From positions 1 through 64,000 of the forward strand of contig JAATFL010000017.1 in NCBI GenBank assembly GCA_015655215.1: DNA of 64,000 nucleotides. Direction: 5' to 3'. Positions 1 to 64,000 of this stretch are shown here, in pieces (the stretch's first letter is position 1; every line of letters begins with the position of its first letter). The notes under the pieces were generated by a model. It saw nothing but the letters and a program-made list of their open reading frames with translations, searched no databases and was not told the DNA's origin. The DNA comes from Coriobacteriia bacterium. GTDB lineage: Bacteria > Actinomycetota > Coriobacteriia > Coriobacteriales > RUG033. A program made the position numbers and the translations under genes.

Positions 1-1
1 C

Positions 2-265
2 AAGGCCAAGGAGCTCTATCCCGACATCCACATCACGAGCGGTCTGTCGAACATCTCGTTCGGCCTGCCGGTGCGCAAGGTCATCAACATGGCGTTTCTG
101 GCCCTCGCGATGGACGCGGGCATGGACAGCGCCATCGTCGACCCCCTCAACCGCGACTTCATGGGCGTCATCTTCGCCTCCGACGCACTCATCGGCAACG
201 ACGAGTACTGCGAGGAGTACCTGGACGCCTATCGCAACAACATCTTCGGCCCCGTGAAGGCGTAG
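2..265 (+). CDS. C-terminal part of a methyltetrahydrofolate:corrinoid/dihydropteroate-synthase-like methyltransferase (5' truncated by window edge)
   Basis: Open frame from the window edge: AKELYPDIHITSGLSNISFGLPVRKVINMAFLALAMDAGMDSAIVDPLNRDFMGVIFASDALIGND; the GLSNISFGLP motif is typical of pterin-binding corrinoid methyltransferases. Confidence 0.8.
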   Translation, partial: KAKELYPDIHITSGLSNISFGLPVRKVINMAFLALAMDAGMDSAIVDPLNRDFMGVIFASDALIGNDEYCEEYLDAYRNNIFGPVKA

Positions 266-297
266 GAGCTAGAATTAATCCATCGATAGGTCATGCC

Positions 298-335
298 GAC
301 CCCTCCTCGTCATCTCGATTCGACGAGGAGGGGTC
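298..335 (+). terminator. Intrinsic-terminator-like hairpin
   Basis: Perfect 14-bp inverted repeat gacccctcctcgtc / gacgaggaggggtc with 10-nt loop, between convergent genes. Confidence 0.6.
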
Positions 336-409
336 GTGCTGTGAGGGGATGCCCATCGACGATGCCCCCGTTGTCGTATATACCTTCTCCGGTGCGTGCG
401 TGCCGGTCT

Positions 410-1420
410 TCATGAGGGATTGCCCACGTACCGACCTGGGTTGACCACCCGCACCGGTTCCTCGCCCCGTGAAAGCCTCTCGACGTTCTCCCAGACCATG
501 CGGTAGGCCCGGCGGAACATGTTTGTCGTCACCCCACCGATGTGAGGCGAGAAGAGCACCTTGTCTCGCACGTCAGCGGGGAGATCGACCAGGGGATTGT
601 TCGCCGTGACGGGCTCGGGGTAAACCGTATCGAAGGCGGCACCGGCGATGGTACCGTCGACAAGCGCTTGTCGACAGGCTTCGTTGTCGACGATCTCTCC
701 GCGTGCGGTGTTGATGAGATAGGCCGTAGGTTTCATCTTTGCAAGGAATCCGGCATCGACCATACCGATCGTCGTTGACGTCGCGGGCGTGTGGATGCTC
801 ACGTAGTCGCACGTTGCGACCAGGTCATCGAGTGGCAGATAACTGACGTGAAGACGTTCCTCGTCCTCGCTCGATAGCGGGGTGCGCTTGGTATAGAACA
901 CCGTTGCGTCGAATGCGGAGAGTCGTCTGGCAACCTGTTGCGCAATGTCGCCAAAGCCCACGAGGCCCACTTTGGAGCCGGACAGCTCGTCGATACCCCT
1001 CACCATGAGATCCTCCTTCATCTTTATCTGCTTGCCTTGGCGTACCGCCTCGTCTCCGGCGCGGACATGCTTCTGCAATCCCAGCATGAGGAGGAGGGTC
1101 TGTTCTGCGACGGCTATGGCATTCGCTCCCTTGCAGTTGCAAACGAAGATGCCATGTCGTGAGGCGGCCTCGATATCTATCGCGTTGAAGGCGACACCTT
1201 CGGAATGAATCATCTTGAGATGGGGGAGCCTGGCGATAAGGTTTGCCGAAATCCCCGAGATGGCATCGACCAGGATGATATCGGCATCAGGGGCCGCCGC
1301 GACGATCTCGTCGTCGCCCGCGCCACGTTCGACGACGGTGACGTCGGTATCGTGAACGATTGGCAGGTCGGGCGTATAGAGCTCGGCGCGGGCTCTGCTT
1401 CCGATGATGAGCAGGTTCAT
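410..1420 (-). CDS. D-2-hydroxyacid dehydrogenase, NAD-binding (phosphoglycerate-dehydrogenase-like)
   Basis: GLVGFGDIAQQVARRLSAF Rossmann motif, INTARGEIVDNEAC, FSPHIGGVT; start set at MNLLIIGSRARAELYTPD. Confidence 0.85.
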   Translation of the reverse strand: MNLLIIGSRARAELYTPDLPIVHDTDVTVVERGAGDDEIVAAAPDADIILVDAISGISANLIARLPHLKMIHSEGVAFNAIDIEAASRHGIFVCNCKGANAIAVAEQTLLLMLGLQKHVRAGDEAVRQGKQIKMKEDLMVRGIDELSGSKVGLVGFGDIAQQVARRLSAFDATVFYTKRTPLSSEDEERLHVSYLPLDDLVATCDYVSIHTPATSTTIGMVDAGFLAKMKPTAYLINTARGEIVDNEACRQALVDGTIAGAAFDTVYPEPVTANNPLVDLPADVRDKVLFSPHIGGVTTNMFRRAYRMVWENVERLSRGEEPVRVVNPGRYVGNPS

Positions 1421-1775
1421 CTGATATCTCCATTTCTCGTGGACACGGAGGACCATCGGGGCATGCTGAATGTATGCTCGATGAAAGTATAGCCTTGGCA
1501 TCGAGATGGCAGCGGTGGCGTGGGGTATGTTCTCCGCGCGCCCGGACGGGCAGTCGCTTCTGTCGAGGGATGCTCAGAGGGTATTCTGACATCGCTGGAG
1601 GATCAATTGTCGGGTACATACCTAAGGTGACACGTTATCGTAACGGTAAACCATGCAATCCAGTTTTTGAAGTAGTATGAAGAACCGGTACGATACCATT
1701 GCCTTGTGGTGGTAGTCCCTCTGCAAAGTCATACGCCCGTTCCCCTCGTAGACAAAATGCGACGAGATCACCATC

Positions 1776-2228
1776 ATGAGCATATTGCCGATACCAACAA
1801 GGAGCTATATGGATATGACACAGACAAGAGCCGTTTCGCTGTTCTGTCGACTCGCAGCAAATAGGAAGACATCCCTGCCGATCAGACCGAGCGAGATGTT
1901 GCTGCTGAGCTATATCTGCAGCTCGAACATTCACGTCACCCCCGTGATGGCTGCAGCCAATTTCTACGTGACCAAGGCGAACATCACGGCGCTTGCAAAA
2001 CTGCTCGTGAAGGACGGATACATCGAGAAGGTACCGTCAGATACGGACCGGCGTAGCTATTATCTGACACCAACGCCGAAGGCGTACGAGTTGATCAAGG
2101 AGCATGAGCACGACCCTGAATCGATCGAGCAGTTTCTCAAGAGCAAGATGGGGAAGGACTTCGATGCACTGGTTGGTCTTCTCGATACGGCGAACGCGAT
2201 TCTCATCGCAGACATGAAAGCGAAGTAG
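1776..2228 (+). CDS. MarR-family transcriptional regulator
   Basis: Winged-helix pattern IRPSEMLLLSYICSS...AANFYVTKANITALAKLLVKDGYIEKVPSDTDRRSYYLTPT. Confidence 0.8.
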   Translation: MSILPIPTRSYMDMTQTRAVSLFCRLAANRKTSLPIRPSEMLLLSYICSSNIHVTPVMAAANFYVTKANITALAKLLVKDGYIEKVPSDTDRRSYYLTPTPKAYELIKEHEHDPESIEQFLKSKMGKDFDALVGLLDTANAILIADMKAK

Positions 2229-2413
2229 CGAGCACGCGATCCGCGCGGCAGCCATCGGACGAGGCAATGCCATGGGTAGTATGCTCTCGTCGAACGCGGA
2301 TACGTTCAAGGTGGCTTCCGGGGCGCACGTCAGTACGACATGAGGTCGTGGGGCATCCTGTGCGCGTCACTGTCCGTCGTCCTGCATACCATGCCCTCTT
2401 CGGTGTCTCCTCC

Positions 2414-2674
2414 TCACTGGTTTCGAGGGGCCTTGGGAGTGCCGGGGGCACCGGGCATACCGGGGGCCTTGGGGGCTCCAGGAGCTCCGGGGGCTTTGGG
2501 AGCCCCTGGAGCTCCTGGCATACCGGACATTGCGGCTCCAGCCGGCAACTCTGCACCGCACGCCTTGCAGACCGTCGCGGTTGGCTCGTTCTCGGCACCG
2601 CACGTGGCACACTTCTTGTTGAGTTCTATGGCAGCAGGTCTAAAGCACATACCAGTTTGTCCTTCCCATTCCAA
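2414..2674 (-). CDS. Small zinc-ribbon protein with collagen-like G-A-P/K-A-P repeat tail
   Basis: KKCATCGAENEPTATVCKACGAEL (CxxC...CxxC) followed by GMPGAPGAPKAPGAPGAPKAPGMPGAPGTPKAP. Confidence 0.6.
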   Translation of the reverse strand: MEWEGQTGMCFRPAAIELNKKCATCGAENEPTATVCKACGAELPAGAAMSGMPGAPGAPKAPGAPGAPKAPGMPGAPGTPKAPRNQ

Positions 2675-3021
2675 GCTCTCGGGTTATCCGGCTATCACCA
2701 AATCGGTGAACAACTGCTCGTTGTGGATATCATCTTAGGAGAGACCACGTAGCGACGAATCCCACATGACTTGCTAAATCTTCCGATCTTGGCCATAAAC
2801 CTAGTACTTGCGGTCTTAATTATGGCGTGGGCGAGATGAGATTTGTTCGATAGCCTGTGTGCCGTTTGTAAAAACATTCAAATGACAAGCTATATTAGTT
2901 GAAATATACATCTATAAGACATACTCTACTAATACCGTGAATAGCAACGTGCGGAATGGCTATCGAATGGCCACGTTATACCGGGCACGACCCGATGACC
3001 TATCAAGAAGGAGGAACAGCC

Positions 3022-3354
3022 ATGAAGACGTATTACAACCCGGATGACCTTGAGCGCTTCGGTACGGTTGGCGAAGAAGCCCCTGAGCTTTGGAGGGGCT
3101 TCCTTGGTTGGTACGGCCCCGCCACGGAGGGTGGATCCCTTTCGAAGCGTGAGAAGTCACTTGTCGCGCTCGGCGTCGCAGCTGCCGTGCAATGTCCGTA
3201 TTGCATCGACTCATATACGCGCTCGTGTCTGGAGCAGGGAATCACCGAGGGGGAGATGACCGAGGCCTTCCATGTCGCGGCGGCAATCCGCGGGGGAGCA
3301 ACGCTCGCTCACGCGCTACAGATGAAGAACGTCGTCACCGAGTTGGGAATGTAA
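3022..3354 (+). CDS. Carboxymuconolactone decarboxylase/AhpD-like protein, arsenosugar biosynthesis-associated peroxidase-like
   Basis: REKSLVALGVAAAVQCPYCIDSYTRSCLEQGITEGEMTEAFHVAAAIRGGATLAHA; CxxC motif; immediately upstream of an ArsS-like radical SAM gene; good SD (ggagg) before ATG 3022. Confidence 0.8.
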   Translation: MKTYYNPDDLERFGTVGEEAPELWRGFLGWYGPATEGGSLSKREKSLVALGVAAAVQCPYCIDSYTRSCLEQGITEGEMTEAFHVAAAIRGGATLAHALQMKNVVTELGM

Positions 3355-3382
3355 GATGGACGCGACAAGGGAGGAGACCTCG

Positions 3383-4441
3383 ATGGCGTCGTGCGTGCCC
3401 TCCTTCCCAGCCACGATGGCACCCATGGTCAAACCCTCTTCGGTGTCGACCACGTCTGCTCTCGGCGGGGATGTCCTTGAGGATATGGGGATCGAGCCGT
3501 TCGCCCGACGCTTGGCGGGAAGACCGGAAGCGCATGCGCTCTCTAATCCGCAGGTGATGCAGGCCAACATCGGCCTCAAATGCAATCTCGGCTGCGGTCA
3601 TTGCCATCTTTCCGCTGGTCCCAACCGTACCGAGGAGATGACCCGAGACACGATGCAGGATTGCCTCACGGTCATCGCCGAGCAGCGTATGGTGACCCTC
3701 GACATCACCGGCGGCGCACCCGAGATGAACCCCGAGGTCGCTTGGTTCATCAAGGAGGGCTCTCGGATCGCGCACGTCATGGTCCGCACCAACCTCGTCG
3801 TGCTCGAGGATCCGGCATACGCCTACCTCGCCGAGCTCTACGCGAACTGCGGTGTCCAGGTGGTGTGCTCGCTGCCCTCGTATGACCGGCACCTGACCGG
3901 GCGACAACGTGGTCCAAGCGTGTTCGACGCGAGCATTCGCGTGCTCAGGCGGCTTAACGATCTGGGATATGGCAAAGGGGGCGGGCTCGAACTCGACGTG
4001 GTGCATAATCCGGTGGGCGCCTTTCTGCCCGGCGCGCAGACGGACATCGAGGCGACGTATCGGCGCAAGCTCCTCGACCCCCATGGAATCGTCTTCGACA
4101 AGCTCTTCGCGATAGCCAACAACCCATTGGGGCGTTATCGGGACTTCCTAGAGAGGAGCGGCAATCTCCAGGGCTACATGCACCGCCTCGAGGGAGCCTT
4201 CAATCCCGACACCCTTTCCAACATGATGTGTCGCAACCAGGTTTCCGTCTCATGGGATGGGCGTTTGTTCGACTGTGATTTCAACCAGGTGCTGGATGCC
4301 CCTGCCAACCTCCCTCTCCATATAGGTGATGTGGCTGGGGGATCCCCGGGGTCCGTGGGGAGCAGGGCCATCGTCTTCGGGAATCACTGCTATGCGTGCT
4401 GCGCCGGAGCCGGATCGAGTTGCGCGGGTGCACTCACGTAG
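3383..4441 (+). CDS. arsS: Arsenosugar biosynthesis radical SAM protein ArsS-like (radical SAM + DUF3641)
   Basis: QANIGLKCNLGCGHCHLSAGPNRTEEM radical SAM CxxxCxxC motif; C-terminal HCYACCAGAGSSCAGAL motif typical of the ArsS family; ORF could also start at 3356. Confidence 0.82.
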   Translation: MASCVPSFPATMAPMVKPSSVSTTSALGGDVLEDMGIEPFARRLAGRPEAHALSNPQVMQANIGLKCNLGCGHCHLSAGPNRTEEMTRDTMQDCLTVIAEQRMVTLDITGGAPEMNPEVAWFIKEGSRIAHVMVRTNLVVLEDPAYAYLAELYANCGVQVVCSLPSYDRHLTGRQRGPSVFDASIRVLRRLNDLGYGKGGGLELDVVHNPVGAFLPGAQTDIEATYRRKLLDPHGIVFDKLFAIANNPLGRYRDFLERSGNLQGYMHRLEGAFNPDTLSNMMCRNQVSVSWDGRLFDCDFNQVLDAPANLPLHIGDVAGGSPGSVGSRAIVFGNHCYACCAGAGSSCAGALT

Positions 4442-4510
4442 ACCAGGCACCGTGTTCGAACTTGTGCATCCGCTGCGTACCCAACGGATCATCGAAGCGA
4501 AAGGTGCCGC

Positions 4511-5809
4511 ATGCTCTTCTCGGATATCGCCATCATCGATGAGCACCTCGACTATCGTGAGCATCGCTATGTGGGGGTACTTGGCAACAGGATCGCCTAT
4601 GTGGGGGAGAAGCCTCCTGCAAACCCGACGGCATACGGCGAGGTGTATCCCGGTGCCCGCCATCTCCTCATGCCCGGCATGGTCAACGCGCACACCCACG
4701 TGCCCATGCAGGCGTTGCGGGGATGGGCGGAGAACCTTCCCCTGCAACGATGGCTCACCGAGCGCATCTACCCCTTCGAGGCCCAGCTCGATGACCAGAT
4801 CGCCTACCAGGGCACGTTGCTCGCCACCGCGGAGATGCTCAGGTTCGGGACGACGTCGTTCTCGGATATGTACATCTGGGACGACGCACGTCTCAGGGCG
4901 CTCGGTGAATCGGGAATGCGTGCCAACCTCTGCCACGGCATCGTCTCGTTCGATGCCGACGCGGCATATCGCGATATGCCCGATTACCGAGACAACGTGC
5001 ATCTCGTCCATGACTTCCAGGGAGCGTTCGACGGTCGCTGTCGCATTGACCTGTGCGTCCATGCCGAGTACAGCAACACCCCAGAAGTCATCCGCGAGGT
5101 CGCCATCCATGCCAAGGAGCTGGGCACGCGACTCCATATCCACCTTTCGGAGACGCGCGCCGAGCACGAGGGATGCAAGGAGCGCCACGGTGGCCTCACC
5201 CCCGCCGGCTTCCTCGAGACCCTGGGCGTGTTCGACGTTCCCGTGCTCGCGGCCCACTGCGTCTGGCTCGAACCGCATGATCGCGACATCCTCGCCAAGC
5301 GCAGCGCGACCGCCGTCGCCACCCCGGTGAGCAATCTCAAGCTTGCGAGTGGCATCGCCAACATGCCGGCCCTGATCGACGTCGGCGTCAACGTCGCCCT
5401 TGGTACCGATAGCGTCGCAAGCAACAACAACCTCAACCTTTGGAAGGAAATGGCGCTCTTCGGCATGATCTATCGAGGCACCCAGCTCGACCCCACGCTC
5501 ATCACGCCCCGGCAGGCACTGTTCGCTGCGACACGTGCCGGCGCCATCGCACAGGGTCGTGACGACGCCGGGCTTATCCGAGAGGGCTATCTGGCCGATG
5601 TGGAGGTGGTCGACATCGACCGGCCTTGGATGGAGCCGTCCGTGAATCCCCTGGCCAACCTGGTCTTCTCGGCACAGGGGAGCGACGTGGTGCTCACGAT
5701 GGTGGATGGGCGCGTGCTCTACCGAGAGGGGGATTACACCACCATCGATGTCGAGCGGGTCCAACACGAGGTGGCCCGTCTGACGCGGGGTATCGTCGCA
5801 AGGCTATGA
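4511..5809 (+). CDS. Amidohydrolase, 5-methylthioadenosine/S-adenosylhomocysteine deaminase-like
   Basis: LMPGMVNAHTHVPMQALRGWAENLPLQRWL, metal-binding HxH, VALGTDSVASNNNLNLWKEM, AAHCVWL. Confidence 0.85.
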   Translation: MLFSDIAIIDEHLDYREHRYVGVLGNRIAYVGEKPPANPTAYGEVYPGARHLLMPGMVNAHTHVPMQALRGWAENLPLQRWLTERIYPFEAQLDDQIAYQGTLLATAEMLRFGTTSFSDMYIWDDARLRALGESGMRANLCHGIVSFDADAAYRDMPDYRDNVHLVHDFQGAFDGRCRIDLCVHAEYSNTPEVIREVAIHAKELGTRLHIHLSETRAEHEGCKERHGGLTPAGFLETLGVFDVPVLAAHCVWLEPHDRDILAKRSATAVATPVSNLKLASGIANMPALIDVGVNVALGTDSVASNNNLNLWKEMALFGMIYRGTQLDPTLITPRQALFAATRAGAIAQGRDDAGLIREGYLADVEVVDIDRPWMEPSVNPLANLVFSAQGSDVVLTMVDGRVLYREGDYTTIDVERVQHEVARLTRGIVARL

Positions 5810-5969
5810 GCCTTGCGAGATAGCGGTGCTTTCCCGATGCGCCGCTGGGAGTTGCTTACCCGCCGCCATGGGAGCCGTCTCTCATTCGGGCTTGCCAAGA
5901 GGCGAGGTCATGGGTACCATTGCTTCTGCATTCGGCGCCGGTTGCACGATGTGCCCAGGTATCAGGTTC

Positions 5970-6044
5970 GGGCGATTAGCTCAGGGGGAGAGCGCTTCCT
6001 TCACACGGAAGAGGTCACTGGTTCGAAACCAGTATCGCCCACCA
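5970..6044 (+). tRNA. tRNA-Val (anticodon CAC), CCA encoded
   Basis: Cloverleaf: acceptor gggcgat/atcgccc + ACCA, anticodon arm cttcc-ttCACac-ggaag, T-arm ctggttcgaaaccag. Confidence 0.93.
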
Positions 6045-6059
6045 ATAGAATCTCAGGCG

Positions 6060-6102
6060 GATGGCCGTGTTTCGGGAAACCGGGACCGGCCATCTTCTTC
6101 TT
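6060..6102 (+). terminator. Hairpin terminator downstream of tRNA-Val
   Basis: gatggccg ... cggccatc followed by ttcttctt. Confidence 0.5.
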
Positions 6103-6312
6103 CCGGTCCAATGTAACAACGCGATTCTACCGCTTGAGCACGGGTATGCTGCCCCTACTCTCTCGTCCTGACGATTTGAGTGTGCTAGACTTATTTAGAA
6201 GGATTAGACGGGGAAGTCGTTCCACAGAACGGAGAGGTCCTTTTCGGGGGGACCATCGTTGGTCATACCCATTGGGGGGGGACCTTCTGGAAACGAGCAT
6301 ATCGACTGACGC

Positions 6313-6597
6313 TTGATTGGGGATTTTGTGGACACGGCTGTGAGAAGGTTCTTCGATTCAGGAGGACAACTGACATCTCTTCCTCGGAAATATGCCGTTC
6401 GGTTGTTGGTGCTGGAGGAAATCGCCCGTAGGTTTGACGCAGAGCGCATCTACACGGAAGTCGAAGTCAACGAGACGCTGCGGCCTGTGTCTGAAGACTA
6501 CGTTCTTCTTCGCAGGCTTCTTATAGATTATCGCTTGATGGAGAGAGAACCGGATGGTGGGACGTACTGGATACGCAGGGCACCCACGACGCCATGA
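6313..6597 (+). CDS. DUF2087 domain-containing protein
   Basis: LPRKYAVRLLVLEEIARRFDAERIYTEVEVNETLRPVSEDYVLLRRLLIDYRLMEREPDGGTYWI matches the DUF2087 pattern; translationally coupled to the next gene. Confidence 0.75.
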   Translation: MIGDFVDTAVRRFFDSGGQLTSLPRKYAVRLLVLEEIARRFDAERIYTEVEVNETLRPVSEDYVLLRRLLIDYRLMEREPDGGTYWIRRAPTTP

Positions 6598-7775
6598 TCC
6601 TACGGAAGAACGTCACCTTCAGAAATCTCGCGATTGCCGATGCCATATCAACCTTGGGGGATTGGTGTTCGTCCATCGTCCTGCCAATCATACTTTACGG
6701 CATTACAAAGGATGTTGCGGCAACGGCCACTCTCATACTATGCCGCTTCCTGCCAGCCCTATTCGCCAATCCGATCCTCAAGAAGTTCCAGGATAAATGC
6801 GTAAACGCCGTCTCGGTAATGCAGTATATGGATATTTTGAGAGCCGTGGTGTTTCTTGGCTTCATCGTCGCAACCGAGCCGTGGCACTTCTACGTCCTGA
6901 CGCTGATCGTCTATACGGGCAGCGCGCTCTCCAAGCCATGCAAGTCATCCTTTATCCGCATCTGCTGTGCCCCGGATGAACTCTCTAGAGCCAACAACAC
7001 GATAGGGTTGATACAGAACTCGTTCATGTTGGTCGGTCCATTGGCCGGGGGTATTCTGTATCAGCTCATGGGACTCAAGGGGGTGGTGGTGTTCAACTCC
7101 TGCACGTTCCTTGCATCATATGTGTTCCTGAGGAGGATCAAGCTCGGTGCCCCCGACGTGGCCGGTGCGCAGTCACGACGCTTCGTCGAGGTCATGAAGA
7201 AATTCTCCAAGATGACTCCGGTGGTTCTTGCCCTCATCGGTACCGACGCGATAAGCGGTGTTGCCTTTGGTGCCCTGAATACCTTGCTGCCAGTTATTGC
7301 ACAGCACGTCTTCGACAATAGCTCGTTTGTCTACGGCCTTCTGATGTCCGCGCTCTCATGTGGCCTGCTTATGGGGAACGTTGTGTTTGGCAGGTTGTCT
7401 CGCGATATGGATATGGCGAGAACCTATATTGGCGCCACGATCGTAGCGATCGTCGGCTTTCTCCTTCTTGGAGTGACCGATAGCCTGTTCGTCATGTTGT
7501 TGTTCCTGGCTCTCGTCGGAACAGCAAACTCAGTCCAGGATCTTTCACTCATCACGAGCATACAGAGAACCTCGACGAGTGATGTGGACATGGCGCTGGT
7601 CTTCTCGATCCATGAAACTCTATCTGCCATCGCGATCGTCGCATCTACGTTGGTCGTAACGTACCTGTTGACCTTGTTGGGCAAACAACTGACCTTCGTC
7701 GCGCTGGCGATGTTTGCTGTCGTCGGGGGATTGGCGATACTCGGATCATGTGCCAGGAGCTTAAGGAACGGCTAG
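6594..7775 (+). CDS. MFS transporter
   Basis: Multiple TM segments, MFS-like DAISTLGDWCSSIVLPIILYGITKDVAATATLILCRFLPAL; overlaps the previous stop. Confidence 0.8.
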   Translation: MILRKNVTFRNLAIADAISTLGDWCSSIVLPIILYGITKDVAATATLILCRFLPALFANPILKKFQDKCVNAVSVMQYMDILRAVVFLGFIVATEPWHFYVLTLIVYTGSALSKPCKSSFIRICCAPDELSRANNTIGLIQNSFMLVGPLAGGILYQLMGLKGVVVFNSCTFLASYVFLRRIKLGAPDVAGAQSRRFVEVMKKFSKMTPVVLALIGTDAISGVAFGALNTLLPVIAQHVFDNSSFVYGLLMSALSCGLLMGNVVFGRLSRDMDMARTYIGATIVAIVGFLLLGVTDSLFVMLLFLALVGTANSVQDLSLITSIQRTSTSDVDMALVFSIHETLSAIAIVASTLVVTYLLTLLGKQLTFVALAMFAVVGGLAILGSCARSLRNG

Positions 7776-8043
7776 GTACGGGGTGCCATGCGAATGGTTC
7801 CTCCATTTTTTCCAGGCGGGAATCCGGCGGGTCCGTACCTGGCTTCGGGTGGGCACTGCCAACCTTGGTGTCTTTGCCGAGAATCGACTCGTCGGATAAC
7901 CTCATGCGCCTTCTCTCGGCTATGATGGGAGTTCGCGCTTCTGTCGCGGCATGATGTTCGCCGTGATTCGCACACCGGAGGAATGATGGGTGTGGGCTGC
8001 GATACACGATATCGCTTCACACTTGAGATAGAGGGGTTGGCAC

Positions 8044-10254
8044 GTGATTCTGCAGGTAGAGAAGGTAACGAAGTCATTTGGTGCCCGTACGCTGTTTGCC
8101 GACGCGAGTTTTCGCGTAGACGACCGGGACCGGTATGCGCTGGTGGGGCCCAACGGTGCGGGCAAGACGACGATGATGAACATCATCACCGGGCGTGAGG
8201 AGTACGATTCCGGGCAGGTCATCCTCGCCAAGGGCGCCGAGTTGGGATATCTCGAGCAGGAATCAGTCGAGATGAAGGGACGCACCGTGCTGGGGGAGGT
8301 GCTTGCCAGCGCGTCGGAGATCCGGGCGATGGAGAAGCGTCTCAAGGAGCTCGAGCACACCATCTCCGTTGCGGATGACGAAGGCGAGCAGCTCAGGTTG
8401 CTCGAGTCATACGGCTGCATCCGCGACCAGTTCGAGGCAAAGGGCGGTTATCAGGTCGATTCGCTTGCCCACAGCGTGCTCTTCGGCCTTGGGTTCGGCG
8501 AGGAGGACATGGCGCGCGATACAGGCGAGTTCTCCGGTGGTTGGCAGATGCGCATCGCGCTTGCCAAACTGCTTCTCCGCCATCCCGACATCCTGTTGCT
8601 GGATGAGCCCACGAACCACCTCGACCTTGAGAGCGTCAAGTGGCTCGAGGGATTCCTACGTGCCTACAGAGGGGCCGTCGTGATCGTGAGCCATGACCGT
8701 GCCTTCATGGACGGGATGGTCGACCACGTGCTCGAGATCGACCTGGGACGTCTCACCCCGTACAAGGGGAACTACTCGGCATACGTCGAGCAGCGCGCTG
8801 CGGCTCGCGAGCGCCTCAAGGAACAGGCGGCCATCCAGGATCAGGAGATCAAGCACCTGCAAGACTTCGTGGAGCGCTTCCGGTACAAGGCGACGAAGGC
8901 CCGTCAGGCCCAGGAGCGCGAGAAGCGCCTCGAGAAGATCCTTGCCGAGCGCATCGTCATCCCGCCCGAGCGCAAGCACATCCACTTCAACTTTCCCCAG
9001 CCGCCGCGTACCGGCGACCTGGTCATGAAGCTCATGCACGTACGCAAGGCCTATGGCGACCATGTGGTGTACCGCGACCTCGACCTCTCGCTCTACCGCG
9101 GCGAGCGCATCGCGCTCGTGGGTCCCAACGGTGCCGGAAAGTCGACGCTGCTCAAGATGATCGCCGGCGTACTCGACCCCGACTCGGGTTCCATCAAACT
9201 GGGCACGCGCGTCTCAACGTCCTACTACGCGCAGCATCAGCTCGATGAGCTGCACCCCAACGTCACCGTGCTGCGCGAGGCGGTGGACGCGGCTCCGGCG
9301 TCCTGGAAGGAGAGCGACGTGCGTTCCCTCCTCGGTGCCTTTCTCTTTCAAGGGGATGCGCTGGACAAGCGCGTGGGAGTTCTTTCCGGTGGGGAGAAGA
9401 GTCGCTTGGCGCTCGCGAAGATGTTGGTGCGCCCCAACCCCGTGCTCTGCCTCGACGAACCCACCAACCACCTCGACATCGCCTCGACCGACATGCTCGA
9501 GCAGGCCCTCAACCACTTCGAGGGCACCATCGTGCTCATCTCGCACGACCGGCACCTCATCCGTTCGGTGGCCAACCGCATCATCGAGGTGGATGACGGC
9601 GTCATCAACGAGTACGCTGGCGACTACGACTACTATCTCTGGAAGAGCGGGCAGGCGACTGCGGCTCCATCACAGGCTGGCGCGGGCACCAAGACGCGCG
9701 CCATGCCCGGCTCCACCACGGGCGCTGCGGCCAAACACCGCACGGGCACTCGCGCCACTCCAGATGGGGCTGCGACGCCTTCGGACGCCGGACGACGCGC
9801 CGCGAAGGCGACTGGCGTCTCCGCGGGCGACGATGCGGTCGATGTCACGGGCGAGGACGACGACGATCGGGCGACCCGTCTCGTACCAGGACGGGTCGCC
9901 GCAACGGGGATGACCCCGAAGGAGGCCACGGAGATCGCATCGCGCTCCTCGGCCCCCAAGGACAAGGAGCAGAAGCGCGCCGAGGCCGAGGCACGCAACA
10001 AGGCGTACCGGGCCTTGCGCAACGAGCGTACGCGTCTGACTCGCCTGGAGAGCGAAATCGCACGGGCGCAGGCCCGTAACGATGAGTTGCTCAAGCTCAT
10101 GGCCGACGAGAGCCTCTACGCCGACAAGGATGCCTTCGACAAGGCGATGGGGGAGTACACCCAGATCAAGCAACGTCTTCCCGCGCTGGAAGACGAGTGG
10201 ATGGCCATCACCGACAAGCTCGAGGCCGCGACGGCCTCGGGTCTGGAAGGGTAG
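8044..10254 (+). CDS. ABC-F family ATP-binding protein (Uup/YdiF-like)
   Basis: Two ATPase cassettes ([52 protein letters not shown]), C-terminal coiled coil; GTG start with SD gagggg. Confidence 0.92.
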
Positions 10255-10261
10255 GGCGTAC

Positions 10262-10579
10262 ATGTCCGGATATGCGAAGGCCCTATCGGGTCTCATCAGG
10301 GCGGCGTGCATCGTGCTTGTCGCGACCGGCCTGCTCTACCTGGGCATGGCGCTGGTCACGTTCTCCGGCGCACTTCTCAAAAACGCGGCCGTCCTCTCGC
10401 TCGTGACGCTGTTCAATGCGCACATGCCGCTTCCATCGTTCTCCGCGGCCACGGCGCTTTCACCCATGGGTGGCGTGTTGCACGTGGACTACCTTCTCAT
10501 GGGGGTGCTTCTCGTCTTGGTCGAATGGCCTCTCTCGCGCCTTGGGGATGCGGTCGTCAACAAGGCGGTCCAAAGGTGA
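10262..10579 (+). CDS. Small hypothetical membrane protein
   Basis: MSGYAKALSGLIRAACIVLVATGLLYLGMALVTF..., predicted TM segments; its stop overlaps the deoB start. Confidence 0.6.
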   Translation: MSGYAKALSGLIRAACIVLVATGLLYLGMALVTFSGALLKNAAVLSLVTLFNAHMPLPSFSAATALSPMGGVLHVDYLLMGVLLVLVEWPLSRLGDAVVNKAVQR

Positions 10580-11841
10580 GTGCCTCGTCGACCATACGTG
10601 ATTCGCGCGCGATCCTGCTCGTGCTCGACTCGGTCGGGTGCGGGGCGATGGATGACGCTGCGGCCTATGGCGACGTCGGTGCCGATACGCTCGGTAACAC
10701 CGCACGTCGTGCCGGGGGCCTGAGCCTACCGGTGCTGGGTCGTCTCGGTCTGGGGTCCATACATCCCATCGAGGGCGTGTCACCGGCAGCCGAGCCGTTG
10801 GCGAGTTGGGGCAAGGCGCGGGAGCGCGGCGTGCAGAAGGACACGGTGGCCGGTCACTGGGAGTTGGCCGGGTACCCGCTGATGCGTGCGTTTCCCACCT
10901 ACGCGGATGGTTTCCCCCTATCGCTCATGGATCGCTTCACACAGCTTACCGGCCTGGGGTGGCTGGGTAACAAGCCGGCAAGCGGCACGGCCATCATCGA
11001 GGAGTTGGGTACCGAGCATCTCGCCACCGGCAACCCCATCATCTACACCTCGGGTGATTCGGTGTTTCAGATAGCCGTCCACGAGGAGGTCATGCCCGTC
11101 GAGCGTCTCTACGAGCTCGGGGAGTTGTGTCGCGCCAAGCTGCTCGTGGGCCAACACGAGGTGGGACGCGTCATCCTCCGGCCCTTCGTGGGAGAGCCGG
11201 GTTCCTTCAGGCGGACGGACCGCCGCCGGGACCTTGCCCTTCCTCCGGCGAAGTCGACTCTCATCGACGCGTTGCGGCAAGTCGGCGTCGCCACCCACGG
11301 CGTGGGCAAGATCGGCGATATCTTCGCGTGGCGTTCCATCGCCGACTCCGTGCACGTGGCAAACAACGACGACGCGATGTCGAAGCTGCTTGCAGCGGCG
11401 GGCGCCGTCGAGAGGGGCGTGCGCGTCTCGGTGGGGATCGACGCCCATGCACCGTTCGTCTTCGCCAACTTCAACGACTTCGACATGCTCTGGGGGCATC
11501 GTAACGACTGGCGCGGCTACGCTGCCGGCCTCGAGGCCGTCGATGCATGGCTTCCCGACCTTTTCGACCAACTCGTCGAGGGCGATCTGCTCATCATCAC
11601 CGCCGACCATGGCTGTGACCCCACCGACATCTCCACCGACCACACACGCGAGTTCATCCCGATCATCGCATGTCCCATCGGCGCGGGTGGCGGTCGCGCG
11701 TTCCTCGCCGGCGAGCAGCCTCGAGGTAACCCGTTGGGAGTCCGCAGCACCTTTGCGGACATCGGGCAGACCATCGCGGAATACTACGGGCTCATCCCGC
11801 TCGATGAGGGCGTATCGTTTCTGCAGAGTGTTCTGCCGTGA
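10576..11841 (+). CDS. deoB: Phosphopentomutase
   Basis: ILLVLDSVGCGAMDDAAAYGDVGADTLGNTA; DTVAGHWELAG; GKIGDIFA; ITADHGCDPT. Confidence 0.95.
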   Translation: MSASSTIRDSRAILLVLDSVGCGAMDDAAAYGDVGADTLGNTARRAGGLSLPVLGRLGLGSIHPIEGVSPAAEPLASWGKARERGVQKDTVAGHWELAGYPLMRAFPTYADGFPLSLMDRFTQLTGLGWLGNKPASGTAIIEELGTEHLATGNPIIYTSGDSVFQIAVHEEVMPVERLYELGELCRAKLLVGQHEVGRVILRPFVGEPGSFRRTDRRRDLALPPAKSTLIDALRQVGVATHGVGKIGDIFAWRSIADSVHVANNDDAMSKLLAAAGAVERGVRVSVGIDAHAPFVFANFNDFDMLWGHRNDWRGYAAGLEAVDAWLPDLFDQLVEGDLLIITADHGCDPTDISTDHTREFIPIIACPIGAGGGRAFLAGEQPRGNPLGVRSTFADIGQTIAEYYGLIPLDEGVSFLQSVLP

Positions 11842-12002
11842 CGTGTCCGATGCCGCCAGCTGAGCTACCGTATCGTTCTTCGTTGCCATCTGGTGAGCTG
11901 CCCGCGCCGACCGTAACGATATACTGCTTCGAGATGTCGTAGGTCGATGCCAGCCCCTCTCGGTTTCGTGTGGATGCCATATACCTCGAAAGGACTCTTC
12001 GC

Positions 12003-12680
12003 ATGGGACAGGTCGCAACATGGTTCTCATCCGTGGCACCATCGCTCATCGCCATCGTCCTGCTCATCCCTTCCATCGTCTTGCATGAGGTCGGACATGG
12101 CTTCGCCGCCTACAAGCTCGGCGACCCCACGGCAAAGAACGCCGGGCGTCTCACCCTCGATCCGCTCAAGCACCTCGACCCGATCGGCTCGGTCATCTTG
12201 CCAATCGTGTTCGCGCTGGCAGGAGGGCCCATCGTCGGATTCGCCAAGCCGGTCCCGTACAATCCACGTTACTTCAAGAACCTCAAGCAAGGCGAGCTCA
12301 TCGTAGGTCTTGCCGGTCCCTGCGTGAACTTCGTCCTTGCGCTGGTGGGTTCCCTCATCTGCCTGCTGGGGACGTTCGTGTATGGGGTGAACCCGACGAT
12401 CGGGTACTGGGTCTATTACCTCGCCCTCAACTTCTCATACATCAACCTGCTGTTGATGTTCTTCAACCTGCTGCCCATCCCGCCGCTCGACGGGTTCTCG
12501 ATCGTCTCCATATTCTGGCCACGGGATAAGATGCAGATGTATTACAAGGTCCAGCAGTATGCCCTGTTCATCCTCCTGGGTATCATCTTCATCATCCCCA
12601 TGCTGTTCAACGTCGACCCGCTCGGGTGGTTCCTCAACGCCACGGCAGGCAATCTGCTCGACATCATCGTCCCCTGGTAA
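12003..12680 (+). CDS. Site-2 protease family (M50) metallopeptidase
   Basis: LHEVGHGFAAYKLGDPTAKNAGRLTLDPLKHLDPIGS; HExxH-type HEVGH; NLLPIPPLDG. Confidence 0.9.
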   Translation: MGQVATWFSSVAPSLIAIVLLIPSIVLHEVGHGFAAYKLGDPTAKNAGRLTLDPLKHLDPIGSVILPIVFALAGGPIVGFAKPVPYNPRYFKNLKQGELIVGLAGPCVNFVLALVGSLICLLGTFVYGVNPTIGYWVYYLALNFSYINLLLMFFNLLPIPPLDGFSIVSIFWPRDKMQMYYKVQQYALFILLGIIFIIPMLFNVDPLGWFLNATAGNLLDIIVPW

Positions 12681-12770
12681 GGGCCGTCATGTGCAGGCGT
12701 TGACCATCGCCGCGGGTAGAGGTTCTAGGGTTCAGGGTGAGGCTGACATTTAGTGGGGATACCGACCTCG

Positions 12771-13043
12771 CTACTTTGGAAAGTGATAGCGCTCAGTGTC
12801 GTCGGATCCCCGAGAGTCGGGATGCGACGTGCGCGACCGTCGTGCGGTCTGCGCACGGTTGGCCAACGCAAGCAGGACACCGTTGATGATGGTCACGACG
12901 CACAGCAGTGCGAGCACGACGGATGAGACGTCGTTGCTCACCCACTTCATCGTGGGATTGTACTGGTCGAGAATCATGAAGACGAGGTACGCACCTCCCA
13001 ATACGATGGCGATATGGGGAAGAACCCTCTTGACATGTGTCAT
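12771..13043 (-). CDS. Small hypothetical membrane protein
   Basis: Two predicted TM helices; adjacent to the next minus-strand gene. Confidence 0.5.
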   Translation of the reverse strand: MTHVKRVLPHIAIVLGGAYLVFMILDQYNPTMKWVSNDVSSVVLALLCVVTIINGVLLALANRAQTARRSRTSHPDSRGSDDTERYHFPK

Positions 13044-13049
13044 GGGACA

Positions 13050-14036
13050 TCATCCTTCCGTGAGGTAGATGCAGTCGCTTACCGCACGACCGCCGTTGGC
13101 TGGCTGGTTCACATACGCGTCGTCGAAGGTCATCTCGGATGACTCCCCGCCGTCGAGGTTGTATGCCGACGTGCACCCAAGGCCCTGCATGAGCGATGCG
13201 AGTTCGGTGAGGGTGACCCCCTTCGAGTAACCCGTATCGCGACCGTCGACGACGACGAGGCAGTAGTGCCCCGGTTCGTAATAGCCGATCGCGGTGCGTG
13301 GATTGTAATCGGATACATGCCCGTTCACGCTGAACGAGGTGAGGGCGTTGCCGTCGCCGTCGAGCAGGGAGGGGCCAAAGCTCCACGCCTGCCAGGCACC
13401 ATCCGCGACGGCCTCGCTCACATCGAAGCCGTCACCCGAATAGGTCGCGATCCGCCCATCGGAGTAGAGCACGCACACGTCCGAGCCATCCGTGGTCGAG
13501 CGGTACACCTGTCCGTTGCGAATGACGACGCCGCTGCTCCCGTTCCCGTAGTAGTCCCCGTTCACGGCGAGCAGGGCGTCGAACTCATCGTCCATGGCGA
13601 GGACGTGCTCGGTATAGCCGATGCCATAGGTGTTGTTCGCGAATCCCGATCGCAGCAAGGTGACGTCGGTGAGGTAGATGTCGGCCACGTAGTAGGTGAC
13701 GGTATCGACGCCCGAGCCGGTGGTATACGTCTTGACGGTTATGGAGAGGTCGGCGCTCACGTAGCTGGTACCGGTGGTGAGCACCGTGTCCGAGAACGTA
13801 TCGACGGAAGACCCCGTATCGATCGAGGCGATTTCCTCCGCGCTCGTGTCTGCGGCAGCGATGCTCGTCGACGAGATGGTCGTGTACGTTCCCTCGCTCA
13901 AGAGCGAGCGGGCGGAGAGATAGTACAGGCCATAGAACGAACCCACGTAACCGGCGATGAGCCCGGCGTCGAGGGTCATGACGAGCCAAAAGGGCAGAAG
14001 GCCCCGGCGCACCGCCCGGTTTCGGACCGGACTCAT
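13050..14036 (-). CDS. Phosphodiester glycosidase family protein (NAGPA domain), membrane anchored
   Basis: N-terminal TM; AVNGDYYGNGSSGVVIRNGQVY; TAIGYYEPGHYCLVVVDGR; YNLDGGESSEMTF. Confidence 0.85.
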   Translation of the reverse strand: MSPVRNRAVRRGLLPFWLVMTLDAGLIAGYVGSFYGLYYLSARSLLSEGTYTTISSTSIAAADTSAEEIASIDTGSSVDTFSDTVLTTGTSYVSADLSITVKTYTTGSGVDTVTYYVADIYLTDVTLLRSGFANNTYGIGYTEHVLAMDDEFDALLAVNGDYYGNGSSGVVIRNGQVYRSTTDGSDVCVLYSDGRIATYSGDGFDVSEAVADGAWQAWSFGPSLLDGDGNALTSFSVNGHVSDYNPRTAIGYYEPGHYCLVVVDGRDTGYSKGVTLTELASLMQGLGCTSAYNLDGGESSEMTFDDAYVNQPANGGRAVSDCIYLTEG

Positions 14037-15208
14037 AGGATGATCCTCCTCGTTGACCTTGGAGTGTCGGAGATTCTCGTGTCGGGGGCACTGGAGTCTC
14101 GCTGGCGGAAGATGAGGTGGCGTTGCACGAGGTAGCTCAGGGTGAAGAGCAGCATCTCGGTGAGCACCTTCGCGACCAGGGCATTGAGTCCGACTCCCTC
14201 TACGAGCGCAAAGAGGATGAGTGTGTTAAGGGTGAGGATCCCGCACGCGAGACAGACGTATTGGAGGACGGATCGCGATCGCATGGCCTTGCTCCTGAAC
14301 ACGTGCTCTCGATTCAGATGGTAGTTGAAAGCGGCGCTTACCATGCGTGCGCCGACGTTGCTGGCTACGAGCACCGTCGCGGCGGGTAGCGCGGTCGTCA
14401 GGAGAAACGTCAGCGTGCCGAAGAGGGCGTAGTCGATCAAGAAGCTCAGGAAGGAAGCGGCTGCGAATGCGAGGAGCGTGTGGTAGATGCGCGCCGAGTC
14501 CCTGATCGAGTGGAAGTGCGAGCAGGTGTTGGACGTGTCGTGGTAGATGGTGGCGATGGGTTGCTCGACGATGGGACGACCCCGTCTGGCTGCGGTGAGC
14601 AGCATGTTCATCTCGTACTCGTAGCGGGAGCCGGGAATATCGAGCAACGCGGGGATGTGGGTGGAGGAGAAACCCCGCAGCCCGGTCTGGGTGTCGGCCA
14701 CCCATCTTCCCGAGACGAGCCGGAAGATGCCCGTGGTTATCCGGTTCCCCAAAAGCGAGCGCAAGGGGGTACCGGGTCCAAACGTGCGGACACCGAGAAC
14801 GAGTGCCTCGGGGTTCTCGATGACACGCCGTGCGACGAGTCGAGCATCTTCTGGACGGTGCTGCCCGTCACAGTCCACGGCCACGACGACCTGCGGCCCA
14901 GGTGAGTGCAGCATGAGGTGACGCAGGGCCGTCTTGATGGAGAAGCCCTTTCCGCAATTCGCAGGATGGTGCAGCACCGTCGCCGTGCCCTCCAAAGCCT
15001 CGAAGAGCAGATGATATGCATCTCCGCTGCCGTCATCGATGACGATGATGTCCGAGAAGCCGCAGATGTGGAGTCCATCGACGAGGTCGATGAGGGTATG
15101 GTCGGGTTCATAGGCGGGGATGATGGCGACGAGCCTTGAGGGAGAGCTCGGTGCACTCGCATGCGGTGGCATGCACGTGGCTCGCGAGATATCATTCGGT
15201 TCGCTCAT
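14033..15208 (-). CDS. Bifunctional family-2 glycosyltransferase / GtrA-like membrane protein
   Basis: VAIIPAYEPDHTLIDLVDGL...VIDDGSGD...VVAVDCDGQH; C-terminal GtrA-like TM domain; overlaps the downstream glycosidase by 4 bp. Confidence 0.88.
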   Translation of the reverse strand: MSEPNDISRATCMPPHASAPSSPSRLVAIIPAYEPDHTLIDLVDGLHICGFSDIIVIDDGSGDAYHLLFEALEGTATVLHHPANCGKGFSIKTALRHLMLHSPGPQVVVAVDCDGQHRPEDARLVARRVIENPEALVLGVRTFGPGTPLRSLLGNRITTGIFRLVSGRWVADTQTGLRGFSSTHIPALLDIPGSRYEYEMNMLLTAARRGRPIVEQPIATIYHDTSNTCSHFHSIRDSARIYHTLLAFAAASFLSFLIDYALFGTLTFLLTTALPAATVLVASNVGARMVSAAFNYHLNREHVFRSKAMRSRSVLQYVCLACGILTLNTLILFALVEGVGLNALVAKVLTEMLLFTLSYLVQRHLIFRQRDSSAPDTRISDTPRSTRRIIL

Positions 15209-15518
15209 GGGTGGCATCTCCTCGTGGTGTCTTGGCTGGCCGTGCGCTGTCGGGGACAAGTGTCGGGCTTGTCTCTGAATTCTTGCTGAAAGAACGCCGC
15301 TCACGTGCACGGCACCGTGCGGTTGACCTCCGCCGTCCGGGGAGACCGTTGGAAATCGGGCGCATGCGGGGAAAAAGGGCGAGCCGGGCGAGAATTCTCC
15401 CGCGTGCACGTCTGAAGACGTTGCTCTGCGACACCGATGTGCATCCAAGCGGGTATCATGGATTGGCCGTAAGGTTCCGAGATGGTATCGAAGGGAGGCG
15501 GGGGATCTGTCCTATCGC

Positions 15519-16598
15519 GTGCACATAGAGTCGTTCGAGGGACCGTTCGACCTGCTCCTCGAGTTGGTGAGTCGGCAGAAGGTCGACGTCGCCGCCATTT
15601 CGCTTTCCGAGGTGACCGACCAGTATCTCGCCACGATCGAGGCGATGCGCGACCTCGACCTCGACGTGGCGAGTGACTTCCTCCTCGTGGCCTCGACGTT
15701 GCTCGAGATCAAGTCGGCTGCCCTCCTGCCTGCTGGGGAGAGGGATGGAGACGATGGCGAGGGAGACGATGAGTTCGAGGGCATGTCGGCCGACGATGCC
15801 CGCGACATCCTGGTCGCGCGCCTGATCGCCTACAAGCAGTTCAAGAACATCGCCGGTATGCTCGGCGCTCGCATGGAGTCCGAAGGACGCATGCACCCGC
15901 GTCATTCCGGCATCGAGCCCGCGTTCCTCGATCTGATGCCCGACTACCTTGCCGGCGTGACCTTGCAGGGCCTCTCGGTCATCTGCGCCGACCTGCTCGC
16001 CCGTCGGGACTCGTTCATCCTCGAGGCGGAGCACATCGCGGCGATGCCCCTTTCCGTCGAGTTGCACGCCGAATCGGTGCATCGCCTCATCTCGACCAAG
16101 CGGCATATGACGTTTGACGAGTTGCTGGGAGACGATGCGACGCCAGAGTTGATCGTCGTGACGTTCCTGGCCATCCTCGAGCTCTACAAACGGAACCTGG
16201 TCACGCTCGAGCAACCGGAGACGTTCGGCGTACTGCACGTGGACTGGAGGGATGTCGCCGAGCAGCCCGCCCTCACACCCGACGAGGATGACGGAGAGGT
16301 CGCGGTCCTGTCCGAGATGGTGTCCATCGGCATCGAACCTTCCGCCGAGCGCTCTCCTGCATCCGCGGCTGCGACCGTGACGTCGTCCGCACGGCAGTCG
16401 ACGTCCAAGCCTCTCGGCGGGGATGTTCCTGCCGACGCACGTCCCCTCTCGAAACGCACGGCATCCCTGCTCACCGGGAACCCTCTCTCCGATGCGGCAT
16501 TCGATGCCGATGGGGAGGCTTCGTCCAAGCCACGGCGCCCTTGGCGCGATCGATACCCCCAACCAACGCCCGATGTTTCGGAGGATAGGGAATCATGA
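15519..16598 (+). CDS. scpA: Segregation and condensation protein A
   Basis: FEGPFDLLLELVSRQKVDVAAISLSEVTDQYL; VASTLLEIKSAALLP; VTFLAILELYKRNLV. Confidence 0.93.
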   Translation: MHIESFEGPFDLLLELVSRQKVDVAAISLSEVTDQYLATIEAMRDLDLDVASDFLLVASTLLEIKSAALLPAGERDGDDGEGDDEFEGMSADDARDILVARLIAYKQFKNIAGMLGARMESEGRMHPRHSGIEPAFLDLMPDYLAGVTLQGLSVICADLLARRDSFILEAEHIAAMPLSVELHAESVHRLISTKRHMTFDELLGDDATPELIVVTFLAILELYKRNLVTLEQPETFGVLHVDWRDVAEQPALTPDEDDGEVAVLSEMVSIGIEPSAERSPASAAATVTSSARQSTSKPLGGDVPADARPLSKRTASLLTGNPLSDAAFDADGEASSKPRRPWRDRYPQPTPDVSEDRES

Positions 16599-17392
16599 TG
16601 GAGAACCTCTCAGATGGCTTTGCCGCTCCCGAGGACATCGAGGGTGCCGACGAGGGTACCGAGCACCATCGTCTCCTCGCCTCCGTCGAGGCGCTGCTGT
16701 TCGTCTCGGACGAGCCCGTCTCGGCTATTCGCCTCGCGCAGATCCTCGAGGTGCAGCCAGGCGAGGCCGCTTCGCTGCTCGCCGAGCTCGCCGTCGATTA
16801 CCAGGAGTCCGGCCGCGGCATCCAACTCCGCGAGGTTGCCGGCGGATGGCGTTTCTACTCGCACCCCGCATACCACGAGGTCGTCGAGCGCTACGTGCTC
16901 TCGTGGGATGCGCGCAAGCTCTCCCAGGCGGCGCTTGAGACCCTCGCTGTCATCGCGTATCGTCAGCCGGTCACCCGTCAGGGGATCGCTGCCGTGCGCG
17001 GGGTCAATTCCGATGGCGTGGTGAGCTCTCTCATGGAGAAGGGGCTGGTGCGCGAGATGGGACGCGAGGGGGGTCCCGGCACGGCCATCCTCTACGGCAC
17101 CACACACACGTTTCTCGAGAAGTTCGGCCTCAAGAACCTCGACGAGCTTCCCCCACTCGAGGACTTCGCCCCCAACGAGGCGGCGCGTGAGCTCATCCGC
17201 GAACGTCTGTCCGGCGTCAGCGTGGCCCCTTCGGACGTCAAGGGCGCTGGGGCTCTCGACCAGGACGAAGAGGATGATGTCCTCTACACTGCCGATGACG
17301 GAATCGACGTCGACATCGACGGTGATACGGGTGACGGGTCGACGCACGTCGCTGACGATGTCGTCGTGGCACAGCCGGTGATGGGGAAGTGA
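16595..17392 (+). CDS. scpB: Segregation and condensation protein B
   Basis: VEALLFVSDEPVSAIRLAQIL; LSQAALETLAVIAYRQPVTRQGIAAVRGVNSDGVV; GRPGTAILYGTT-like motif. Confidence 0.94.
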   Translation: MMENLSDGFAAPEDIEGADEGTEHHRLLASVEALLFVSDEPVSAIRLAQILEVQPGEAASLLAELAVDYQESGRGIQLREVAGGWRFYSHPAYHEVVERYVLSWDARKLSQAALETLAVIAYRQPVTRQGIAAVRGVNSDGVVSSLMEKGLVREMGREGGPGTAILYGTTHTFLEKFGLKNLDELPPLEDFAPNEAARELIRERLSGVSVAPSDVKGAGALDQDEEDDVLYTADDGIDVDIDGDTGDGSTHVADDVVVAQPVMGK

Positions 17393-18240
17393 CCGTGGTG
17401 CAGGGCACGCCGACTCCCTATCCCCCGATGCCGGGCGGCAAGCCCGGCGAGATGCTTGTGCCCATGCGGCTGCAGCGCTACCTTGCGCGTGCCGGGGTGG
17501 CGAGTCGACGCGGCTCCGAGGGGCTCATGACCGCAGGTCGTGTGCGGGTGAACGGTCAGGTGGTGACGGAACTGGGTACCAAGGTGAACCCGCTCGCCGA
17601 TGTGGTCTCCGTCGATGGCACACCCGTGAGCCTCGAGACCGGCAACGCGTACGTGCTGCTCAACAAGCCCGCTGGCTACGTGACCACGATGAGCGACCCT
17701 CAGGGTAGGGCCACCGTGGCGGAGTTGGTCCCCCGGGACCGCTATCCTGGACTCTTCCCGGTGGGTCGTCTCGATCACGACACCACAGGCGTGCTCCTCT
17801 TCACGACGGACGGCGATCTCGCCCATGCGCTGCTGCATCCGAGCCATCATGTGGAGAAGACCTATCTCGCCTTGGTGCGGGGCACGCTCTCATCTGGCGA
17901 GCAGGCACTCGTACGCGCGGGCATGACACTCGACGACGGACCGACGAGGCCCGCGGGCCTTGAGCAGCTCGAGCACGAGGAGTACCGTGACAAGTCACAT
18001 CATCTCACGCAGGGAACCTGGGAGCGCATCACCATCACCGAAGGTCGCAAGCGCCAGGTCAAGCGCATGTTCATGAGCATCCACCATCCCGTCGTGCGGC
18101 TGCATCGCGAGTCGTTCGGACCACTCGTCCTCGGTGGTTTGCCGCAAGGGGAATGGAGACCGCTCACCGACGATGAGGTCACATCCCTGCGTGACGCCTC
18201 CTCGCGTCAGACACCTGCCACTACCTCTGGAATGCGGTGA
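17389..18240 (+). CDS. 23S rRNA pseudouridine synthase RluB-like
   Basis: S4 domain MRLQRYLARAGVASRRGSEGLM; FPVGRLDHDTTGVLLFTTDGDLAHALLHPSHHVEKTY; EGRKRQVKRM. Confidence 0.92.
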   Translation: MTVVQGTPTPYPPMPGGKPGEMLVPMRLQRYLARAGVASRRGSEGLMTAGRVRVNGQVVTELGTKVNPLADVVSVDGTPVSLETGNAYVLLNKPAGYVTTMSDPQGRATVAELVPRDRYPGLFPVGRLDHDTTGVLLFTTDGDLAHALLHPSHHVEKTYLALVRGTLSSGEQALVRAGMTLDDGPTRPAGLEQLEHEEYRDKSHHLTQGTWERITITEGRKRQVKRMFMSIHHPVVRLHRESFGPLVLGGLPQGEWRPLTDDEVTSLRDASSRQTPATTSGMR

Positions 18241-18908
18241 TATCCATGAAATCCGACCCTTCGGCGACCCTTGACCCCCTCGATGCGGGGGATGGCACCT
18301 CGCGAACCCCGTTGGTCCTGCTGATGCGCCACCCACAGACGATCGCGAACGAGCAGCATCGCTATCTCGGTCAACGCGACATCGACCTGACGGAAAAGGG
18401 GCAACGGCAGCGCGATCTTGCCGTTGCCGCGCTCGTCGCCTGGAAGCCCGACCGCATCTTCTCATCTCCGATGGAGCGGTGCCTCTCCATCGCAAAACCG
18501 GCAGCCCGGCAGCTGGGCCTCGCCCTCGAGGTCGACCCGTGCATCGCCGAGATGTGCTTTGGGGCTCTAGAGGGTCTTACCAGGCAGGAAGCCGAGGACT
18601 CCGGGATTCCCTTCCCCTGGGGTCCCACCAGCGACCGATGGCCGGCGCCGGGTGGCGAGAGCCTGGAGAGCTTCTTCTCACGTCTCTCGCAGGCATGCGA
18701 CCGCTACTCCACCTTTTCGGGGCGTACGGCGGTCGTCTCCCATGGCGGTGCCATCCGCGGCATGTGCGCCTACTGGATGCACATGCCGCCCGACCAGCTG
18801 TGGAGCATGGAGATCGGGAACGTCGCCTCGGCCCTCTTCGCGTTTCGAAGCGGCATGCCCATGATGCGCGGCTTTGGTCTCAAGCCCGATGAAATCGCAT
18901 CCCGTTAG
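18237..18908 (+). CDS. Histidine phosphatase family protein
   Basis: LLMRHPQTIANEQHRYLGQRDIDLTEKGQRQ; VVSHGGAIRGMCAY; RHP replaces the usual RHG. Confidence 0.88.
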   Translation: MISMKSDPSATLDPLDAGDGTSRTPLVLLMRHPQTIANEQHRYLGQRDIDLTEKGQRQRDLAVAALVAWKPDRIFSSPMERCLSIAKPAARQLGLALEVDPCIAEMCFGALEGLTRQEAEDSGIPFPWGPTSDRWPAPGGESLESFFSRLSQACDRYSTFSGRTAVVSHGGAIRGMCAYWMHMPPDQLWSMEIGNVASALFAFRSGMPMMRGFGLKPDEIASR

Positions 18909-18946
18909 GTTGACGCACCATCGATCCCATTCCCAAGGAGCACGTC

Positions 18947-20083
18947 ATGCCAACACGCTTCCACCGCATCACCATGATCGGCATCGGCCTCATCGGCGGC
19001 TCGACCGCCCTGGCACTCAAGCGTGCCGACCCATCGCTCGACATCCGCGGGATCGACCCTGACCGTTCCACTCGCGCCGCGGCGCGAGAGCAGGGTACCT
19101 GCGATGAGGTCGCTGGGCCAACCGACGCGATCGTTGGTGAATGGCTCTCCGGCGACGGATCGGACCTCGTCATCATCTGCACCCCCGTCTCGGCCGTGCG
19201 AGGCTGGTTCGAGAACCTGGAATCCGGGGGGTTCACCGGGGTCATCACCGACGTCGTCTCCACGAAACGCGTCATCTGCGAGATCGCCGACGAGGTGTTC
19301 TCCCGCCCCGTGCGGTACATACCCGGGCACCCCATGGCAGGACGCGAGGTGAGCGGCATAGAGGCGGCCCGTGCCGATCTCTTCGAGGGGGCCTACTGGA
19401 TACTCTGCCCCGACGCGGGCACCGACCCCGATGACTTCGCCGCGTTGCACGACCTCTTCAAGATGGCGGGTGCACGCATCATCTCCATCGACCGCGAGCG
19501 GCATGACGAGGCGGTCGCGATCGTGAGCCATGTTCCCCATATGGTGGCAAGCGCCCTCGTCGCCCAGGCCGGGGACCATTCCGATAGGAGCCAGGGGCTC
19601 TTGCGTCTCGCGGCGGGAGGGTTCAAGGACTCCACCCGCGTCGCCGCTGGCTCCCCGGAACTCTGGTGTGGGATCGCCATGGACAACCGCGAGGCGCTCG
19701 CGAGCGGGTTGCACGAGTTCCGCACCATTCTCGGTGGGTTCGAGGATGCCATCGCGACAGGTGATGACGCGCGTCTCATGGAACTGCTGAGCGCGAGTGC
19801 CCGCTTGCGACGCAGCCTGCCCGCGCGGTGGATACCCGACTCCTCGCGCCTCACCGAGATGCGCATCAACATGACGGATCGAAGCGGCGTCATCGCCGAG
19901 GTCACCGGTTACGCCGGGCAGGCGGGCTGCAACATCCAGTCCATCTCCATCGACCATATCTCGGAGGACTCCGCTATCCTCGACCTCGTGCTCACCGACG
20001 AGGGTGACATGGGACGTCTATGCGGCCTTCTCATGACGGCCGGGTTCAACGTCTCCTTCAGGCCCGTAGCTCCGGAGGAGTAG
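18947..20083 (+). CDS. tyrA: Prephenate dehydrogenase with C-terminal ACT domain
   Basis: ITMIGIGLIGGSTALALKRADP; YIPGHPMAGREVSGIEAARADLFEGAYWILCP; ACT-like RINMTDRSGVIAEVTGYAGQAGCNIQSI. Confidence 0.9.
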   Translation: MPTRFHRITMIGIGLIGGSTALALKRADPSLDIRGIDPDRSTRAAAREQGTCDEVAGPTDAIVGEWLSGDGSDLVIICTPVSAVRGWFENLESGGFTGVITDVVSTKRVICEIADEVFSRPVRYIPGHPMAGREVSGIEAARADLFEGAYWILCPDAGTDPDDFAALHDLFKMAGARIISIDRERHDEAVAIVSHVPHMVASALVAQAGDHSDRSQGLLRLAAGGFKDSTRVAAGSPELWCGIAMDNREALASGLHEFRTILGGFEDAIATGDDARLMELLSASARLRRSLPARWIPDSSRLTEMRINMTDRSGVIAEVTGYAGQAGCNIQSISIDHISEDSAILDLVLTDEGDMGRLCGLLMTAGFNVSFRPVAPEE

Positions 20084-20085
20084 CC

Positions 20086-21435
20086 ATGGTCACGAACGCC
20101 CAGAGCTTCTCACCCATCGAGTCTCCCCTGCGCGGATGCCTGACGGTTCCGGGTGACAAGTCGATCTCCCATCGGGCCGTGTTGTTCTCCGCGATGGCCG
20201 AGGGCACCTCGCATCTCACGGGCCTCCTCGACTCGGCCGACGTCCGATCGTCGATCGCCGCCGTGGGCGCCTTGGGTGCGCACGTCGACGTGCACCAACC
20301 ATCAGGGGAGACGGCGCTGTCGGGGACCATTCGCGGATGGGGGGCCAGTGGGCCGCACGCACCCGCAGGCCCCATCGATTGCGGCAACTCCGGTACGACG
20401 ACGAGGTTGCTGCTCGGCATGCTCGCCGGCTATGACGTACGGGTCACGCTCGTGGGGGATGCGTCGCTTTCTCGTCGGCCGATGCGACGCGTGACCGAGC
20501 CATTGCTGCTCGCCGGTGCCCGGATCATCCCAGATGGGGTAGACCATCTCCCGCTCACCATACAGGGTTCATCTCGGATCACGGCGATAGATTACGTGAT
20601 GTCGGTGGCATCCGCGCAGGTGAAGACCGCGATACTGCTTGCCGGACTGCATGCAAAGGGAGTGACGCGTGTGACCGAGCCGGCTCTCTCCCGCAACCAT
20701 ACCGAGTTGATGCTTCCGGCATATGGCAAGCAGGTCATGATCGATGGTCTCTCGGTGAGCGTCGAAGGACGTGTGGGAGGGCCCCTCGTCGCCGGTACGC
20801 AGGACGTGCCGGGAGACCCTTCCTCCGCCGCGTTCATCCTCACCGCCGCCGCACTGAAGCCGCACAGCGACGTGACCGTGGAGGAGATCTCGCTCAACCC
20901 CACGCGCACGGGCTTCCTCAAGGTGCTCGGGCGCATGGGGTCGGCCCTCACCGTCACGCAGACGGGCTGCATCGGCAAGGAGGCGATAGGGGACGTGCGC
21001 GTGAGGTGGACCGATGGGCTCAGAGCCTGCGAGGTGACAAGGGAAGAGGTCCCCTCGCTCATCGACGAGGTTCCCGTCCTCGCCCTTCTCGCCACCGCGG
21101 CCCAGGGCGTGACCGTCTTCCACGGCGTGGGCGAGTTGCGGGTGAAGGAATCCGACCGCCTCTCGTCGGTGATAGACGGTCTGGTGCTGCTTGGCTGCAC
21201 CGCGTGGGCCCAGGGCGATGACCTCCACGTGGCCGGGGGAGGGCCCGTGAAGGGCGCCACACTGCCGAGCAAGGGGGACCATCGCCTTGCGATGACATGG
21301 GCGCTCGCGGGCCTGTGCCTCGGGGTCGAGACGCAGGTCGAGGACTTCGAGTGCATCGATGTGAGCTATCCGAGGTTTCTCTCCGACCTCGCCTCGCTGG
21401 TACGAGGGGGCTCCTTCTCTCGAGGTGACGCATGA
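20086..21435 (+). CDS. aroA: 3-phosphoshikimate 1-carboxyvinyltransferase (EPSP synthase)
   Basis: LTVPGDKSISHRAVLFSAMAEGTS; DCGNSGTTTRLLLGML; GDASLSRRPMRRV; VKESDRLSSV. Confidence 0.95.
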   Translation: MVTNAQSFSPIESPLRGCLTVPGDKSISHRAVLFSAMAEGTSHLTGLLDSADVRSSIAAVGALGAHVDVHQPSGETALSGTIRGWGASGPHAPAGPIDCGNSGTTTRLLLGMLAGYDVRVTLVGDASLSRRPMRRVTEPLLLAGARIIPDGVDHLPLTIQGSSRITAIDYVMSVASAQVKTAILLAGLHAKGVTRVTEPALSRNHTELMLPAYGKQVMIDGLSVSVEGRVGGPLVAGTQDVPGDPSSAAFILTAAALKPHSDVTVEEISLNPTRTGFLKVLGRMGSALTVTQTGCIGKEAIGDVRVRWTDGLRACEVTREEVPSLIDEVPVLALLATAAQGVTVFHGVGELRVKESDRLSSVIDGLVLLGCTAWAQGDDLHVAGGGPVKGATLPSKGDHRLAMTWALAGLCLGVETQVEDFECIDVSYPRFLSDLASLVRGGSFSRGDA

Positions 21436-21586
21436 CGGACGGACGCGACCCCTCCACCATGCGTCCGGTGATGGCGTCTCCTCCGGTACCCTACCGTCTT
21501 GATGGGTCCGACGACCACGGGTTGCGGTATAAGTTGAGACGAGACATCGGTCGACCGAATACCGGAAGAGGGGGCTTCTCCGTACA

Positions 21587-22423
21587 ATGATCATCGCCAT
21601 CGATGGGCCGGCCGGCTCGGGCAAGTCCACCGTAGCAAGACGAGTCGCCAAGCGCCTTGCCTTCACCTACCTCGACACCGGCGCGATGTACCGTGCCGTC
21701 ACGTGGCGGGCGCTGTCGTGCGGCATCGCCCTCGACGACGTCGCCTCGCTCTCCCGCATCGCGCGGGAGGAGCCCATCGCCTTCACCCATGCACGGGATA
21801 CCTGGCAACCCGATCTCATCACCATCGCCGGTGTCGACGCGACCTCCTCCATCAGGACTCCGGAGGTCGACGCGGCCGTCTCGGCCGTCTCGGCGATACC
21901 GGCGGTTCGCGAGGCCCTCGTCGAGCAGCAGCGTGCCATCGCCCGCGGCACCGACATCGTGATGGAGGGGCGTGACATCGGGACCGTCGTCTTCCCCGCC
22001 GCCGAGCTCAAGGTGTTCCTCACGGCGTCGCCCGAAGAGCGTGCTCGGCGGCGCGCGGGACAGAACGCCCGACGCCATACCGGTGAGACGGACCCCCATG
22101 CCATTCTCTCGCAGATCGCCGAGCGCGACCGTCTCGACTCGGCCCGTCCGACGGCACCGCTCGTGGCGGCCTCCGACGCGTTGGTGCTCGATTCATCGAA
22201 ACTCGAGGCCCGACAGGTGGCGGCGGTCATCTGTCGCACCGCGGTCGAGCGAGGTGCGACCGACCCCCGGGCCATCCGGCATGCCCCTCCAGACGCGCAC
22301 CCGCCATCCGGTACCCGTCGGCATCCGACGGGGCGGTCGTCCCATGGGCGAACCTGGCATATCGGACATCGAGGCGACCCGCCACAGGGTGCGGACCCAT
22401 CGGAGGATTCCCATGAAGCTTGA
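21587..22423 (+). CDS. cmk: (d)CMP kinase
   Basis: MIIAIDGPAGSGKSTVARRVAKRLAFTYLDTGAMYRAVTWRAL; VMEGRDIGTVVFPAAELKVFLTAS. Confidence 0.95.
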   Translation: MIIAIDGPAGSGKSTVARRVAKRLAFTYLDTGAMYRAVTWRALSCGIALDDVASLSRIAREEPIAFTHARDTWQPDLITIAGVDATSSIRTPEVDAAVSAVSAIPAVREALVEQQRAIARGTDIVMEGRDIGTVVFPAAELKVFLTASPEERARRRAGQNARRHTGETDPHAILSQIAERDRLDSARPTAPLVAASDALVLDSSKLEARQVAAVICRTAVERGATDPRAIRHAPPDAHPPSGTRRHPTGRSSHGRTWHIGHRGDPPQGADPSEDSHEA

Positions 22424-23270
22424 ATGGCGCGAACGTTACTTCGACAATCTCATCGGTGCTCCCGAGGCGCCTTCGACCTGGTTGTTCAGGCTCTTCGACG
22501 CCGTGGGCGGCTTCGCATGGAGACACCTTTTCCACCTCACCATCGAGGGGAGGGAGAACTTCGAGGGATATGGGGTGCACGGAGGCAAGGGCGCCGTCGT
22601 CTCCGCCAACCACGTCTCGCTGTGCGACCCACCCACCCTCTGGCTCGCCGTGCGGCCCGGTATCGCCCGCATGATGGGCAAGGAGAGCGTCTTCACCAAG
22701 GCGACGCTGCTCGTCGCCGACGGCGGCGCGATGCTCGGTGCCTTTCCCGTCAAGCGCAATGTCGCCGACCGCAAGGCCATCAAGCGCGCCATCAACTTCC
22801 TCAAAGGTGGCGAACTCGTCGGCATCTTCCCCGAAGGCACGCGCATGCGCCTGCCCGGCATGGTCCCACAGTACCATGCCGGTACGGTCCTCATCGCGAG
22901 CATGGCCGGTGTCCCCATCATCCCGGTGGGTATCCGCGGAACGGACAAGGTGTGTCCTGGCGGCACGCATATCCTGCACTTTCCCAAGGTGACGGTCGCC
23001 TTCGGCAAGCCCGTCGACCCGAAGGACTTCGCTCACCTACCCAAGAAGGAGCGCAGCGACGCGGTCCTCAACGAGGTCATGCGCAACATATTCGCCTTGC
23101 GCGACGACGTGCCGCTCGACCAGATCCCCGCCGATGTGATCGGCCTGGCAGGCAAGCGCCTCGCAGAGCCTGCGCCGGCGGGAGTTCGTGAGAACGTGGT
23201 CGACCCCCCGGTCACGATGGGCGACGTCTCTCCCTCGTGCACGAGCCCTTCCGATTCCCCGGGGGCATGA
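22413..23270 (+). CDS. 1-acyl-sn-glycerol-3-phosphate acyltransferase
   Basis: VVSANHVSLCDPPTLWLA (NHxxxxD); ELVGIFPEGTRMR; overlaps the cmk 3' end. Confidence 0.9.
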   Translation: MKLEWRERYFDNLIGAPEAPSTWLFRLFDAVGGFAWRHLFHLTIEGRENFEGYGVHGGKGAVVSANHVSLCDPPTLWLAVRPGIARMMGKESVFTKATLLVADGGAMLGAFPVKRNVADRKAIKRAINFLKGGELVGIFPEGTRMRLPGMVPQYHAGTVLIASMAGVPIIPVGIRGTDKVCPGGTHILHFPKVTVAFGKPVDPKDFAHLPKKERSDAVLNEVMRNIFALRDDVPLDQIPADVIGLAGKRLAEPAPAGVRENVVDPPVTMGDVSPSCTSPSDSPGA

Positions 23271-23271
23271 G

Positions 23272-24108
23272 ATGCACACCATCGTCGTCGCGAAGCCGGC
23301 TGGTGCCTGCTACGGCGTCGAGCGCGCGCTCGACCTCGTGAGGAACGCTGCGGAGACGGGGGGATCCGACCTCGCCACGCTCGGTCCCCTCATCCATAAC
23401 CCCCAGGTGGTCGCCCAGCTCCGCGAGCGTGGGGTCCGCGAGGTCGATGGTATCGACGCCATCGAATCGGGCACCGTGGTCATCCGCAGCCACGGAGTCG
23501 CCCCCTCCGTCATCGCCGCCGCCACGGCCAAGGGGCTCGACCTCGTGGATGCCACCTGCCCGCACGTCTCCAAGGTCCACAAGGCGGCGGCGCAGCTTCG
23601 CGAGGATGGGTTCTTCATCGTGGTGGTGGGGGAGGCCGGCCATCCAGAGGTCGAGGGCATCTGCTCCTACGCGGGGGAGAACTACGCCGTCGCGGACAGT
23701 GCCGACAAGCTCCCGGCGACGCTGCCGTCGCGCAGGGTCGGCGTGGTGGTGCAGACCACCCAGACGATGGAGGCGTTGCAGAGCGTGGTCGATGCCCTGC
23801 TGCCCCGCGTGGGCGTCTTGCGCGTGCACAACACCATCTGCCAGGCAACCCAGCAGCGTCAGCGTGCCGCGGCCGAGCTTGCCGCACGCGCCGATGCGAT
23901 GGTCATCGTGGGTGGGCGCAACTCGGGAAACACCACACGTCTCTACCAGATATGCAAAGGCGCGTGCGAGAACAGCCACCACATCGAGGTGGCCGACGAG
24001 ATCGAGCCGGATTGGTTTGGCGACGACGACGTGATCGGCGTCACCGCCGGCGCATCCACCCCGGCGGAGCAGATCGAGCTCGTGCTCGCGCGGTTGGAGT
24101 CGCTGTAG
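23272..24108 (+). CDS. ispH: 4-hydroxy-3-methylbut-2-enyl diphosphate reductase
   Basis: MHTIVVAKPAGACYGVERALDLV; TLGPLIHNPQVVAQL; VIRSHGVAP; VDATCPHVSKVHKAA; VIVGGRNSGNTTRLYQIC. Confidence 0.95.
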   Translation: MHTIVVAKPAGACYGVERALDLVRNAAETGGSDLATLGPLIHNPQVVAQLRERGVREVDGIDAIESGTVVIRSHGVAPSVIAAATAKGLDLVDATCPHVSKVHKAAAQLREDGFFIVVVGEAGHPEVEGICSYAGENYAVADSADKLPATLPSRRVGVVVQTTQTMEALQSVVDALLPRVGVLRVHNTICQATQQRQRAAAELAARADAMVIVGGRNSGNTTRLYQICKGACENSHHIEVADEIEPDWFGDDDVIGVTAGASTPAEQIELVLARLESL

Positions 24109-24170
24109 GCATCCGTACCCGCAACGGGTACCCGGTCATCTCACCGTCAACCAGTAAGGAGCCTCGTGCC

Positions 24171-25679
24171 TTGACCAAGCGCATCGGAGAGTCCGTCGCA
24201 ACAAGCCACGATGCAGGCGCGTGCTACGCGCCTACCACCGCCCCGGGATCGCGCGGCGGCCTTGTCGCCGCGGTGGTCGAGGACGGTCCCGCCTGGCGAT
24301 GTGGCCTTCGTCCGGGCATGGTGCTCGACGAGGTGGACGGCGAGCCGCTGCTCGACCTCATCGACTGGTACTGGCTCGCCGACGCCGACTTCGTTCGCGT
24401 GGGGGGTGCCTGCCCCTTCTGGCTGCTCGATCCCGAGGATGCGAAGGGCTTCTCGGAAGACGACGTCGACGCGGCGGGTGACGTGGCGTTTGAGATCGAC
24501 CTCAAGCGCCAGCCGGGCGAGGCGTGGGGCCTCGAGTTCGCCGATGCGGTGTTCGACCGCGTGCGCACGTGTCGCAACAGCTGCACGTTCTGCTTCATGG
24601 GGATGCTCCCCGCAGGTATGCGCGACGCGCTCTACCTGCGCGACGACGACTACCGCCTCTCGTTTCTACAGGGCAACTTCGTCACGCTCACCAACATGTC
24701 CGACGCCGATGTGCGGCGCGTGGTGGAATGCGGCCTCTCTCCGCTCCACGTCTCCGTGCATGCGATAAGCCCGGCAATCCGAATCGAGCTCATCGGCCGA
24801 GACGCGATGCGTGGCATCGAGGTGCTGGAACGCCTGCTTGACGGCGGCATACAGGTGCATTCGCAGATCGTGCTCGTCCCGGATGTAAACGACGGAGAGG
24901 AGCTCGACCGCACCCTCTCTTGGCTCGAGATGCATCCTGGCGTGCTATCCGTGGGCATCGTCCCCCTCGGTTTCACCAAGTTCCAGACGCGCTTCGACCA
25001 CGGCTTCGGCGATCCCGTGGTCGCGGGGCGCGTCATCGACCAGGTGCTCCCCTTCCAGCTCCGCTCCCGGCGCCGGCTGGGTCGGACGCGCTTCCATCTC
25101 GCCGACGAGTTCTATCTCAACGCACGGAGGGACCCGCCGCCTGCGAAGGAGTACGACGGATTCCCCCAGTACGAGGATGGCATCGGGATGGTGCGCAGCT
25201 TCATCGACGGCTGGGACGGTGCCCATCGGCGCGTCGCCTCGCTGGCGAGAAGGCTGCGGGCATCGTGCACCACGGACCTGCCGATGGCCCTCCTCGCCAC
25301 CGGGGAAGGTGTCGCCCCCCTCCTGGCATCGAGGATCGACGCCTCGCCGTTTGCGGGGATCGTGCAGGTGCTCCCGGTGCCCAACCGCTACTTTGGCGGC
25401 AACGTCGACGTGGCGGGCCTCATCACCGCGGCCGACATCATCGAGACCCTCGTGGCCGAGGAAGGTTCCCCGGCCACTCTGCTCCTGCCGGCCGTCGCCT
25501 TCAACGATGACGGCCTCACGCTCGACGGCCAGACGGTCGACACCCTCCGTCATGCCACGGGTCGCGATGTCCGCATGGTATGCTGTACAGTCGACGGACT
25601 CCTCGACGGCATCGAATCGATCGTGCCGCAAGGTTCCGCATCGCGAGGGTCTCACGGCTCCACGAATCACACGGATTGA
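24171..25679 (+). CDS. DUF512 domain-containing radical SAM-like protein with N-terminal PDZ-like region
   Basis: RVRTCRNSCTFCFMGMLPAGMRDALYLRDDDYRLSFLQGNFVTLTNM; TTG start with aaggag SD. Confidence 0.85.
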   Translation: MTKRIGESVATSHDAGACYAPTTAPGSRGGLVAAVVEDGPAWRCGLRPGMVLDEVDGEPLLDLIDWYWLADADFVRVGGACPFWLLDPEDAKGFSEDDVDAAGDVAFEIDLKRQPGEAWGLEFADAVFDRVRTCRNSCTFCFMGMLPAGMRDALYLRDDDYRLSFLQGNFVTLTNMSDADVRRVVECGLSPLHVSVHAISPAIRIELIGRDAMRGIEVLERLLDGGIQVHSQIVLVPDVNDGEELDRTLSWLEMHPGVLSVGIVPLGFTKFQTRFDHGFGDPVVAGRVIDQVLPFQLRSRRRLGRTRFHLADEFYLNARRDPPPAKEYDGFPQYEDGIGMVRSFIDGWDGAHRRVASLARRLRASCTTDLPMALLATGEGVAPLLASRIDASPFAGIVQVLPVPNRYFGGNVDVAGLITAADIIETLVAEEGSPATLLLPAVAFNDDGLTLDGQTVDTLRHATGRDVRMVCCTVDGLLDGIESIVPQGSASRGSHGSTNHTD

Positions 25680-25690
25680 GAGGTGGCACC

Positions 25691-27001
25691 TTGGGACTTC
25701 CCATCGTCGCCGTAGTAGGTCGCCCCAACGTGGGCAAGTCAACGCTCGTCAACCGCATCGTCCAGGACGACGAGGCCATCGTCCACGAGATGCGCGGGGT
25801 CACCCGGGACCGCTCCTATCACAAGGCGGAATGGTGCGGCCATCTTTTCACGCTCGTCGACACGGGCGGCATCGAGGCGAACAAGGACGACGTGTTCCAG
25901 TCGCCCATCAGGGCGCAGGCGTTCATGGCGGCCGACGAGGCCGACGCCATCATCTTCATCGTCGACGGGCGCACCGGTGTCACCGCCGATGACGTCGACG
26001 TCGCCCGCATCCTCAAGAAGAGCCCGCACCCCGTGTTCCTCGTCGTCAACAAGATGGACAACCCCGCAGACGACAGCGCGCTATGGGACTTCTACTCGCT
26101 CGGTCTGGGCGACCCCATCGCCCTATCGGCCATCCACGGTCACGGGACCGGCGACCTGCTCGACGAGATCGTCGCCGTCCTACCCGTGGGCGAGGACGAG
26201 CCCGACGACCCCGGCATCGTGAACGTCGCCATCATCGGCCGCCCCAACGCCGGGAAGAGTTCCCTCACCAACCGTCTGCTGGGGCGTGAGCGCTCGATCG
26301 TCTCCGACGTGGCCGGCACCACGCGCGACGCCATCGACTCGCTCGTCGAGCACGAGGGCAGGCAGTATCGACTCATCGACACGGCGGGCATCCGTAGGAA
26401 GTCCGCCATCGACGAGGACGTCGAGTACTACGGCTACGTGCGCGCCCTGCGCGCCATCGACCGCGCCAACGTGGCGCTGCTCATGGTGGATGCGAGCATC
26501 GGTCTCACCGATCAGGACCAACGCGTCGCGGCCCTCGCCAAGGACCGCGGCTGCGCCATGTTGGTACTGCTCAACAAGTGGGACCTGCTCACCGACCAGC
26601 AGCAGCGCGACGACGTGCGCGATCGCATCGAGGATCGCCTCGGCTTCGTGGGGTACGCTCCCGTGCTGCTCATCTCGGCGCTCACCGGACGCTCCGTTGG
26701 ACGTATCTGGGACACCATCGACACCGTGTTCGAGAGCTATGGCAAGCGCATCACCACCAGCAAGCTCAACGACCTGCTCACCGAGATGCGTGACTTCGGG
26801 CACACCGCCGTGCACGGCAGCCACCGCCTCAAGATCCACTACGGTACCCAGACCGACTCGCGCCCCCCCGAGTTCACCTTCTTCGCCAACTACCCGGACA
26901 TGGCCGACGACAACTTCCAGCGCTACATGGAGAACCGCCTGCGCGAGACCTTCGGCTTCGAGGGGACGCCCCTGCGCATTCGCTTCAGGAAGAAGGACTA
27001 G
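25691..27001 (+). CDS. der: Ribosome biogenesis GTPase Der (EngA)
   Basis: Two G domains: VAVVGRPNVGKSTLVNRI and VAIIGRPNAGKSSLTNRLLG; NKMD, NKWD; DTAGIRRK. Confidence 0.96.
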   Translation: MGLPIVAVVGRPNVGKSTLVNRIVQDDEAIVHEMRGVTRDRSYHKAEWCGHLFTLVDTGGIEANKDDVFQSPIRAQAFMAADEADAIIFIVDGRTGVTADDVDVARILKKSPHPVFLVVNKMDNPADDSALWDFYSLGLGDPIALSAIHGHGTGDLLDEIVAVLPVGEDEPDDPGIVNVAIIGRPNAGKSSLTNRLLGRERSIVSDVAGTTRDAIDSLVEHEGRQYRLIDTAGIRRKSAIDEDVEYYGYVRALRAIDRANVALLMVDASIGLTDQDQRVAALAKDRGCAMLVLLNKWDLLTDQQQRDDVRDRIEDRLGFVGYAPVLLISALTGRSVGRIWDTIDTVFESYGKRITTSKLNDLLTEMRDFGHTAVHGSHRLKIHYGTQTDSRPPEFTFFANYPDMADDNFQRYMENRLRETFGFEGTPLRIRFRKKD

Positions 27002-27007
27002 CCCACC

Positions 27008-27727
27008 ATGGGAACGCTCCTCGCATCCACCGTCTCCCTCGCGGGTGCCGGATACCTCGGTGCCATCGCACTCGGCATCGTGATCGCCTACCTCCTCGCT
27101 GGATTCCCCTCCGCCATCGTCATCGGCAAGGGGTTGTGTGGGATCGACGTGCGCAGGCACGGGTCGGGCAACGTGGGCACCACCAACACCATCCGCGTGC
27201 TGGGATGGGGTCCCGGCCTGGTCGTGTGCGCCATCGACATCCTCAAGGGGAGTGCGGCGGTGCTCGTCATGGAGGCCTGTCTGGCCTTGCTCGCGCCCAC
27301 GGTCCTTGCCGGGAACGCCTATGACGTGGCGCTGCTTCTCGGGGGGATCGCAGCGGTGTGCGGTCACATGTTCACCCCATACCTGCACTTCAAGGGCGGC
27401 AAGGGCGTGGCGACCGGGTATGGTGCCGCCCTCATGTTCCTGCCATGGGCATGCCTCACCATCCTCGTCGTATTCGCCATCCTCGTCCTCTCCACGCGCA
27501 TCGTGAGCCTCGGGTCGGTCATCGGGGTCGTCACCCTGCCCATCTCGATAGCGTTTCTCTATCCCGGTCATCCGGTGTTCCTCGCGTTCGGTGTCATCCT
27601 CGCGGCCTTGATCGTGTGGGCGCATCGTGGCAACATCCGTCGTCTGCTCAACCACACCGAACCCACGTTTTCCGTCGGCCATCGTCCTGCACGCGACGAT
27701 GCGGGGAAGGGACGGGGGGACCGATGA
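27008..27727 (+). CDS. plsY: Glycerol-3-phosphate 1-O-acyltransferase PlsY
   Basis: LAGFPSAIVIGKGLCGIDVRRHGSGNVGTTNTIRVLGW; HMFTPYLHFKGGKGVATG. Confidence 0.93.
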   Translation: MGTLLASTVSLAGAGYLGAIALGIVIAYLLAGFPSAIVIGKGLCGIDVRRHGSGNVGTTNTIRVLGWGPGLVVCAIDILKGSAAVLVMEACLALLAPTVLAGNAYDVALLLGGIAAVCGHMFTPYLHFKGGKGVATGYGAALMFLPWACLTILVVFAILVLSTRIVSLGSVIGVVTLPISIAFLYPGHPVFLAFGVILAALIVWAHRGNIRRLLNHTEPTFSVGHRPARDDAGKGRGDR

Positions 27728-28746
27728 GAACAGCCGTCATCGGAGCGGGGTCGTGGGGCACCGCGATCGCCTGGATGCTGGGGACCAAGGGCGAGGAAGT
27801 GCGCCTGTGGGCCCACCGACCCGAGGTGGCCGGAGCCATCAACGCCACGCACCGCAACCCACGCTACCTGGTCGACGTCATGCTCCCGCGCACGGTCACC
27901 GCCTCGTCGACCATCTCCGAGGTGCTCGACGGCGCACAGGCGGTCGTCGTGGTCACCCCATCGGCGACGATGCGCGATACCGCTCGCATGATCGCGGGCG
28001 GCACCGCCCCGTCGACTCCCGTGGTCGTCCTCTCGAAGGGCGTCGAGGAGGGCACCGGTGACCTGATGGTGGACGTGCTCGCCCAGGAGCTCGGTTCCCC
28101 TCGTCGGCTCGCGGTCCTTTCGGGTCCCACCCATGCCGAGGAGGTGGGCGTTGGGATGCCCAGCGCCGCCGTGGTGGCCAGCGTTGTGCCCGAGACGGCG
28201 CACTTCTTCCAGGACCTGTTCTTCACCCCCGAGTTCAGGGTCTACACGAGTCCGGACGTGGTGGGCGTCGAGCTGTGCGCCGCCTGCAAGAACATCATCG
28301 CCATCGGTTGCGGGGTCGCCGCCGGCGCCGGCTATGGCGACAACACCGCCGCCATGCTCATGACACGTGGCCTGGCGGAGATGAGCCGTCTCACCAAGGC
28401 GCTGGGAGGAGATCCTCTCACGTGCATGGGACTCGCCGGCATGGGCGATCTCATCGTCACCTGCACATCGGCGCATTCGCGTAACCGCAGCCTGGGCATG
28501 TTGCTTGCGCAGGGTGGGACCCTCGAGGAGTTCACCGAGAGGACCCATATGGTGGCCGAAGGCGCCATCGCCGCACGCACGGTGACCGACCTCGCTCGTT
28601 CCAAGGGCATCGAACTCCCCCTTTCCGAGGTGATGCGGGCGATGCTCTGGGAGGGCATGGACATCCAGACGGCGGCCCGTCAGTTGCTCACGCGTTCGCC
28701 CAAGGAGGAGTTACATGGCATGGACGAGGGGGGCGTCGTCCTCTAG
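27724..28746 (+). CDS. gpsA: NAD(P)H-dependent glycerol-3-phosphate dehydrogenase
   Basis: MRTAVIGAGSWGTAIAWMLG; LSGPTHAEEV; ELCAACKNIIAIGCG; GLAGMGDLIVTCTSAHSRNRSLG. Confidence 0.96.
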   Translation: MRTAVIGAGSWGTAIAWMLGTKGEEVRLWAHRPEVAGAINATHRNPRYLVDVMLPRTVTASSTISEVLDGAQAVVVVTPSATMRDTARMIAGGTAPSTPVVVLSKGVEEGTGDLMVDVLAQELGSPRRLAVLSGPTHAEEVGVGMPSAAVVASVVPETAHFFQDLFFTPEFRVYTSPDVVGVELCAACKNIIAIGCGVAAGAGYGDNTAAMLMTRGLAEMSRLTKALGGDPLTCMGLAGMGDLIVTCTSAHSRNRSLGMLLAQGGTLEEFTERTHMVAEGAIAARTVTDLARSKGIELPLSEVMRAMLWEGMDIQTAARQLLTRSPKEELHGMDEGGVVL

Positions 28747-28775
28747 GACCTCGCGGCATCGTCTCGCGAGGTCCT
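28745..28775 (+). terminator. Hairpin after gpsA
   Basis: Perfect 11-bp stem aggacctcgcg / cgcgaggtcct, 9-nt loop. Confidence 0.5.
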
Positions 28776-28928
28776 CGCACCGGACGTGGACGCACCCGCT
28801 TCGGTGCCTGCTCGTTGGGCGATGCATCGCACGCGAGGGCGCGACCCTTCGCGGAAACTGGTATAACATCCCTGAGGGCGCATCTTCTCGATGCGCATGC
28901 CTGCACATCGGATGGAGAGGGGATCGCC

Positions 28929-29612
28929 ATGTCCAATCGCGTCCAGATAGCCCCTTCGATACTTTCGGCCGATTTCGCGAACCTCGGCTCGGCGGCGCGA
29001 CTGGCAGCCGACGCTGGTGCCGATTGGGTTCACGTCGACGTGATGGATGGGCATTTCGTCCCCAACCTCACCATCGGCCCCGGTACGGTGCGTGCACTCA
29101 AGCGGCTCACGAGCGTCCCGCTTGACGTGCACCTCATGGTGGACAATCCCGCCGAGCAGGTCCCGTGGTACCTCGATGCAGGTGCCGACCTGATCACGTT
29201 CCACCTCGAGGCCTGCGTGCACGTCAACCGTCTCGTGCAGGTGATCCACGACGGCGGCCGCAAGGTGGGCATCGCCCTCAATCCCGCGACGCCGGTGGGT
29301 TTCCTGGACGACATCGTCACCGACCTCGACCTCATACTCCTCATGAGCGTGAACCCGGGCTTCGGGGGACAGCGATACCTACCGGGTGCCGCCAAGAGGG
29401 TGCAAGACGCGCTACGCATGTGCCGGGACCGACAGGTGTCACCGCTCATCGAGGTCGATGGGGGCATCACCGTCGACACGGCTCCGCTCGTGACCTCGCA
29501 AGGTGCCAACGTGTTGGTTGCCGGCTCGGCCATCTATGGTGCCGGCGATCCCTCTCGGGCGTTGCACGACATACGGGCGGCAGGGGAGAGGGGCCTTGAG
29601 GTGAAGGCGTAG
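28929..29612 (+). CDS. rpe: Ribulose-phosphate 3-epimerase
   Basis: IAPSILSADFANLGSAARL; VHVDVMDGHFVPNLTIGPGTV; LLMSVNPGFGGQRYLPGA; EVDGGITVDT. Confidence 0.95.
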   Translation: MSNRVQIAPSILSADFANLGSAARLAADAGADWVHVDVMDGHFVPNLTIGPGTVRALKRLTSVPLDVHLMVDNPAEQVPWYLDAGADLITFHLEACVHVNRLVQVIHDGGRKVGIALNPATPVGFLDDIVTDLDLILLMSVNPGFGGQRYLPGAAKRVQDALRMCRDRQVSPLIEVDGGITVDTAPLVTSQGANVLVAGSAIYGAGDPSRALHDIRAAGERGLEVKA

Positions 29613-29687
29613 CGGTTCCTCTCGGTATCCCCTTCTCGCACGTGATCGTCTGAACGCCATCGAACCGACGGAGGTCTTCTTCCCACC

Positions 29688-30908
29688 ATGCCAGTATCAT
29701 CCACCAAGCGGGTCTACCTCGATCACGCCGCCACGTCCCCACTCGACCCTCGCGTGCTCGCCGCCATGGAACCGGTGCTCGCCGGCACCTTTGGCAATGC
29801 GAATTCGCTGCACGAGGAGGGGAGGACGGCCTTTCGTGCACTAGAGGACGCCCGCGCGGCCACCGCGCGCGCCCTCGGCACCCGCGCAGCCAGCGAGATC
29901 GTCTTCACGAGCGGGGGCACCGAGAGCGACAACGCGGCACTCGAGGGAATCGTCGACCGGGCGCGCAACGAGCGTGCCGGCACGCACCTGCATGTGATCG
30001 TCTCCGCCATCGAGCATCACGCCGTCCTTGAGGCCGCCTCGCACCTTGCCGCACTCGGCAACGAGGTGACCTACCTCAAGCCACGCGAGGACGGGTTCAT
30101 CCATCCCGACGACCTCGAGTCGACGATGCGTGCCGATACGGTCCTCGTGAGCGTGATGGCAGCCAACAACGAGACGGGTTGCGTCCAGCCGATAGACGAG
30201 CTCGCCCGCATCGCGCATGCCCACGGAGCCCGTTTCCATGCGGATTGCGTGCAGATGCTGGGCAAGCTTCCCCTCGCGCTCGAGGCTTCCGGTGTGGACG
30301 CGGCTTCCTTCTCGGGCCATAAGGTCGGGGGCCCTAAGGGGGTCGGGGTACTCTACCTGCGACGGGGCACCCCGTTCGCCCCGTGGATGCGAGGTGGGGG
30401 GCAGGAGTCCGGGCGCAGGTCCGGCACTCAGAACGTCCCGGGCATCGTGGGCATGGCCTCCGCCACCACGTTCGCCTGCGACAGGGTGGTCGCCGAGGGG
30501 AAGCGCCTGACGACGCTGCGCGACAGGTTGCTCGCGGGTCTGCTCGCCGTCTCCCCCCGTGTCCATCCGGTGAGCGACCCGTCACAGACGGGGCCGCTCC
30601 TCTCGGATGGCACCTCGGCGGCCGGATGCGGCGTCGGTGGCGTCGGCGCCCACCTCCCCAACATCGCGACCATCGTGGTCGATGGGATGGAGAGCGAGAC
30701 GATGCTCCTACGCCTTGACATGGCGGGTATCGCCGCGTCGGGGGGAAGCGCCTGCTCGACGGGGTCCCTCGAGCCGAGCCACGTGCTGCTGGCGCAGGGC
30801 ATCGCACGGGAACTCGCTTACGGCGAGGTGCGGTTCTCCCTTGGTTCGACCACCACCGGAGAGGATGTCGACGACGTGCTCGCCGTGTTCCCCGCCATCA
30901 TCGGATAG
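29688..30908 (+). CDS. Cysteine desulfurase (NifS/IscS-type)
   Basis: VYLDHAATSPLDPRVLAAMEPV; VSVMAANNETGCVQPI; SFSGHKVGGPKGVGVLYLRRG; GSACSTGS. Confidence 0.92.
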   Translation: MPVSSTKRVYLDHAATSPLDPRVLAAMEPVLAGTFGNANSLHEEGRTAFRALEDARAATARALGTRAASEIVFTSGGTESDNAALEGIVDRARNERAGTHLHVIVSAIEHHAVLEAASHLAALGNEVTYLKPREDGFIHPDDLESTMRADTVLVSVMAANNETGCVQPIDELARIAHAHGARFHADCVQMLGKLPLALEASGVDAASFSGHKVGGPKGVGVLYLRRGTPFAPWMRGGGQESGRRSGTQNVPGIVGMASATTFACDRVVAEGKRLTTLRDRLLAGLLAVSPRVHPVSDPSQTGPLLSDGTSAAGCGVGGVGAHLPNIATIVVDGMESETMLLRLDMAGIAASGGSACSTGSLEPSHVLLAQGIARELAYGEVRFSLGSTTTGEDVDDVLAVFPAIIG

Positions 30909-30932
30909 GCTTGCGGGAGGAGGGAGATAGCC

Positions 30933-31751
30933 ATGGAGCTTGTAAACTGCCATTGCCATACCGTACGGTCAGGACACGGTCAGGGCACGGTCGCCGAGGT
31001 GGTCCAGGCTGCCAGCGACTCCGGTATCGCCACGTTGGCCCTCACGGAGAACCTGCCGGTCATCGCGGGTCTCGATCCCGACTTCGGCTTCTCCATGGAT
31101 CCCATGACGGTTGCGGCGTATCGGGAGGAGGTCGAGGAGGCGCGTGCCATGCATCCGGAGATGACCCTGCTTGCGGGTGGGGAACTCGATTGGCTCGGAT
31201 GGCTCCCCCAGAACCTCGAGCACGGTCACGAGGTCGCGGCAGGATATGAGTACGTCCTCGGGTCCGTGCACTTCATCGACGGCTGGGAGTTCGACGCTCC
31301 TTGCCATCGTCAGGATTGGGACGAGCCCGGTAGGGCCGACTGGGCCTGGGGTCGATACCTGCAGATATGGACCGAGATGGCCTGCTCGGACCTGCCGATA
31401 ACCACCCTGGCCCATCCCGACCTCGTCAAGAAGTTTGGCGTTTACCCGAGCTATGACCTTGGCGATTGGAACGCCGAGATGGCTCGCGTCGCAGCGCGTA
31501 GTGGACGGATGGTCGAAGTGAACACCTCGGGCATGCGCAACCCGGCACGGGAGTGCTACCCGTCCCTGCCGCTCCTCACCGCCTTTCACGCTGCCGGCGT
31601 CGATTGCACGGTGGGTACCGACGCCCACAGCCCCGACCTGATCGCGTCGGGTCTCGAGAGAGCCTACGCGATCATGCGTCTGGCGGGCTACACCCACCTC
31701 ACCGTGCCCACACGCGCCGGCGATCGGCGCAATATCCCCCTAGGTGATTGA
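30933..31751 (+). CDS. PHP-domain phosphoesterase (histidinol-phosphatase-like)
   Basis: MELVNCHCHTVRSGHGQGTVAEVVQAASDSGIATLALTENLP; PITTLAHPDLV; GTDAHSPDLI. Confidence 0.85.
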   Translation: MELVNCHCHTVRSGHGQGTVAEVVQAASDSGIATLALTENLPVIAGLDPDFGFSMDPMTVAAYREEVEEARAMHPEMTLLAGGELDWLGWLPQNLEHGHEVAAGYEYVLGSVHFIDGWEFDAPCHRQDWDEPGRADWAWGRYLQIWTEMACSDLPITTLAHPDLVKKFGVYPSYDLGDWNAEMARVAARSGRMVEVNTSGMRNPARECYPSLPLLTAFHAAGVDCTVGTDAHSPDLIASGLERAYAIMRLAGYTHLTVPTRAGDRRNIPLGD

Positions 31752-31765
31752 GGAGGCGTCAACCG

Positions 31766-32692
31766 ATGAGTGACACGGACGGCTCGGACGCGGCGAGCAT
31801 GCGAGAGGGGCGCGGTCCCCATCTGGGCACGGGGTTCACGGTCGGGGAGCTCGAGTCGGCCCTCTTCATCCGCTTCCCCGCCGACACCGCCGAGGATTGG
31901 GACGTGTGCGGTCTCAGCGTCGGCGACCGTGCGGCTCCTGTGCACCGCATCGCCCTGGCGCTCGACTCCGATTTCGACGCCGTGCATGCGGCGGCCGAGG
32001 TGGGGTGCGATGTGCTGGTCACCCACCATCCCGTCTACCTCGACCCGCCTCTTCGCATCGGCCCTCCTTCCCCCGCGATGGGGGATGCCGCCGCCGCCAC
32101 CTTCGAGGCTGCCCGGCGCGGGATAGCGCTTCTCGCCTACCACACCTGCCTCGACAGGGCGCTGTGCGCCCAGAGAATGCTGCCCCGGCGCCTCTCGCTC
32201 CACTACCTCCATCCCCTCGAGGGGTGGGCGAGGATGATCTCCGCCGCCGCGCACCCATCCGATGCGGTGGGAACGCACGGCGTTTTCCATCCCGATTCCG
32301 TGCTTCCCGCGTATGGGGCGGTGTGCTCGACGGGCGGCGACCCGATGGCGCTCGGTGACCTCGTCGCCCGATGCACCGCGAACCTCGGTGGTCGCGCTCC
32401 CCGCGTATGGGGCGACCCCTCACGGTTGGTCCACACGGTGGCGACGTGTACGGGGTCAGTCGGCTCGCTTGCCGATGATGCCCTTGCTGGTGGGGTTGAC
32501 GTCCTGATCGCCGGGGAAGTGCGGTATCATGCCGCGGTGGATGCGGCGGGACGTGGACTTGCTCTCATCGAGCTCGGCCACGACGTTTCGGAGTTGCCGC
32601 TCCTTGATTCCCTGAGGCACGCGCTCCTCGCATGCGGTTGTCCGCCGGATCGCATCGTAAACCTCGAGCGTCCCGCCCATTGGCATCTATGA
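31766..32692 (+). CDS. Nif3-like dinuclear metal center hexameric protein
   Basis: EDWDVCGLSVGD; CDVLVTHHPVYLDPP; LIAGEVRYHAAVDAAGRGLALIELGHDVSE. Confidence 0.9.
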   Translation: MSDTDGSDAASMREGRGPHLGTGFTVGELESALFIRFPADTAEDWDVCGLSVGDRAAPVHRIALALDSDFDAVHAAAEVGCDVLVTHHPVYLDPPLRIGPPSPAMGDAAAATFEAARRGIALLAYHTCLDRALCAQRMLPRRLSLHYLHPLEGWARMISAAAHPSDAVGTHGVFHPDSVLPAYGAVCSTGGDPMALGDLVARCTANLGGRAPRVWGDPSRLVHTVATCTGSVGSLADDALAGGVDVLIAGEVRYHAAVDAAGRGLALIELGHDVSELPLLDSLRHALLACGCPPDRIVNLERPAHWHL

Positions 32693-32733
32693 AAACCGAA
32701 TCGCTCGTACCGACATCCGTCGTAGGGAGTCTT

Positions 32734-33444
32734 ATGAATGAATCTCAGGCGTTGCTGCAGCTGCAGGAAGCAGACATCGCGATACTCCGGGTGAAGAAGC
32801 GCCTTGACTCGCTGCCCATCAAGGCCGCCCTCATCAAGGAGCGCACCAAGCGCAACGAGATCGAGGTGAAGGCATCTCAGATCGAAGTCCTACGTGCGCA
32901 GGGCGAGGAGCAGGCGGAGAAGTTCCAGGACGAGGATGCGGAACTGGCGGATAAGATCGCCCAATGCCAGAAGTCGATCGATGACACGAAGGACTTCCGC
33001 GTCATCACCTCGGTGACCCGGGACATGGAGGGCCACATCAAGCGGCGCGAGAAGATCGAGTTCGATATGGGGCTGCTCGCCGATCGCCTCGGGAAGATCG
33101 AGGACCTCGCCGCCCAGGCCGCCAAGAAGACCAAGCAGTGCAACGACCGTGACGCCGAGCTTATCGCCGAATACCGCAAGGCGGGGATCGCCGGTCAGGC
33201 GGAGATCGACGCGGCGCTTGGCCGCCGCGAGGAGGCCGCCGCGCTCATCAGCAGGGAGCATCTCGACTCCTACGACAGGATCCGCAAGGTCAAGGGGGGG
33301 ATCGGAGCCACCAAGCTCGAGGGGAACTGCTGCTCGGTGTGTCGCATCGAGTACCACGACAGCCAGCTCTCGCAACTGCAGACCGGTCCGGATATCTCCA
33401 CCTGTCCCATCTGCCACCGTCTCATCGTCGTGCGAGGTGCGTAG
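32734..33444 (+). CDS. Coiled-coil protein with C-terminal C4 zinc ribbon
   Basis: Long N-terminal coiled coil; GNCCSVCRIEYHDSQLSQLQTGPDISTCPICHRLIV. Confidence 0.85.
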   Translation: MNESQALLQLQEADIAILRVKKRLDSLPIKAALIKERTKRNEIEVKASQIEVLRAQGEEQAEKFQDEDAELADKIAQCQKSIDDTKDFRVITSVTRDMEGHIKRREKIEFDMGLLADRLGKIEDLAAQAAKKTKQCNDRDAELIAEYRKAGIAGQAEIDAALGRREEAAALISREHLDSYDRIRKVKGGIGATKLEGNCCSVCRIEYHDSQLSQLQTGPDISTCPICHRLIVVRGA

Positions 33445-33445
33445 C

Positions 33446-34459
33446 ATGGCCTCGGCTTCGGGAACCCATGGGGATACCCATGATGTTCGCGTGAGGGCCA
33501 TCCTCCAGACCGATGGCGGCAGCCGGGGGAACCCGGGCCTTGCCGGCTGCGGTTTCGAGTTGCGGGTCTTGGGCGCCGGCGATCTCAAGGGTGCCCAGGT
33601 CCTTGGGGGTGGCTGGTCCATCCCGCGCGCGACCAACAACGTCGCCGAGTACTCCGCTCTCATCTGGGGGCTTGAGAACGCCTTGCGCTGGGGCGTTGAC
33701 GAGCTTGAGGTGCGCGCCGACAGCCAGCTCATGATCATGCAGATGATCGGTCGCTACAAGGTCAAGAACGCGGAACTTGTCGTATTGCACGAGCGCGCCC
33801 TCGCCATTACCGCTCGGTTCCCATATCCCGTGCATTTCACCCACGTCCGTCGAGAGTATAATAAGGAAGCCGACAGGCTCGCCAACGCGGCGATGGACGC
33901 GATGGGTCCCGCGGGGACCTTTCTCATCGGGTTCGACGGTTCTGAGGCGCCTTCCTCGGCTTTGCCAGAGGTCACCTTCGCCCCCGGTCCCGTCTCCGTC
34001 GAGATGCCCCCCTCTCGCGCATCCGATGCGTGCGGAACCCAGTTGGAGCTTCCCCATATCCAAGAACCCGAGGAGGTCTTTGACATGTACGAACTCACGG
34101 TTAAGGACCATTTTGACGCGGCGCACGCTCTCACAGGCCACAGCGGCCAGTGCGCGGATCTCCATGGGCATACGTGGGACGTCGGGGTGACGGTCGAGGG
34201 GACGCAGCTTGACGACATCGGCATCCTCTATGACTTCGAGGCCCTCAAGGCCGACCTCAAAGACGTGCTCGCACTCTTCGATCACACGTACCTCAACGAT
34301 ACGCCCCCGTTTGCCTCCATGAACTCGACCGCGGAGAACATGGCACGCGTGATATGGGACGAGATGGAGCGTCGCCTCGCCGCCAAGGTCGAGAAGGTGC
34401 ATTTGAGCGAGGTCGACATCTGGGAGTCGCCCATCGCAAAGCTGGCATATCGGCGATAG
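33446..34459 (+). CDS. Ribonuclease HI - 6-carboxytetrahydropterin synthase (QueD) fusion protein
   Basis: N-terminal RNase HI: ILQTDGGSRGNPGLAGCGFEL, RATNNVAEYSALIWGLENAL, ELEVRADSQLMIMQMIGRYKVKNAEL, HVRREYNKEADRLANAAMD; C-terminal QueD: DHFDAAHALTGHSGQCADLHGHTWDVGVTVEG, DFEALKADLKDVLALFDHTYLND, STAENMARVIW; one uninterrupted frame. Confidence 0.88.
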   Translation: MASASGTHGDTHDVRVRAILQTDGGSRGNPGLAGCGFELRVLGAGDLKGAQVLGGGWSIPRATNNVAEYSALIWGLENALRWGVDELEVRADSQLMIMQMIGRYKVKNAELVVLHERALAITARFPYPVHFTHVRREYNKEADRLANAAMDAMGPAGTFLIGFDGSEAPSSALPEVTFAPGPVSVEMPPSRASDACGTQLELPHIQEPEEVFDMYELTVKDHFDAAHALTGHSGQCADLHGHTWDVGVTVEGTQLDDIGILYDFEALKADLKDVLALFDHTYLNDTPPFASMNSTAENMARVIWDEMERRLAAKVEKVHLSEVDIWESPIAKLAYRR

Positions 34460-34476
34460 TTCGCGCGAGGAGCGCC

Positions 34477-35820
34477 ATGGACATCAGAAGAGAGTTTCCC
34501 GAGGAACTGGAGAGCGTCGACGTTGGGGACGATGTCGGCACCGTCGACGGGGCGCATGCCATGGATGGCCAACCCACCATCCTTCTCGGAGTGACCGGCG
34601 GTATCGCCGCCTACAAGGCGTGCGAGGTCTTGCGCGGCCTGCAAAAGGCGGGGATGCACGTCAAGGTGGTCATGACGGAGCATGCCCGGGAGTTCGTTGG
34701 TCCCACCACCTTCAAGGCGCTCACCCATGAGCCGGTCGCGACGGACCTCTTCGACGAGCCGGGCGATCCGATCCACCACATCTCGCTTGCAGCCGAGGCG
34801 GACCTCTTCCTCATCTGCCCCGCCACCGCCAACGTCATGGCCAAGATCGCCAAGGGCGTTGCCGACGACCTGCTCACCACGACGGCGCTCGCCACGGAGG
34901 CCCCCCTCGTCGTCGCTCCGGCCATGAACGTGCACATGTGGGACGACGAGCGCACCAGGGAGAGCGTCGCGCTCCTCGAGGCGCAGGGCGTTCGCATCAT
35001 CGAGCCTACCGAGGGGCATCTCGCCTGCGGGTACGATGGTGAGGGTAAGCTCGCTCCCGTGGAGCAGATCGTCGCCGAGACGCTCGAGGAACTCGCCCTC
35101 CACGCGCATGACATGGAAGGGTGCGAGGTGCTCGTCACCGCCGGCCCCACCTATGAGCCCATCGACCCCGTGCGCTTCGTCGGCAACCGCTCAAGCGGCC
35201 GGACCGGGTACGCCATCGCAGCCGAGGCCGCTCGCCGCGGCGCCCACGTCACGCTGGTGACCGGCCCCGCCGATCTACCCGTTCCGTTCGGCGTCGACGC
35301 GGTGCGAGTGCAGACGGCCGAGGAGATGCTCGCCGCCGCGCGTGAGGTCTTCGACATGTGCGACGCCGCGATCTTCTCGGCGGCGGTGGCCGACTACCGT
35401 CCTGCGGTCTATGCCGAGAAGAAGATCAAGAAGGACCCTGCGCGCCCCACCGAGGGTCTCACCCTGACGCTTGTGCGCAACCCCGACATCATCGCGACCC
35501 TCGCTGCCGGCAAGGCCATGCGGGACCATGACGTCACCTCGCGTACCTCGCCCGTCTACGTCGTGGGGTTTGCGGCGGAGACGGGCGATCCGGTGGTCGC
35601 CGCCCGGGAGAAGCTCGCCAGCAAGCACGCCGATCTCATCGTCGCCAACGACGTCTCCCATCCCGACTTGGGATTCGGCACCGCGGACAACCGCGTCTGG
35701 CTTCTCGACGCCCAGGCGTCGACGGAGCTGCCCGTCCTTTCGAAGCGTCAGATCGCGCAGCGGATCATCGATCGCGTCTCGGGTGCGCTGGTTGCGGCCA
35801 ATGCCGGGAAGGATGCCTGA
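34477..35820 (+). CDS. coaBC: Bifunctional phosphopantothenoylcysteine decarboxylase / phosphopantothenate-cysteine ligase
   Basis: ILLGVTGGIAAYKACEVLRGLQKAGMHVKVVMTEHA; VAPAMNVHMWDD; VTAGPTYEPIDPVRFVGNRSSGRTGYAIA. Confidence 0.95.
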   Translation: MDIRREFPEELESVDVGDDVGTVDGAHAMDGQPTILLGVTGGIAAYKACEVLRGLQKAGMHVKVVMTEHAREFVGPTTFKALTHEPVATDLFDEPGDPIHHISLAAEADLFLICPATANVMAKIAKGVADDLLTTTALATEAPLVVAPAMNVHMWDDERTRESVALLEAQGVRIIEPTEGHLACGYDGEGKLAPVEQIVAETLEELALHAHDMEGCEVLVTAGPTYEPIDPVRFVGNRSSGRTGYAIAAEAARRGAHVTLVTGPADLPVPFGVDAVRVQTAEEMLAAAREVFDMCDAAIFSAAVADYRPAVYAEKKIKKDPARPTEGLTLTLVRNPDIIATLAAGKAMRDHDVTSRTSPVYVVGFAAETGDPVVAAREKLASKHADLIVANDVSHPDLGFGTADNRVWLLDAQASTELPVLSKRQIAQRIIDRVSGALVAANAGKDA

Positions 35821-36610
35821 TGGCATGCCCAGATCATCGGATCAGCCTGATGGGGCTTTGACGGGCGACACCCCCAAAGACGGTTTCCTACCGGACGACC
35901 ATCGTGGGGGCGTATCCCGACGCGCATTGGCCACGGAGGCCGATTGCGCGCGATACCTGCCGTTCTGGGAGTCGCTTTCCCCCTCGCAGCAGGCACGGAC
36001 CATCCAAGGGGTAAGCGTGCGCACGACGCCAGCCGGGACCCTCTTCGGCGCGGGGACCGAGCACGATTGCCTCGGGTTCATCTCCGTCATGAGCGGAAGG
36101 TTGAGGGTCTATACCATCTCCTCCGATGCGCGCGAGCTCACGTTGTTTCGCCTGTCGGACGGGGACCACTGCCTCATCTCGGCATCGTGTGCCATGGGAG
36201 AGGTCGTTTTCTCCACGAGCCTTTCCGCCGAGGTCGATACCACGTACCTCCTCGTCCCCTCGGACGACATGCACGACCTCATCCAACGGGCACCGGGTGT
36301 GGCGGTGTACGCCAACACCCTGATGGCCCAACGTCTCTCCCAGGTGATGTGGCTCATCAACCAGCTCCTCTCCGACAAGCTCGACGTGCGCATCGCCATG
36401 CTCCTCCTCGAGGAGTCACGTCTTTCGGGATGTCGGCGGATCCGCATCACGCACGAGCAGATCGCGCACCATCTCGGCAGCGCGAGAGAGGTCATCACCC
36501 GCGTCCTCAGGTACCTTGCCGACGAGGGCTACGTCTCCCTCTCGCGGGGCATGGTCACGATAGAGGATGCATCCGCCCTCGGACGACTCGCCGCCACTTC
36601 GCAGCGATAG
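35813..36610 (+). CDS. Crp/Fnr-family transcriptional regulator
   Basis: cNMP-like beta domain LGFISVMSGRLRVYTISSDARELTLFRLSDGDHCLIS; HTH RITHEQIAHHLGSAREVITRVLRYLADEGYV. Confidence 0.9.
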   Translation: MPDGMPRSSDQPDGALTGDTPKDGFLPDDHRGGVSRRALATEADCARYLPFWESLSPSQQARTIQGVSVRTTPAGTLFGAGTEHDCLGFISVMSGRLRVYTISSDARELTLFRLSDGDHCLISASCAMGEVVFSTSLSAEVDTTYLLVPSDDMHDLIQRAPGVAVYANTLMAQRLSQVMWLINQLLSDKLDVRIAMLLLEESRLSGCRRIRITHEQIAHHLGSAREVITRVLRYLADEGYVSLSRGMVTIEDASALGRLAATSQR

Positions 36611-36766
36611 CCATAGCGGCTCCATCGTCCTATTCCGCGAACGGCGCCTCTGTATGTGACCACGTCACCGACAACCGCCCATGATGTCCTTATCCTTCAT
36701 CGTAGATGGTCAATCGCGTGAGGGCCTACCGGTTTTTGACCCCCACGGTCGTTGAGAGGACAAGGG

Positions 36767-39700
36767 ATGACCAAGGTATCCGAGCGTTTCGCGCGTGATG
36801 TTGCCGCCATCGTCGGGGATGACCATATCCGCACCGACCGAGTCGAACGCAAAATGTACTCGTTCGACATCGGCGAGATGCCCCCTATGGTGAGACCGCT
36901 TGTTCCGGCTGGCCTTGCGGGTGCCGTGACACGGCCCGAGGACGAGGGCCAACTTGCGCGCGTTCTCCAGCTCGCCACGCACGAGGGCGTGCCCGTCGTT
37001 CCCCGTGCATGGGCCACGAGCGGGTACGGCGGCGTTCTCCCCCAGGAGGGGTCGCTGATCATCGACCTGTCTGGTTGGGATGCCATCGTCGCCGTGGACC
37101 CCGTCGGCCTCACCGTCACCACGCAGCCCAGCGCCATCTGGGAGGAGGTCGACCGTCGCATCGTCCACCAGGGCCTCGAGTTGCGTCTGCACCCCTCCAG
37201 CTATCCGTCCTCGTCCGTTGCGGGATGGCTTGCGCAGGGCGGTAGTGGGTACGGGTCGTATGAGTATGGCGAGTTCGTCGATAGCGTCGTCTCCGCCCGC
37301 GTGATGCAGGCCGACGGGCTCATCCGTGAATTCGAGGGCGACGACCTACGCACCTACGTCGCAGGCGCAGAGGGGACCACGGGCATCATCACCCAGGTCA
37401 CGTTCAAGGTTCGCCGTCTCGAGGCGCAGAGCATCGTCCTCATCGCATTCCCCAGCGCCCAGTCACTTGTCGACACCATGGTCGAGGCGTCGGCCGCCAA
37501 GCTTCCGCTCTGGTCGGTCACCTACATCAATCCCACGGCTGCCAGCTTGAAGCGAAGGCTTCCCAGCCGCTCGCACCACCCCTACGAGGAGGGGCTCCTC
37601 TCGGAGGGGAAGCTCCCGGAGGCCTATCTGCTCACCGTCGCCTACCCCACGTCGCGTGCCGGTGAGATAGAGGAACGGTTCATGCGCTTCGCAACGTCGC
37701 ACGGTGGCACACGCCTCTCGCGCGAAGCGGCCGAGCACGAGTGGTCCGAGCGCACCGCCCCTATGCGCCTCAAGCGCATAGGGCCCTCCATCATCCCCAC
37801 CGAGGTCGTCGTCCCGCTCGTCCAGATGGCAGCGGTGCTCGATGATATCGACGCCACGATCACACAGGACTTCGTGCTCGAGGGCATGGTGGCGAAGGGT
37901 GACGACGTCGTGCTCCTGGGTTACTTCCCGCACGACGTGCGCTCATTCGCGTTCAACGTCGCCTTCGCACTCTCGCTCGCCGTCATCAAGATCGCCCGCA
38001 AGCATGGCGGTGCGGGCTACTCCACCGGTCTGTACTTTCGCAACGAGGCCATCTCGGTGCTGGGGAGAGAGAGGATCGAGGCGCTGCGCGCCTTCAAGCG
38101 CACAGTGGATCCCGCCGGCATCCTCAACCCAGGCAAGGTGTTCGACCATGGTCACGGCGGTGCGGGCAGCGCAGGCCCGGGACACGGTGGGAGAGCTCTC
38201 GATCGGCTCATGGGAGCCGCCTCGAAGATGATGGTGCTGATGCTTCCCATGGCCAATCGCGCAACACCTCCGCCGACCCTCGGCGACATGTCCAAAGATA
38301 TCAACGGGATTCCGGGTGACGCCGCCTACATGGCCACGGCCTGTGCTCGCTGCGGCTATTGCGTGCATACCTGCGAGCAGTACTCCGGCCGTGGTTGGGA
38401 AAGTCAGAGCCCCCGCGGCAAGTACGCGTATCTGCGCGAGGTCGTCGCTGGCCGCGAGAGGTGGGACCGCACGGCGGTGGACCGGACGCTGCTGTGCACC
38501 ACCTGCGAGGTTTGCGACGACCGCTGCCAGCTGGGTCTTCCCGTCGAGCATGATTGGATGGAGCTGCGCGGCAAACTCGTGGGGGAGCAGAAGATGGGCA
38601 CCTTCCCACCGTTCGAGATGATGGGCGCGGCGTTGCGCGGCGAGGGTGACATATGGGCGGGTAAGCGCGAGCATCGTGCCGACTGGCTGCCCGAGGACGT
38701 CGCCGCGAAGCTCCCCGAGCGGGCGAAGGTGCTCTACTTCGCGGGCTGCACCGCGAGCTACGTCGAGAACGACATCGCCGAGTCCACCCTTCGCCTCCTA
38801 CAGGATTCCGGTGTGGACGTGACCTATATGGGCACGAAGGAGAGTTGCTGCGGTATCCCCATGAAGATGGCGGGCCGCTGGGACATCTTCGAGGAGATCT
38901 ACGAGAAGAACGTCGCCGCCGCCCGGGAGACGGGGGCCACGACGATCGTCACCTCCTGCCCGGCCTGCGCGCTCGTGTGGAAGGAGCTCTATGCCGAGTT
39001 GGCCGCCAAGCGCGGCGAGCCGTACGAATTCAAGGTCAAGCACTACTCCGAGTTTATCGCTCCGGCCATCAAGGATGGTACGCTCAAGCTCGACAACGAC
39101 GTGTTCGCGGGCCGTACCTTCACGTTCCACGACTCCTGCCATGCCGGCCGTGCACAAGGTATCTACGAGCCGCCGCGCGAGATGCTCGAGGCCATCCCCG
39201 GCATCAACTACGTGGAAATGGAGCACAACCGCGAGGAAGGTATCTGCTGCGGCTCCGTGCTCACGCTCATCGGTGAGCCATCCGTCGCCCCCATCCTGGG
39301 CGAGCGGCGCCTCGACGAGGCCGTCGACGTGGGTGCCGATACCGTGGTCGCGCTGTGTCCCTGCTGCCAGGTGCAGCTGCGCGCATCCGCCGAGAAGGCG
39401 GGCATGGACCTCGAGATCGACGACCTGGCGCGCGTGGTCGCGACGGCTGCCGGCTATGAGATCCCGACGTCGAAGCATGAGACCATGTACCAATGGGGAG
39501 TGTTCGAAAAGTTCATCGACCTGATGCAGCCGCAGGACATGGCCGTGTTCATGGGCCGCATCTTCCCGCAGATGGTGGATGCCATGGGTGGTATGGGAAC
39601 CATGATGCGCGGTATGGCCAAGATGCCTGGCGGCCCTGCGATGATGGCGAAGATGATGCCGGTGATGTTCCCCCAGATGGCCCCTAGTATCCTTGGTAAG

Positions 39701-39940
39701 GTCATGCCCGACCTCATCGCGGAGGCAGTCGACTACATGGGTGAGATGCCCCCTGACATGGCCGACCTCATGCCCGACCTGCTCCCCAGGACCATGGATG
39801 CGACCATGCCCACCTACCTGCCCGAACTGGTTCCGCACCTCGTGCCGCTGTTCATCACGTACCTGCGCACGGGCGAGTTGCCCGAGCGCACCTCTGGTGA
39901 CTCTTGCTCCGCAGGTTGCTCCAGTCCGCATGCGGCATAG
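36767..39940 (+). CDS. FAD-binding (GlcD-like) and (Fe-S)-binding (HdrB/CCG-domain) oxidoreductase fusion with Met/Pro-rich C-terminal tail
   Basis: FAD_binding_4-like PVVPRAWATSGYGGVLPQEGSLIIDLSG; two CxxCxxCxxxC motifs (CARCGYCVHTC, CTTCEVCDDRC); CCG-type motifs KESCCGIPMKMAG, SCHAGRAQG, EGICCGSVLTL, CPCCQVQL. Confidence 0.88.
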   Translation: MTKVSERFARDVAAIVGDDHIRTDRVERKMYSFDIGEMPPMVRPLVPAGLAGAVTRPEDEGQLARVLQLATHEGVPVVPRAWATSGYGGVLPQEGSLIIDLSGWDAIVAVDPVGLTVTTQPSAIWEEVDRRIVHQGLELRLHPSSYPSSSVAGWLAQGGSGYGSYEYGEFVDSVVSARVMQADGLIREFEGDDLRTYVAGAEGTTGIITQVTFKVRRLEAQSIVLIAFPSAQSLVDTMVEASAAKLPLWSVTYINPTAASLKRRLPSRSHHPYEEGLLSEGKLPEAYLLTVAYPTSRAGEIEERFMRFATSHGGTRLSREAAEHEWSERTAPMRLKRIGPSIIPTEVVVPLVQMAAVLDDIDATITQDFVLEGMVAKGDDVVLLGYFPHDVRSFAFNVAFALSLAVIKIARKHGGAGYSTGLYFRNEAISVLGRERIEALRAFKRTVDPAGILNPGKVFDHGHGGAGSAGPGHGGRALDRLMGAASKMMVLMLPMANRATPPPTLGDMSKDINGIPGDAAYMATACARCGYCVHTCEQYSGRGWESQSPRGKYAYLREVVAGRERWDRTAVDRTLLCTTCEVCDDRCQLGLPVEHDWMELRGKLVGEQKMGTFPPFEMMGAALRGEGDIWAGKREHRADWLPEDVAAKLPERAKVLYFAGCTASYVENDIAESTLRLLQDSGVDVTYMGTKESCCGIPMKMAGRWDIFEEIYEKNVAAARETGATTIVTSCPACALVWKELYAELAAKRGEPYEFKVKHYSEFIAPAIKDGTLKLDNDVFAGRTFTFHDSCHAGRAQGIYEPPREMLEAIPGINYVEMEHNREEGICCGSVLTLIGEPSVAPILGERRLDEAVDVGADTVVALCPCCQVQLRASAEKAGMDLEIDDLARVVATAAGYEIPTSKHETMYQWGVFEKFIDLMQPQDMAVFMGRIFPQMVDAMGGMGTMMRGMAKMPGGPAMMAKMMPVMFPQMAPSILGKVMPDLIAEAVDYMGEMPPDMADLMPDLLPRTMDATMPTYLPELVPHLVPLFITYLRTGELPERTSGDSCSAGCSSPHAA

Positions 39941-40036
39941 CAGCGAATCGCCCCATACCATAAGCTCTCATGGCGATGCGTGGACCCGCAGGGGAACCGC
40001 GGTCCATCTCCTCGGAAAAGCCGTCGATTCTCCCCC

Positions 40037-41086
40037 TCAGAGCATCTTCTTGTGCTTGAGCCAGGTGTAGGCACCGATACAGATGAGAACGGTCATGAGG
40101 CAGATCCACCAGAAACCGTAGGGCGTGGTGGAGAGGGGCATCCACTGACCATCCACGTTCATACCGTAGAGGCCGGAGGTGATGGCCGGGATGGAGAGCA
40201 CGATGGTGATGGCCGTGAGGTACTTCATGATGTTGTTGAGGCGATTGTTGATCATCGCGGAGAGCATGTTGCTGGCGCTCTCGATGATCTCGCGGTATAT
40301 GGAGGCCATCTCGATGGCCTGACGGCTCTCTATGAGCACGTCCTCGAACAGGCCCTGCTCGGCGGATTCGGTCACGATCTGCGTGGAGTGGGCGATCCGC
40401 TCGAACACGCCCTCGTTGGCCTCGAGCGAGGTGGCCAGGTAGACGAGGGATGACTCGAGCTCGTGCAGCTCGATGAGATCGGCGTCATGTGTCTGCTTCA
40501 CGGCGTGCTCCTCGATGGAGATGCGCCGTTTGTTGATGTCGCGCAGATAGCTCTGATAGACGCTGCAGGTCTCGAGGATGAGTTGGAAGGCGAAACGGAG
40601 CGGACCCCTCACGTCAAGGTCATGGGGTGCGTGTGCGATGAAGCTGTCGAACGAGGGGGTTTCCGTGAGGGAGACGGACACCACACATTCGTTGGTGATG
40701 AAGAGGGCGAGCGGAAGCGTCTGGTACCCCTTGCGGTCCTGGCGCATCTCGACGTACGGCACGTCGATGAGGATGAGCAGGTACGTCTCGGCAAGGTGGA
40801 CCCGTGACCCTTCCTCGTCATCGGTGGCGGTGCGGATGTCGGAGAGGCTGATCTGGTATCGTTCGGCGATCTTGAACGTCTCGTCGGGGGTGGGGTCGGT
40901 GACGCGCACCCAGGCGGGGAGGGGCGAGGTGACGTCGTCATCCTCATACGTGGATATCCTCTCGCCGGTAGCGAAGCGTGCTGCCGCCTCCACTCCAAGG
41001 TCCTCGACGGTTGGATGGAGGCCCGCTTCACCTCGCGCCGTCTCGAAGATGGTTCCCTCGTCGTTTATCGCGTAGGTATGGATCAT
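40037..41086 (-). CDS. CorA-family magnesium/divalent cation transporter
   Basis: Long helical domain, C-terminal two TM segments with YGMNVDGQWMPLS after SIPAITSGL (CorA GMN motif). Confidence 0.9.
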   Translation of the reverse strand: MIHTYAINDEGTIFETARGEAGLHPTVEDLGVEAAARFATGERISTYEDDDVTSPLPAWVRVTDPTPDETFKIAERYQISLSDIRTATDDEEGSRVHLAETYLLILIDVPYVEMRQDRKGYQTLPLALFITNECVVSVSLTETPSFDSFIAHAPHDLDVRGPLRFAFQLILETCSVYQSYLRDINKRRISIEEHAVKQTHDADLIELHELESSLVYLATSLEANEGVFERIAHSTQIVTESAEQGLFEDVLIESRQAIEMASIYREIIESASNMLSAMINNRLNNIMKYLTAITIVLSIPAITSGLYGMNVDGQWMPLSTTPYGFWWICLMTVLICIGAYTWLKHKKML

Positions 41087-41359
41087 CGCATCCGCCTCAT
41101 CACCTCGGTGGTTGATGCCTCCATGGTAGTGGATTGTGCCGAGGTGGGGGAGAGATGCGGGAATCACCCCGCCGTCGGCCGCGAGAGGGGGAGGCGACGT
41201 CTCGAAGCAACCCGGCCATGACCCCGCCGTCTTGACGTCCACGCCGTCTGCCAGGAGCAACGTGACCAGCGTGTGGGTTCAGGCTGGGATTTTCTGGCCG
41301 GGAGGGTCATCCTGAGGCCGTACCGTGAAACATCTGGGGTTATAGAGCAAGTTCGGGGT

Positions 41360-41420
41360 CGAGAATCGCCCGCGCAACCAAAAGTTGCGTAAAATGCCAA
41401 CGAGAATCGCTCGCGCAACC
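41360..41420. repeat. Direct repeat pair upstream of a HTH gene (candidate operators)
   Basis: cgagaatcgcCcgcgcaacc (41360-41379) and cgagaatcgcTcgcgcaacc (41401-41420), one mismatch, 41-bp period. Confidence 0.6.
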
Positions 41421-41477
41421 GAGGTCGCTTTCCGTAAGATTGGCGCACCATTTGGACAGGCTGGAGAGAAAGGCACA

Positions 41478-42509
41478 ATGATGAACGTCGATATCGCGGG
41501 GCGTCTGTCGCGCAAACGCAAGGACCATGGTCTCTCGCAGGAGGAACTCGCGGAGCAACTCGGGGTATCTCGCCAGGCGGTTTCGAAATGGGAACGCTCC
41601 GAATCATCTCCCGACACCGACAACCTCATCGCCTTGGCGCGGCTCTACGGCGTGTCAATAGACGAACTCCTGTACGCGGACGATGCAGCCGCTGCCTGTC
41701 CCGGCGGTTCTTCCGCTCACGATCAGGCCGAGGGCTCTCGCGATTCCTCGACAAAACCCGAAGGTGCGGAAGAATCGACATCAGGGGACGCACGGGATCA
41801 GGGGTTCGATGTCACCGGCGACTCTGGCGAGAAGGTGCACATGGGCCCCGGCGGCATCCATGTCGTCGACGGTGACGACTACGTGCACGTGTCATGGCGC
41901 GACGGCGTCCATGTGAAGAACGACAAGGACGGTGAGGTACACGTGGGTTGGAACGGCATCCACGTGACCGACTCCAAGAAGAAGGGGAAGGTGGTGTCGG
42001 ACGATGATGCCACCTCGAGCGAATCGGACGGCCCCGCTGGTTTCTACGCTGGTCCGGGTGGCGTCGTCATCAACGGAGAGCGCTTCGACAACTGGAAGGA
42101 AGCTCGGGATAGCTGGAAGCATCACGACCATCACGATACGGCCTGGGCTCGATTCCCTTATCCGGTTCTTGCGCTACTCGTGTTCCTTTTCGCCGGGTTG
42201 TTCTGGAATGCGTGGAATCCAGGTTGGGTAATCCTCCTCACCATTCCCCTCTACTACACGCTCGGTACGGCGATATCCGAACGCAGGATCGCCCCATTCC
42301 TTCTTGGTCTGTATCCGACGGTCTGCGTTGGCTGGTTCTTCTATATGGCCATGATCGTGGATCAGGCGAATCCTGCATGGCTCATCTTCCTCACCATCCC
42401 CCTCGTCGAATGGTTCATCGTGGCGGTCTCTCGTTGGTGGACCCGCCTCAGGAGGAGGAGACAGGTCACCGACGTGGAGCCCGAGACACCCGTCACTGAC
42501 GGAAAGTAG
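41478..42509 (+). CDS. XRE-family HTH regulator with beta-repeat linker and C-terminal transmembrane domain
   Basis: LSRKRKDHGLSQEELAEQLGVSRQAVSKWERSESSPDTDNLIALARLYGVSIDELL; repeats VHMGPGGIHV/VHVSWRDGVHV/VHVGWNGIHV; several TM helices. Confidence 0.85.
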   Translation: MMNVDIAGRLSRKRKDHGLSQEELAEQLGVSRQAVSKWERSESSPDTDNLIALARLYGVSIDELLYADDAAAACPGGSSAHDQAEGSRDSSTKPEGAEESTSGDARDQGFDVTGDSGEKVHMGPGGIHVVDGDDYVHVSWRDGVHVKNDKDGEVHVGWNGIHVTDSKKKGKVVSDDDATSSESDGPAGFYAGPGGVVINGERFDNWKEARDSWKHHDHHDTAWARFPYPVLALLVFLFAGLFWNAWNPGWVILLTIPLYYTLGTAISERRIAPFLLGLYPTVCVGWFFYMAMIVDQANPAWLIFLTIPLVEWFIVAVSRWWTRLRRRRQVTDVEPETPVTDGK

Positions 42510-42777
42510 AAGCGATGGGATCGCGTCCATCTACCTGAGATGTGAAGCTGCTCATGGCATCCCGTCTCCTCGTAACCATCCGAGGACTCAGATGAACGCT
42601 TCCATGGCCTGTTCGATCCGCTCATACATGCCTGCTCTGCAGCATATAGCCGTCACATGTGGGATCAATGTTTGGGCAGGTACCCCTTACCGGAAATGAC
42701 GGTGCTACGTGTAATCGTGGGTTGTCGGAACAAGGGGGGATGGTTACCATAATCAAGCGTCGTTAACGCGACGGTTC

Positions 42778-42854
<77 letters not shown>

Positions 42855-42862
42855 GGAAAAAC

Positions 42863-42909
42863 AGCAGGTAGATGGTGCTTTTTTAGGCTATCTGCCTGCT
42901 TCTTTTTTG
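42863..42909 (+). terminator. Rho-independent terminator after tRNA-Pro
   Basis: gcaggtagat ... atctgcctgc followed by ttctttttt. Confidence 0.7.
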
Positions 42910-43127
42910 GAGAGATATTGGTAATACTATTTGACGATGATTCTGAGAACTAGCATACAAATGAGTTCGATAGTCACATCCACAATGAATTATACTTTTG
43001 CTGTGAACGTAGGTGCGATTGTCAATTCAGTATTTATGCGAACTCTGTAGCGTAGAGATAAGCAGCCTTTGCGAATTTCATACGAAAGCGGCGTTACTAT
43101 ATAACGTTTATTAATTTTATTACCAGT

Positions 43128-43502
43128 TTGTTGTTTACTTCCTCTCTTACTGTGCTCTTTTTTGTTTTAGGATGGCACTACAAACGGGGTAAGTGGTTAC
43201 GTTCGATTTCCGGTAATCTTATAGCGGGGCCACGGGATTATAGTACCCCTGACCAAAAGCGCGTGGACCGTATAGTCTCCAAGGTCATATATGTTGGCAG
43301 TTTTATGCTCGCCCCCTGTGGACTATCCATCATCCTTCGTTTTCTCGGTATTGTGAGAGTGCCATCGTTGAATCTTATAATAGGTTGGTTTGTATTTGCA
43401 GTAGTGATCGTGTCCGTCATATGGATGGTTTATGAAGTTTATTTTGGTAAGAGCAGTGTGAGGAATGACTCAAAATCATCGTGGCATTCGAAGAGACACT
43501 GA
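43128..43502 (+). CDS. Hypothetical membrane protein
   Basis: 124-aa ORF with three predicted hydrophobic segments in AT-richer sequence; no recognised domain. Confidence 0.4.
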   Translation: MLFTSSLTVLFFVLGWHYKRGKWLRSISGNLIAGPRDYSTPDQKRVDRIVSKVIYVGSFMLAPCGLSIILRFLGIVRVPSLNLIIGWFVFAVVIVSVIWMVYEVYFGKSSVRNDSKSSWHSKRH

Positions 43503-44224
43503 AGATATTTTCGTATTGATTTTCGATGATACATGTTTTTTCAGTAAGTTCCCGATGGACCTGTTTCCTCGTTCTGACAATGATTGACCTGATAGTTTGC
43601 CAGGATAGCCGAACATGCGCATTCCTGCCGTCAAGATTCTTGCGCACCATCGACGCCACCCGGTCCTGTGATCGGGGGTGGTCAATGAATATGGTGTGAA
43701 ACAGACCATAGTTTATACGGTATAAGAAAACACCACCGTTTTTACAGATGCTCTGTGTCCTATACGCGATAACGTCGCAACAGTTTCAATATGATGGTTA
43801 CAGAATTACTATCGTTGATGTTTGGGAACATAAGCCTAGCCACATATGCAAGTGATGATGTGTGAGGAAAGCGTATTCCACCAGAGAAAACGATGGTTCG
43901 CCAATAGGCCCATATGTTTAAAATGCCATCCGAGTGACGGAGACGTAGTCGCATCGCTCGTCCGCGGTGCAACAGACGGTGACAACCTGATATGACATAC
44001 ATAAGGTGCTTACCGTGGGTTTGGGTTTGTTGAGCTTAATGGTATATCTATTGAAAATCTCAAAGAGTGGGAGTGGCGATGACCCGTTCACACCTAACGT
44101 TTAGCACATGGTTGGCAATCTAGAATCCTTGCCTCTACGGGGGTCTCTCTTTCTTTCCAGGCGGCGTTGGTCGCATCCTGCTAGCGAAAGGTATGATTCT
44201 TACACGCACAGGTAATGCAAGTGA

Positions 44225-44376
44225 GGAGATGAGAAACCGTTCATAAGGGCCGCCATCAAAACTGTACGAAATGAACTGAGGCGAGAGCGCCGATTCGCCG
44301 AGGAACATCCCAAACTCAAGGCATGGACTTGCTCGTCAATGACTCGATGCGTATGGATATTTTGCAAATGAATTAA
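44225..44376 (+). pseudogene. Possible decayed/frameshifted gene fragment
   Basis: Protein-like reading IRAAIKTVRNELRRERRFAEEHPKLKA in one frame, continuing in the adjacent frame as MDLLVNDSMRMDILQMN-stop; no good start codon. Confidence 0.25.
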
Positions 44377-44490
44377 GAGCTAAACGTGTTGGGAGGATTG
44401 CCGATTATTGGAAATATCCTATTTGGGGTATACTGATATATCGATGCGTGATACGCACACATAGCAATTCGGTATTTGGAGGTATTGTCT

Positions 44491-45693
44491 ATGACGAGTA
44501 GCGGCCGCTCCTTCGCTAAGGGAAGGAGCATCCCCATGAAGATGATGGCGGTGACGATGTCTGCACTCCTCGCCATCACCATCCCGCTCACCTTGGCCTC
44601 GCAGCAGAAGTCGGCGTACGCCGACACCACCTCCGACCTGGCGACGGTTCAGGCGCAGGTGGATGCAGCGAACACGAAGCTCAACGAGCTCACCGGCGAA
44701 CTCACCGTCGCAAGCGACGACCTGTACGACATCCAGACCCAGCAGGCCGACGTCGAGGCTCAGATCGTCGATACGCAGCAGCAGGTCGACGAGGCGCAGG
44801 CCCAGTACGATGCAGCCATGGACGTCCTCAAGAAGCAGGCGGTGCAGAACTACACGTCCGACCAGGTCGACTACATCTCGGTGCTCCTGGACTCGTCGTC
44901 GTTCTCCGACTTCGCCACGCGCCTCTACCTCGTGGACAAGATGATGTCACAGCAGACGACGGCCATCAACAACGTGACCGCCGCCAAGGAGGAACTCGAC
45001 ACCAAGCAAACTGACCTGCAGTCGCAGAAGGACAACCTCGACAGCCTGGAGACGGCCGCGCAGGAGAAAGCCGCAACTGCGCAGACCACGCTCGATGAGC
45101 AATCGTCGTACGTCTCCGGTCTTTCGAGCGAGGTGACCAGCCTCATGGCTCAGCAAGCTTCAGAGCGGTCTGCTGCCGCAGCAGCGGCAGTCGCGGCAGC
45201 TGCCGCGACGACGACAGCTTCGAGCAGCTCAAGCAGTTCAAGCAGTTCGGGTAGTTCAAGCAGTTCGGGTAGTTCCAGCAGTACAAGCGGCTCGGGTAGT
45301 TCGGGCAGTTCTAGCGGTTCGGGTAGCTCGAGCGGCTCTTATTCGAGCGTCGTTGCAGCTGCTGAATCAAGGGTGGGCTGCAGTTATGTATACGGTGCTT
45401 CCGGTCCGAGCTCTTTCGACTGTTCCGGCCTCACCATGTGGGCATATGCAAAGATGGGTGTCTCCCTGCCGCACTCTGCCAGTGCGCAGTACTCCTACTG
45501 CGACCACATTTCCAGCAGTGACCTGCAGGCGGGCGACCTTATCTTCTACGGCGCCAGCACTGGTTCGATAACCCATGTGTCTATGTACGTTGGAGGAGGC
45601 TATGTTGTCGAGGCACTCAACCCCGGACAGGGTGTCGTCGAGGACGCCCTTGGCTGGAATGGTATGAACATCGTTGGATATGGGCGTGTCTAG
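44491..45693 (+). CDS. Secreted NlpC/P60 peptidoglycan hydrolase with coiled-coil N-terminus and Ser/Gly linker
   Basis: Signal peptide ending SAYADT; long coiled coil; Ser/Gly-rich linker; SRVGCSYVYGASGPSSFDCSGLTMWAYAKMGVSLPHSASAQ...DLIFYG...ITHVSMYVGGG. Confidence 0.92.
   Translation: MTSSGRSFAKGRSIPMKMMAVTMSALLAITIPLTLASQQKSAYADTTSDLATVQAQVDAANTKLNELTGELTVASDDLYDIQTQQADVEAQIVDTQQQVDEAQAQYDAAMDVLKKQAVQNYTSDQVDYISVLLDSSSFSDFATRLYLVDKMMSQQTTAINNVTAAKEELDTKQTDLQSQKDNLDSLETAAQEKAATAQTTLDEQSSYVSGLSSEVTSLMAQQASERSAAAAAAVAAAAATTTASSSSSSSSSSGSSSSSGSSSSTSGSGSSGSSSGSGSSSGSYSSVVAAAESRVGCSYVYGASGPSSFDCSGLTMWAYAKMGVSLPHSASAQYSYCDHISSSDLQAGDLIFYGASTGSITHVSMYVGGGYVVEALNPGQGVVEDALGWNGMNIVGYGRV
45218..45345 (+). 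repeat. Tandem minisatellite-like repeat encoding the Ser/Gly linker
   Basis: Recurring ~18-bp unit agttcaagcagttcgggt and variants. Confidence 0.7.
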
Positions 45694-45773
45694 TAAGTGC
45701 AAGGGCACGTTCGATGCACTATGTAGCCTATGACGTACACAGGCGATGTGAGCAAAGATACAGAGAAGCGTAT

Positions 45774-45799
45774 CAGGGCCATCCTTCGGGGTGGCCCTG
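45774..45799 (+). terminator. Hairpin with UUCG tetraloop downstream of NlpC/P60 gene
   Basis: cagggccatcc-ttcg-gggtggccctg, 11-bp stem with one G-T wobble. Confidence 0.6.
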
Positions 45800-46219
45800 T
45801 TCGTGCCTATGTTAACGGATGGAGCCGAGTGCCATGAGGAGGAGAGTCCTGCTCATGCATGTACCCGGCCGTGATGTGCGGATGCTCTTCGAGTAGCACA
45901 GAGGATTGAATACACGCAGCATCCTTACCAAACACAAGAGCCTCATCACCGTCCTCGGAAATGCACGGAATATACACGAGATAAGAATGGAAGTCCAATA
46001 AGGACGACATGCACGTTGGCAATTCGGGATCTGTACTGGTTGGATTCATGTTTGATGGCGCTCATCCCCTAGAGTGTGTACGTTCTGTTGAGGAATTAGA
46101 TGGTCGAGTGCAAGGCAAGCGGACAGGTGTCGGTTATTAGAGACCGTCAATTGGGCTATAGTCATTCTTCAATGTCACGGTGTGCACGTATCATGGCCCG
46201 GTTTCTGGAGGTACTGTAT

Positions 46220-47461
46220 ATGACGAGCAGTGGCCGCTCCTTTGTTGTGGGAAAGAGCATCCCCATGAAGATGATGGTGATGGCGATGTCGGCACTCATC
46301 GCCATCACCATCCCGCTCATCTTGGCCTCGCAGCAGAAGACGGCGTATGCCGATACCACCTCCGACCTGGCAACGGTTCAGGCGCAGGCAGACGCGGCGA
46401 ACACGAAGCTCTTGGACGTTGCCAACCAGCTCACCGTTGCGAATGATGAGTTGTATGATGTTCAAAGCCAACAGGCAGATGTCACGTCGCAGATCGCTGA
46501 CATGCAACAGCAGGTCGATGAGGCGCAAGCCGAGTACGACACGGCCATGGACTCCCTCAAGAAGCAGGCGGTGCAGAACTACACGTCCGACCAGGTCGAC
46601 TACATTGCGGTGCTCTTGGACTCGTCGTCGTTCTCCGACTTCGCCACACGACTCTACCTCGTGGACAAGATGATGTCCCAACAGCAGGACACGATCAATG
46701 CGGTGACCGTCGCAAAGGCGGATCTCGAGACCAAACAAGCTGACCTGCAGGCACAGAAGGACCAGCTCGATACCCTTGAGGCGGCTGCACAAGAGAAGAG
46801 CACGACCATCCAGACCACACTCGATGAGCAGACATCATATCTTGCTGGCCTCTCAAGCGAGGTCACCACCCTCATGGCTCAGCAGGCAGCCGAGCAAGCT
46901 GCCGCTTCTGCTGCCGCTGCCACAACTGCTGCGGCAGCAATCAGCACTTCGACAGGTAGTTCGAGCAACAACGCTTCAGCCAGTTCGAGCACTAGTTCGA
47001 GTAGTAGCTCAAGTAGCAGTTCGAGTGGCAGCTCATCAAGTGGCGATTCCGGGAGCAGCGGTAGTTCAAGTGGTTCCTACTCGGGGTCGGTTGGAGAGCA
47101 GGCAGCCCAAGCTGCTCTAACAAGAGTTGGCAACAGCACATATAGTTCCAGTGGGTCGAATGAGGGTCCATGGGTGTTCGACTGCTCCGGTCTTGTCACA
47201 TGGGCGTATGCGCAGGCTGGCGTCGGCATCACCCATCAATCGACGGGGCAGTATAATGCCTGTTCATACCATTTCTCAAGTAGTAGTGAGTTGCAGGTGG
47301 GCGATCTTGTCTTTTACACGAGGGGATCTAGCTTTATATCCCATGTAGCCATCTATGTGGGAGGGGGCCAGGTGGTCGAGGCGTTGAGCGTGGGCCAGGG
47401 GATCGTGTGTGAAGGCATATACTCCAACGGTCTGACATTCGTATCATTCGGACGTCTCTAG
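46220..47461 (+). CDS. Secreted NlpC/P60 peptidoglycan hydrolase, paralog of the preceding gene
   Basis: N-terminus MTSSGRSFVVGKSIPMKMMVMAMSALIAITIPLILASQQKTAYADT nearly identical to the upstream paralog; C-terminal FDCSGLVTWAYAQAGVGITHQSTGQ...DLVFYTRGSSFISHVAIYVGGG. Confidence 0.92.
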   Translation: MTSSGRSFVVGKSIPMKMMVMAMSALIAITIPLILASQQKTAYADTTSDLATVQAQADAANTKLLDVANQLTVANDELYDVQSQQADVTSQIADMQQQVDEAQAEYDTAMDSLKKQAVQNYTSDQVDYIAVLLDSSSFSDFATRLYLVDKMMSQQQDTINAVTVAKADLETKQADLQAQKDQLDTLEAAAQEKSTTIQTTLDEQTSYLAGLSSEVTTLMAQQAAEQAAASAAAATTAAAAISTSTGSSSNNASASSSTSSSSSSSSSSSGSSSSGDSGSSGSSSGSYSGSVGEQAAQAALTRVGNSTYSSSGSNEGPWVFDCSGLVTWAYAQAGVGITHQSTGQYNACSYHFSSSSELQVGDLVFYTRGSSFISHVAIYVGGGQVVEALSVGQGIVCEGIYSNGLTFVSFGRL

Positions 47462-47637
47462 CCAACGTCAAAACACATGGTCGTTGCTCATACTCATATG
47501 ACTGTGCGGCCCAGGGTGGTCGGCTCAGTCAATGGGTTGATGACTCCTTCCTTGTCATTATAATCTATTTTGAGTATAATCATATATAGTATGGTAGAAA
47601 CCGAGTATTCTAGCACAACAACCATAGGCCGCTTGTG

Positions 47638-47670
47638 ACGACAGGTCGTATGGTACGACCTGTCGTTTTC
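47638..47670 (+). terminator. Rho-independent terminator
   Basis: Perfect 13-bp stem acgacaggtcgta-tgg-tacgacctgtcgt followed by tttt. Confidence 0.75.
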
Positions 47671-47846
47671 GGTACTTTGGCGCAGGCGTGTGGTTTATCT
47701 GAAACTCATTTTGCTGTAGATGCGAATGGCCTGACGGATATCAATAACAGGCATCCGCCTGGAGAGGTCTTCAGGTATCGAGTTAGCGATAAAGGCGAAG
47801 TGCTTCTGCTCAACATGGTTGGCGGGTAGACAGCATACTCAGCTCC

Positions 47847-48737
47847 ATGGCCTCTATTTTGGGAATGAAGATGAAAAAAGCGGCACGTTGGATATTCCTT
47901 ACGATTTTCATGATCGAAGCGGTACTTCTTCTTCCCGGGTTAGTCGCGCCCGAGATAGCCACCGTCCTCATGGCCCTCCTCGTGGGAACTGCCATTGTGC
48001 TGGTGCTGGTGATCTTCATACCCGTCTTTTCTGCCGTACGCAGAAGATTGAAGGACGGAGACTCCATCTCCGTCGCCGTTCAACACGAGATGAAGGAGAT
48101 TCTCCCAAAACCAGTGCTTGTGGCCGTTCGGTCCGAGATTGGCCTCTGGGCTGCATTCTATCGCACGCTGCGGCGGAAGAAGGACTGCCCATCCACCGCG
48201 ACGGAACTCAAGTATGGACGTGAGTACAGGGTCATGGGTTGGGTGCTGTGCGCGATTGCACCAATAGAGATCCTTGCCATAGGGTTACTCGGCAATTATT
48301 ACATCTCAAACGGTACGGTTCGCATAGTCATATGGGTTGTTTCCATATACTCATTGCTCTGGATGGTCGGAATGCTGCTTTCGACTATCGTCTATCCTCA
48401 TTATGTGACTCCGACGGAGATGGTTTTCCGATACGGCAACTATCAGACCATTGTCATCAGAAACGATTGGGTCACAAACGTCACCGTCATGAACAGAGAC
48501 CGTATAAAGACCAAGAGTATAGAAATCAACGACGACCTCATGTCGCTCAATGACATGAGGAAAACCAACATCCTCCTGACGTTTGGATCCGAGCAGCACC
48601 CGATCGTCAACGGGGAGCCTTTTGCGCAGCCTATAAGACGGTTCTCCTTCTGGACGGATGAACCCGGCAAGGCACTCTCGCTCATAAAGGAACACTTGAC
48701 CAAAGGCGAGGGCCATCAAGCTCCATCCCGACAATAG
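47847..48737 (+). CDS. Hypothetical membrane protein (PH-like soluble part)
   Basis: Two N-terminal and two central TM segments; no recognised motif. Confidence 0.65.
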   Translation: MASILGMKMKKAARWIFLTIFMIEAVLLLPGLVAPEIATVLMALLVGTAIVLVLVIFIPVFSAVRRRLKDGDSISVAVQHEMKEILPKPVLVAVRSEIGLWAAFYRTLRRKKDCPSTATELKYGREYRVMGWVLCAIAPIEILAIGLLGNYYISNGTVRIVIWVVSIYSLLWMVGMLLSTIVYPHYVTPTEMVFRYGNYQTIVIRNDWVTNVTVMNRDRIKTKSIEINDDLMSLNDMRKTNILLTFGSEQHPIVNGEPFAQPIRRFSFWTDEPGKALSLIKEHLTKGEGHQAPSRQ

Positions 48738-48773
48738 ACGAGCACCTCGCAGTTCAATCTGCGAGGTGCTCGT
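48738..48773. terminator. Hairpin between convergent genes
   Basis: Perfect 14-bp stem acgagcacctcgca / tgcgaggtgctcgt. Confidence 0.7.
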
Positions 48774-48806
48774 GATAAAACTCGATACCGGGTCTATTCC
48801 TCGTAG

Positions 48807-50597
48807 CTATCTATTTGCCAGGATCGTCTTTGCGGCAGCGTAACCGGACACCCAGCTCATGGCATTACCGGCAAAGGGGCTTGAATTCCAAAATCCGCCA
48901 TAATCACATTCCCCGGTAAGACCCCCGGCAGTGGTGAAGTTCGCATATAAGCCGGGAATCAGGGTGCCGTCAGCCTTCATGACCTGAAGGTTCTCATCAA
49001 CGCGCAGACCGCACATGGTCTTGCCCATCTGTCCACCGATGATGGCGGCATAGTAGGGTGGGTCTTGAACGGGGATGAGCCATGTAGGGTCGTAAGGAGT
49101 GGCCAACTCATCATCGACTCCTCGCTCACACATCTTGTTCCAATTCTTAACGGCATTTACCACGATAGCGCGATCGAGCAGCAACATGTCTGCAAGCTCC
49201 TCAATCGAGTCGGCTTTCTTGACCGCTCCACGAGCAACCGCATCATCTACCTCTCCTAGCCAATCCGCAGTGACAAGGCCACCTGTATCAATCAACTTGT
49301 CTGGATCTGAAACCGGTACGCGGCAGGTATCGCCACCCACTTCTTGGACGATGGAGGGCTTTTGCTCATAGATGGTTTCAGGGAAGTTAGAATCACAGAT
49401 TGAGTAGACGTGACCACCGATGCGGGACATCTGTGCTGAACAGTTCATCAAGTCACCCAGCGTGATGCCCGGATCGGGTTTGAATCCTTCAGAGACGCCA
49501 TTGGAATAGTACGGGACGCGATTACCCAGCATATCTATGATCAACCAGGGATTATGGAACAGTTGCCGTTCTCCGTGCCAGAAATAATGGAAGAACTGAC
49601 CATCGCCACCAGCAATCGTTTCATCGATGGCGCTCTCCCAACAACACCAAGAGTCGAAGCCTGCATAGTCGGCTCCCATTCCAAGGCCCATGCGAAACGC
49701 GTCGCCGGTATGCGAAGGCATAGGGCCTCCAGTGACCGTACCCGCGAAGGCGCTGGGCAAGTAGGCTTTTATCAGGTCCTTGTTCATGCCTATGCCACCA
49801 GCGCAGAAGATCACGCCTCTCCCCGCCTTGATATATGTTTCATCGCCGCTGGCATCGCTAGCCATGATGCCAGCCACACTTCCATTGTCGGAGACCAGGG
49901 CCTTGCACTCGGTCAAACAACGCAAGTCAACGCCAGCTGCCAATGCGCAGGCCTCTACGGCGTTGACGGTGCTGTTCATGCCCATGACGTGGTTTTGCCT
50001 ACCCTCTTGGACTTCTCTGGGTGAGAAATCCAAGCCCCGGCAAACCAAATCCACGCCGCTTTGCGCAACCAGCCAGTCAATGGCTTCGCCGGCGGTTAGG
50101 ACAAGTTTCTTGACCAGGTTTTCGTTAACCGAATACTGATGTTGCTCAGAGTATCTACGCAAGAACGCATTGATATCAAGTGGAAACGTGGGCCAACCAT
50201 AGCTTAATTCATTCTGCGGCGTTGAACCTCCGAATGCGTTCACGATGTTGGTAGCATGACGCGTGGCACCACCAACCCTATCGCTTTTTTCCAAGGCGAT
50301 GACCGTTAGACCTTGCTGTGTAAGATAGGTAGATGCCGCAAGGCCGCCGCCGCCCATCCCGACTACGACTACATCCGCTTCATCATCCCACGTCTCGGGG
50401 ACTGCGAGAGGGGCGATGGGTTCTGCATCAGGCAGAGCCACCGTCGATGTTGCAGTGCTTGTCCCACCGCCTGCATCCTCACTTGAGCAACCCGAGATTG
50501 ACATACTGCCAACCACGGCTGCCCCTCCCATCAAAGCTCCCCCCTTTAGGAAGGTGCGTCTCGAGAGTTGCCGACTGTTGTCATCTATCGAATTCAT
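48807..50597 (-). CDS. Tat-exported FAD-dependent oxidoreductase (fumarate/succinate-dehydrogenase flavoprotein-like), putative lipoprotein
   Basis: SRRTFLKGGALMGGAAVVGSMSISGCSS (twin-arginine + lipobox); VVVVGMGGGGLAASTYLTQQGLTVIALEKSDRVGGATRHA; GLYANFTTAGGLTGECDYGG. Confidence 0.9.
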   Translation of the reverse strand: MNSIDDNSRQLSRRTFLKGGALMGGAAVVGSMSISGCSSEDAGGGTSTATSTVALPDAEPIAPLAVPETWDDEADVVVVGMGGGGLAASTYLTQQGLTVIALEKSDRVGGATRHATNIVNAFGGSTPQNELSYGWPTFPLDINAFLRRYSEQHQYSVNENLVKKLVLTAGEAIDWLVAQSGVDLVCRGLDFSPREVQEGRQNHVMGMNSTVNAVEACALAAGVDLRCLTECKALVSDNGSVAGIMASDASGDETYIKAGRGVIFCAGGIGMNKDLIKAYLPSAFAGTVTGGPMPSHTGDAFRMGLGMGADYAGFDSWCCWESAIDETIAGGDGQFFHYFWHGERQLFHNPWLIIDMLGNRVPYYSNGVSEGFKPDPGITLGDLMNCSAQMSRIGGHVYSICDSNFPETIYEQKPSIVQEVGGDTCRVPVSDPDKLIDTGGLVTADWLGEVDDAVARGAVKKADSIEELADMLLLDRAIVVNAVKNWNKMCERGVDDELATPYDPTWLIPVQDPPYYAAIIGGQMGKTMCGLRVDENLQVMKADGTLIPGLYANFTTAGGLTGECDYGGFWNSSPFAGNAMSWVSGYAAAKTILANR

Positions 50598-51145
50598 CGC
50601 TGCTCCACCTTTCATATCCCCTTCATGTCCGGTTCGAACCCTGTCAAAATCTACTAGAGTGAACTTGCCGATGACAAGCAATAACGATGTGGCTTTACTT
50701 CGCGAATGAGACATAGTCAAGACAATGTCTCGAAGTAGAGCCAAATGACGGTATTGTCATCATGCAGCACTGCAGAGGTCCATGCCGCTACCCCAGGCTT
50801 CCGGTGGATACCGAAGCGGACTCATCTCGCCAGAGTATGGTGTCTCATGAGGCGGCGGAAACTGCGCGCGACGGTCAAGTCCCCCCGGCCCATGCCTCCC
50901 AACATCTCGATCCTCGGGAGGAATCTATGGGATTCTGCATCCCGGGTTCAGGATTTCCTCTTACCAGAAAGTCTGCTTATATTATTTTAAAAACCAAAAG
51001 GACCTGACAGCTGTAAGGAACTCTCGAAGTTGCATATAGAAAAGTGGGTGGAGAACTAATTGTTGATTATCTGAAACGACCGCGTATAATATATGAATTG
51101 TGTTTTGGTTTTAGGGGAGGGGAGAAGGATGCTAAGGGATGAAGA

Positions 51146-51784
51146 ATGAACATTGAGATGAATAGCAGCCCGAGCATACTGTCAAAAAAACTTCTTATCG
51201 CAGAAGTGACGAATCAGCTATGTAAAGATATGAACTTTCAAGATATTACTATAAATCTTATATGCAAAAATGCAAACATTTCCCGTGCGTCATTCTACAG
51301 GGTCTTTGACAGTAAATATGAAATACCACTGTGGTGTCAAAGTTTTGCCCTTGAAGCAGGCTTGCGAGAGATAGGACGCACCCTTACGTATGTCGAAGGA
51401 CTGACTGTCACTCACGAAGGTCTCATGCTATTCAGGCCACTCATGCGTTCGGTAATACTGCATTCGGACCCATATTCAATCGATGAGGTCGGATACCACA
51501 AGTACATAGAGGATATGGTAGAGACATTGACGGTCTATAAAGGGATAGTTATAGATAATGAGTTACAATTTCAAATAGAATTCACAGCGCTAGCAGGTGC
51601 TCAAACTTGCAAGAGATGGCTAGCCGGGAAAATAGACGCTGATGCGACGAATTTAGCCGCTCTCCTCGACTCCTGTGTTCCCGTGAGGCTTCGGTCTATT
51701 CTGAACGAACCGGTGAACCGCCAGCCTGTGGGTAACTTCGACTTAGCCTCTCTAGTCTTTGCAGCTAGCAATAAGCGAGCGTAA
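51146..51784 (+). CDS. TetR/AcrR-family transcriptional regulator
   Basis: KKLLIAEVTNQLCKDMNFQDITINLICKNANISRASFYRVFDSKYEI. Confidence 0.75.
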   Translation: MNIEMNSSPSILSKKLLIAEVTNQLCKDMNFQDITINLICKNANISRASFYRVFDSKYEIPLWCQSFALEAGLREIGRTLTYVEGLTVTHEGLMLFRPLMRSVILHSDPYSIDEVGYHKYIEDMVETLTVYKGIVIDNELQFQIEFTALAGAQTCKRWLAGKIDADATNLAALLDSCVPVRLRSILNEPVNRQPVGNFDLASLVFAASNKRA

Positions 51785-51844
51785 CTCCTGAATCGACCAG
51801 GGCGGTCGATGAGTATGGCGAACAGTGCCATGCCGAGCGTATCC

Positions 51845-53302
51845 TCAAGCCATCTCGACGAAACTTTGGCGCTTGGCTTCCACGAGATCGATCAGCTGTT
51901 GTTTGCCGTGTACATCCAAGGCGGCATAGAGACCTTTCTTGTATGAACGAACCGTGTTGGGTGAGAGATACAATGCACCTGCGATGCACGTAACATCACG
52001 ACCGGCTATCAGAAAACGAAGGATCTCTGTTTGTCGAGCTGAGAGCTTGTATTCTTCAGCAATCGCGGTACAGCTTTCGGAGAACTCTCTAGCGAGATAG
52101 ACGGTGCCTTCCTCTGAAACGATGCGTTTCCTTCCTTTGGTTCTGGAGACGATGAGGAAGAACGTGGGAATCATGAGCATGTAGAGAAAGAACATGGCGA
52201 TGGTCAAAGGCTCCATGGAGAAACCATACGCGTCAGAGAAGTACTGCAACGTTCGCTGCAAGAGTCCTGAGAAATAGACGCATCCTCCGAAAATGCCATA
52301 GATTGCGACAGGAGACGTTTGCAACTTACGACTGCTCAGAAGGCAGGTGGTGATCATGAGCAACGATACGAATAGAATATTCGCGTCGCCCAAGAAAAGA
52401 ACAGCCCAGTGTGTGCTGGGCACTGCGAACGATGTGATGAATACCGTGCTTGCCAAGATGGGAAGGAAGATGCAGTAGAACTGGGGTAGACTGATTTCCT
52501 TCTTGCGAGGAAACCAGATGATGAATATACACGCGAGGGCGACGAAGCTGGCTATCTGCGCGAGCAGATCTTCGGAGATACCGATGGCACTCGTATCCAC
52601 ATAGGAGACACTGGCGATGGGTGTGATAAGGACGAGAGCCATGGCACAGATCAAGGGTAGGGAAACATCCTTCATGATGGTCTTCATCTTGGTATGAACA
52701 TAGTCTGTCTTCTTTGGGGGAGAGTTTCCCGATCTCTCTGCTCGGATGTTGAGCCACATCAAGATGAGGCTCAACGGGGCAAAGACATATATCGACAAGG
52801 TCAGGCTTGTGTCCAGTGAGACACGATTCAGCAGGATACAGGACACGATGGAAAACAAGGATCCAAGTACCAAGATGACCTTCACATCGTGCATGGACTT
52901 CGTGGAAATGATTGTGAACCACTGGCAGTATCCGAGGCCTGTCCCTGCTCCGAGTGTGGCCGCAGAGCAGAGCAGCAGCATATGTACGGAGGGCATGTTC
53001 ATATATAGGATATTCAACAGAAGCGTAAGACCAAGACACACGGTCGCAAGCAGGAAGAGAGGGTAATGCCCAGATGGGTCTTCGCGTTGATTGGCAATGC
53101 CGACGATGAAGAAAGCTGCCACGTAGAAAACCAGCTGAATGAAACCGAAGCCACTTTCATTCGATGATGAGACGGACACGGGGTATGAGGCTCCGCTGCA
53201 TGATACGAAAATCATCCAAACACCGATGCCGATGACATAGAGGACACCCGAGGTGTCCAGTAGGTGCAATCGTTTGGTCTGGTTGGCTTTCGAGACGGTC
53301 AC
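51845..53302 (-). CDS. Membrane-embedded LuxR-type HTH regulator
   Basis: Multiple TM segments then YKLSARQTEILRFLIAGRDVTCIAGALYLSPNTVRSYKKGLYAALDVHGKQQLIDLVE; GTG start. Confidence 0.88.
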   Translation of the reverse strand: MTVSKANQTKRLHLLDTSGVLYVIGIGVWMIFVSCSGASYPVSVSSSNESGFGFIQLVFYVAAFFIVGIANQREDPSGHYPLFLLATVCLGLTLLLNILYMNMPSVHMLLLCSAATLGAGTGLGYCQWFTIISTKSMHDVKVILVLGSLFSIVSCILLNRVSLDTSLTLSIYVFAPLSLILMWLNIRAERSGNSPPKKTDYVHTKMKTIMKDVSLPLICAMALVLITPIASVSYVDTSAIGISEDLLAQIASFVALACIFIIWFPRKKEISLPQFYCIFLPILASTVFITSFAVPSTHWAVLFLGDANILFVSLLMITTCLLSSRKLQTSPVAIYGIFGGCVYFSGLLQRTLQYFSDAYGFSMEPLTIAMFFLYMLMIPTFFLIVSRTKGRKRIVSEEGTVYLAREFSESCTAIAEEYKLSARQTEILRFLIAGRDVTCIAGALYLSPNTVRSYKKGLYAALDVHGKQQLIDLVEAKRQSFVEMA

Positions 53303-53444
53303 GAATTCCCCTCGTGATTCCTGGTGCCATACTCCCCATGACGCGTGAATTCTAGACCTGTTCGATTGGTTTGTCCACCGCCTGAGAGAGGGTTCCCCCC
53401 ACTCCGAATGCGATAAACCCATCTGTATGGAGTCGGTCGAGAGA

Positions 53445-53494
53445 ACCCCCAATCGGGGGGTATTGAAAAACCGGGGTTTTCCCCAGTTTGGGGG
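53445..53494. promoter_or_regulatory. Cluster of G/C-tract inverted repeats in divergent intergenic region (candidate operators)
   Basis: aacccccaatcggggggt, aaaccggggttttccccagttt and ccccagtttggggg between luxR-type and flavoprotein genes. Confidence 0.5.
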
Positions 53495-53604
53495 CTTCCA
53501 TGCGGTGCTGTGTGCTTTCTACACTCTTGCAGGTGAGGTGATGTATGCGATGAATGCCTCGCCGAGAAGAAACGGATGGAAGAATAGAGAAAAGGGGAAA
53601 CAAG

Positions 53605-55260
53605 ATGGAACTTGACAGAAGGTCCTTTCTCAAGGGAACTCTGGCCGTCGGTGGTGCTGCAGCTGCGTCGGGTGCGCTGTCCGCGTGCTCTTCGAGTGCA
53701 AGCACCTCATCGGGTGGCGAGACCACGACGAATACGACGAGCGGCAAGGGTTATGGAAGTGGCGTCGATTGGTTGGGTGAGTCCCCTGACCTCTCAGTGG
53801 AAAGTTGTGTCGACACGAAGGAAGCCGATGTCATCGTAGTCGGATCTGCGGTGGCCGGCGAACTTGCAGCTTATGCCGCATTGCGCGATGGAGCTTCAGT
53901 CATCATGCTCGAGCGCAATGGCACCCCACATATCTCTGGTAGTGGTATCGGGTTCATCAATTCCAAGTATCAGTTGAATGCTGGACAACCTGAACAGGAT
54001 CCCTATGAGATTGCCCAGATGGTGTTCAACCAGTTCCAGTATCGCTGTGACTTCAGCCTATTGACCCTTTGGGCTTTCAATAGCGGCGCCATCTTGGACG
54101 ACGTTGTGGAAAACGTGCTCGATCCGATTGGATTCAAGGCGAACATACCCGTCCAGGCGCAGGTGGTCGACAAGCAACGTGAGATCAACCAGAGCATGAA
54201 TTGCCATGTCGACTTCGATCCTGACGGCAACGACAGTCTCGAGAAGCTTGATTTCGCCTTCCGTGACTGGATCGGGGGCAACGGCGGTGAGATTGATTAC
54301 GAGACCTGTGCTCGCATGCTCGTACAGGACGATGATGGGACCGTGACTGGCCTTATCGCCACAGATGCCGACGGTCAGTACGTGCACTACAAAGCCAAGA
54401 AGGGCGTTGTGATGTGCGTGGGGTCGTTTGGCGGTAATGAGGATATGATGAACGCGTTCGCACGTCCGTGGCTCGCCAAGTTCGCCAAGGACTATGGTGT
54501 GTACAATGCCCGTACGTCAGCGAACACCCCTATCACAACGAGCGAGAAGATGGATGACGGCACCGGCCATAAGATGATGTGCTGGGCTGGCGCCTCCATC
54601 GAGGAAATCGACCCTTCCATCCAATCTTGGTATGGAACCGGCTACTACTGGTGGCCGTTCCTTTCCGTCGACGTCAACGGAAAGCGTTTCTTCAACGAGT
54701 CTGACTCCTGGTTATGCAGCGCTCCGCTGTTGGCTCAGAAGCCGGAGGGCGTCAATTACTGCTGGCAGATTAGGCCAACCAATGATTTTCAAATGCCGAT
54801 GACCGTCCCGACCGGTGTTTCCTTCGAGACTTGGGACAAGTTGGTCAAGAGCACCATGGAATACTACGAGGAAGACACCATAGAGGCTCTCGCCAAGGAC
54901 ATCGATATCGACCCTGAGACTCTCAAAGAGACCATCGATCGTTACAACGAGCTTTGCAAAAACGGTTTTGACGAGGAGTGGGGCAAACTACCCAAGTATC
55001 TTGATCCTATCGACGACCCTCCGTATCTGGCAGTCAAGGCGACCATTGCATTCTATGCCACTGCGACTGGCGTGAAATGCAATGATAGACTCCAGGTCCT
55101 CGACGAGAACTGGAACATCATCCCCGGTCTCTATGCCGCAGGCAATTGCGTTGGCTATCGCTTAGCCAGCGGATACCAGACCGTCGTGCCTGGTCTATGC
55201 AATGCATTCGCCTTTACGCACGGCTACCTTGCGGGCAAGAACTGCGCGAACAGCGAGTAG
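53605..55260 (+). CDS. Tat-exported FAD-dependent oxidoreductase (fumarate reductase flavoprotein-like), putative lipoprotein
   Basis: MELDRRSFLKGTLAVGGAAAASGALSACSSS (twin-arginine + lipobox); ADVIVVGSAVAGELAAYAALRDGASVIMLERNG; GLYAAGNCVGYRLASGYQTVVPGLCNAFAFTHGYLAG. Confidence 0.9.
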   Translation: MELDRRSFLKGTLAVGGAAAASGALSACSSSASTSSGGETTTNTTSGKGYGSGVDWLGESPDLSVESCVDTKEADVIVVGSAVAGELAAYAALRDGASVIMLERNGTPHISGSGIGFINSKYQLNAGQPEQDPYEIAQMVFNQFQYRCDFSLLTLWAFNSGAILDDVVENVLDPIGFKANIPVQAQVVDKQREINQSMNCHVDFDPDGNDSLEKLDFAFRDWIGGNGGEIDYETCARMLVQDDDGTVTGLIATDADGQYVHYKAKKGVVMCVGSFGGNEDMMNAFARPWLAKFAKDYGVYNARTSANTPITTSEKMDDGTGHKMMCWAGASIEEIDPSIQSWYGTGYYWWPFLSVDVNGKRFFNESDSWLCSAPLLAQKPEGVNYCWQIRPTNDFQMPMTVPTGVSFETWDKLVKSTMEYYEEDTIEALAKDIDIDPETLKETIDRYNELCKNGFDEEWGKLPKYLDPIDDPPYLAVKATIAFYATATGVKCNDRLQVLDENWNIIPGLYAAGNCVGYRLASGYQTVVPGLCNAFAFTHGYLAGKNCANSE

Positions 55261-55288
55261 AGCCATAACCGTCAGTGTACCCACGCCA

Positions 55289-55327
55289 AGGAAAGCGCGG
55301 CCCCAGGATACAGGGTCGCGCTTTCCT
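55289..55327 (+). terminator. Hairpin terminator after flavoprotein gene
   Basis: aggaaagcgcg ... cgcgctttcct, perfect 11-bp stem. Confidence 0.6.
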
Positions 55328-55575
55328 ACTTAGGTAAACGCAAGCCGAAGCGCTCTTTCCTGGGTTATGGGGATTGCCTGAACCGGAAAGGCATGAGCGC
55401 ATATTCATGTTGGATGAATGCACTGGGCATATATTGACTTGTCTGCAGGGGAGTATAAGAATGCGAGTACGTATATGGTCCTTTGCAATTGACTTCAGGT
55501 ATGAAAAGCCCAGAAGGCCATCGGTACCTATTTCGAACGATCAAACCATCGTGACGGAAAGCGAGGCTGCGAAAC

Positions 55576-56739
55576 ATGATCTATCTTGACAATGCGGCCA
55601 CTTCTTGGCCAAAACCGGAAAAGGTCTATCTGGCGGCCGACGAGGCATTGCGTCGAGGTGGAAATCCTGGTCGGTCAGGACACAAGCTCTCCATCGCCGC
55701 CGGTAGATCGGTTGAAGAGACCCGGATGCTGCTTGCCCGATTGTTCGCCATCCCACGGCCGGAAGCCATTGCCTTCACATTGAATACGACCGATGCGCTC
55801 AACCTGGCTTTGAAAGGCATACTGAAGGAGGGGGATCACGTCGTTACAAGCTCGATGGAACACAATTCCGTTGCGCGCCCACTTGAAGCGCTCAAGTCAA
55901 GTGGAGTGGAGGTGACGAAAGTTGCCACATCTCCTCTTTCAGGTGTGGATATCCAGGATGTCAGGGCATCAATCAAAGAGAACACGAAACTCATGGTATT
56001 CACCCACGTCTCCAATGTCACGGGAACGATAAATCCCATTTCCGATATCGGAGAACTCTGTCGTGAGCGAGGAATCCTCCTTCTCGTCGACGCAGCCCAG
56101 TCCGCCGGTGTGATTCCCATCGATGTCATGGAAATGGACATTGACCTGCTTGCCTTCCCTGGACATAAATCATTGTTGGGTCCGGCAGGCACAGGGGGAT
56201 TGTACATACGGGACGGTCTGGTGCTGAATCCGATTCGAGAGGGGGGCACCGGCAGCTTCTCGGAGTTGCTCACACAGCCGGAGAAAATCCCCGACCGCTA
56301 TGAAAGCGGAACACTGAACGCACCTGGCATTGCAGGGCTGGGGGCTGGTGTAAGGTTTCTGCTTGAACAGGGCGTGGGAACCCTGCGGGAAAAGGAATCG
56401 GCTCTTGCGAACAGACTGCTCGAGGGAATCTCCCAGATATCCGGGATCACCGTCTTTGGTCCTCCAGCGGGAAGGCTGCGAACCGGCGTCGTCTCTCTTG
56501 TGGTGGATGGCATGGAGCCCACTCAAACCGCAGCCATTCTCGACGATGCGTTTGATATCGCGGTACGTGCCGGTCTACATTGCGCGCCGGACACGCATCG
56601 GATGCTTGGCACCCTTGAAACGGGAGGTACCGTTCGTTTCAGCATCGGCGCCTTCAACACGGAAGAGGAAATCGACCTTTGCCTGGAGGCACTGCGCTCC
56701 ATCGCGGAGGAAGGCGGATTGGGAGAAGTGCGAGAGTGA
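55576..56739 (+). CDS. Class V aminotransferase / cysteine desulfurase (SufS-like)
   Basis: MIYLDNAATSWPKPEKVYLAADEALRRGGNPGRSGHKLS; DAAQSAGVIPIDVMEMDIDLLAFPGHKSLLGPAGTGGLYI; AGLHCAPDTHRMLGTLETGGTVRFSIGAFN. Confidence 0.92.
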   Translation: MIYLDNAATSWPKPEKVYLAADEALRRGGNPGRSGHKLSIAAGRSVEETRMLLARLFAIPRPEAIAFTLNTTDALNLALKGILKEGDHVVTSSMEHNSVARPLEALKSSGVEVTKVATSPLSGVDIQDVRASIKENTKLMVFTHVSNVTGTINPISDIGELCRERGILLLVDAAQSAGVIPIDVMEMDIDLLAFPGHKSLLGPAGTGGLYIRDGLVLNPIREGGTGSFSELLTQPEKIPDRYESGTLNAPGIAGLGAGVRFLLEQGVGTLREKESALANRLLEGISQISGITVFGPPAGRLRTGVVSLVVDGMEPTQTAAILDDAFDIAVRAGLHCAPDTHRMLGTLETGGTVRFSIGAFNTEEEIDLCLEALRSIAEEGGLGEVRE

Positions 56740-57752
56740 ACCTACAGCGATATTCCCGCCAGACGGTATTCGACGAGATCGGTGAAGCGGGACAGGAGAG
56801 ACTGCTGCGTTCGAGGGTCGCCGTCATCGGCGTGGGTGCAATCGGAACCGTCATCGCCAACAACCTTTGCCGAGCAGGTGTCGGGTTCGTGCGTCTGATA
56901 GACAGGGACTACGTAGAACTCGGCAATCTTCAGCGACAGGTGCTCTATACGGAGGAGGACGCACGACAACGGGTACCCAAGGCGGTCGCCGCCTGCGAGC
57001 ATCTGAGAGAGGTGAACTCCGAGATAGAACTGGAGCCGGTCATCACCGATGTGAATTCCTCGAATATTGAGGCGCTGATCTCTGATATTGACCTTGTGCT
57101 TGACGGTTCAGACAATCTCGAGGCTCGCTATCTGATCAACGAGGCCTGCTTCAAGGAGAACAGACCGTGGATTTACGCGGGGGCGATTGTCGGAGCGGGA
57201 ATGACCATGAACATCATTCCCGGCGAGACGCCTTGCCTTCGCTGCCTCTTCTCACATTCGCTTCCATCTGGAACCGGACCCACCTGCAGCACGGCGGGTG
57301 TTGTGAACGGCATCACGGGAGTCATCGCCTCAATCGCTTCGACCGAAGCGCTGAAGATCCTCATCGGTTCAAGCGATGTGAGAAAAACCCTCCTTGCTAT
57401 CGATATCTGGAGCAACCTGTTCGATGAAATAACGATAGAGCAGAACCGGGATTGCCCCGTATGCGCTCATCACGAGTACAAGCTGCTTGGGCGCCTTTCC
57501 GGTTCCTATACGACCAGTCTGTGCGGCAGAGATTCGGTGCAGGTCGTGCCCGGATCGAAGACAACCATTGACATCGAACGGTTTGCCCAAAGACTCAAGG
57601 GTATCGGGACGGTTCGATACAGTAGGTTCATGCTGCAGTTCTCCGGTGGAGAGGTCGAGTTCAGCTTGTTTCCGGATGGTCGGGCAATCATCGATAAGGT
57701 GAAGGACGAGAGCGCTGCAAGATCCATCTATTCTGAGTACATCGGCCTATGA
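56736..57752 (+). CDS. HesA/MoeB/ThiF-family adenylyltransferase (E1-like)
   Basis: YSRQTVFDEIGEAGQERLLRSRVAVIGVGAIGTVIANNLCRAGVGFVRLIDRDYVELGNLQRQVLYTEEDA; DGSDNLEARYLINEAC; CLRC and CPVC zinc-like pairs; GTG start overlapping the upstream stop. Confidence 0.9.
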   Translation: MNLQRYSRQTVFDEIGEAGQERLLRSRVAVIGVGAIGTVIANNLCRAGVGFVRLIDRDYVELGNLQRQVLYTEEDARQRVPKAVAACEHLREVNSEIELEPVITDVNSSNIEALISDIDLVLDGSDNLEARYLINEACFKENRPWIYAGAIVGAGMTMNIIPGETPCLRCLFSHSLPSGTGPTCSTAGVVNGITGVIASIASTEALKILIGSSDVRKTLLAIDIWSNLFDEITIEQNRDCPVCAHHEYKLLGRLSGSYTTSLCGRDSVQVVPGSKTTIDIERFAQRLKGIGTVRYSRFMLQFSGGEVEFSLFPDGRAIIDKVKDESAARSIYSEYIGL

Positions 57753-57983
57753 GCTTTGACGGGAACGGGAAGACGGTACCCAGCACTTTCCCCAGACGGA
57801 GGGCGAGCGGTCGGCGAGGTCAATAGTGCGACGGGTTACAGAGTGAGCGTGTTCAACTTGCTCGGCGAGAAGTTCGATGGCTTGAGAGATCCTTCATGTT
57901 GCCATTACGTACTATAATGAAAATTCATTGTGGAAAGAGGCGATTGACGATGGCCCGAGAGCCTTGGGCCTGATGGGTGCTGT

Positions 57984-59420
57984 ATGAGACAATCCAAGCA
58001 GGATACCGTTGTGCTGATAGTCTGCGCCGCAATGTTCATCGCAAGCTGCACACCGTTTTCATTCGTTGTCTCAACATTCGGGAACTATCCTGCCTCCGAG
58101 TCACTGAATCAATGCTATGCCCTCCCCATGCTTGGAAGCATCATCCTGAGCACGCTTGTCGGCCTTGCTTCAAACGGCGGAGCGAACACGAATCGATTCC
58201 TGGGCAATCTCGTGCTCTTCGGAGGCTTCATCCTGTATTTCCTTGGATCAATCCTCTTTGTGATCATCATGATCCTCGGCCTTCCCGCCGACGTTGGCTA
58301 CCTTGCTGGCGTCCTTACCGGAGTCGGTTATCTTCCCGTCGGGTACATCTGGTACCGCAAGCTCATCGAGGTCGACACCGTTGCCCTCATACCATGTTCC
58401 TCTGCCGCCTTGGGTATAGCCGGTGCACTGCTCTTCTTGATGAGCTGTGTACCGCTTGGTGCCCAGTACATCCTATTTGCGGTCTTCCTGACAGGTGGTC
58501 TCTATCTGCCTTTCTCCGAGCTGCTCTCTGACGATGCTGCTTTTGGGCATGCTCCCAAGTCGGTCGGATTCCGTCAGGTCATGGACAAGATGGGGAAGGT
58601 GGGAGGGCTCGTCATCGTGCCCGGTCTCGCATTGCTGTTGTTCGCATTCATGACAGGTGTACGCAAGCAAGCTCTGGTTGGCACATTCGACAACGAGATG
58701 TTCGGAGCGATCAGCGCTGCTCTCATCGCGTTCTTCTGTGCACTCTATTTCAGAAAAGGGCCGTTCGCTCCATTCACGATACGTGTGGTCGTTCCCATAT
58801 CGATTGGCATCCTCGCCGTGTTCGATGCCTTTCCCGATGGATCCATGCCCCTCTATTGGGGAGGAATGCTCCTTTACACGTTCATCTTCTTCGTCGCAGT
58901 CGTCTCGATACCGACCTTGATGGAGATGGTTAGAGCTGAGAGCCTTCCGGCGGCGATACCCCTCTGCTTGATCACGGGAAGCATGTGCATTGCCTCGCTG
59001 GGCGGCATCTGCTTCCATCTGCTTTCCCCCGTTCCGGATTATGGACCCTATCTTCGAGGTGCATCCGCTATTTTCTTTGCGATTATCCTTGCCGTGCTTA
59101 CCACCGAATCATGGAAGACCTATGCCTCCCGTACCTTGAACGATGTTGCCGACGGGCCGGATGGGGTTTTCTCGAAAAGGAAGTTGGACTTTGAGGAGCG
59201 ATGCTTGCTGATTGCGCAGACCAAGAGGCTCTCCAAGCGCGAGTCCCAGGTACTTGTGCTTCTCGGTCGTGGACACAGCGTCGTGTACATCTCGGACAGT
59301 CTCTTCATAGCAGAGAGCACCGCCCGAACACATATCGGGAATATCTATAGGAAACTCGGCATTCGCTCTCGAGATAACCTTCTCACGTTGATCGACGCCG
59401 TCGGTGAAGATGGCGAGTAA
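57984..59420 (+). CDS. Membrane-embedded LuxR-type HTH regulator
   Basis: Multiple TM segments then LSKRESQVLVLLGRGHSVVYISDSLFIAESTARTHIGNIYRKLGIRSRDNLLTLID. Confidence 0.9.
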   Translation: MRQSKQDTVVLIVCAAMFIASCTPFSFVVSTFGNYPASESLNQCYALPMLGSIILSTLVGLASNGGANTNRFLGNLVLFGGFILYFLGSILFVIIMILGLPADVGYLAGVLTGVGYLPVGYIWYRKLIEVDTVALIPCSSAALGIAGALLFLMSCVPLGAQYILFAVFLTGGLYLPFSELLSDDAAFGHAPKSVGFRQVMDKMGKVGGLVIVPGLALLLFAFMTGVRKQALVGTFDNEMFGAISAALIAFFCALYFRKGPFAPFTIRVVVPISIGILAVFDAFPDGSMPLYWGGMLLYTFIFFVAVVSIPTLMEMVRAESLPAAIPLCLITGSMCIASLGGICFHLLSPVPDYGPYLRGASAIFFAIILAVLTTESWKTYASRTLNDVADGPDGVFSKRKLDFEERCLLIAQTKRLSKRESQVLVLLGRGHSVVYISDSLFIAESTARTHIGNIYRKLGIRSRDNLLTLIDAVGEDGE

Positions 59421-59631
59421 GGGTTTCTGCTTGCCTCGTCTCATATATGTTGAACTGCGGAGATCGTGCAAACTCATCAAATACCGCGATGCCCAAGGAC
59501 GCATAGGAATGAAATTCCATCAATAGAGCGATGCCCTGTAAGGTTCTCTGCACCCTACAATGCCGAGGCCACGGCAACGGGTCGCGGCCTTGCGCCCTGG
59601 CGCAGGATTTCCTAGGTTACGGAGATATGGC

Positions 59632-61407
59632 ATGAGGGAATCGGAGAACGGGAATGAGGGTACCGCACGTATGAGCTTTGAGCGCAGGAGCTTCCTGCGC
59701 ATGGGAGCTGTGGCGGCGGCAGGGGTTGCGGCAGCTGGTCTTGTCGCCTGCAGTCCAGGTACGGGTGACGGCAACACGACCACTTCGGAGACGACCAGCA
59801 CTTCCTCTTGGCGCACCGCACCAGCCGCAGTCGGCGACTCCGAGATTGTCGAGACGTACGATTGCGATGTGCTGGTCATCGGTCTTGGACACGCGGGTTG
59901 CACGGCCCTACGTGCTGCATCGGAGGCCGGTGCCTCGGTTTGCGCAATGGTCAACCAACCCGAGAGCAGCATGGTCTTCATGTCGGGTGGCCAGGTCGGC
60001 CATATCAACTCACAGTTCCTTGGCGGCAATGGCGTTCCTACGGTCGATGCCGTTGAGTTTGTCAACGACTGGCAGGTACGTTCCAACAACCGTTCGAACC
60101 CCGGTCTGGTCATGAACTATACCAACAACTGCGGGACCTGCTTCGACTGGCTCACTGACTGCCTGACATCCGGCGAAAAGACTGCGATCACCATCCGCGA
60201 GTGGCCCAACAGCGATGCTCGCCATATGACCAACTACTCAGGTGTCAAGACGTGGGTCGGTACCGCGAACACCGGTAGCTATCAGACTGCCATGCTACAG
60301 AACTGCATCAGCATCGCCGTCAACGCAGGAGGAAAGATATACTACGGTACAACCGGATCCCAGCTCATCACCGACAGCAGCGGAGCTGTGACCGGTGCAT
60401 ACGGTAAGAACGATAGCGGCTATGTCCGAGTCAACGCCTCCAAAGGTGTGATCATCGCGACGGGTGACTTCTCTGGCAACACCGACATGTGCAAGGACCT
60501 CTTGACGGAGATCGTCAATGCCATGGGACCCGACGATTCCTTCTCCAGCGTGAGTGGGCGCGATGGTTCGGGCATACAGATGGGCTATTGGGCGGGTGGA
60601 CGTCTTGACCCATGCATGAGCGCTATGGATGGTGCCTATATCTATCCATGTGATTCGCCAACCGACCCTCTGGGCGCGACATCCGCCCTCTGGATCAACG
60701 CAAATGGCGAGCGCTACTGCAACGAGGGATTCGGCTCGACCGAGCTTGAGGCATTCCCCGGTGCCCGTCAGCCGAGCGGTGATCTCTACACCATCTTCGA
60801 CAGCAACTACGAGGCCCTCATCAAGGCGCAGCCTTTCGGTCACATGAGCTTCGATTACGTCAACAGCGATTTCTCGTCCCTTGCGACGACTTTGACCACC
60901 TCCTACACCAACGGTGCGAGCGGTTCAAACGGAACCACGACAGACGACTCATCATCAAGCGGTGGCGATAAGGCCACGATGGCGGCCACGAACGTCTTCG
61001 CTGCGGATACCGTCGAGACGCTTGGCACCTATCTTGGCTTCACCGGCACCACCCTCACCAACTTCGTCGCAACGGTAAAACGCTATAACGAACTGTGTGC
61101 ACAGGGCATCGATGAGGACTTCGGGAAGGATTCCGCCCTGCTGTTCCCCATCTCAAACCCTCCCTACTATGGATACCATGGGAAGAAGGAACTCGGGTCG
61201 ATCATGGTCACAACATCTGGTCTGTTGATCGACAAGAACGGCCAGGTTCTCAGCGAGGATTATCAGCCAATCAAGGGCCTCTTCGCCGCTGGCAATGCAT
61301 CTGGTTCTCGATTCGGTTTTGAGTACTTCACCTCGATTGCCGGAGAGTCTCTCTCCATGGCCCAGACCATGGGCATGGTGACCGGCGGGTACGTGGCAAA
61401 ACTCTAG
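59632..61407 (+). CDS. Tat-exported FAD-dependent oxidoreductase (fumarate/urocanate-reductase-like), putative lipoprotein
   Basis: MSFERRSFLRMGAVAAAGVAAAGLVACSPG (twin-arginine + lipobox; alternative start 59671); CDVLVIGLGHAGCTALRAASEAGASVCAM; GLFAAGNASGSRFGFEYFTSIAGESLSMAQTMGMVTGGYVAK. Confidence 0.9.
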   Translation: MRESENGNEGTARMSFERRSFLRMGAVAAAGVAAAGLVACSPGTGDGNTTTSETTSTSSWRTAPAAVGDSEIVETYDCDVLVIGLGHAGCTALRAASEAGASVCAMVNQPESSMVFMSGGQVGHINSQFLGGNGVPTVDAVEFVNDWQVRSNNRSNPGLVMNYTNNCGTCFDWLTDCLTSGEKTAITIREWPNSDARHMTNYSGVKTWVGTANTGSYQTAMLQNCISIAVNAGGKIYYGTTGSQLITDSSGAVTGAYGKNDSGYVRVNASKGVIIATGDFSGNTDMCKDLLTEIVNAMGPDDSFSSVSGRDGSGIQMGYWAGGRLDPCMSAMDGAYIYPCDSPTDPLGATSALWINANGERYCNEGFGSTELEAFPGARQPSGDLYTIFDSNYEALIKAQPFGHMSFDYVNSDFSSLATTLTTSYTNGASGSNGTTTDDSSSSGGDKATMAATNVFAADTVETLGTYLGFTGTTLTNFVATVKRYNELCAQGIDEDFGKDSALLFPISNPPYYGYHGKKELGSIMVTTSGLLIDKNGQVLSEDYQPIKGLFAAGNASGSRFGFEYFTSIAGESLSMAQTMGMVTGGYVAKL

Positions 61408-61426
61408 ACATCCATCAGACTCTTGG

Positions 61427-61471
61427 TCACCAGACGGTATCCGAACATCGACAACGGGTACCGTCTGGTGA
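61427..61471. terminator. Hairpin downstream of flavoprotein gene
   Basis: tcaccagacggtatcc / gggtaccgtctggtga, 16-bp stem with one wobble; no clear T tract. Confidence 0.45.
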
Positions 61472-61726
61472 TCCGTAGTATCTCAGGCGAGAAAGCGAGG
61501 GATGCAGGTGCCAGACCCGGAGGAAGCCTCGACGGTGGGGGTGATGGGTAGTGGCGAGAAGGTATCCGCACATGCTGGACCAACATAGAAGCAGTTGGGA
61601 AACGTTTTGGTGCCTTTCACTTGAAGCCATGAATGGGTCATATCGCTGAACCTATAATGGCTCCTTCGATGTTATCGGTGCTTTTCCTGTTGCCACACGT
61701 TCTTCGATGGGTTGGAAGGGTCGTCT

Positions 61727-62452
61727 ATGCCATCTCTTGCCGAGGGCCGGGAGCCCTTGTCATCCAAGGGGCGTCTCGCCATCTTGGGGGCCAGCTTGGT
61801 TCTCGGCATGCTCGTCTTCTTGTATGCCTATATCGGGATGAACCAGTACACCGGCTTGGGTGTGTTGGACCAACCGCTCCTGTCCTGGATGCTTCTCCAA
61901 CGCAACTCCACGGTCACGGATGTCATGGAGATGGTCTCAACCGTCGCAGACCCTTCCGTACTCGCCGGAATCGTCATCACCTGCGCGGTGGTCTGGGCAT
62001 TCGTCAAACGTGAGATCATCCGACCAACCTTGCTCATCGCCGCGATGGGCCTCGCCGCGGCGACCTCGACGCTGCTGAAGATCGTCTTGATGAATCCCCG
62101 TCCGCCCCTGGCGGACATGGTCCTTCCCTATGAGGCGGATTACTCGTTTCCATCAGGTCACACGCTCGGTATGCTTGTCTTCCTGCTGGTACTGGGCTAC
62201 CTGGTATACTCTCGCCGTTTCGACAGGGGGCGGTTCTGCGGTTGGACCGTATTCGCGTTCCTGGCAGCAGCCACAGTCGCATCCAGTCGTCTGTATCTTG
62301 GGTATCATTGGGTGACGGACGTGGTCGCTTCGTTTGGCCTGGGGTTCATCATCCTTGCGATGGTCGTGATTGCAGATGAACTCGTCTCGAGACACCTCGG
62401 TGGCGGAGGTCGTGTCGCGCTCGATGGTGACGTTGGATGGAGCCAAGATTGA
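61727..62452 (+). CDS. PAP2-family phosphatase
   Basis: KIVLMNPRPPLAD; YSFPSGHTLGMLVFLLVLGYLVY; SRLYLGYHWVTDVVASFGLG. Confidence 0.88.
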   Translation: MPSLAEGREPLSSKGRLAILGASLVLGMLVFLYAYIGMNQYTGLGVLDQPLLSWMLLQRNSTVTDVMEMVSTVADPSVLAGIVITCAVVWAFVKREIIRPTLLIAAMGLAAATSTLLKIVLMNPRPPLADMVLPYEADYSFPSGHTLGMLVFLLVLGYLVYSRRFDRGRFCGWTVFAFLAAATVASSRLYLGYHWVTDVVASFGLGFIILAMVVIADELVSRHLGGGGRVALDGDVGWSQD

Positions 62453-62997
62453 ACGGTCGCGCAAGACTCTCAGCTGACGAGGCGGTGCATGCCGGTTTCG
62501 ATTTCATGCTCGTCTTGAAGACGTTCTTCGCTATCGGCGAGGTTGCCTGTGGCATCGCGCTGTTCTTCCTCACTCCCGATCTCATCCAACATGCGGTCGG
62601 GTTCTTCACAGGTGGTGAACTTGCGACGGATTCGACGGATTTCGTCGCAACCCGTCTCGTCGCATGGGCCGACACGTTCTCACTGGATACCGAGCGGTTT
62701 GGGATGATCTACCTCATCTCCCATGGCGTGGCGAAGCTTGTCGTGCTTGCGCTACTGTGGAAGGGCAAATCCTGGTCTTACCCTCTCTCGGTCACCCTGT
62801 TCACGGCATTCATCGTCTACCAACTCCATCGCTTCGTCTATACCCACTCCCCGATGCTCATCGTCCTAACGGTCCTCGATGTGGTGATGATCGTCCTCAC
62901 CATCCTTGAGTACAGACGATTGAGGCGAGTCTCATGTCCTCCCATCGGAGGTGGGACACCGGATGCCGAGAACGAGAAGCGTGGGGACTGCATCTGA
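62449..62997 (+). CDS. DUF2127 domain-containing membrane protein
   Basis: HAGFDFMLVLKTFFAIGEVACGIALFFL; RFGMIYLISHGVAKLVVLALLWKGKSWSYPLSVTLFTAFIVYQLHRF; start codon (ttg) near the PAP2 stop is uncertain. Confidence 0.75.
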   Translation: MNGRARLSADEAVHAGFDFMLVLKTFFAIGEVACGIALFFLTPDLIQHAVGFFTGGELATDSTDFVATRLVAWADTFSLDTERFGMIYLISHGVAKLVVLALLWKGKSWSYPLSVTLFTAFIVYQLHRFVYTHSPMLIVLTVLDVVMIVLTILEYRRLRRVSCPPIGGGTPDAENEKRGDCI

Positions 62998-63159
62998 TCG
63001 AGGGAGGGGAGAAGGGAGGTTTCCTCCATGGATGGAATGCCACGTAGCGCTGCTTGACAGTGCACGTGCAAGAGGGGAGCATGGGGGGATGCAGAGGTCT
63101 TCTGCCCGTCGATGCACAGCAGCCCTGTGGCCAGGCGGTCGAGGAGAGGGGCGTGTGCC

Positions 63160-63396
63160 ATGCAGCGCCGATTCAAGGTCAACTCATACACCACATACAG
63201 CATCGGATGCTTCCTCGTCTGGGCGATCATCTTCGGAATAGGCGCCCTGCATCCTCAGGATACGGGGCATGTCCTACTGCTCGTCTTCGGGGGGTGGTTC
63301 ATCGGTTGGCTCTCGGCGACGATAGCCCGCTACGTCTACCCGCCACCGAAGCAGGAACGCACGGACCGCCCAAACGAGCATACACGGGCGATGTGA
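63160..63396 (+). CDS. Small hypothetical membrane protein
   Basis: MQRRFKVNSYTTYSIGCFLVWAIIFGIGALHPQDTGHVLLLVFGGWFIGWLSATIARYVYPP, two TM helices. Confidence 0.5.
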   Translation: MQRRFKVNSYTTYSIGCFLVWAIIFGIGALHPQDTGHVLLLVFGGWFIGWLSATIARYVYPPPKQERTDRPNEHTRAM

Positions 63397-63778
63397 GCGA
63401 TGAGAGGGAATGGCGGTGGGACCCCGACAGGATGGGACCTGCTTATCCATAAATGTAAATTTGTTTGGCTTTGATCCGCGATTCCCGATTGATTGGCCGT
63501 GGACGGAGAAGGTCTTATCCGGACAATACCATCGCCCTGCCCCTCATACGCATAATCGAAAAGGGCGAGCATCCGCTACGAAGGGCTGGTGGCATGCGTA
63601 TGTGGGAAAGCCATGATTGCGAGCAACGGTTTTGGAATAGCGAAGAGGCAAAATCTTATCGTGCGAGGCATGCGGTTCGTCGATTCTCCATCGTCAATTA
63701 ACTGTCTTTTAGAATAATCGAGGTCATTTTGGAACCTATAAGCTAAAATCAATTAGGAATGCTCTTGAAAATACCGTT

Positions 63779-63810
63779 CAATAGCTATATTGTTAACAAT
63801 ATAGCTATTG
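63779..63810. promoter_or_regulatory. Perfect 32-bp palindrome (candidate operator or structured site)
   Basis: caatagctatattgtt|aacaatatagctattg, self-complementary over all 32 bases, in AT-rich intergenic DNA. Confidence 0.6.
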
Positions 63811-63824
63811 TAGAAATGTAGCGT

Positions 63825-64000
63825 ATGGCGCGCTTGTCACTTTTCGTCCATGGAGATCAGGCTATACATCTGCTCGTGCCAAGTTGGGAAGAACTTGTGC
63901 CCCATATGGAGGGTTACGTGAAACTGGGATTTTATCCAACGAAAAGACCGCATGGAGAGTCCTCGACCAACGAAGCCTTTCCTTTAACGCAACCAGCATG
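63825..64000 (+). CDS. Possible start of a gene running off the window
   Basis: Open frame from ATG 63825 to window end: MARLSLFVHGDQAIHLLVPSWEELVPHMEGYVKLGFYPTKRPHGESSTNEAFPLTQPA; no clear SD. Confidence 0.2.
   Translation, partial: MARLSLFVHGDQAIHLLVPSWEELVPHMEGYVKLGFYPTKRPHGESSTNEAFPLTQPA

Follow-up and report, generated by a model that had tools for sequence, protein, structure and literature searches.

The window analysed here, a stretch of 64,000 nucleotides from a Coriobacteriia bacterium, carries one stop-free frame of 337 aa (33446-34459, + strand, from its translation) in which an RNase HI domain is joined by a linker to a QueD/PTPS domain. The features of the locus are the following:

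29688-30908, + strand: class-V aminotransferase (NifS-like), upstream; domain annotation
30933-31751, + strand: PHP-domain protein, upstream; domain annotation
31748-32692, + strand: DUF34/NIF3 protein, upstream; domain annotation, conserved in relatives
32632-33444, + strand: coiled-coil/C4 zinc-ribbon protein, upstream, with a putative start; Zn_ribbon_9 match below the Pfam cut-off, conserved neighbour
33446-34459, + strand: fused rnhA-queD gene, 337 codons plus stop; translation, Pfam, NCBIfam and relatives
33494-33898, + strand: RNase HI domain (residues 17-151) of the Rv2228c type, with D23, E68, D92 and D143; HMMs, sequence and fold match
33899-34084, + strand: linker (residues 152-213), predicted to be disordered, unconserved between families; pLDDT and relatives
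34070-34076, + strand: GAGGAGG, Shine-Dalgarno-like, 8 nt upstream of an in-frame ATG; predicted pairing of -12.8 kcal/mol
34085-34459, + strand: QueD/PTPS domain, also candidate free QueD of 124 aa with the N-terminus MYELT; HMMs, residues and separate queD starts
34477-35820, + strand: coaBC (Flavoprotein and DFP domains), downstream; domain annotation, conserved in relatives

Only 1 nt separates the end of the zinc-ribbon gene from the start of the fusion, and 17 nt lie between the end of the fusion and the start of coaBC. Upstream, the nifS-like gene is preceded by rpe, and the order der-plsY-gpsA-rpe-nifS-PHP-nif3-zinc ribbon-rnhA/queD-coaBC is found, whole or partial, in most relatives. 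Further along the window (36752-39940, + strand) lies a gene for a 1062-aa protein made of an FAD-linked oxidase, a 4Fe-4S/CCG (GlpC-like) part and a Met-rich tail.

A preliminary description of this DNA had proposed a single 337-codon frame with two catalytically complete domains, and the translation contains every motif that it quoted. Pfam places RVT_3/RNase_H at about residues 19-149 (61.1 and 27.8 bits) and PTPS at residues 216-336 (127.7 bits). Among the NCBIfam models, the first half best matches the RNase H part of PRK07238 (RNase H/acid phosphatase), and the second half matches QueD TIGR03367 with 99.9 bits for a cut-off of 89.25. On alignment, both the DEDD catalytic set of RNase HI (D23, E68, D92, D143) and the catalytic and Zn-binding set of QueD (H227, C236, H240, H242, D279, H280, E327) are complete. 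The fusion is thus predicted, from its residues, to combine RNase HI activity on RNA-DNA hybrids with pterin synthase activity.

The nearest solved RNase H, by sequence and by predicted fold, is the N-terminal domain of Rv2228c (3hst), which is the best Foldseek match (E 1.2e-14, TM 0.85 by target length) and shows 44% identity over the RNase H domain in the fold match. The nearest solved PTPS relatives by sequence include QueD enzymes; as all of the 50 structural matches listed are RNase H, the QueD fold is assigned from HMM and sequence matches. The structure model, a step that the preliminary description had suggested, was built from five sequences (mean pLDDT 70.9, pTM 0.48), and the placement of the domains in it is therefore uninterpretable. 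Its pLDDT is below 50 across residues 162-212, which fits a disordered linker of about 60 aa.

Fused and separate genes among relatives

When 201 genomes of the order were searched, 21 relatives gave full-length matches in a single frame, with 46-53% identity; further fused loci appeared as two alignments owing to their long linkers. A class-wide search added further loci, and four GTDB loci come from Coriobacteriales and Coriobacteriia MAGs, at least some of which duplicate genomes of the order search. Counting one locus per genome, 50 are fused, 33 carry both genes in separate frames, 8 carry QueD only and 5 carry RNase H only. Without three fused loci in which both active sites have degenerated (L036, L037 and L041), the fusion is present in 47 loci of the class, window included, so that the conservation for which the preliminary description wished to search is established. 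Its carriers belong to many genera and are mostly gut-type actinobacteria of one class. The RNase H Glu and D92 are kept in 46 of these 47 loci and the QueD set in all of them. The linkers of relatives vary in length between about 1 and 218 aa, with a median of 49, and their composition is enriched in Ala, Glu, Ser, Gly, Pro and Thr. A literature search for RNase H-QueD fusions found no relevant description.

Many relatives have rnhA and queD as two distinct neighbours in a single operon (nif3, zinc ribbon, rnhA, queD, coaBC), the usual arrangement in the other orders of this class. The separate queD usually starts 8 codons before the HFDAAH motif, which is the MYELT position of the window, and its GGAGG-like site either overlaps the stop of rnhA or lies after it, as in L147 'CTGTTCTAAGAGGAGGTCTGCGTGTAC'. 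On a tree of the joined domains, quick and unrooted, so that gains are indistinguishable from losses, the fused or separate label changes 9 times, 5 of which are forced by starred branches; judged from this tree, the state has changed at least five times. The suggestion of a lineage-specific operon-collapse fusion was therefore right in kind, since other orders have the two genes side by side as distinct frames and fusion has occurred several times; that fusion, and probably fission too, is recurring is well supported. An Rv2228c-type rnhA and a queD of the COG0720/PTPS group would have started as adjacent genes of one operon; loss of the rnhA stop would then have joined the frames, with a low-complexity linker expanding between them. 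Globally, the class displays the stages of such a fusion: distinct genes, genes kept apart by a single in-frame stop, fused genes that keep the start of the second domain, fused genes that have lost it, and loci that have lost one domain. Domain loss is found in L038-L040, which lack RNase H in the operon, and in L056 and L058, which lack QueD.

The fusion parallels the mycobacterial RNase HI-CobC proteins (Rv2228c and MSMEG_4305; NF005567/PRK07238), with which it shares an N-terminal RNase HI of the same type, a variable linker and a C-terminal enzyme of cofactor metabolism. However, the cofactor enzyme differs, the C-terminal domain in the window being PTPS/QueD and not CobC/phosphatase, and the match to PRK07238 is limited to residues 17-153 (122.5 bits against a cut-off of 326). 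The lineage is also another one, and the window keeps a free QueD start inside the frame. In the mycobacterial proteins, the domains are dissociable in vivo, and fixation of the fusion was ascribed, as the most probable cause, to drift (PMC7466739).

The pathway of the PTPS half

QueC, Tgt, FolE and FolB were surveyed in 28 genomes, and an order-wide census covered 163 near-complete Coriobacteriales genomes. The pathway claims rest on relatives; the genome of the window is 79% complete and absences there mean little. In this incomplete genome, the fused frame is the sole PTPS, and QueC, FolE and FolK gave no match.

Of the 28 genomes, 26 lack FolB; the two that have it are those without PTPS. 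FolE is found in 27, the exception being the genome of the window. Among the 163 near-complete genomes, 110 carry PTPS, 54 carry FolB and only one (G171) carries both, the overlap having been compared by hand between two lists; every one of them has PTPS or FolB, and 162 have FolK. This mutual exclusivity of PTPS and FolB across the order, which derives from only a small number of independent switches (in family f10, and in genus g39 of family f2), suggests the folate step. Operon-type PTPS occurs in ten near-complete genomes and is the sole PTPS in nine of them. In the genomes that lack it, there is either FolB or a second PTPS, which is free-standing and bears CENLHGH. The PTPS half would therefore fill the FolB step, giving 6-hydroxymethyl-dihydropterin for folate, a role that we consider reasonably probable.

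The signature residues of the operon PTPS do not follow those described for such a role. According to published motif rules (PMC5041015), CxxxHGH is the QueD signature and CENLHGH a hybrid of PTPS-I and PTPS-III; the PTPS-III Glu has been described as the basis of FolB bypass, and in Rickettsia its absence was one argument against a folate role (PMC5615194). In the window, the QueD/PTPS-I motif is present as C236-ADL-HGH, and the position of the PTPS-III Glu (ExxHGH) is occupied by Ala. The QueD-type Cys is found in all 80 sequences of operon PTPS and the PTPS-III Glu in none. The operon PTPS thus resembles PTPS-III in occurring without FolB but with FolE, FolK and FolP, as seen in relatives, and differs from it in lacking the diagnostic Glu, which is carried by the other PTPS of the order. 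This free-standing second PTPS (L062-L066) is widespread in the order, and its CENLHGH combines the QueD Cys with the PTPS-III Glu. Either the PTPS-III Glu rule does not cover every case, or the operon PTPS acts elsewhere and there is an aldolase that has escaped recognition; such an aldolase could be the enzyme of the FolB step.

An alternative role for the PTPS half is that of a genuine QueD, producing 6-carboxytetrahydropterin for queuosine or for a different 7-deazapurine. The TIGR03367 score above cut-off, the CxxxHGH motif without the PTPS-III Glu in 80 of 80 sequences and the QueD enzymes among the nearest solved relatives all agree with it, and the window protein shares with QueD/PTPS-I the Zn-binding His, the catalytic Cys, the Asp-His pair and the Glu. 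However, the operon PTPS is fused to or adjoins RNase HI in an operon without queuosine genes. In the 28 genomes, in which the preliminary description's idea of looking for queC and tgt elsewhere was pursued, tgt proved universal (28 of 28), but full-length QueC was absent from all the intact-fusion genomes tested and present only in G002, G042, G196 and G091, none of which has an intact fused QueD. Furthermore, most gut Actinomycetota are reported to be queuine salvagers (PMC11130926), queuosine synthesis was predicted in only two Coriobacteria species (PMC6593275), and PTPS is replaced in other lineages by FolB, which plays no part in queuosine synthesis. A queuosine role is thus unlikely, and the automatically named QueD probably serves folate.

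Several minor observations concern the same genes. G109 holds a divergent two-piece QueC-like match (SGGMDST; L071, 673-1698, minus strand), the sole such match in an intact-fusion genome. Weak QueC matches in most genomes were not counted, their coverage of the model being short and mostly limited to its first 50-100 positions. The three genomes with degenerated fusions (G042, G196 and G091) carry a second PTPS besides their full-length QueC. In G029, folE, folP and folK are consecutive and folB is lacking, and a 547-aa frame of this genome (L103, 2115-3758, minus strand) fuses FolK to a tetrapyrrole-methylase-type (TP_methylase) domain. In G009, folE adjoins a gene (L107, 3219-4538, minus strand) whose 439-aa product fuses FolP with FolK, and here too FolB is lacking.

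A nested queD start and the relation between the two halves

The preliminary description had overlooked the in-frame ATG at 34085, which follows a strong Shine-Dalgarno sequence (GAGGAGG) and 8 nt where the QueD domain begins (34070-34087). This ATG lies at the position of separate queD starts, and GAGGAGG agrees in place and sequence with the ribosome site of unfused queD genes (e.g. L147, L151 and L154). Over the 47 fused loci, the 28 codons that precede QueD hold ATGs at 2.4 times the frequency seen elsewhere inside the frames, and 60% of these ATGs show a predicted anti-Shine-Dalgarno pairing of -5 kcal/mol or stronger, against 12% of the other internal ATGs (p ~1e-8, kinship ignored). In family f2, a purine run and the sequence ATGGAR are retained at this position by five fused loci. 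The linker stretch that comes next (xYxGPGxLSG...GGHYELTV) is still present in three relatives that have no RNase H part, where it extends the N-terminus. Randomisation of synonymous codons at the internal Shine-Dalgarno (8/300 shuffles) is a weak test because Lys, Arg, Glu and Gly before Met already impose purine runs; selection at the codon level is thus unsupported.

No plausible internal start exists in 15 of the 47 fused loci, that is about one third, and there the fusion itself must therefore function. Indeed, L043 (G009, 93% complete) has no plausible start before QueD, no other PTPS and no FolB, so that its QueD is presumably delivered as a fusion. In the window, the survival of the ancestral ribosome site and start within the frame makes a fusion accompanied by free QueD plausible. 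This ribosome site and start codon, kept in the window and in a good number of its relatives, though not in every one, would yield free QueD alongside the fusion, and we think it quite likely that the internal start is used in this way. Overall, the best explanation, to which we give moderate credence, is a fusion of operon genes whose PTPS half works for folate and which is made beside free QueD. A more tentative proposition, for which our confidence falls somewhat short of even, is that a Cys-only PTPS without the PTPS-III Glu performs the FolB step, the COG0720 signature rule being incomplete, and that one gene gives both the RNase HI fusion and a free pterin synthase through a nested ribosome site. 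The locus offers a clean test of a Cys-only PTPS at the FolB step.

The preliminary description also raised the possibility that the fusion couples a tRNA-modification precursor enzyme to a nucleic-acid module. Such a coupling of both activities could mean local control of RNA-DNA hybrids together with pterin/tRNA metabolism, or the placing of RNase H on a PTPS oligomer. The occurrence of the fusion in many genera, where it has arisen several times, would fit this, and L036, L037 and L041, in which an in-frame fusion is retained although both domains are catalytically degenerate, hint at a structural role. However, linkers vary widely in length and sequence, separate genes and single-domain losses are common, and the RNase HI-CobC analogue shows no coupling in vivo (PMC7466739). 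The tRNA-modification version fares no better, since the fused genomes tested have no normal QueC and the PTPS/FolB exclusivity points to folate. Coupling thus appears distinctly improbable, and the RNase HI and PTPS halves very probably have no functional link.

An assembly or sequencing error joining two ORFs is rejected as extremely improbable: the stop codon between the domains that the preliminary description named as its sign does occur in L045, L162 and L163, which only this in-frame stop separates from the fusion, but it is lacking in 47 fused loci across many genera, including that of G111 (a 2-contig, 99% complete genome), so that it reflects a stage of evolution rather than an error. 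In another fused relative (L044, the same as L026, 1360-2358, minus strand; G025), the RNase H half is degenerate (E to S, D to A and C-terminal part gone) and the QueD half is intact.
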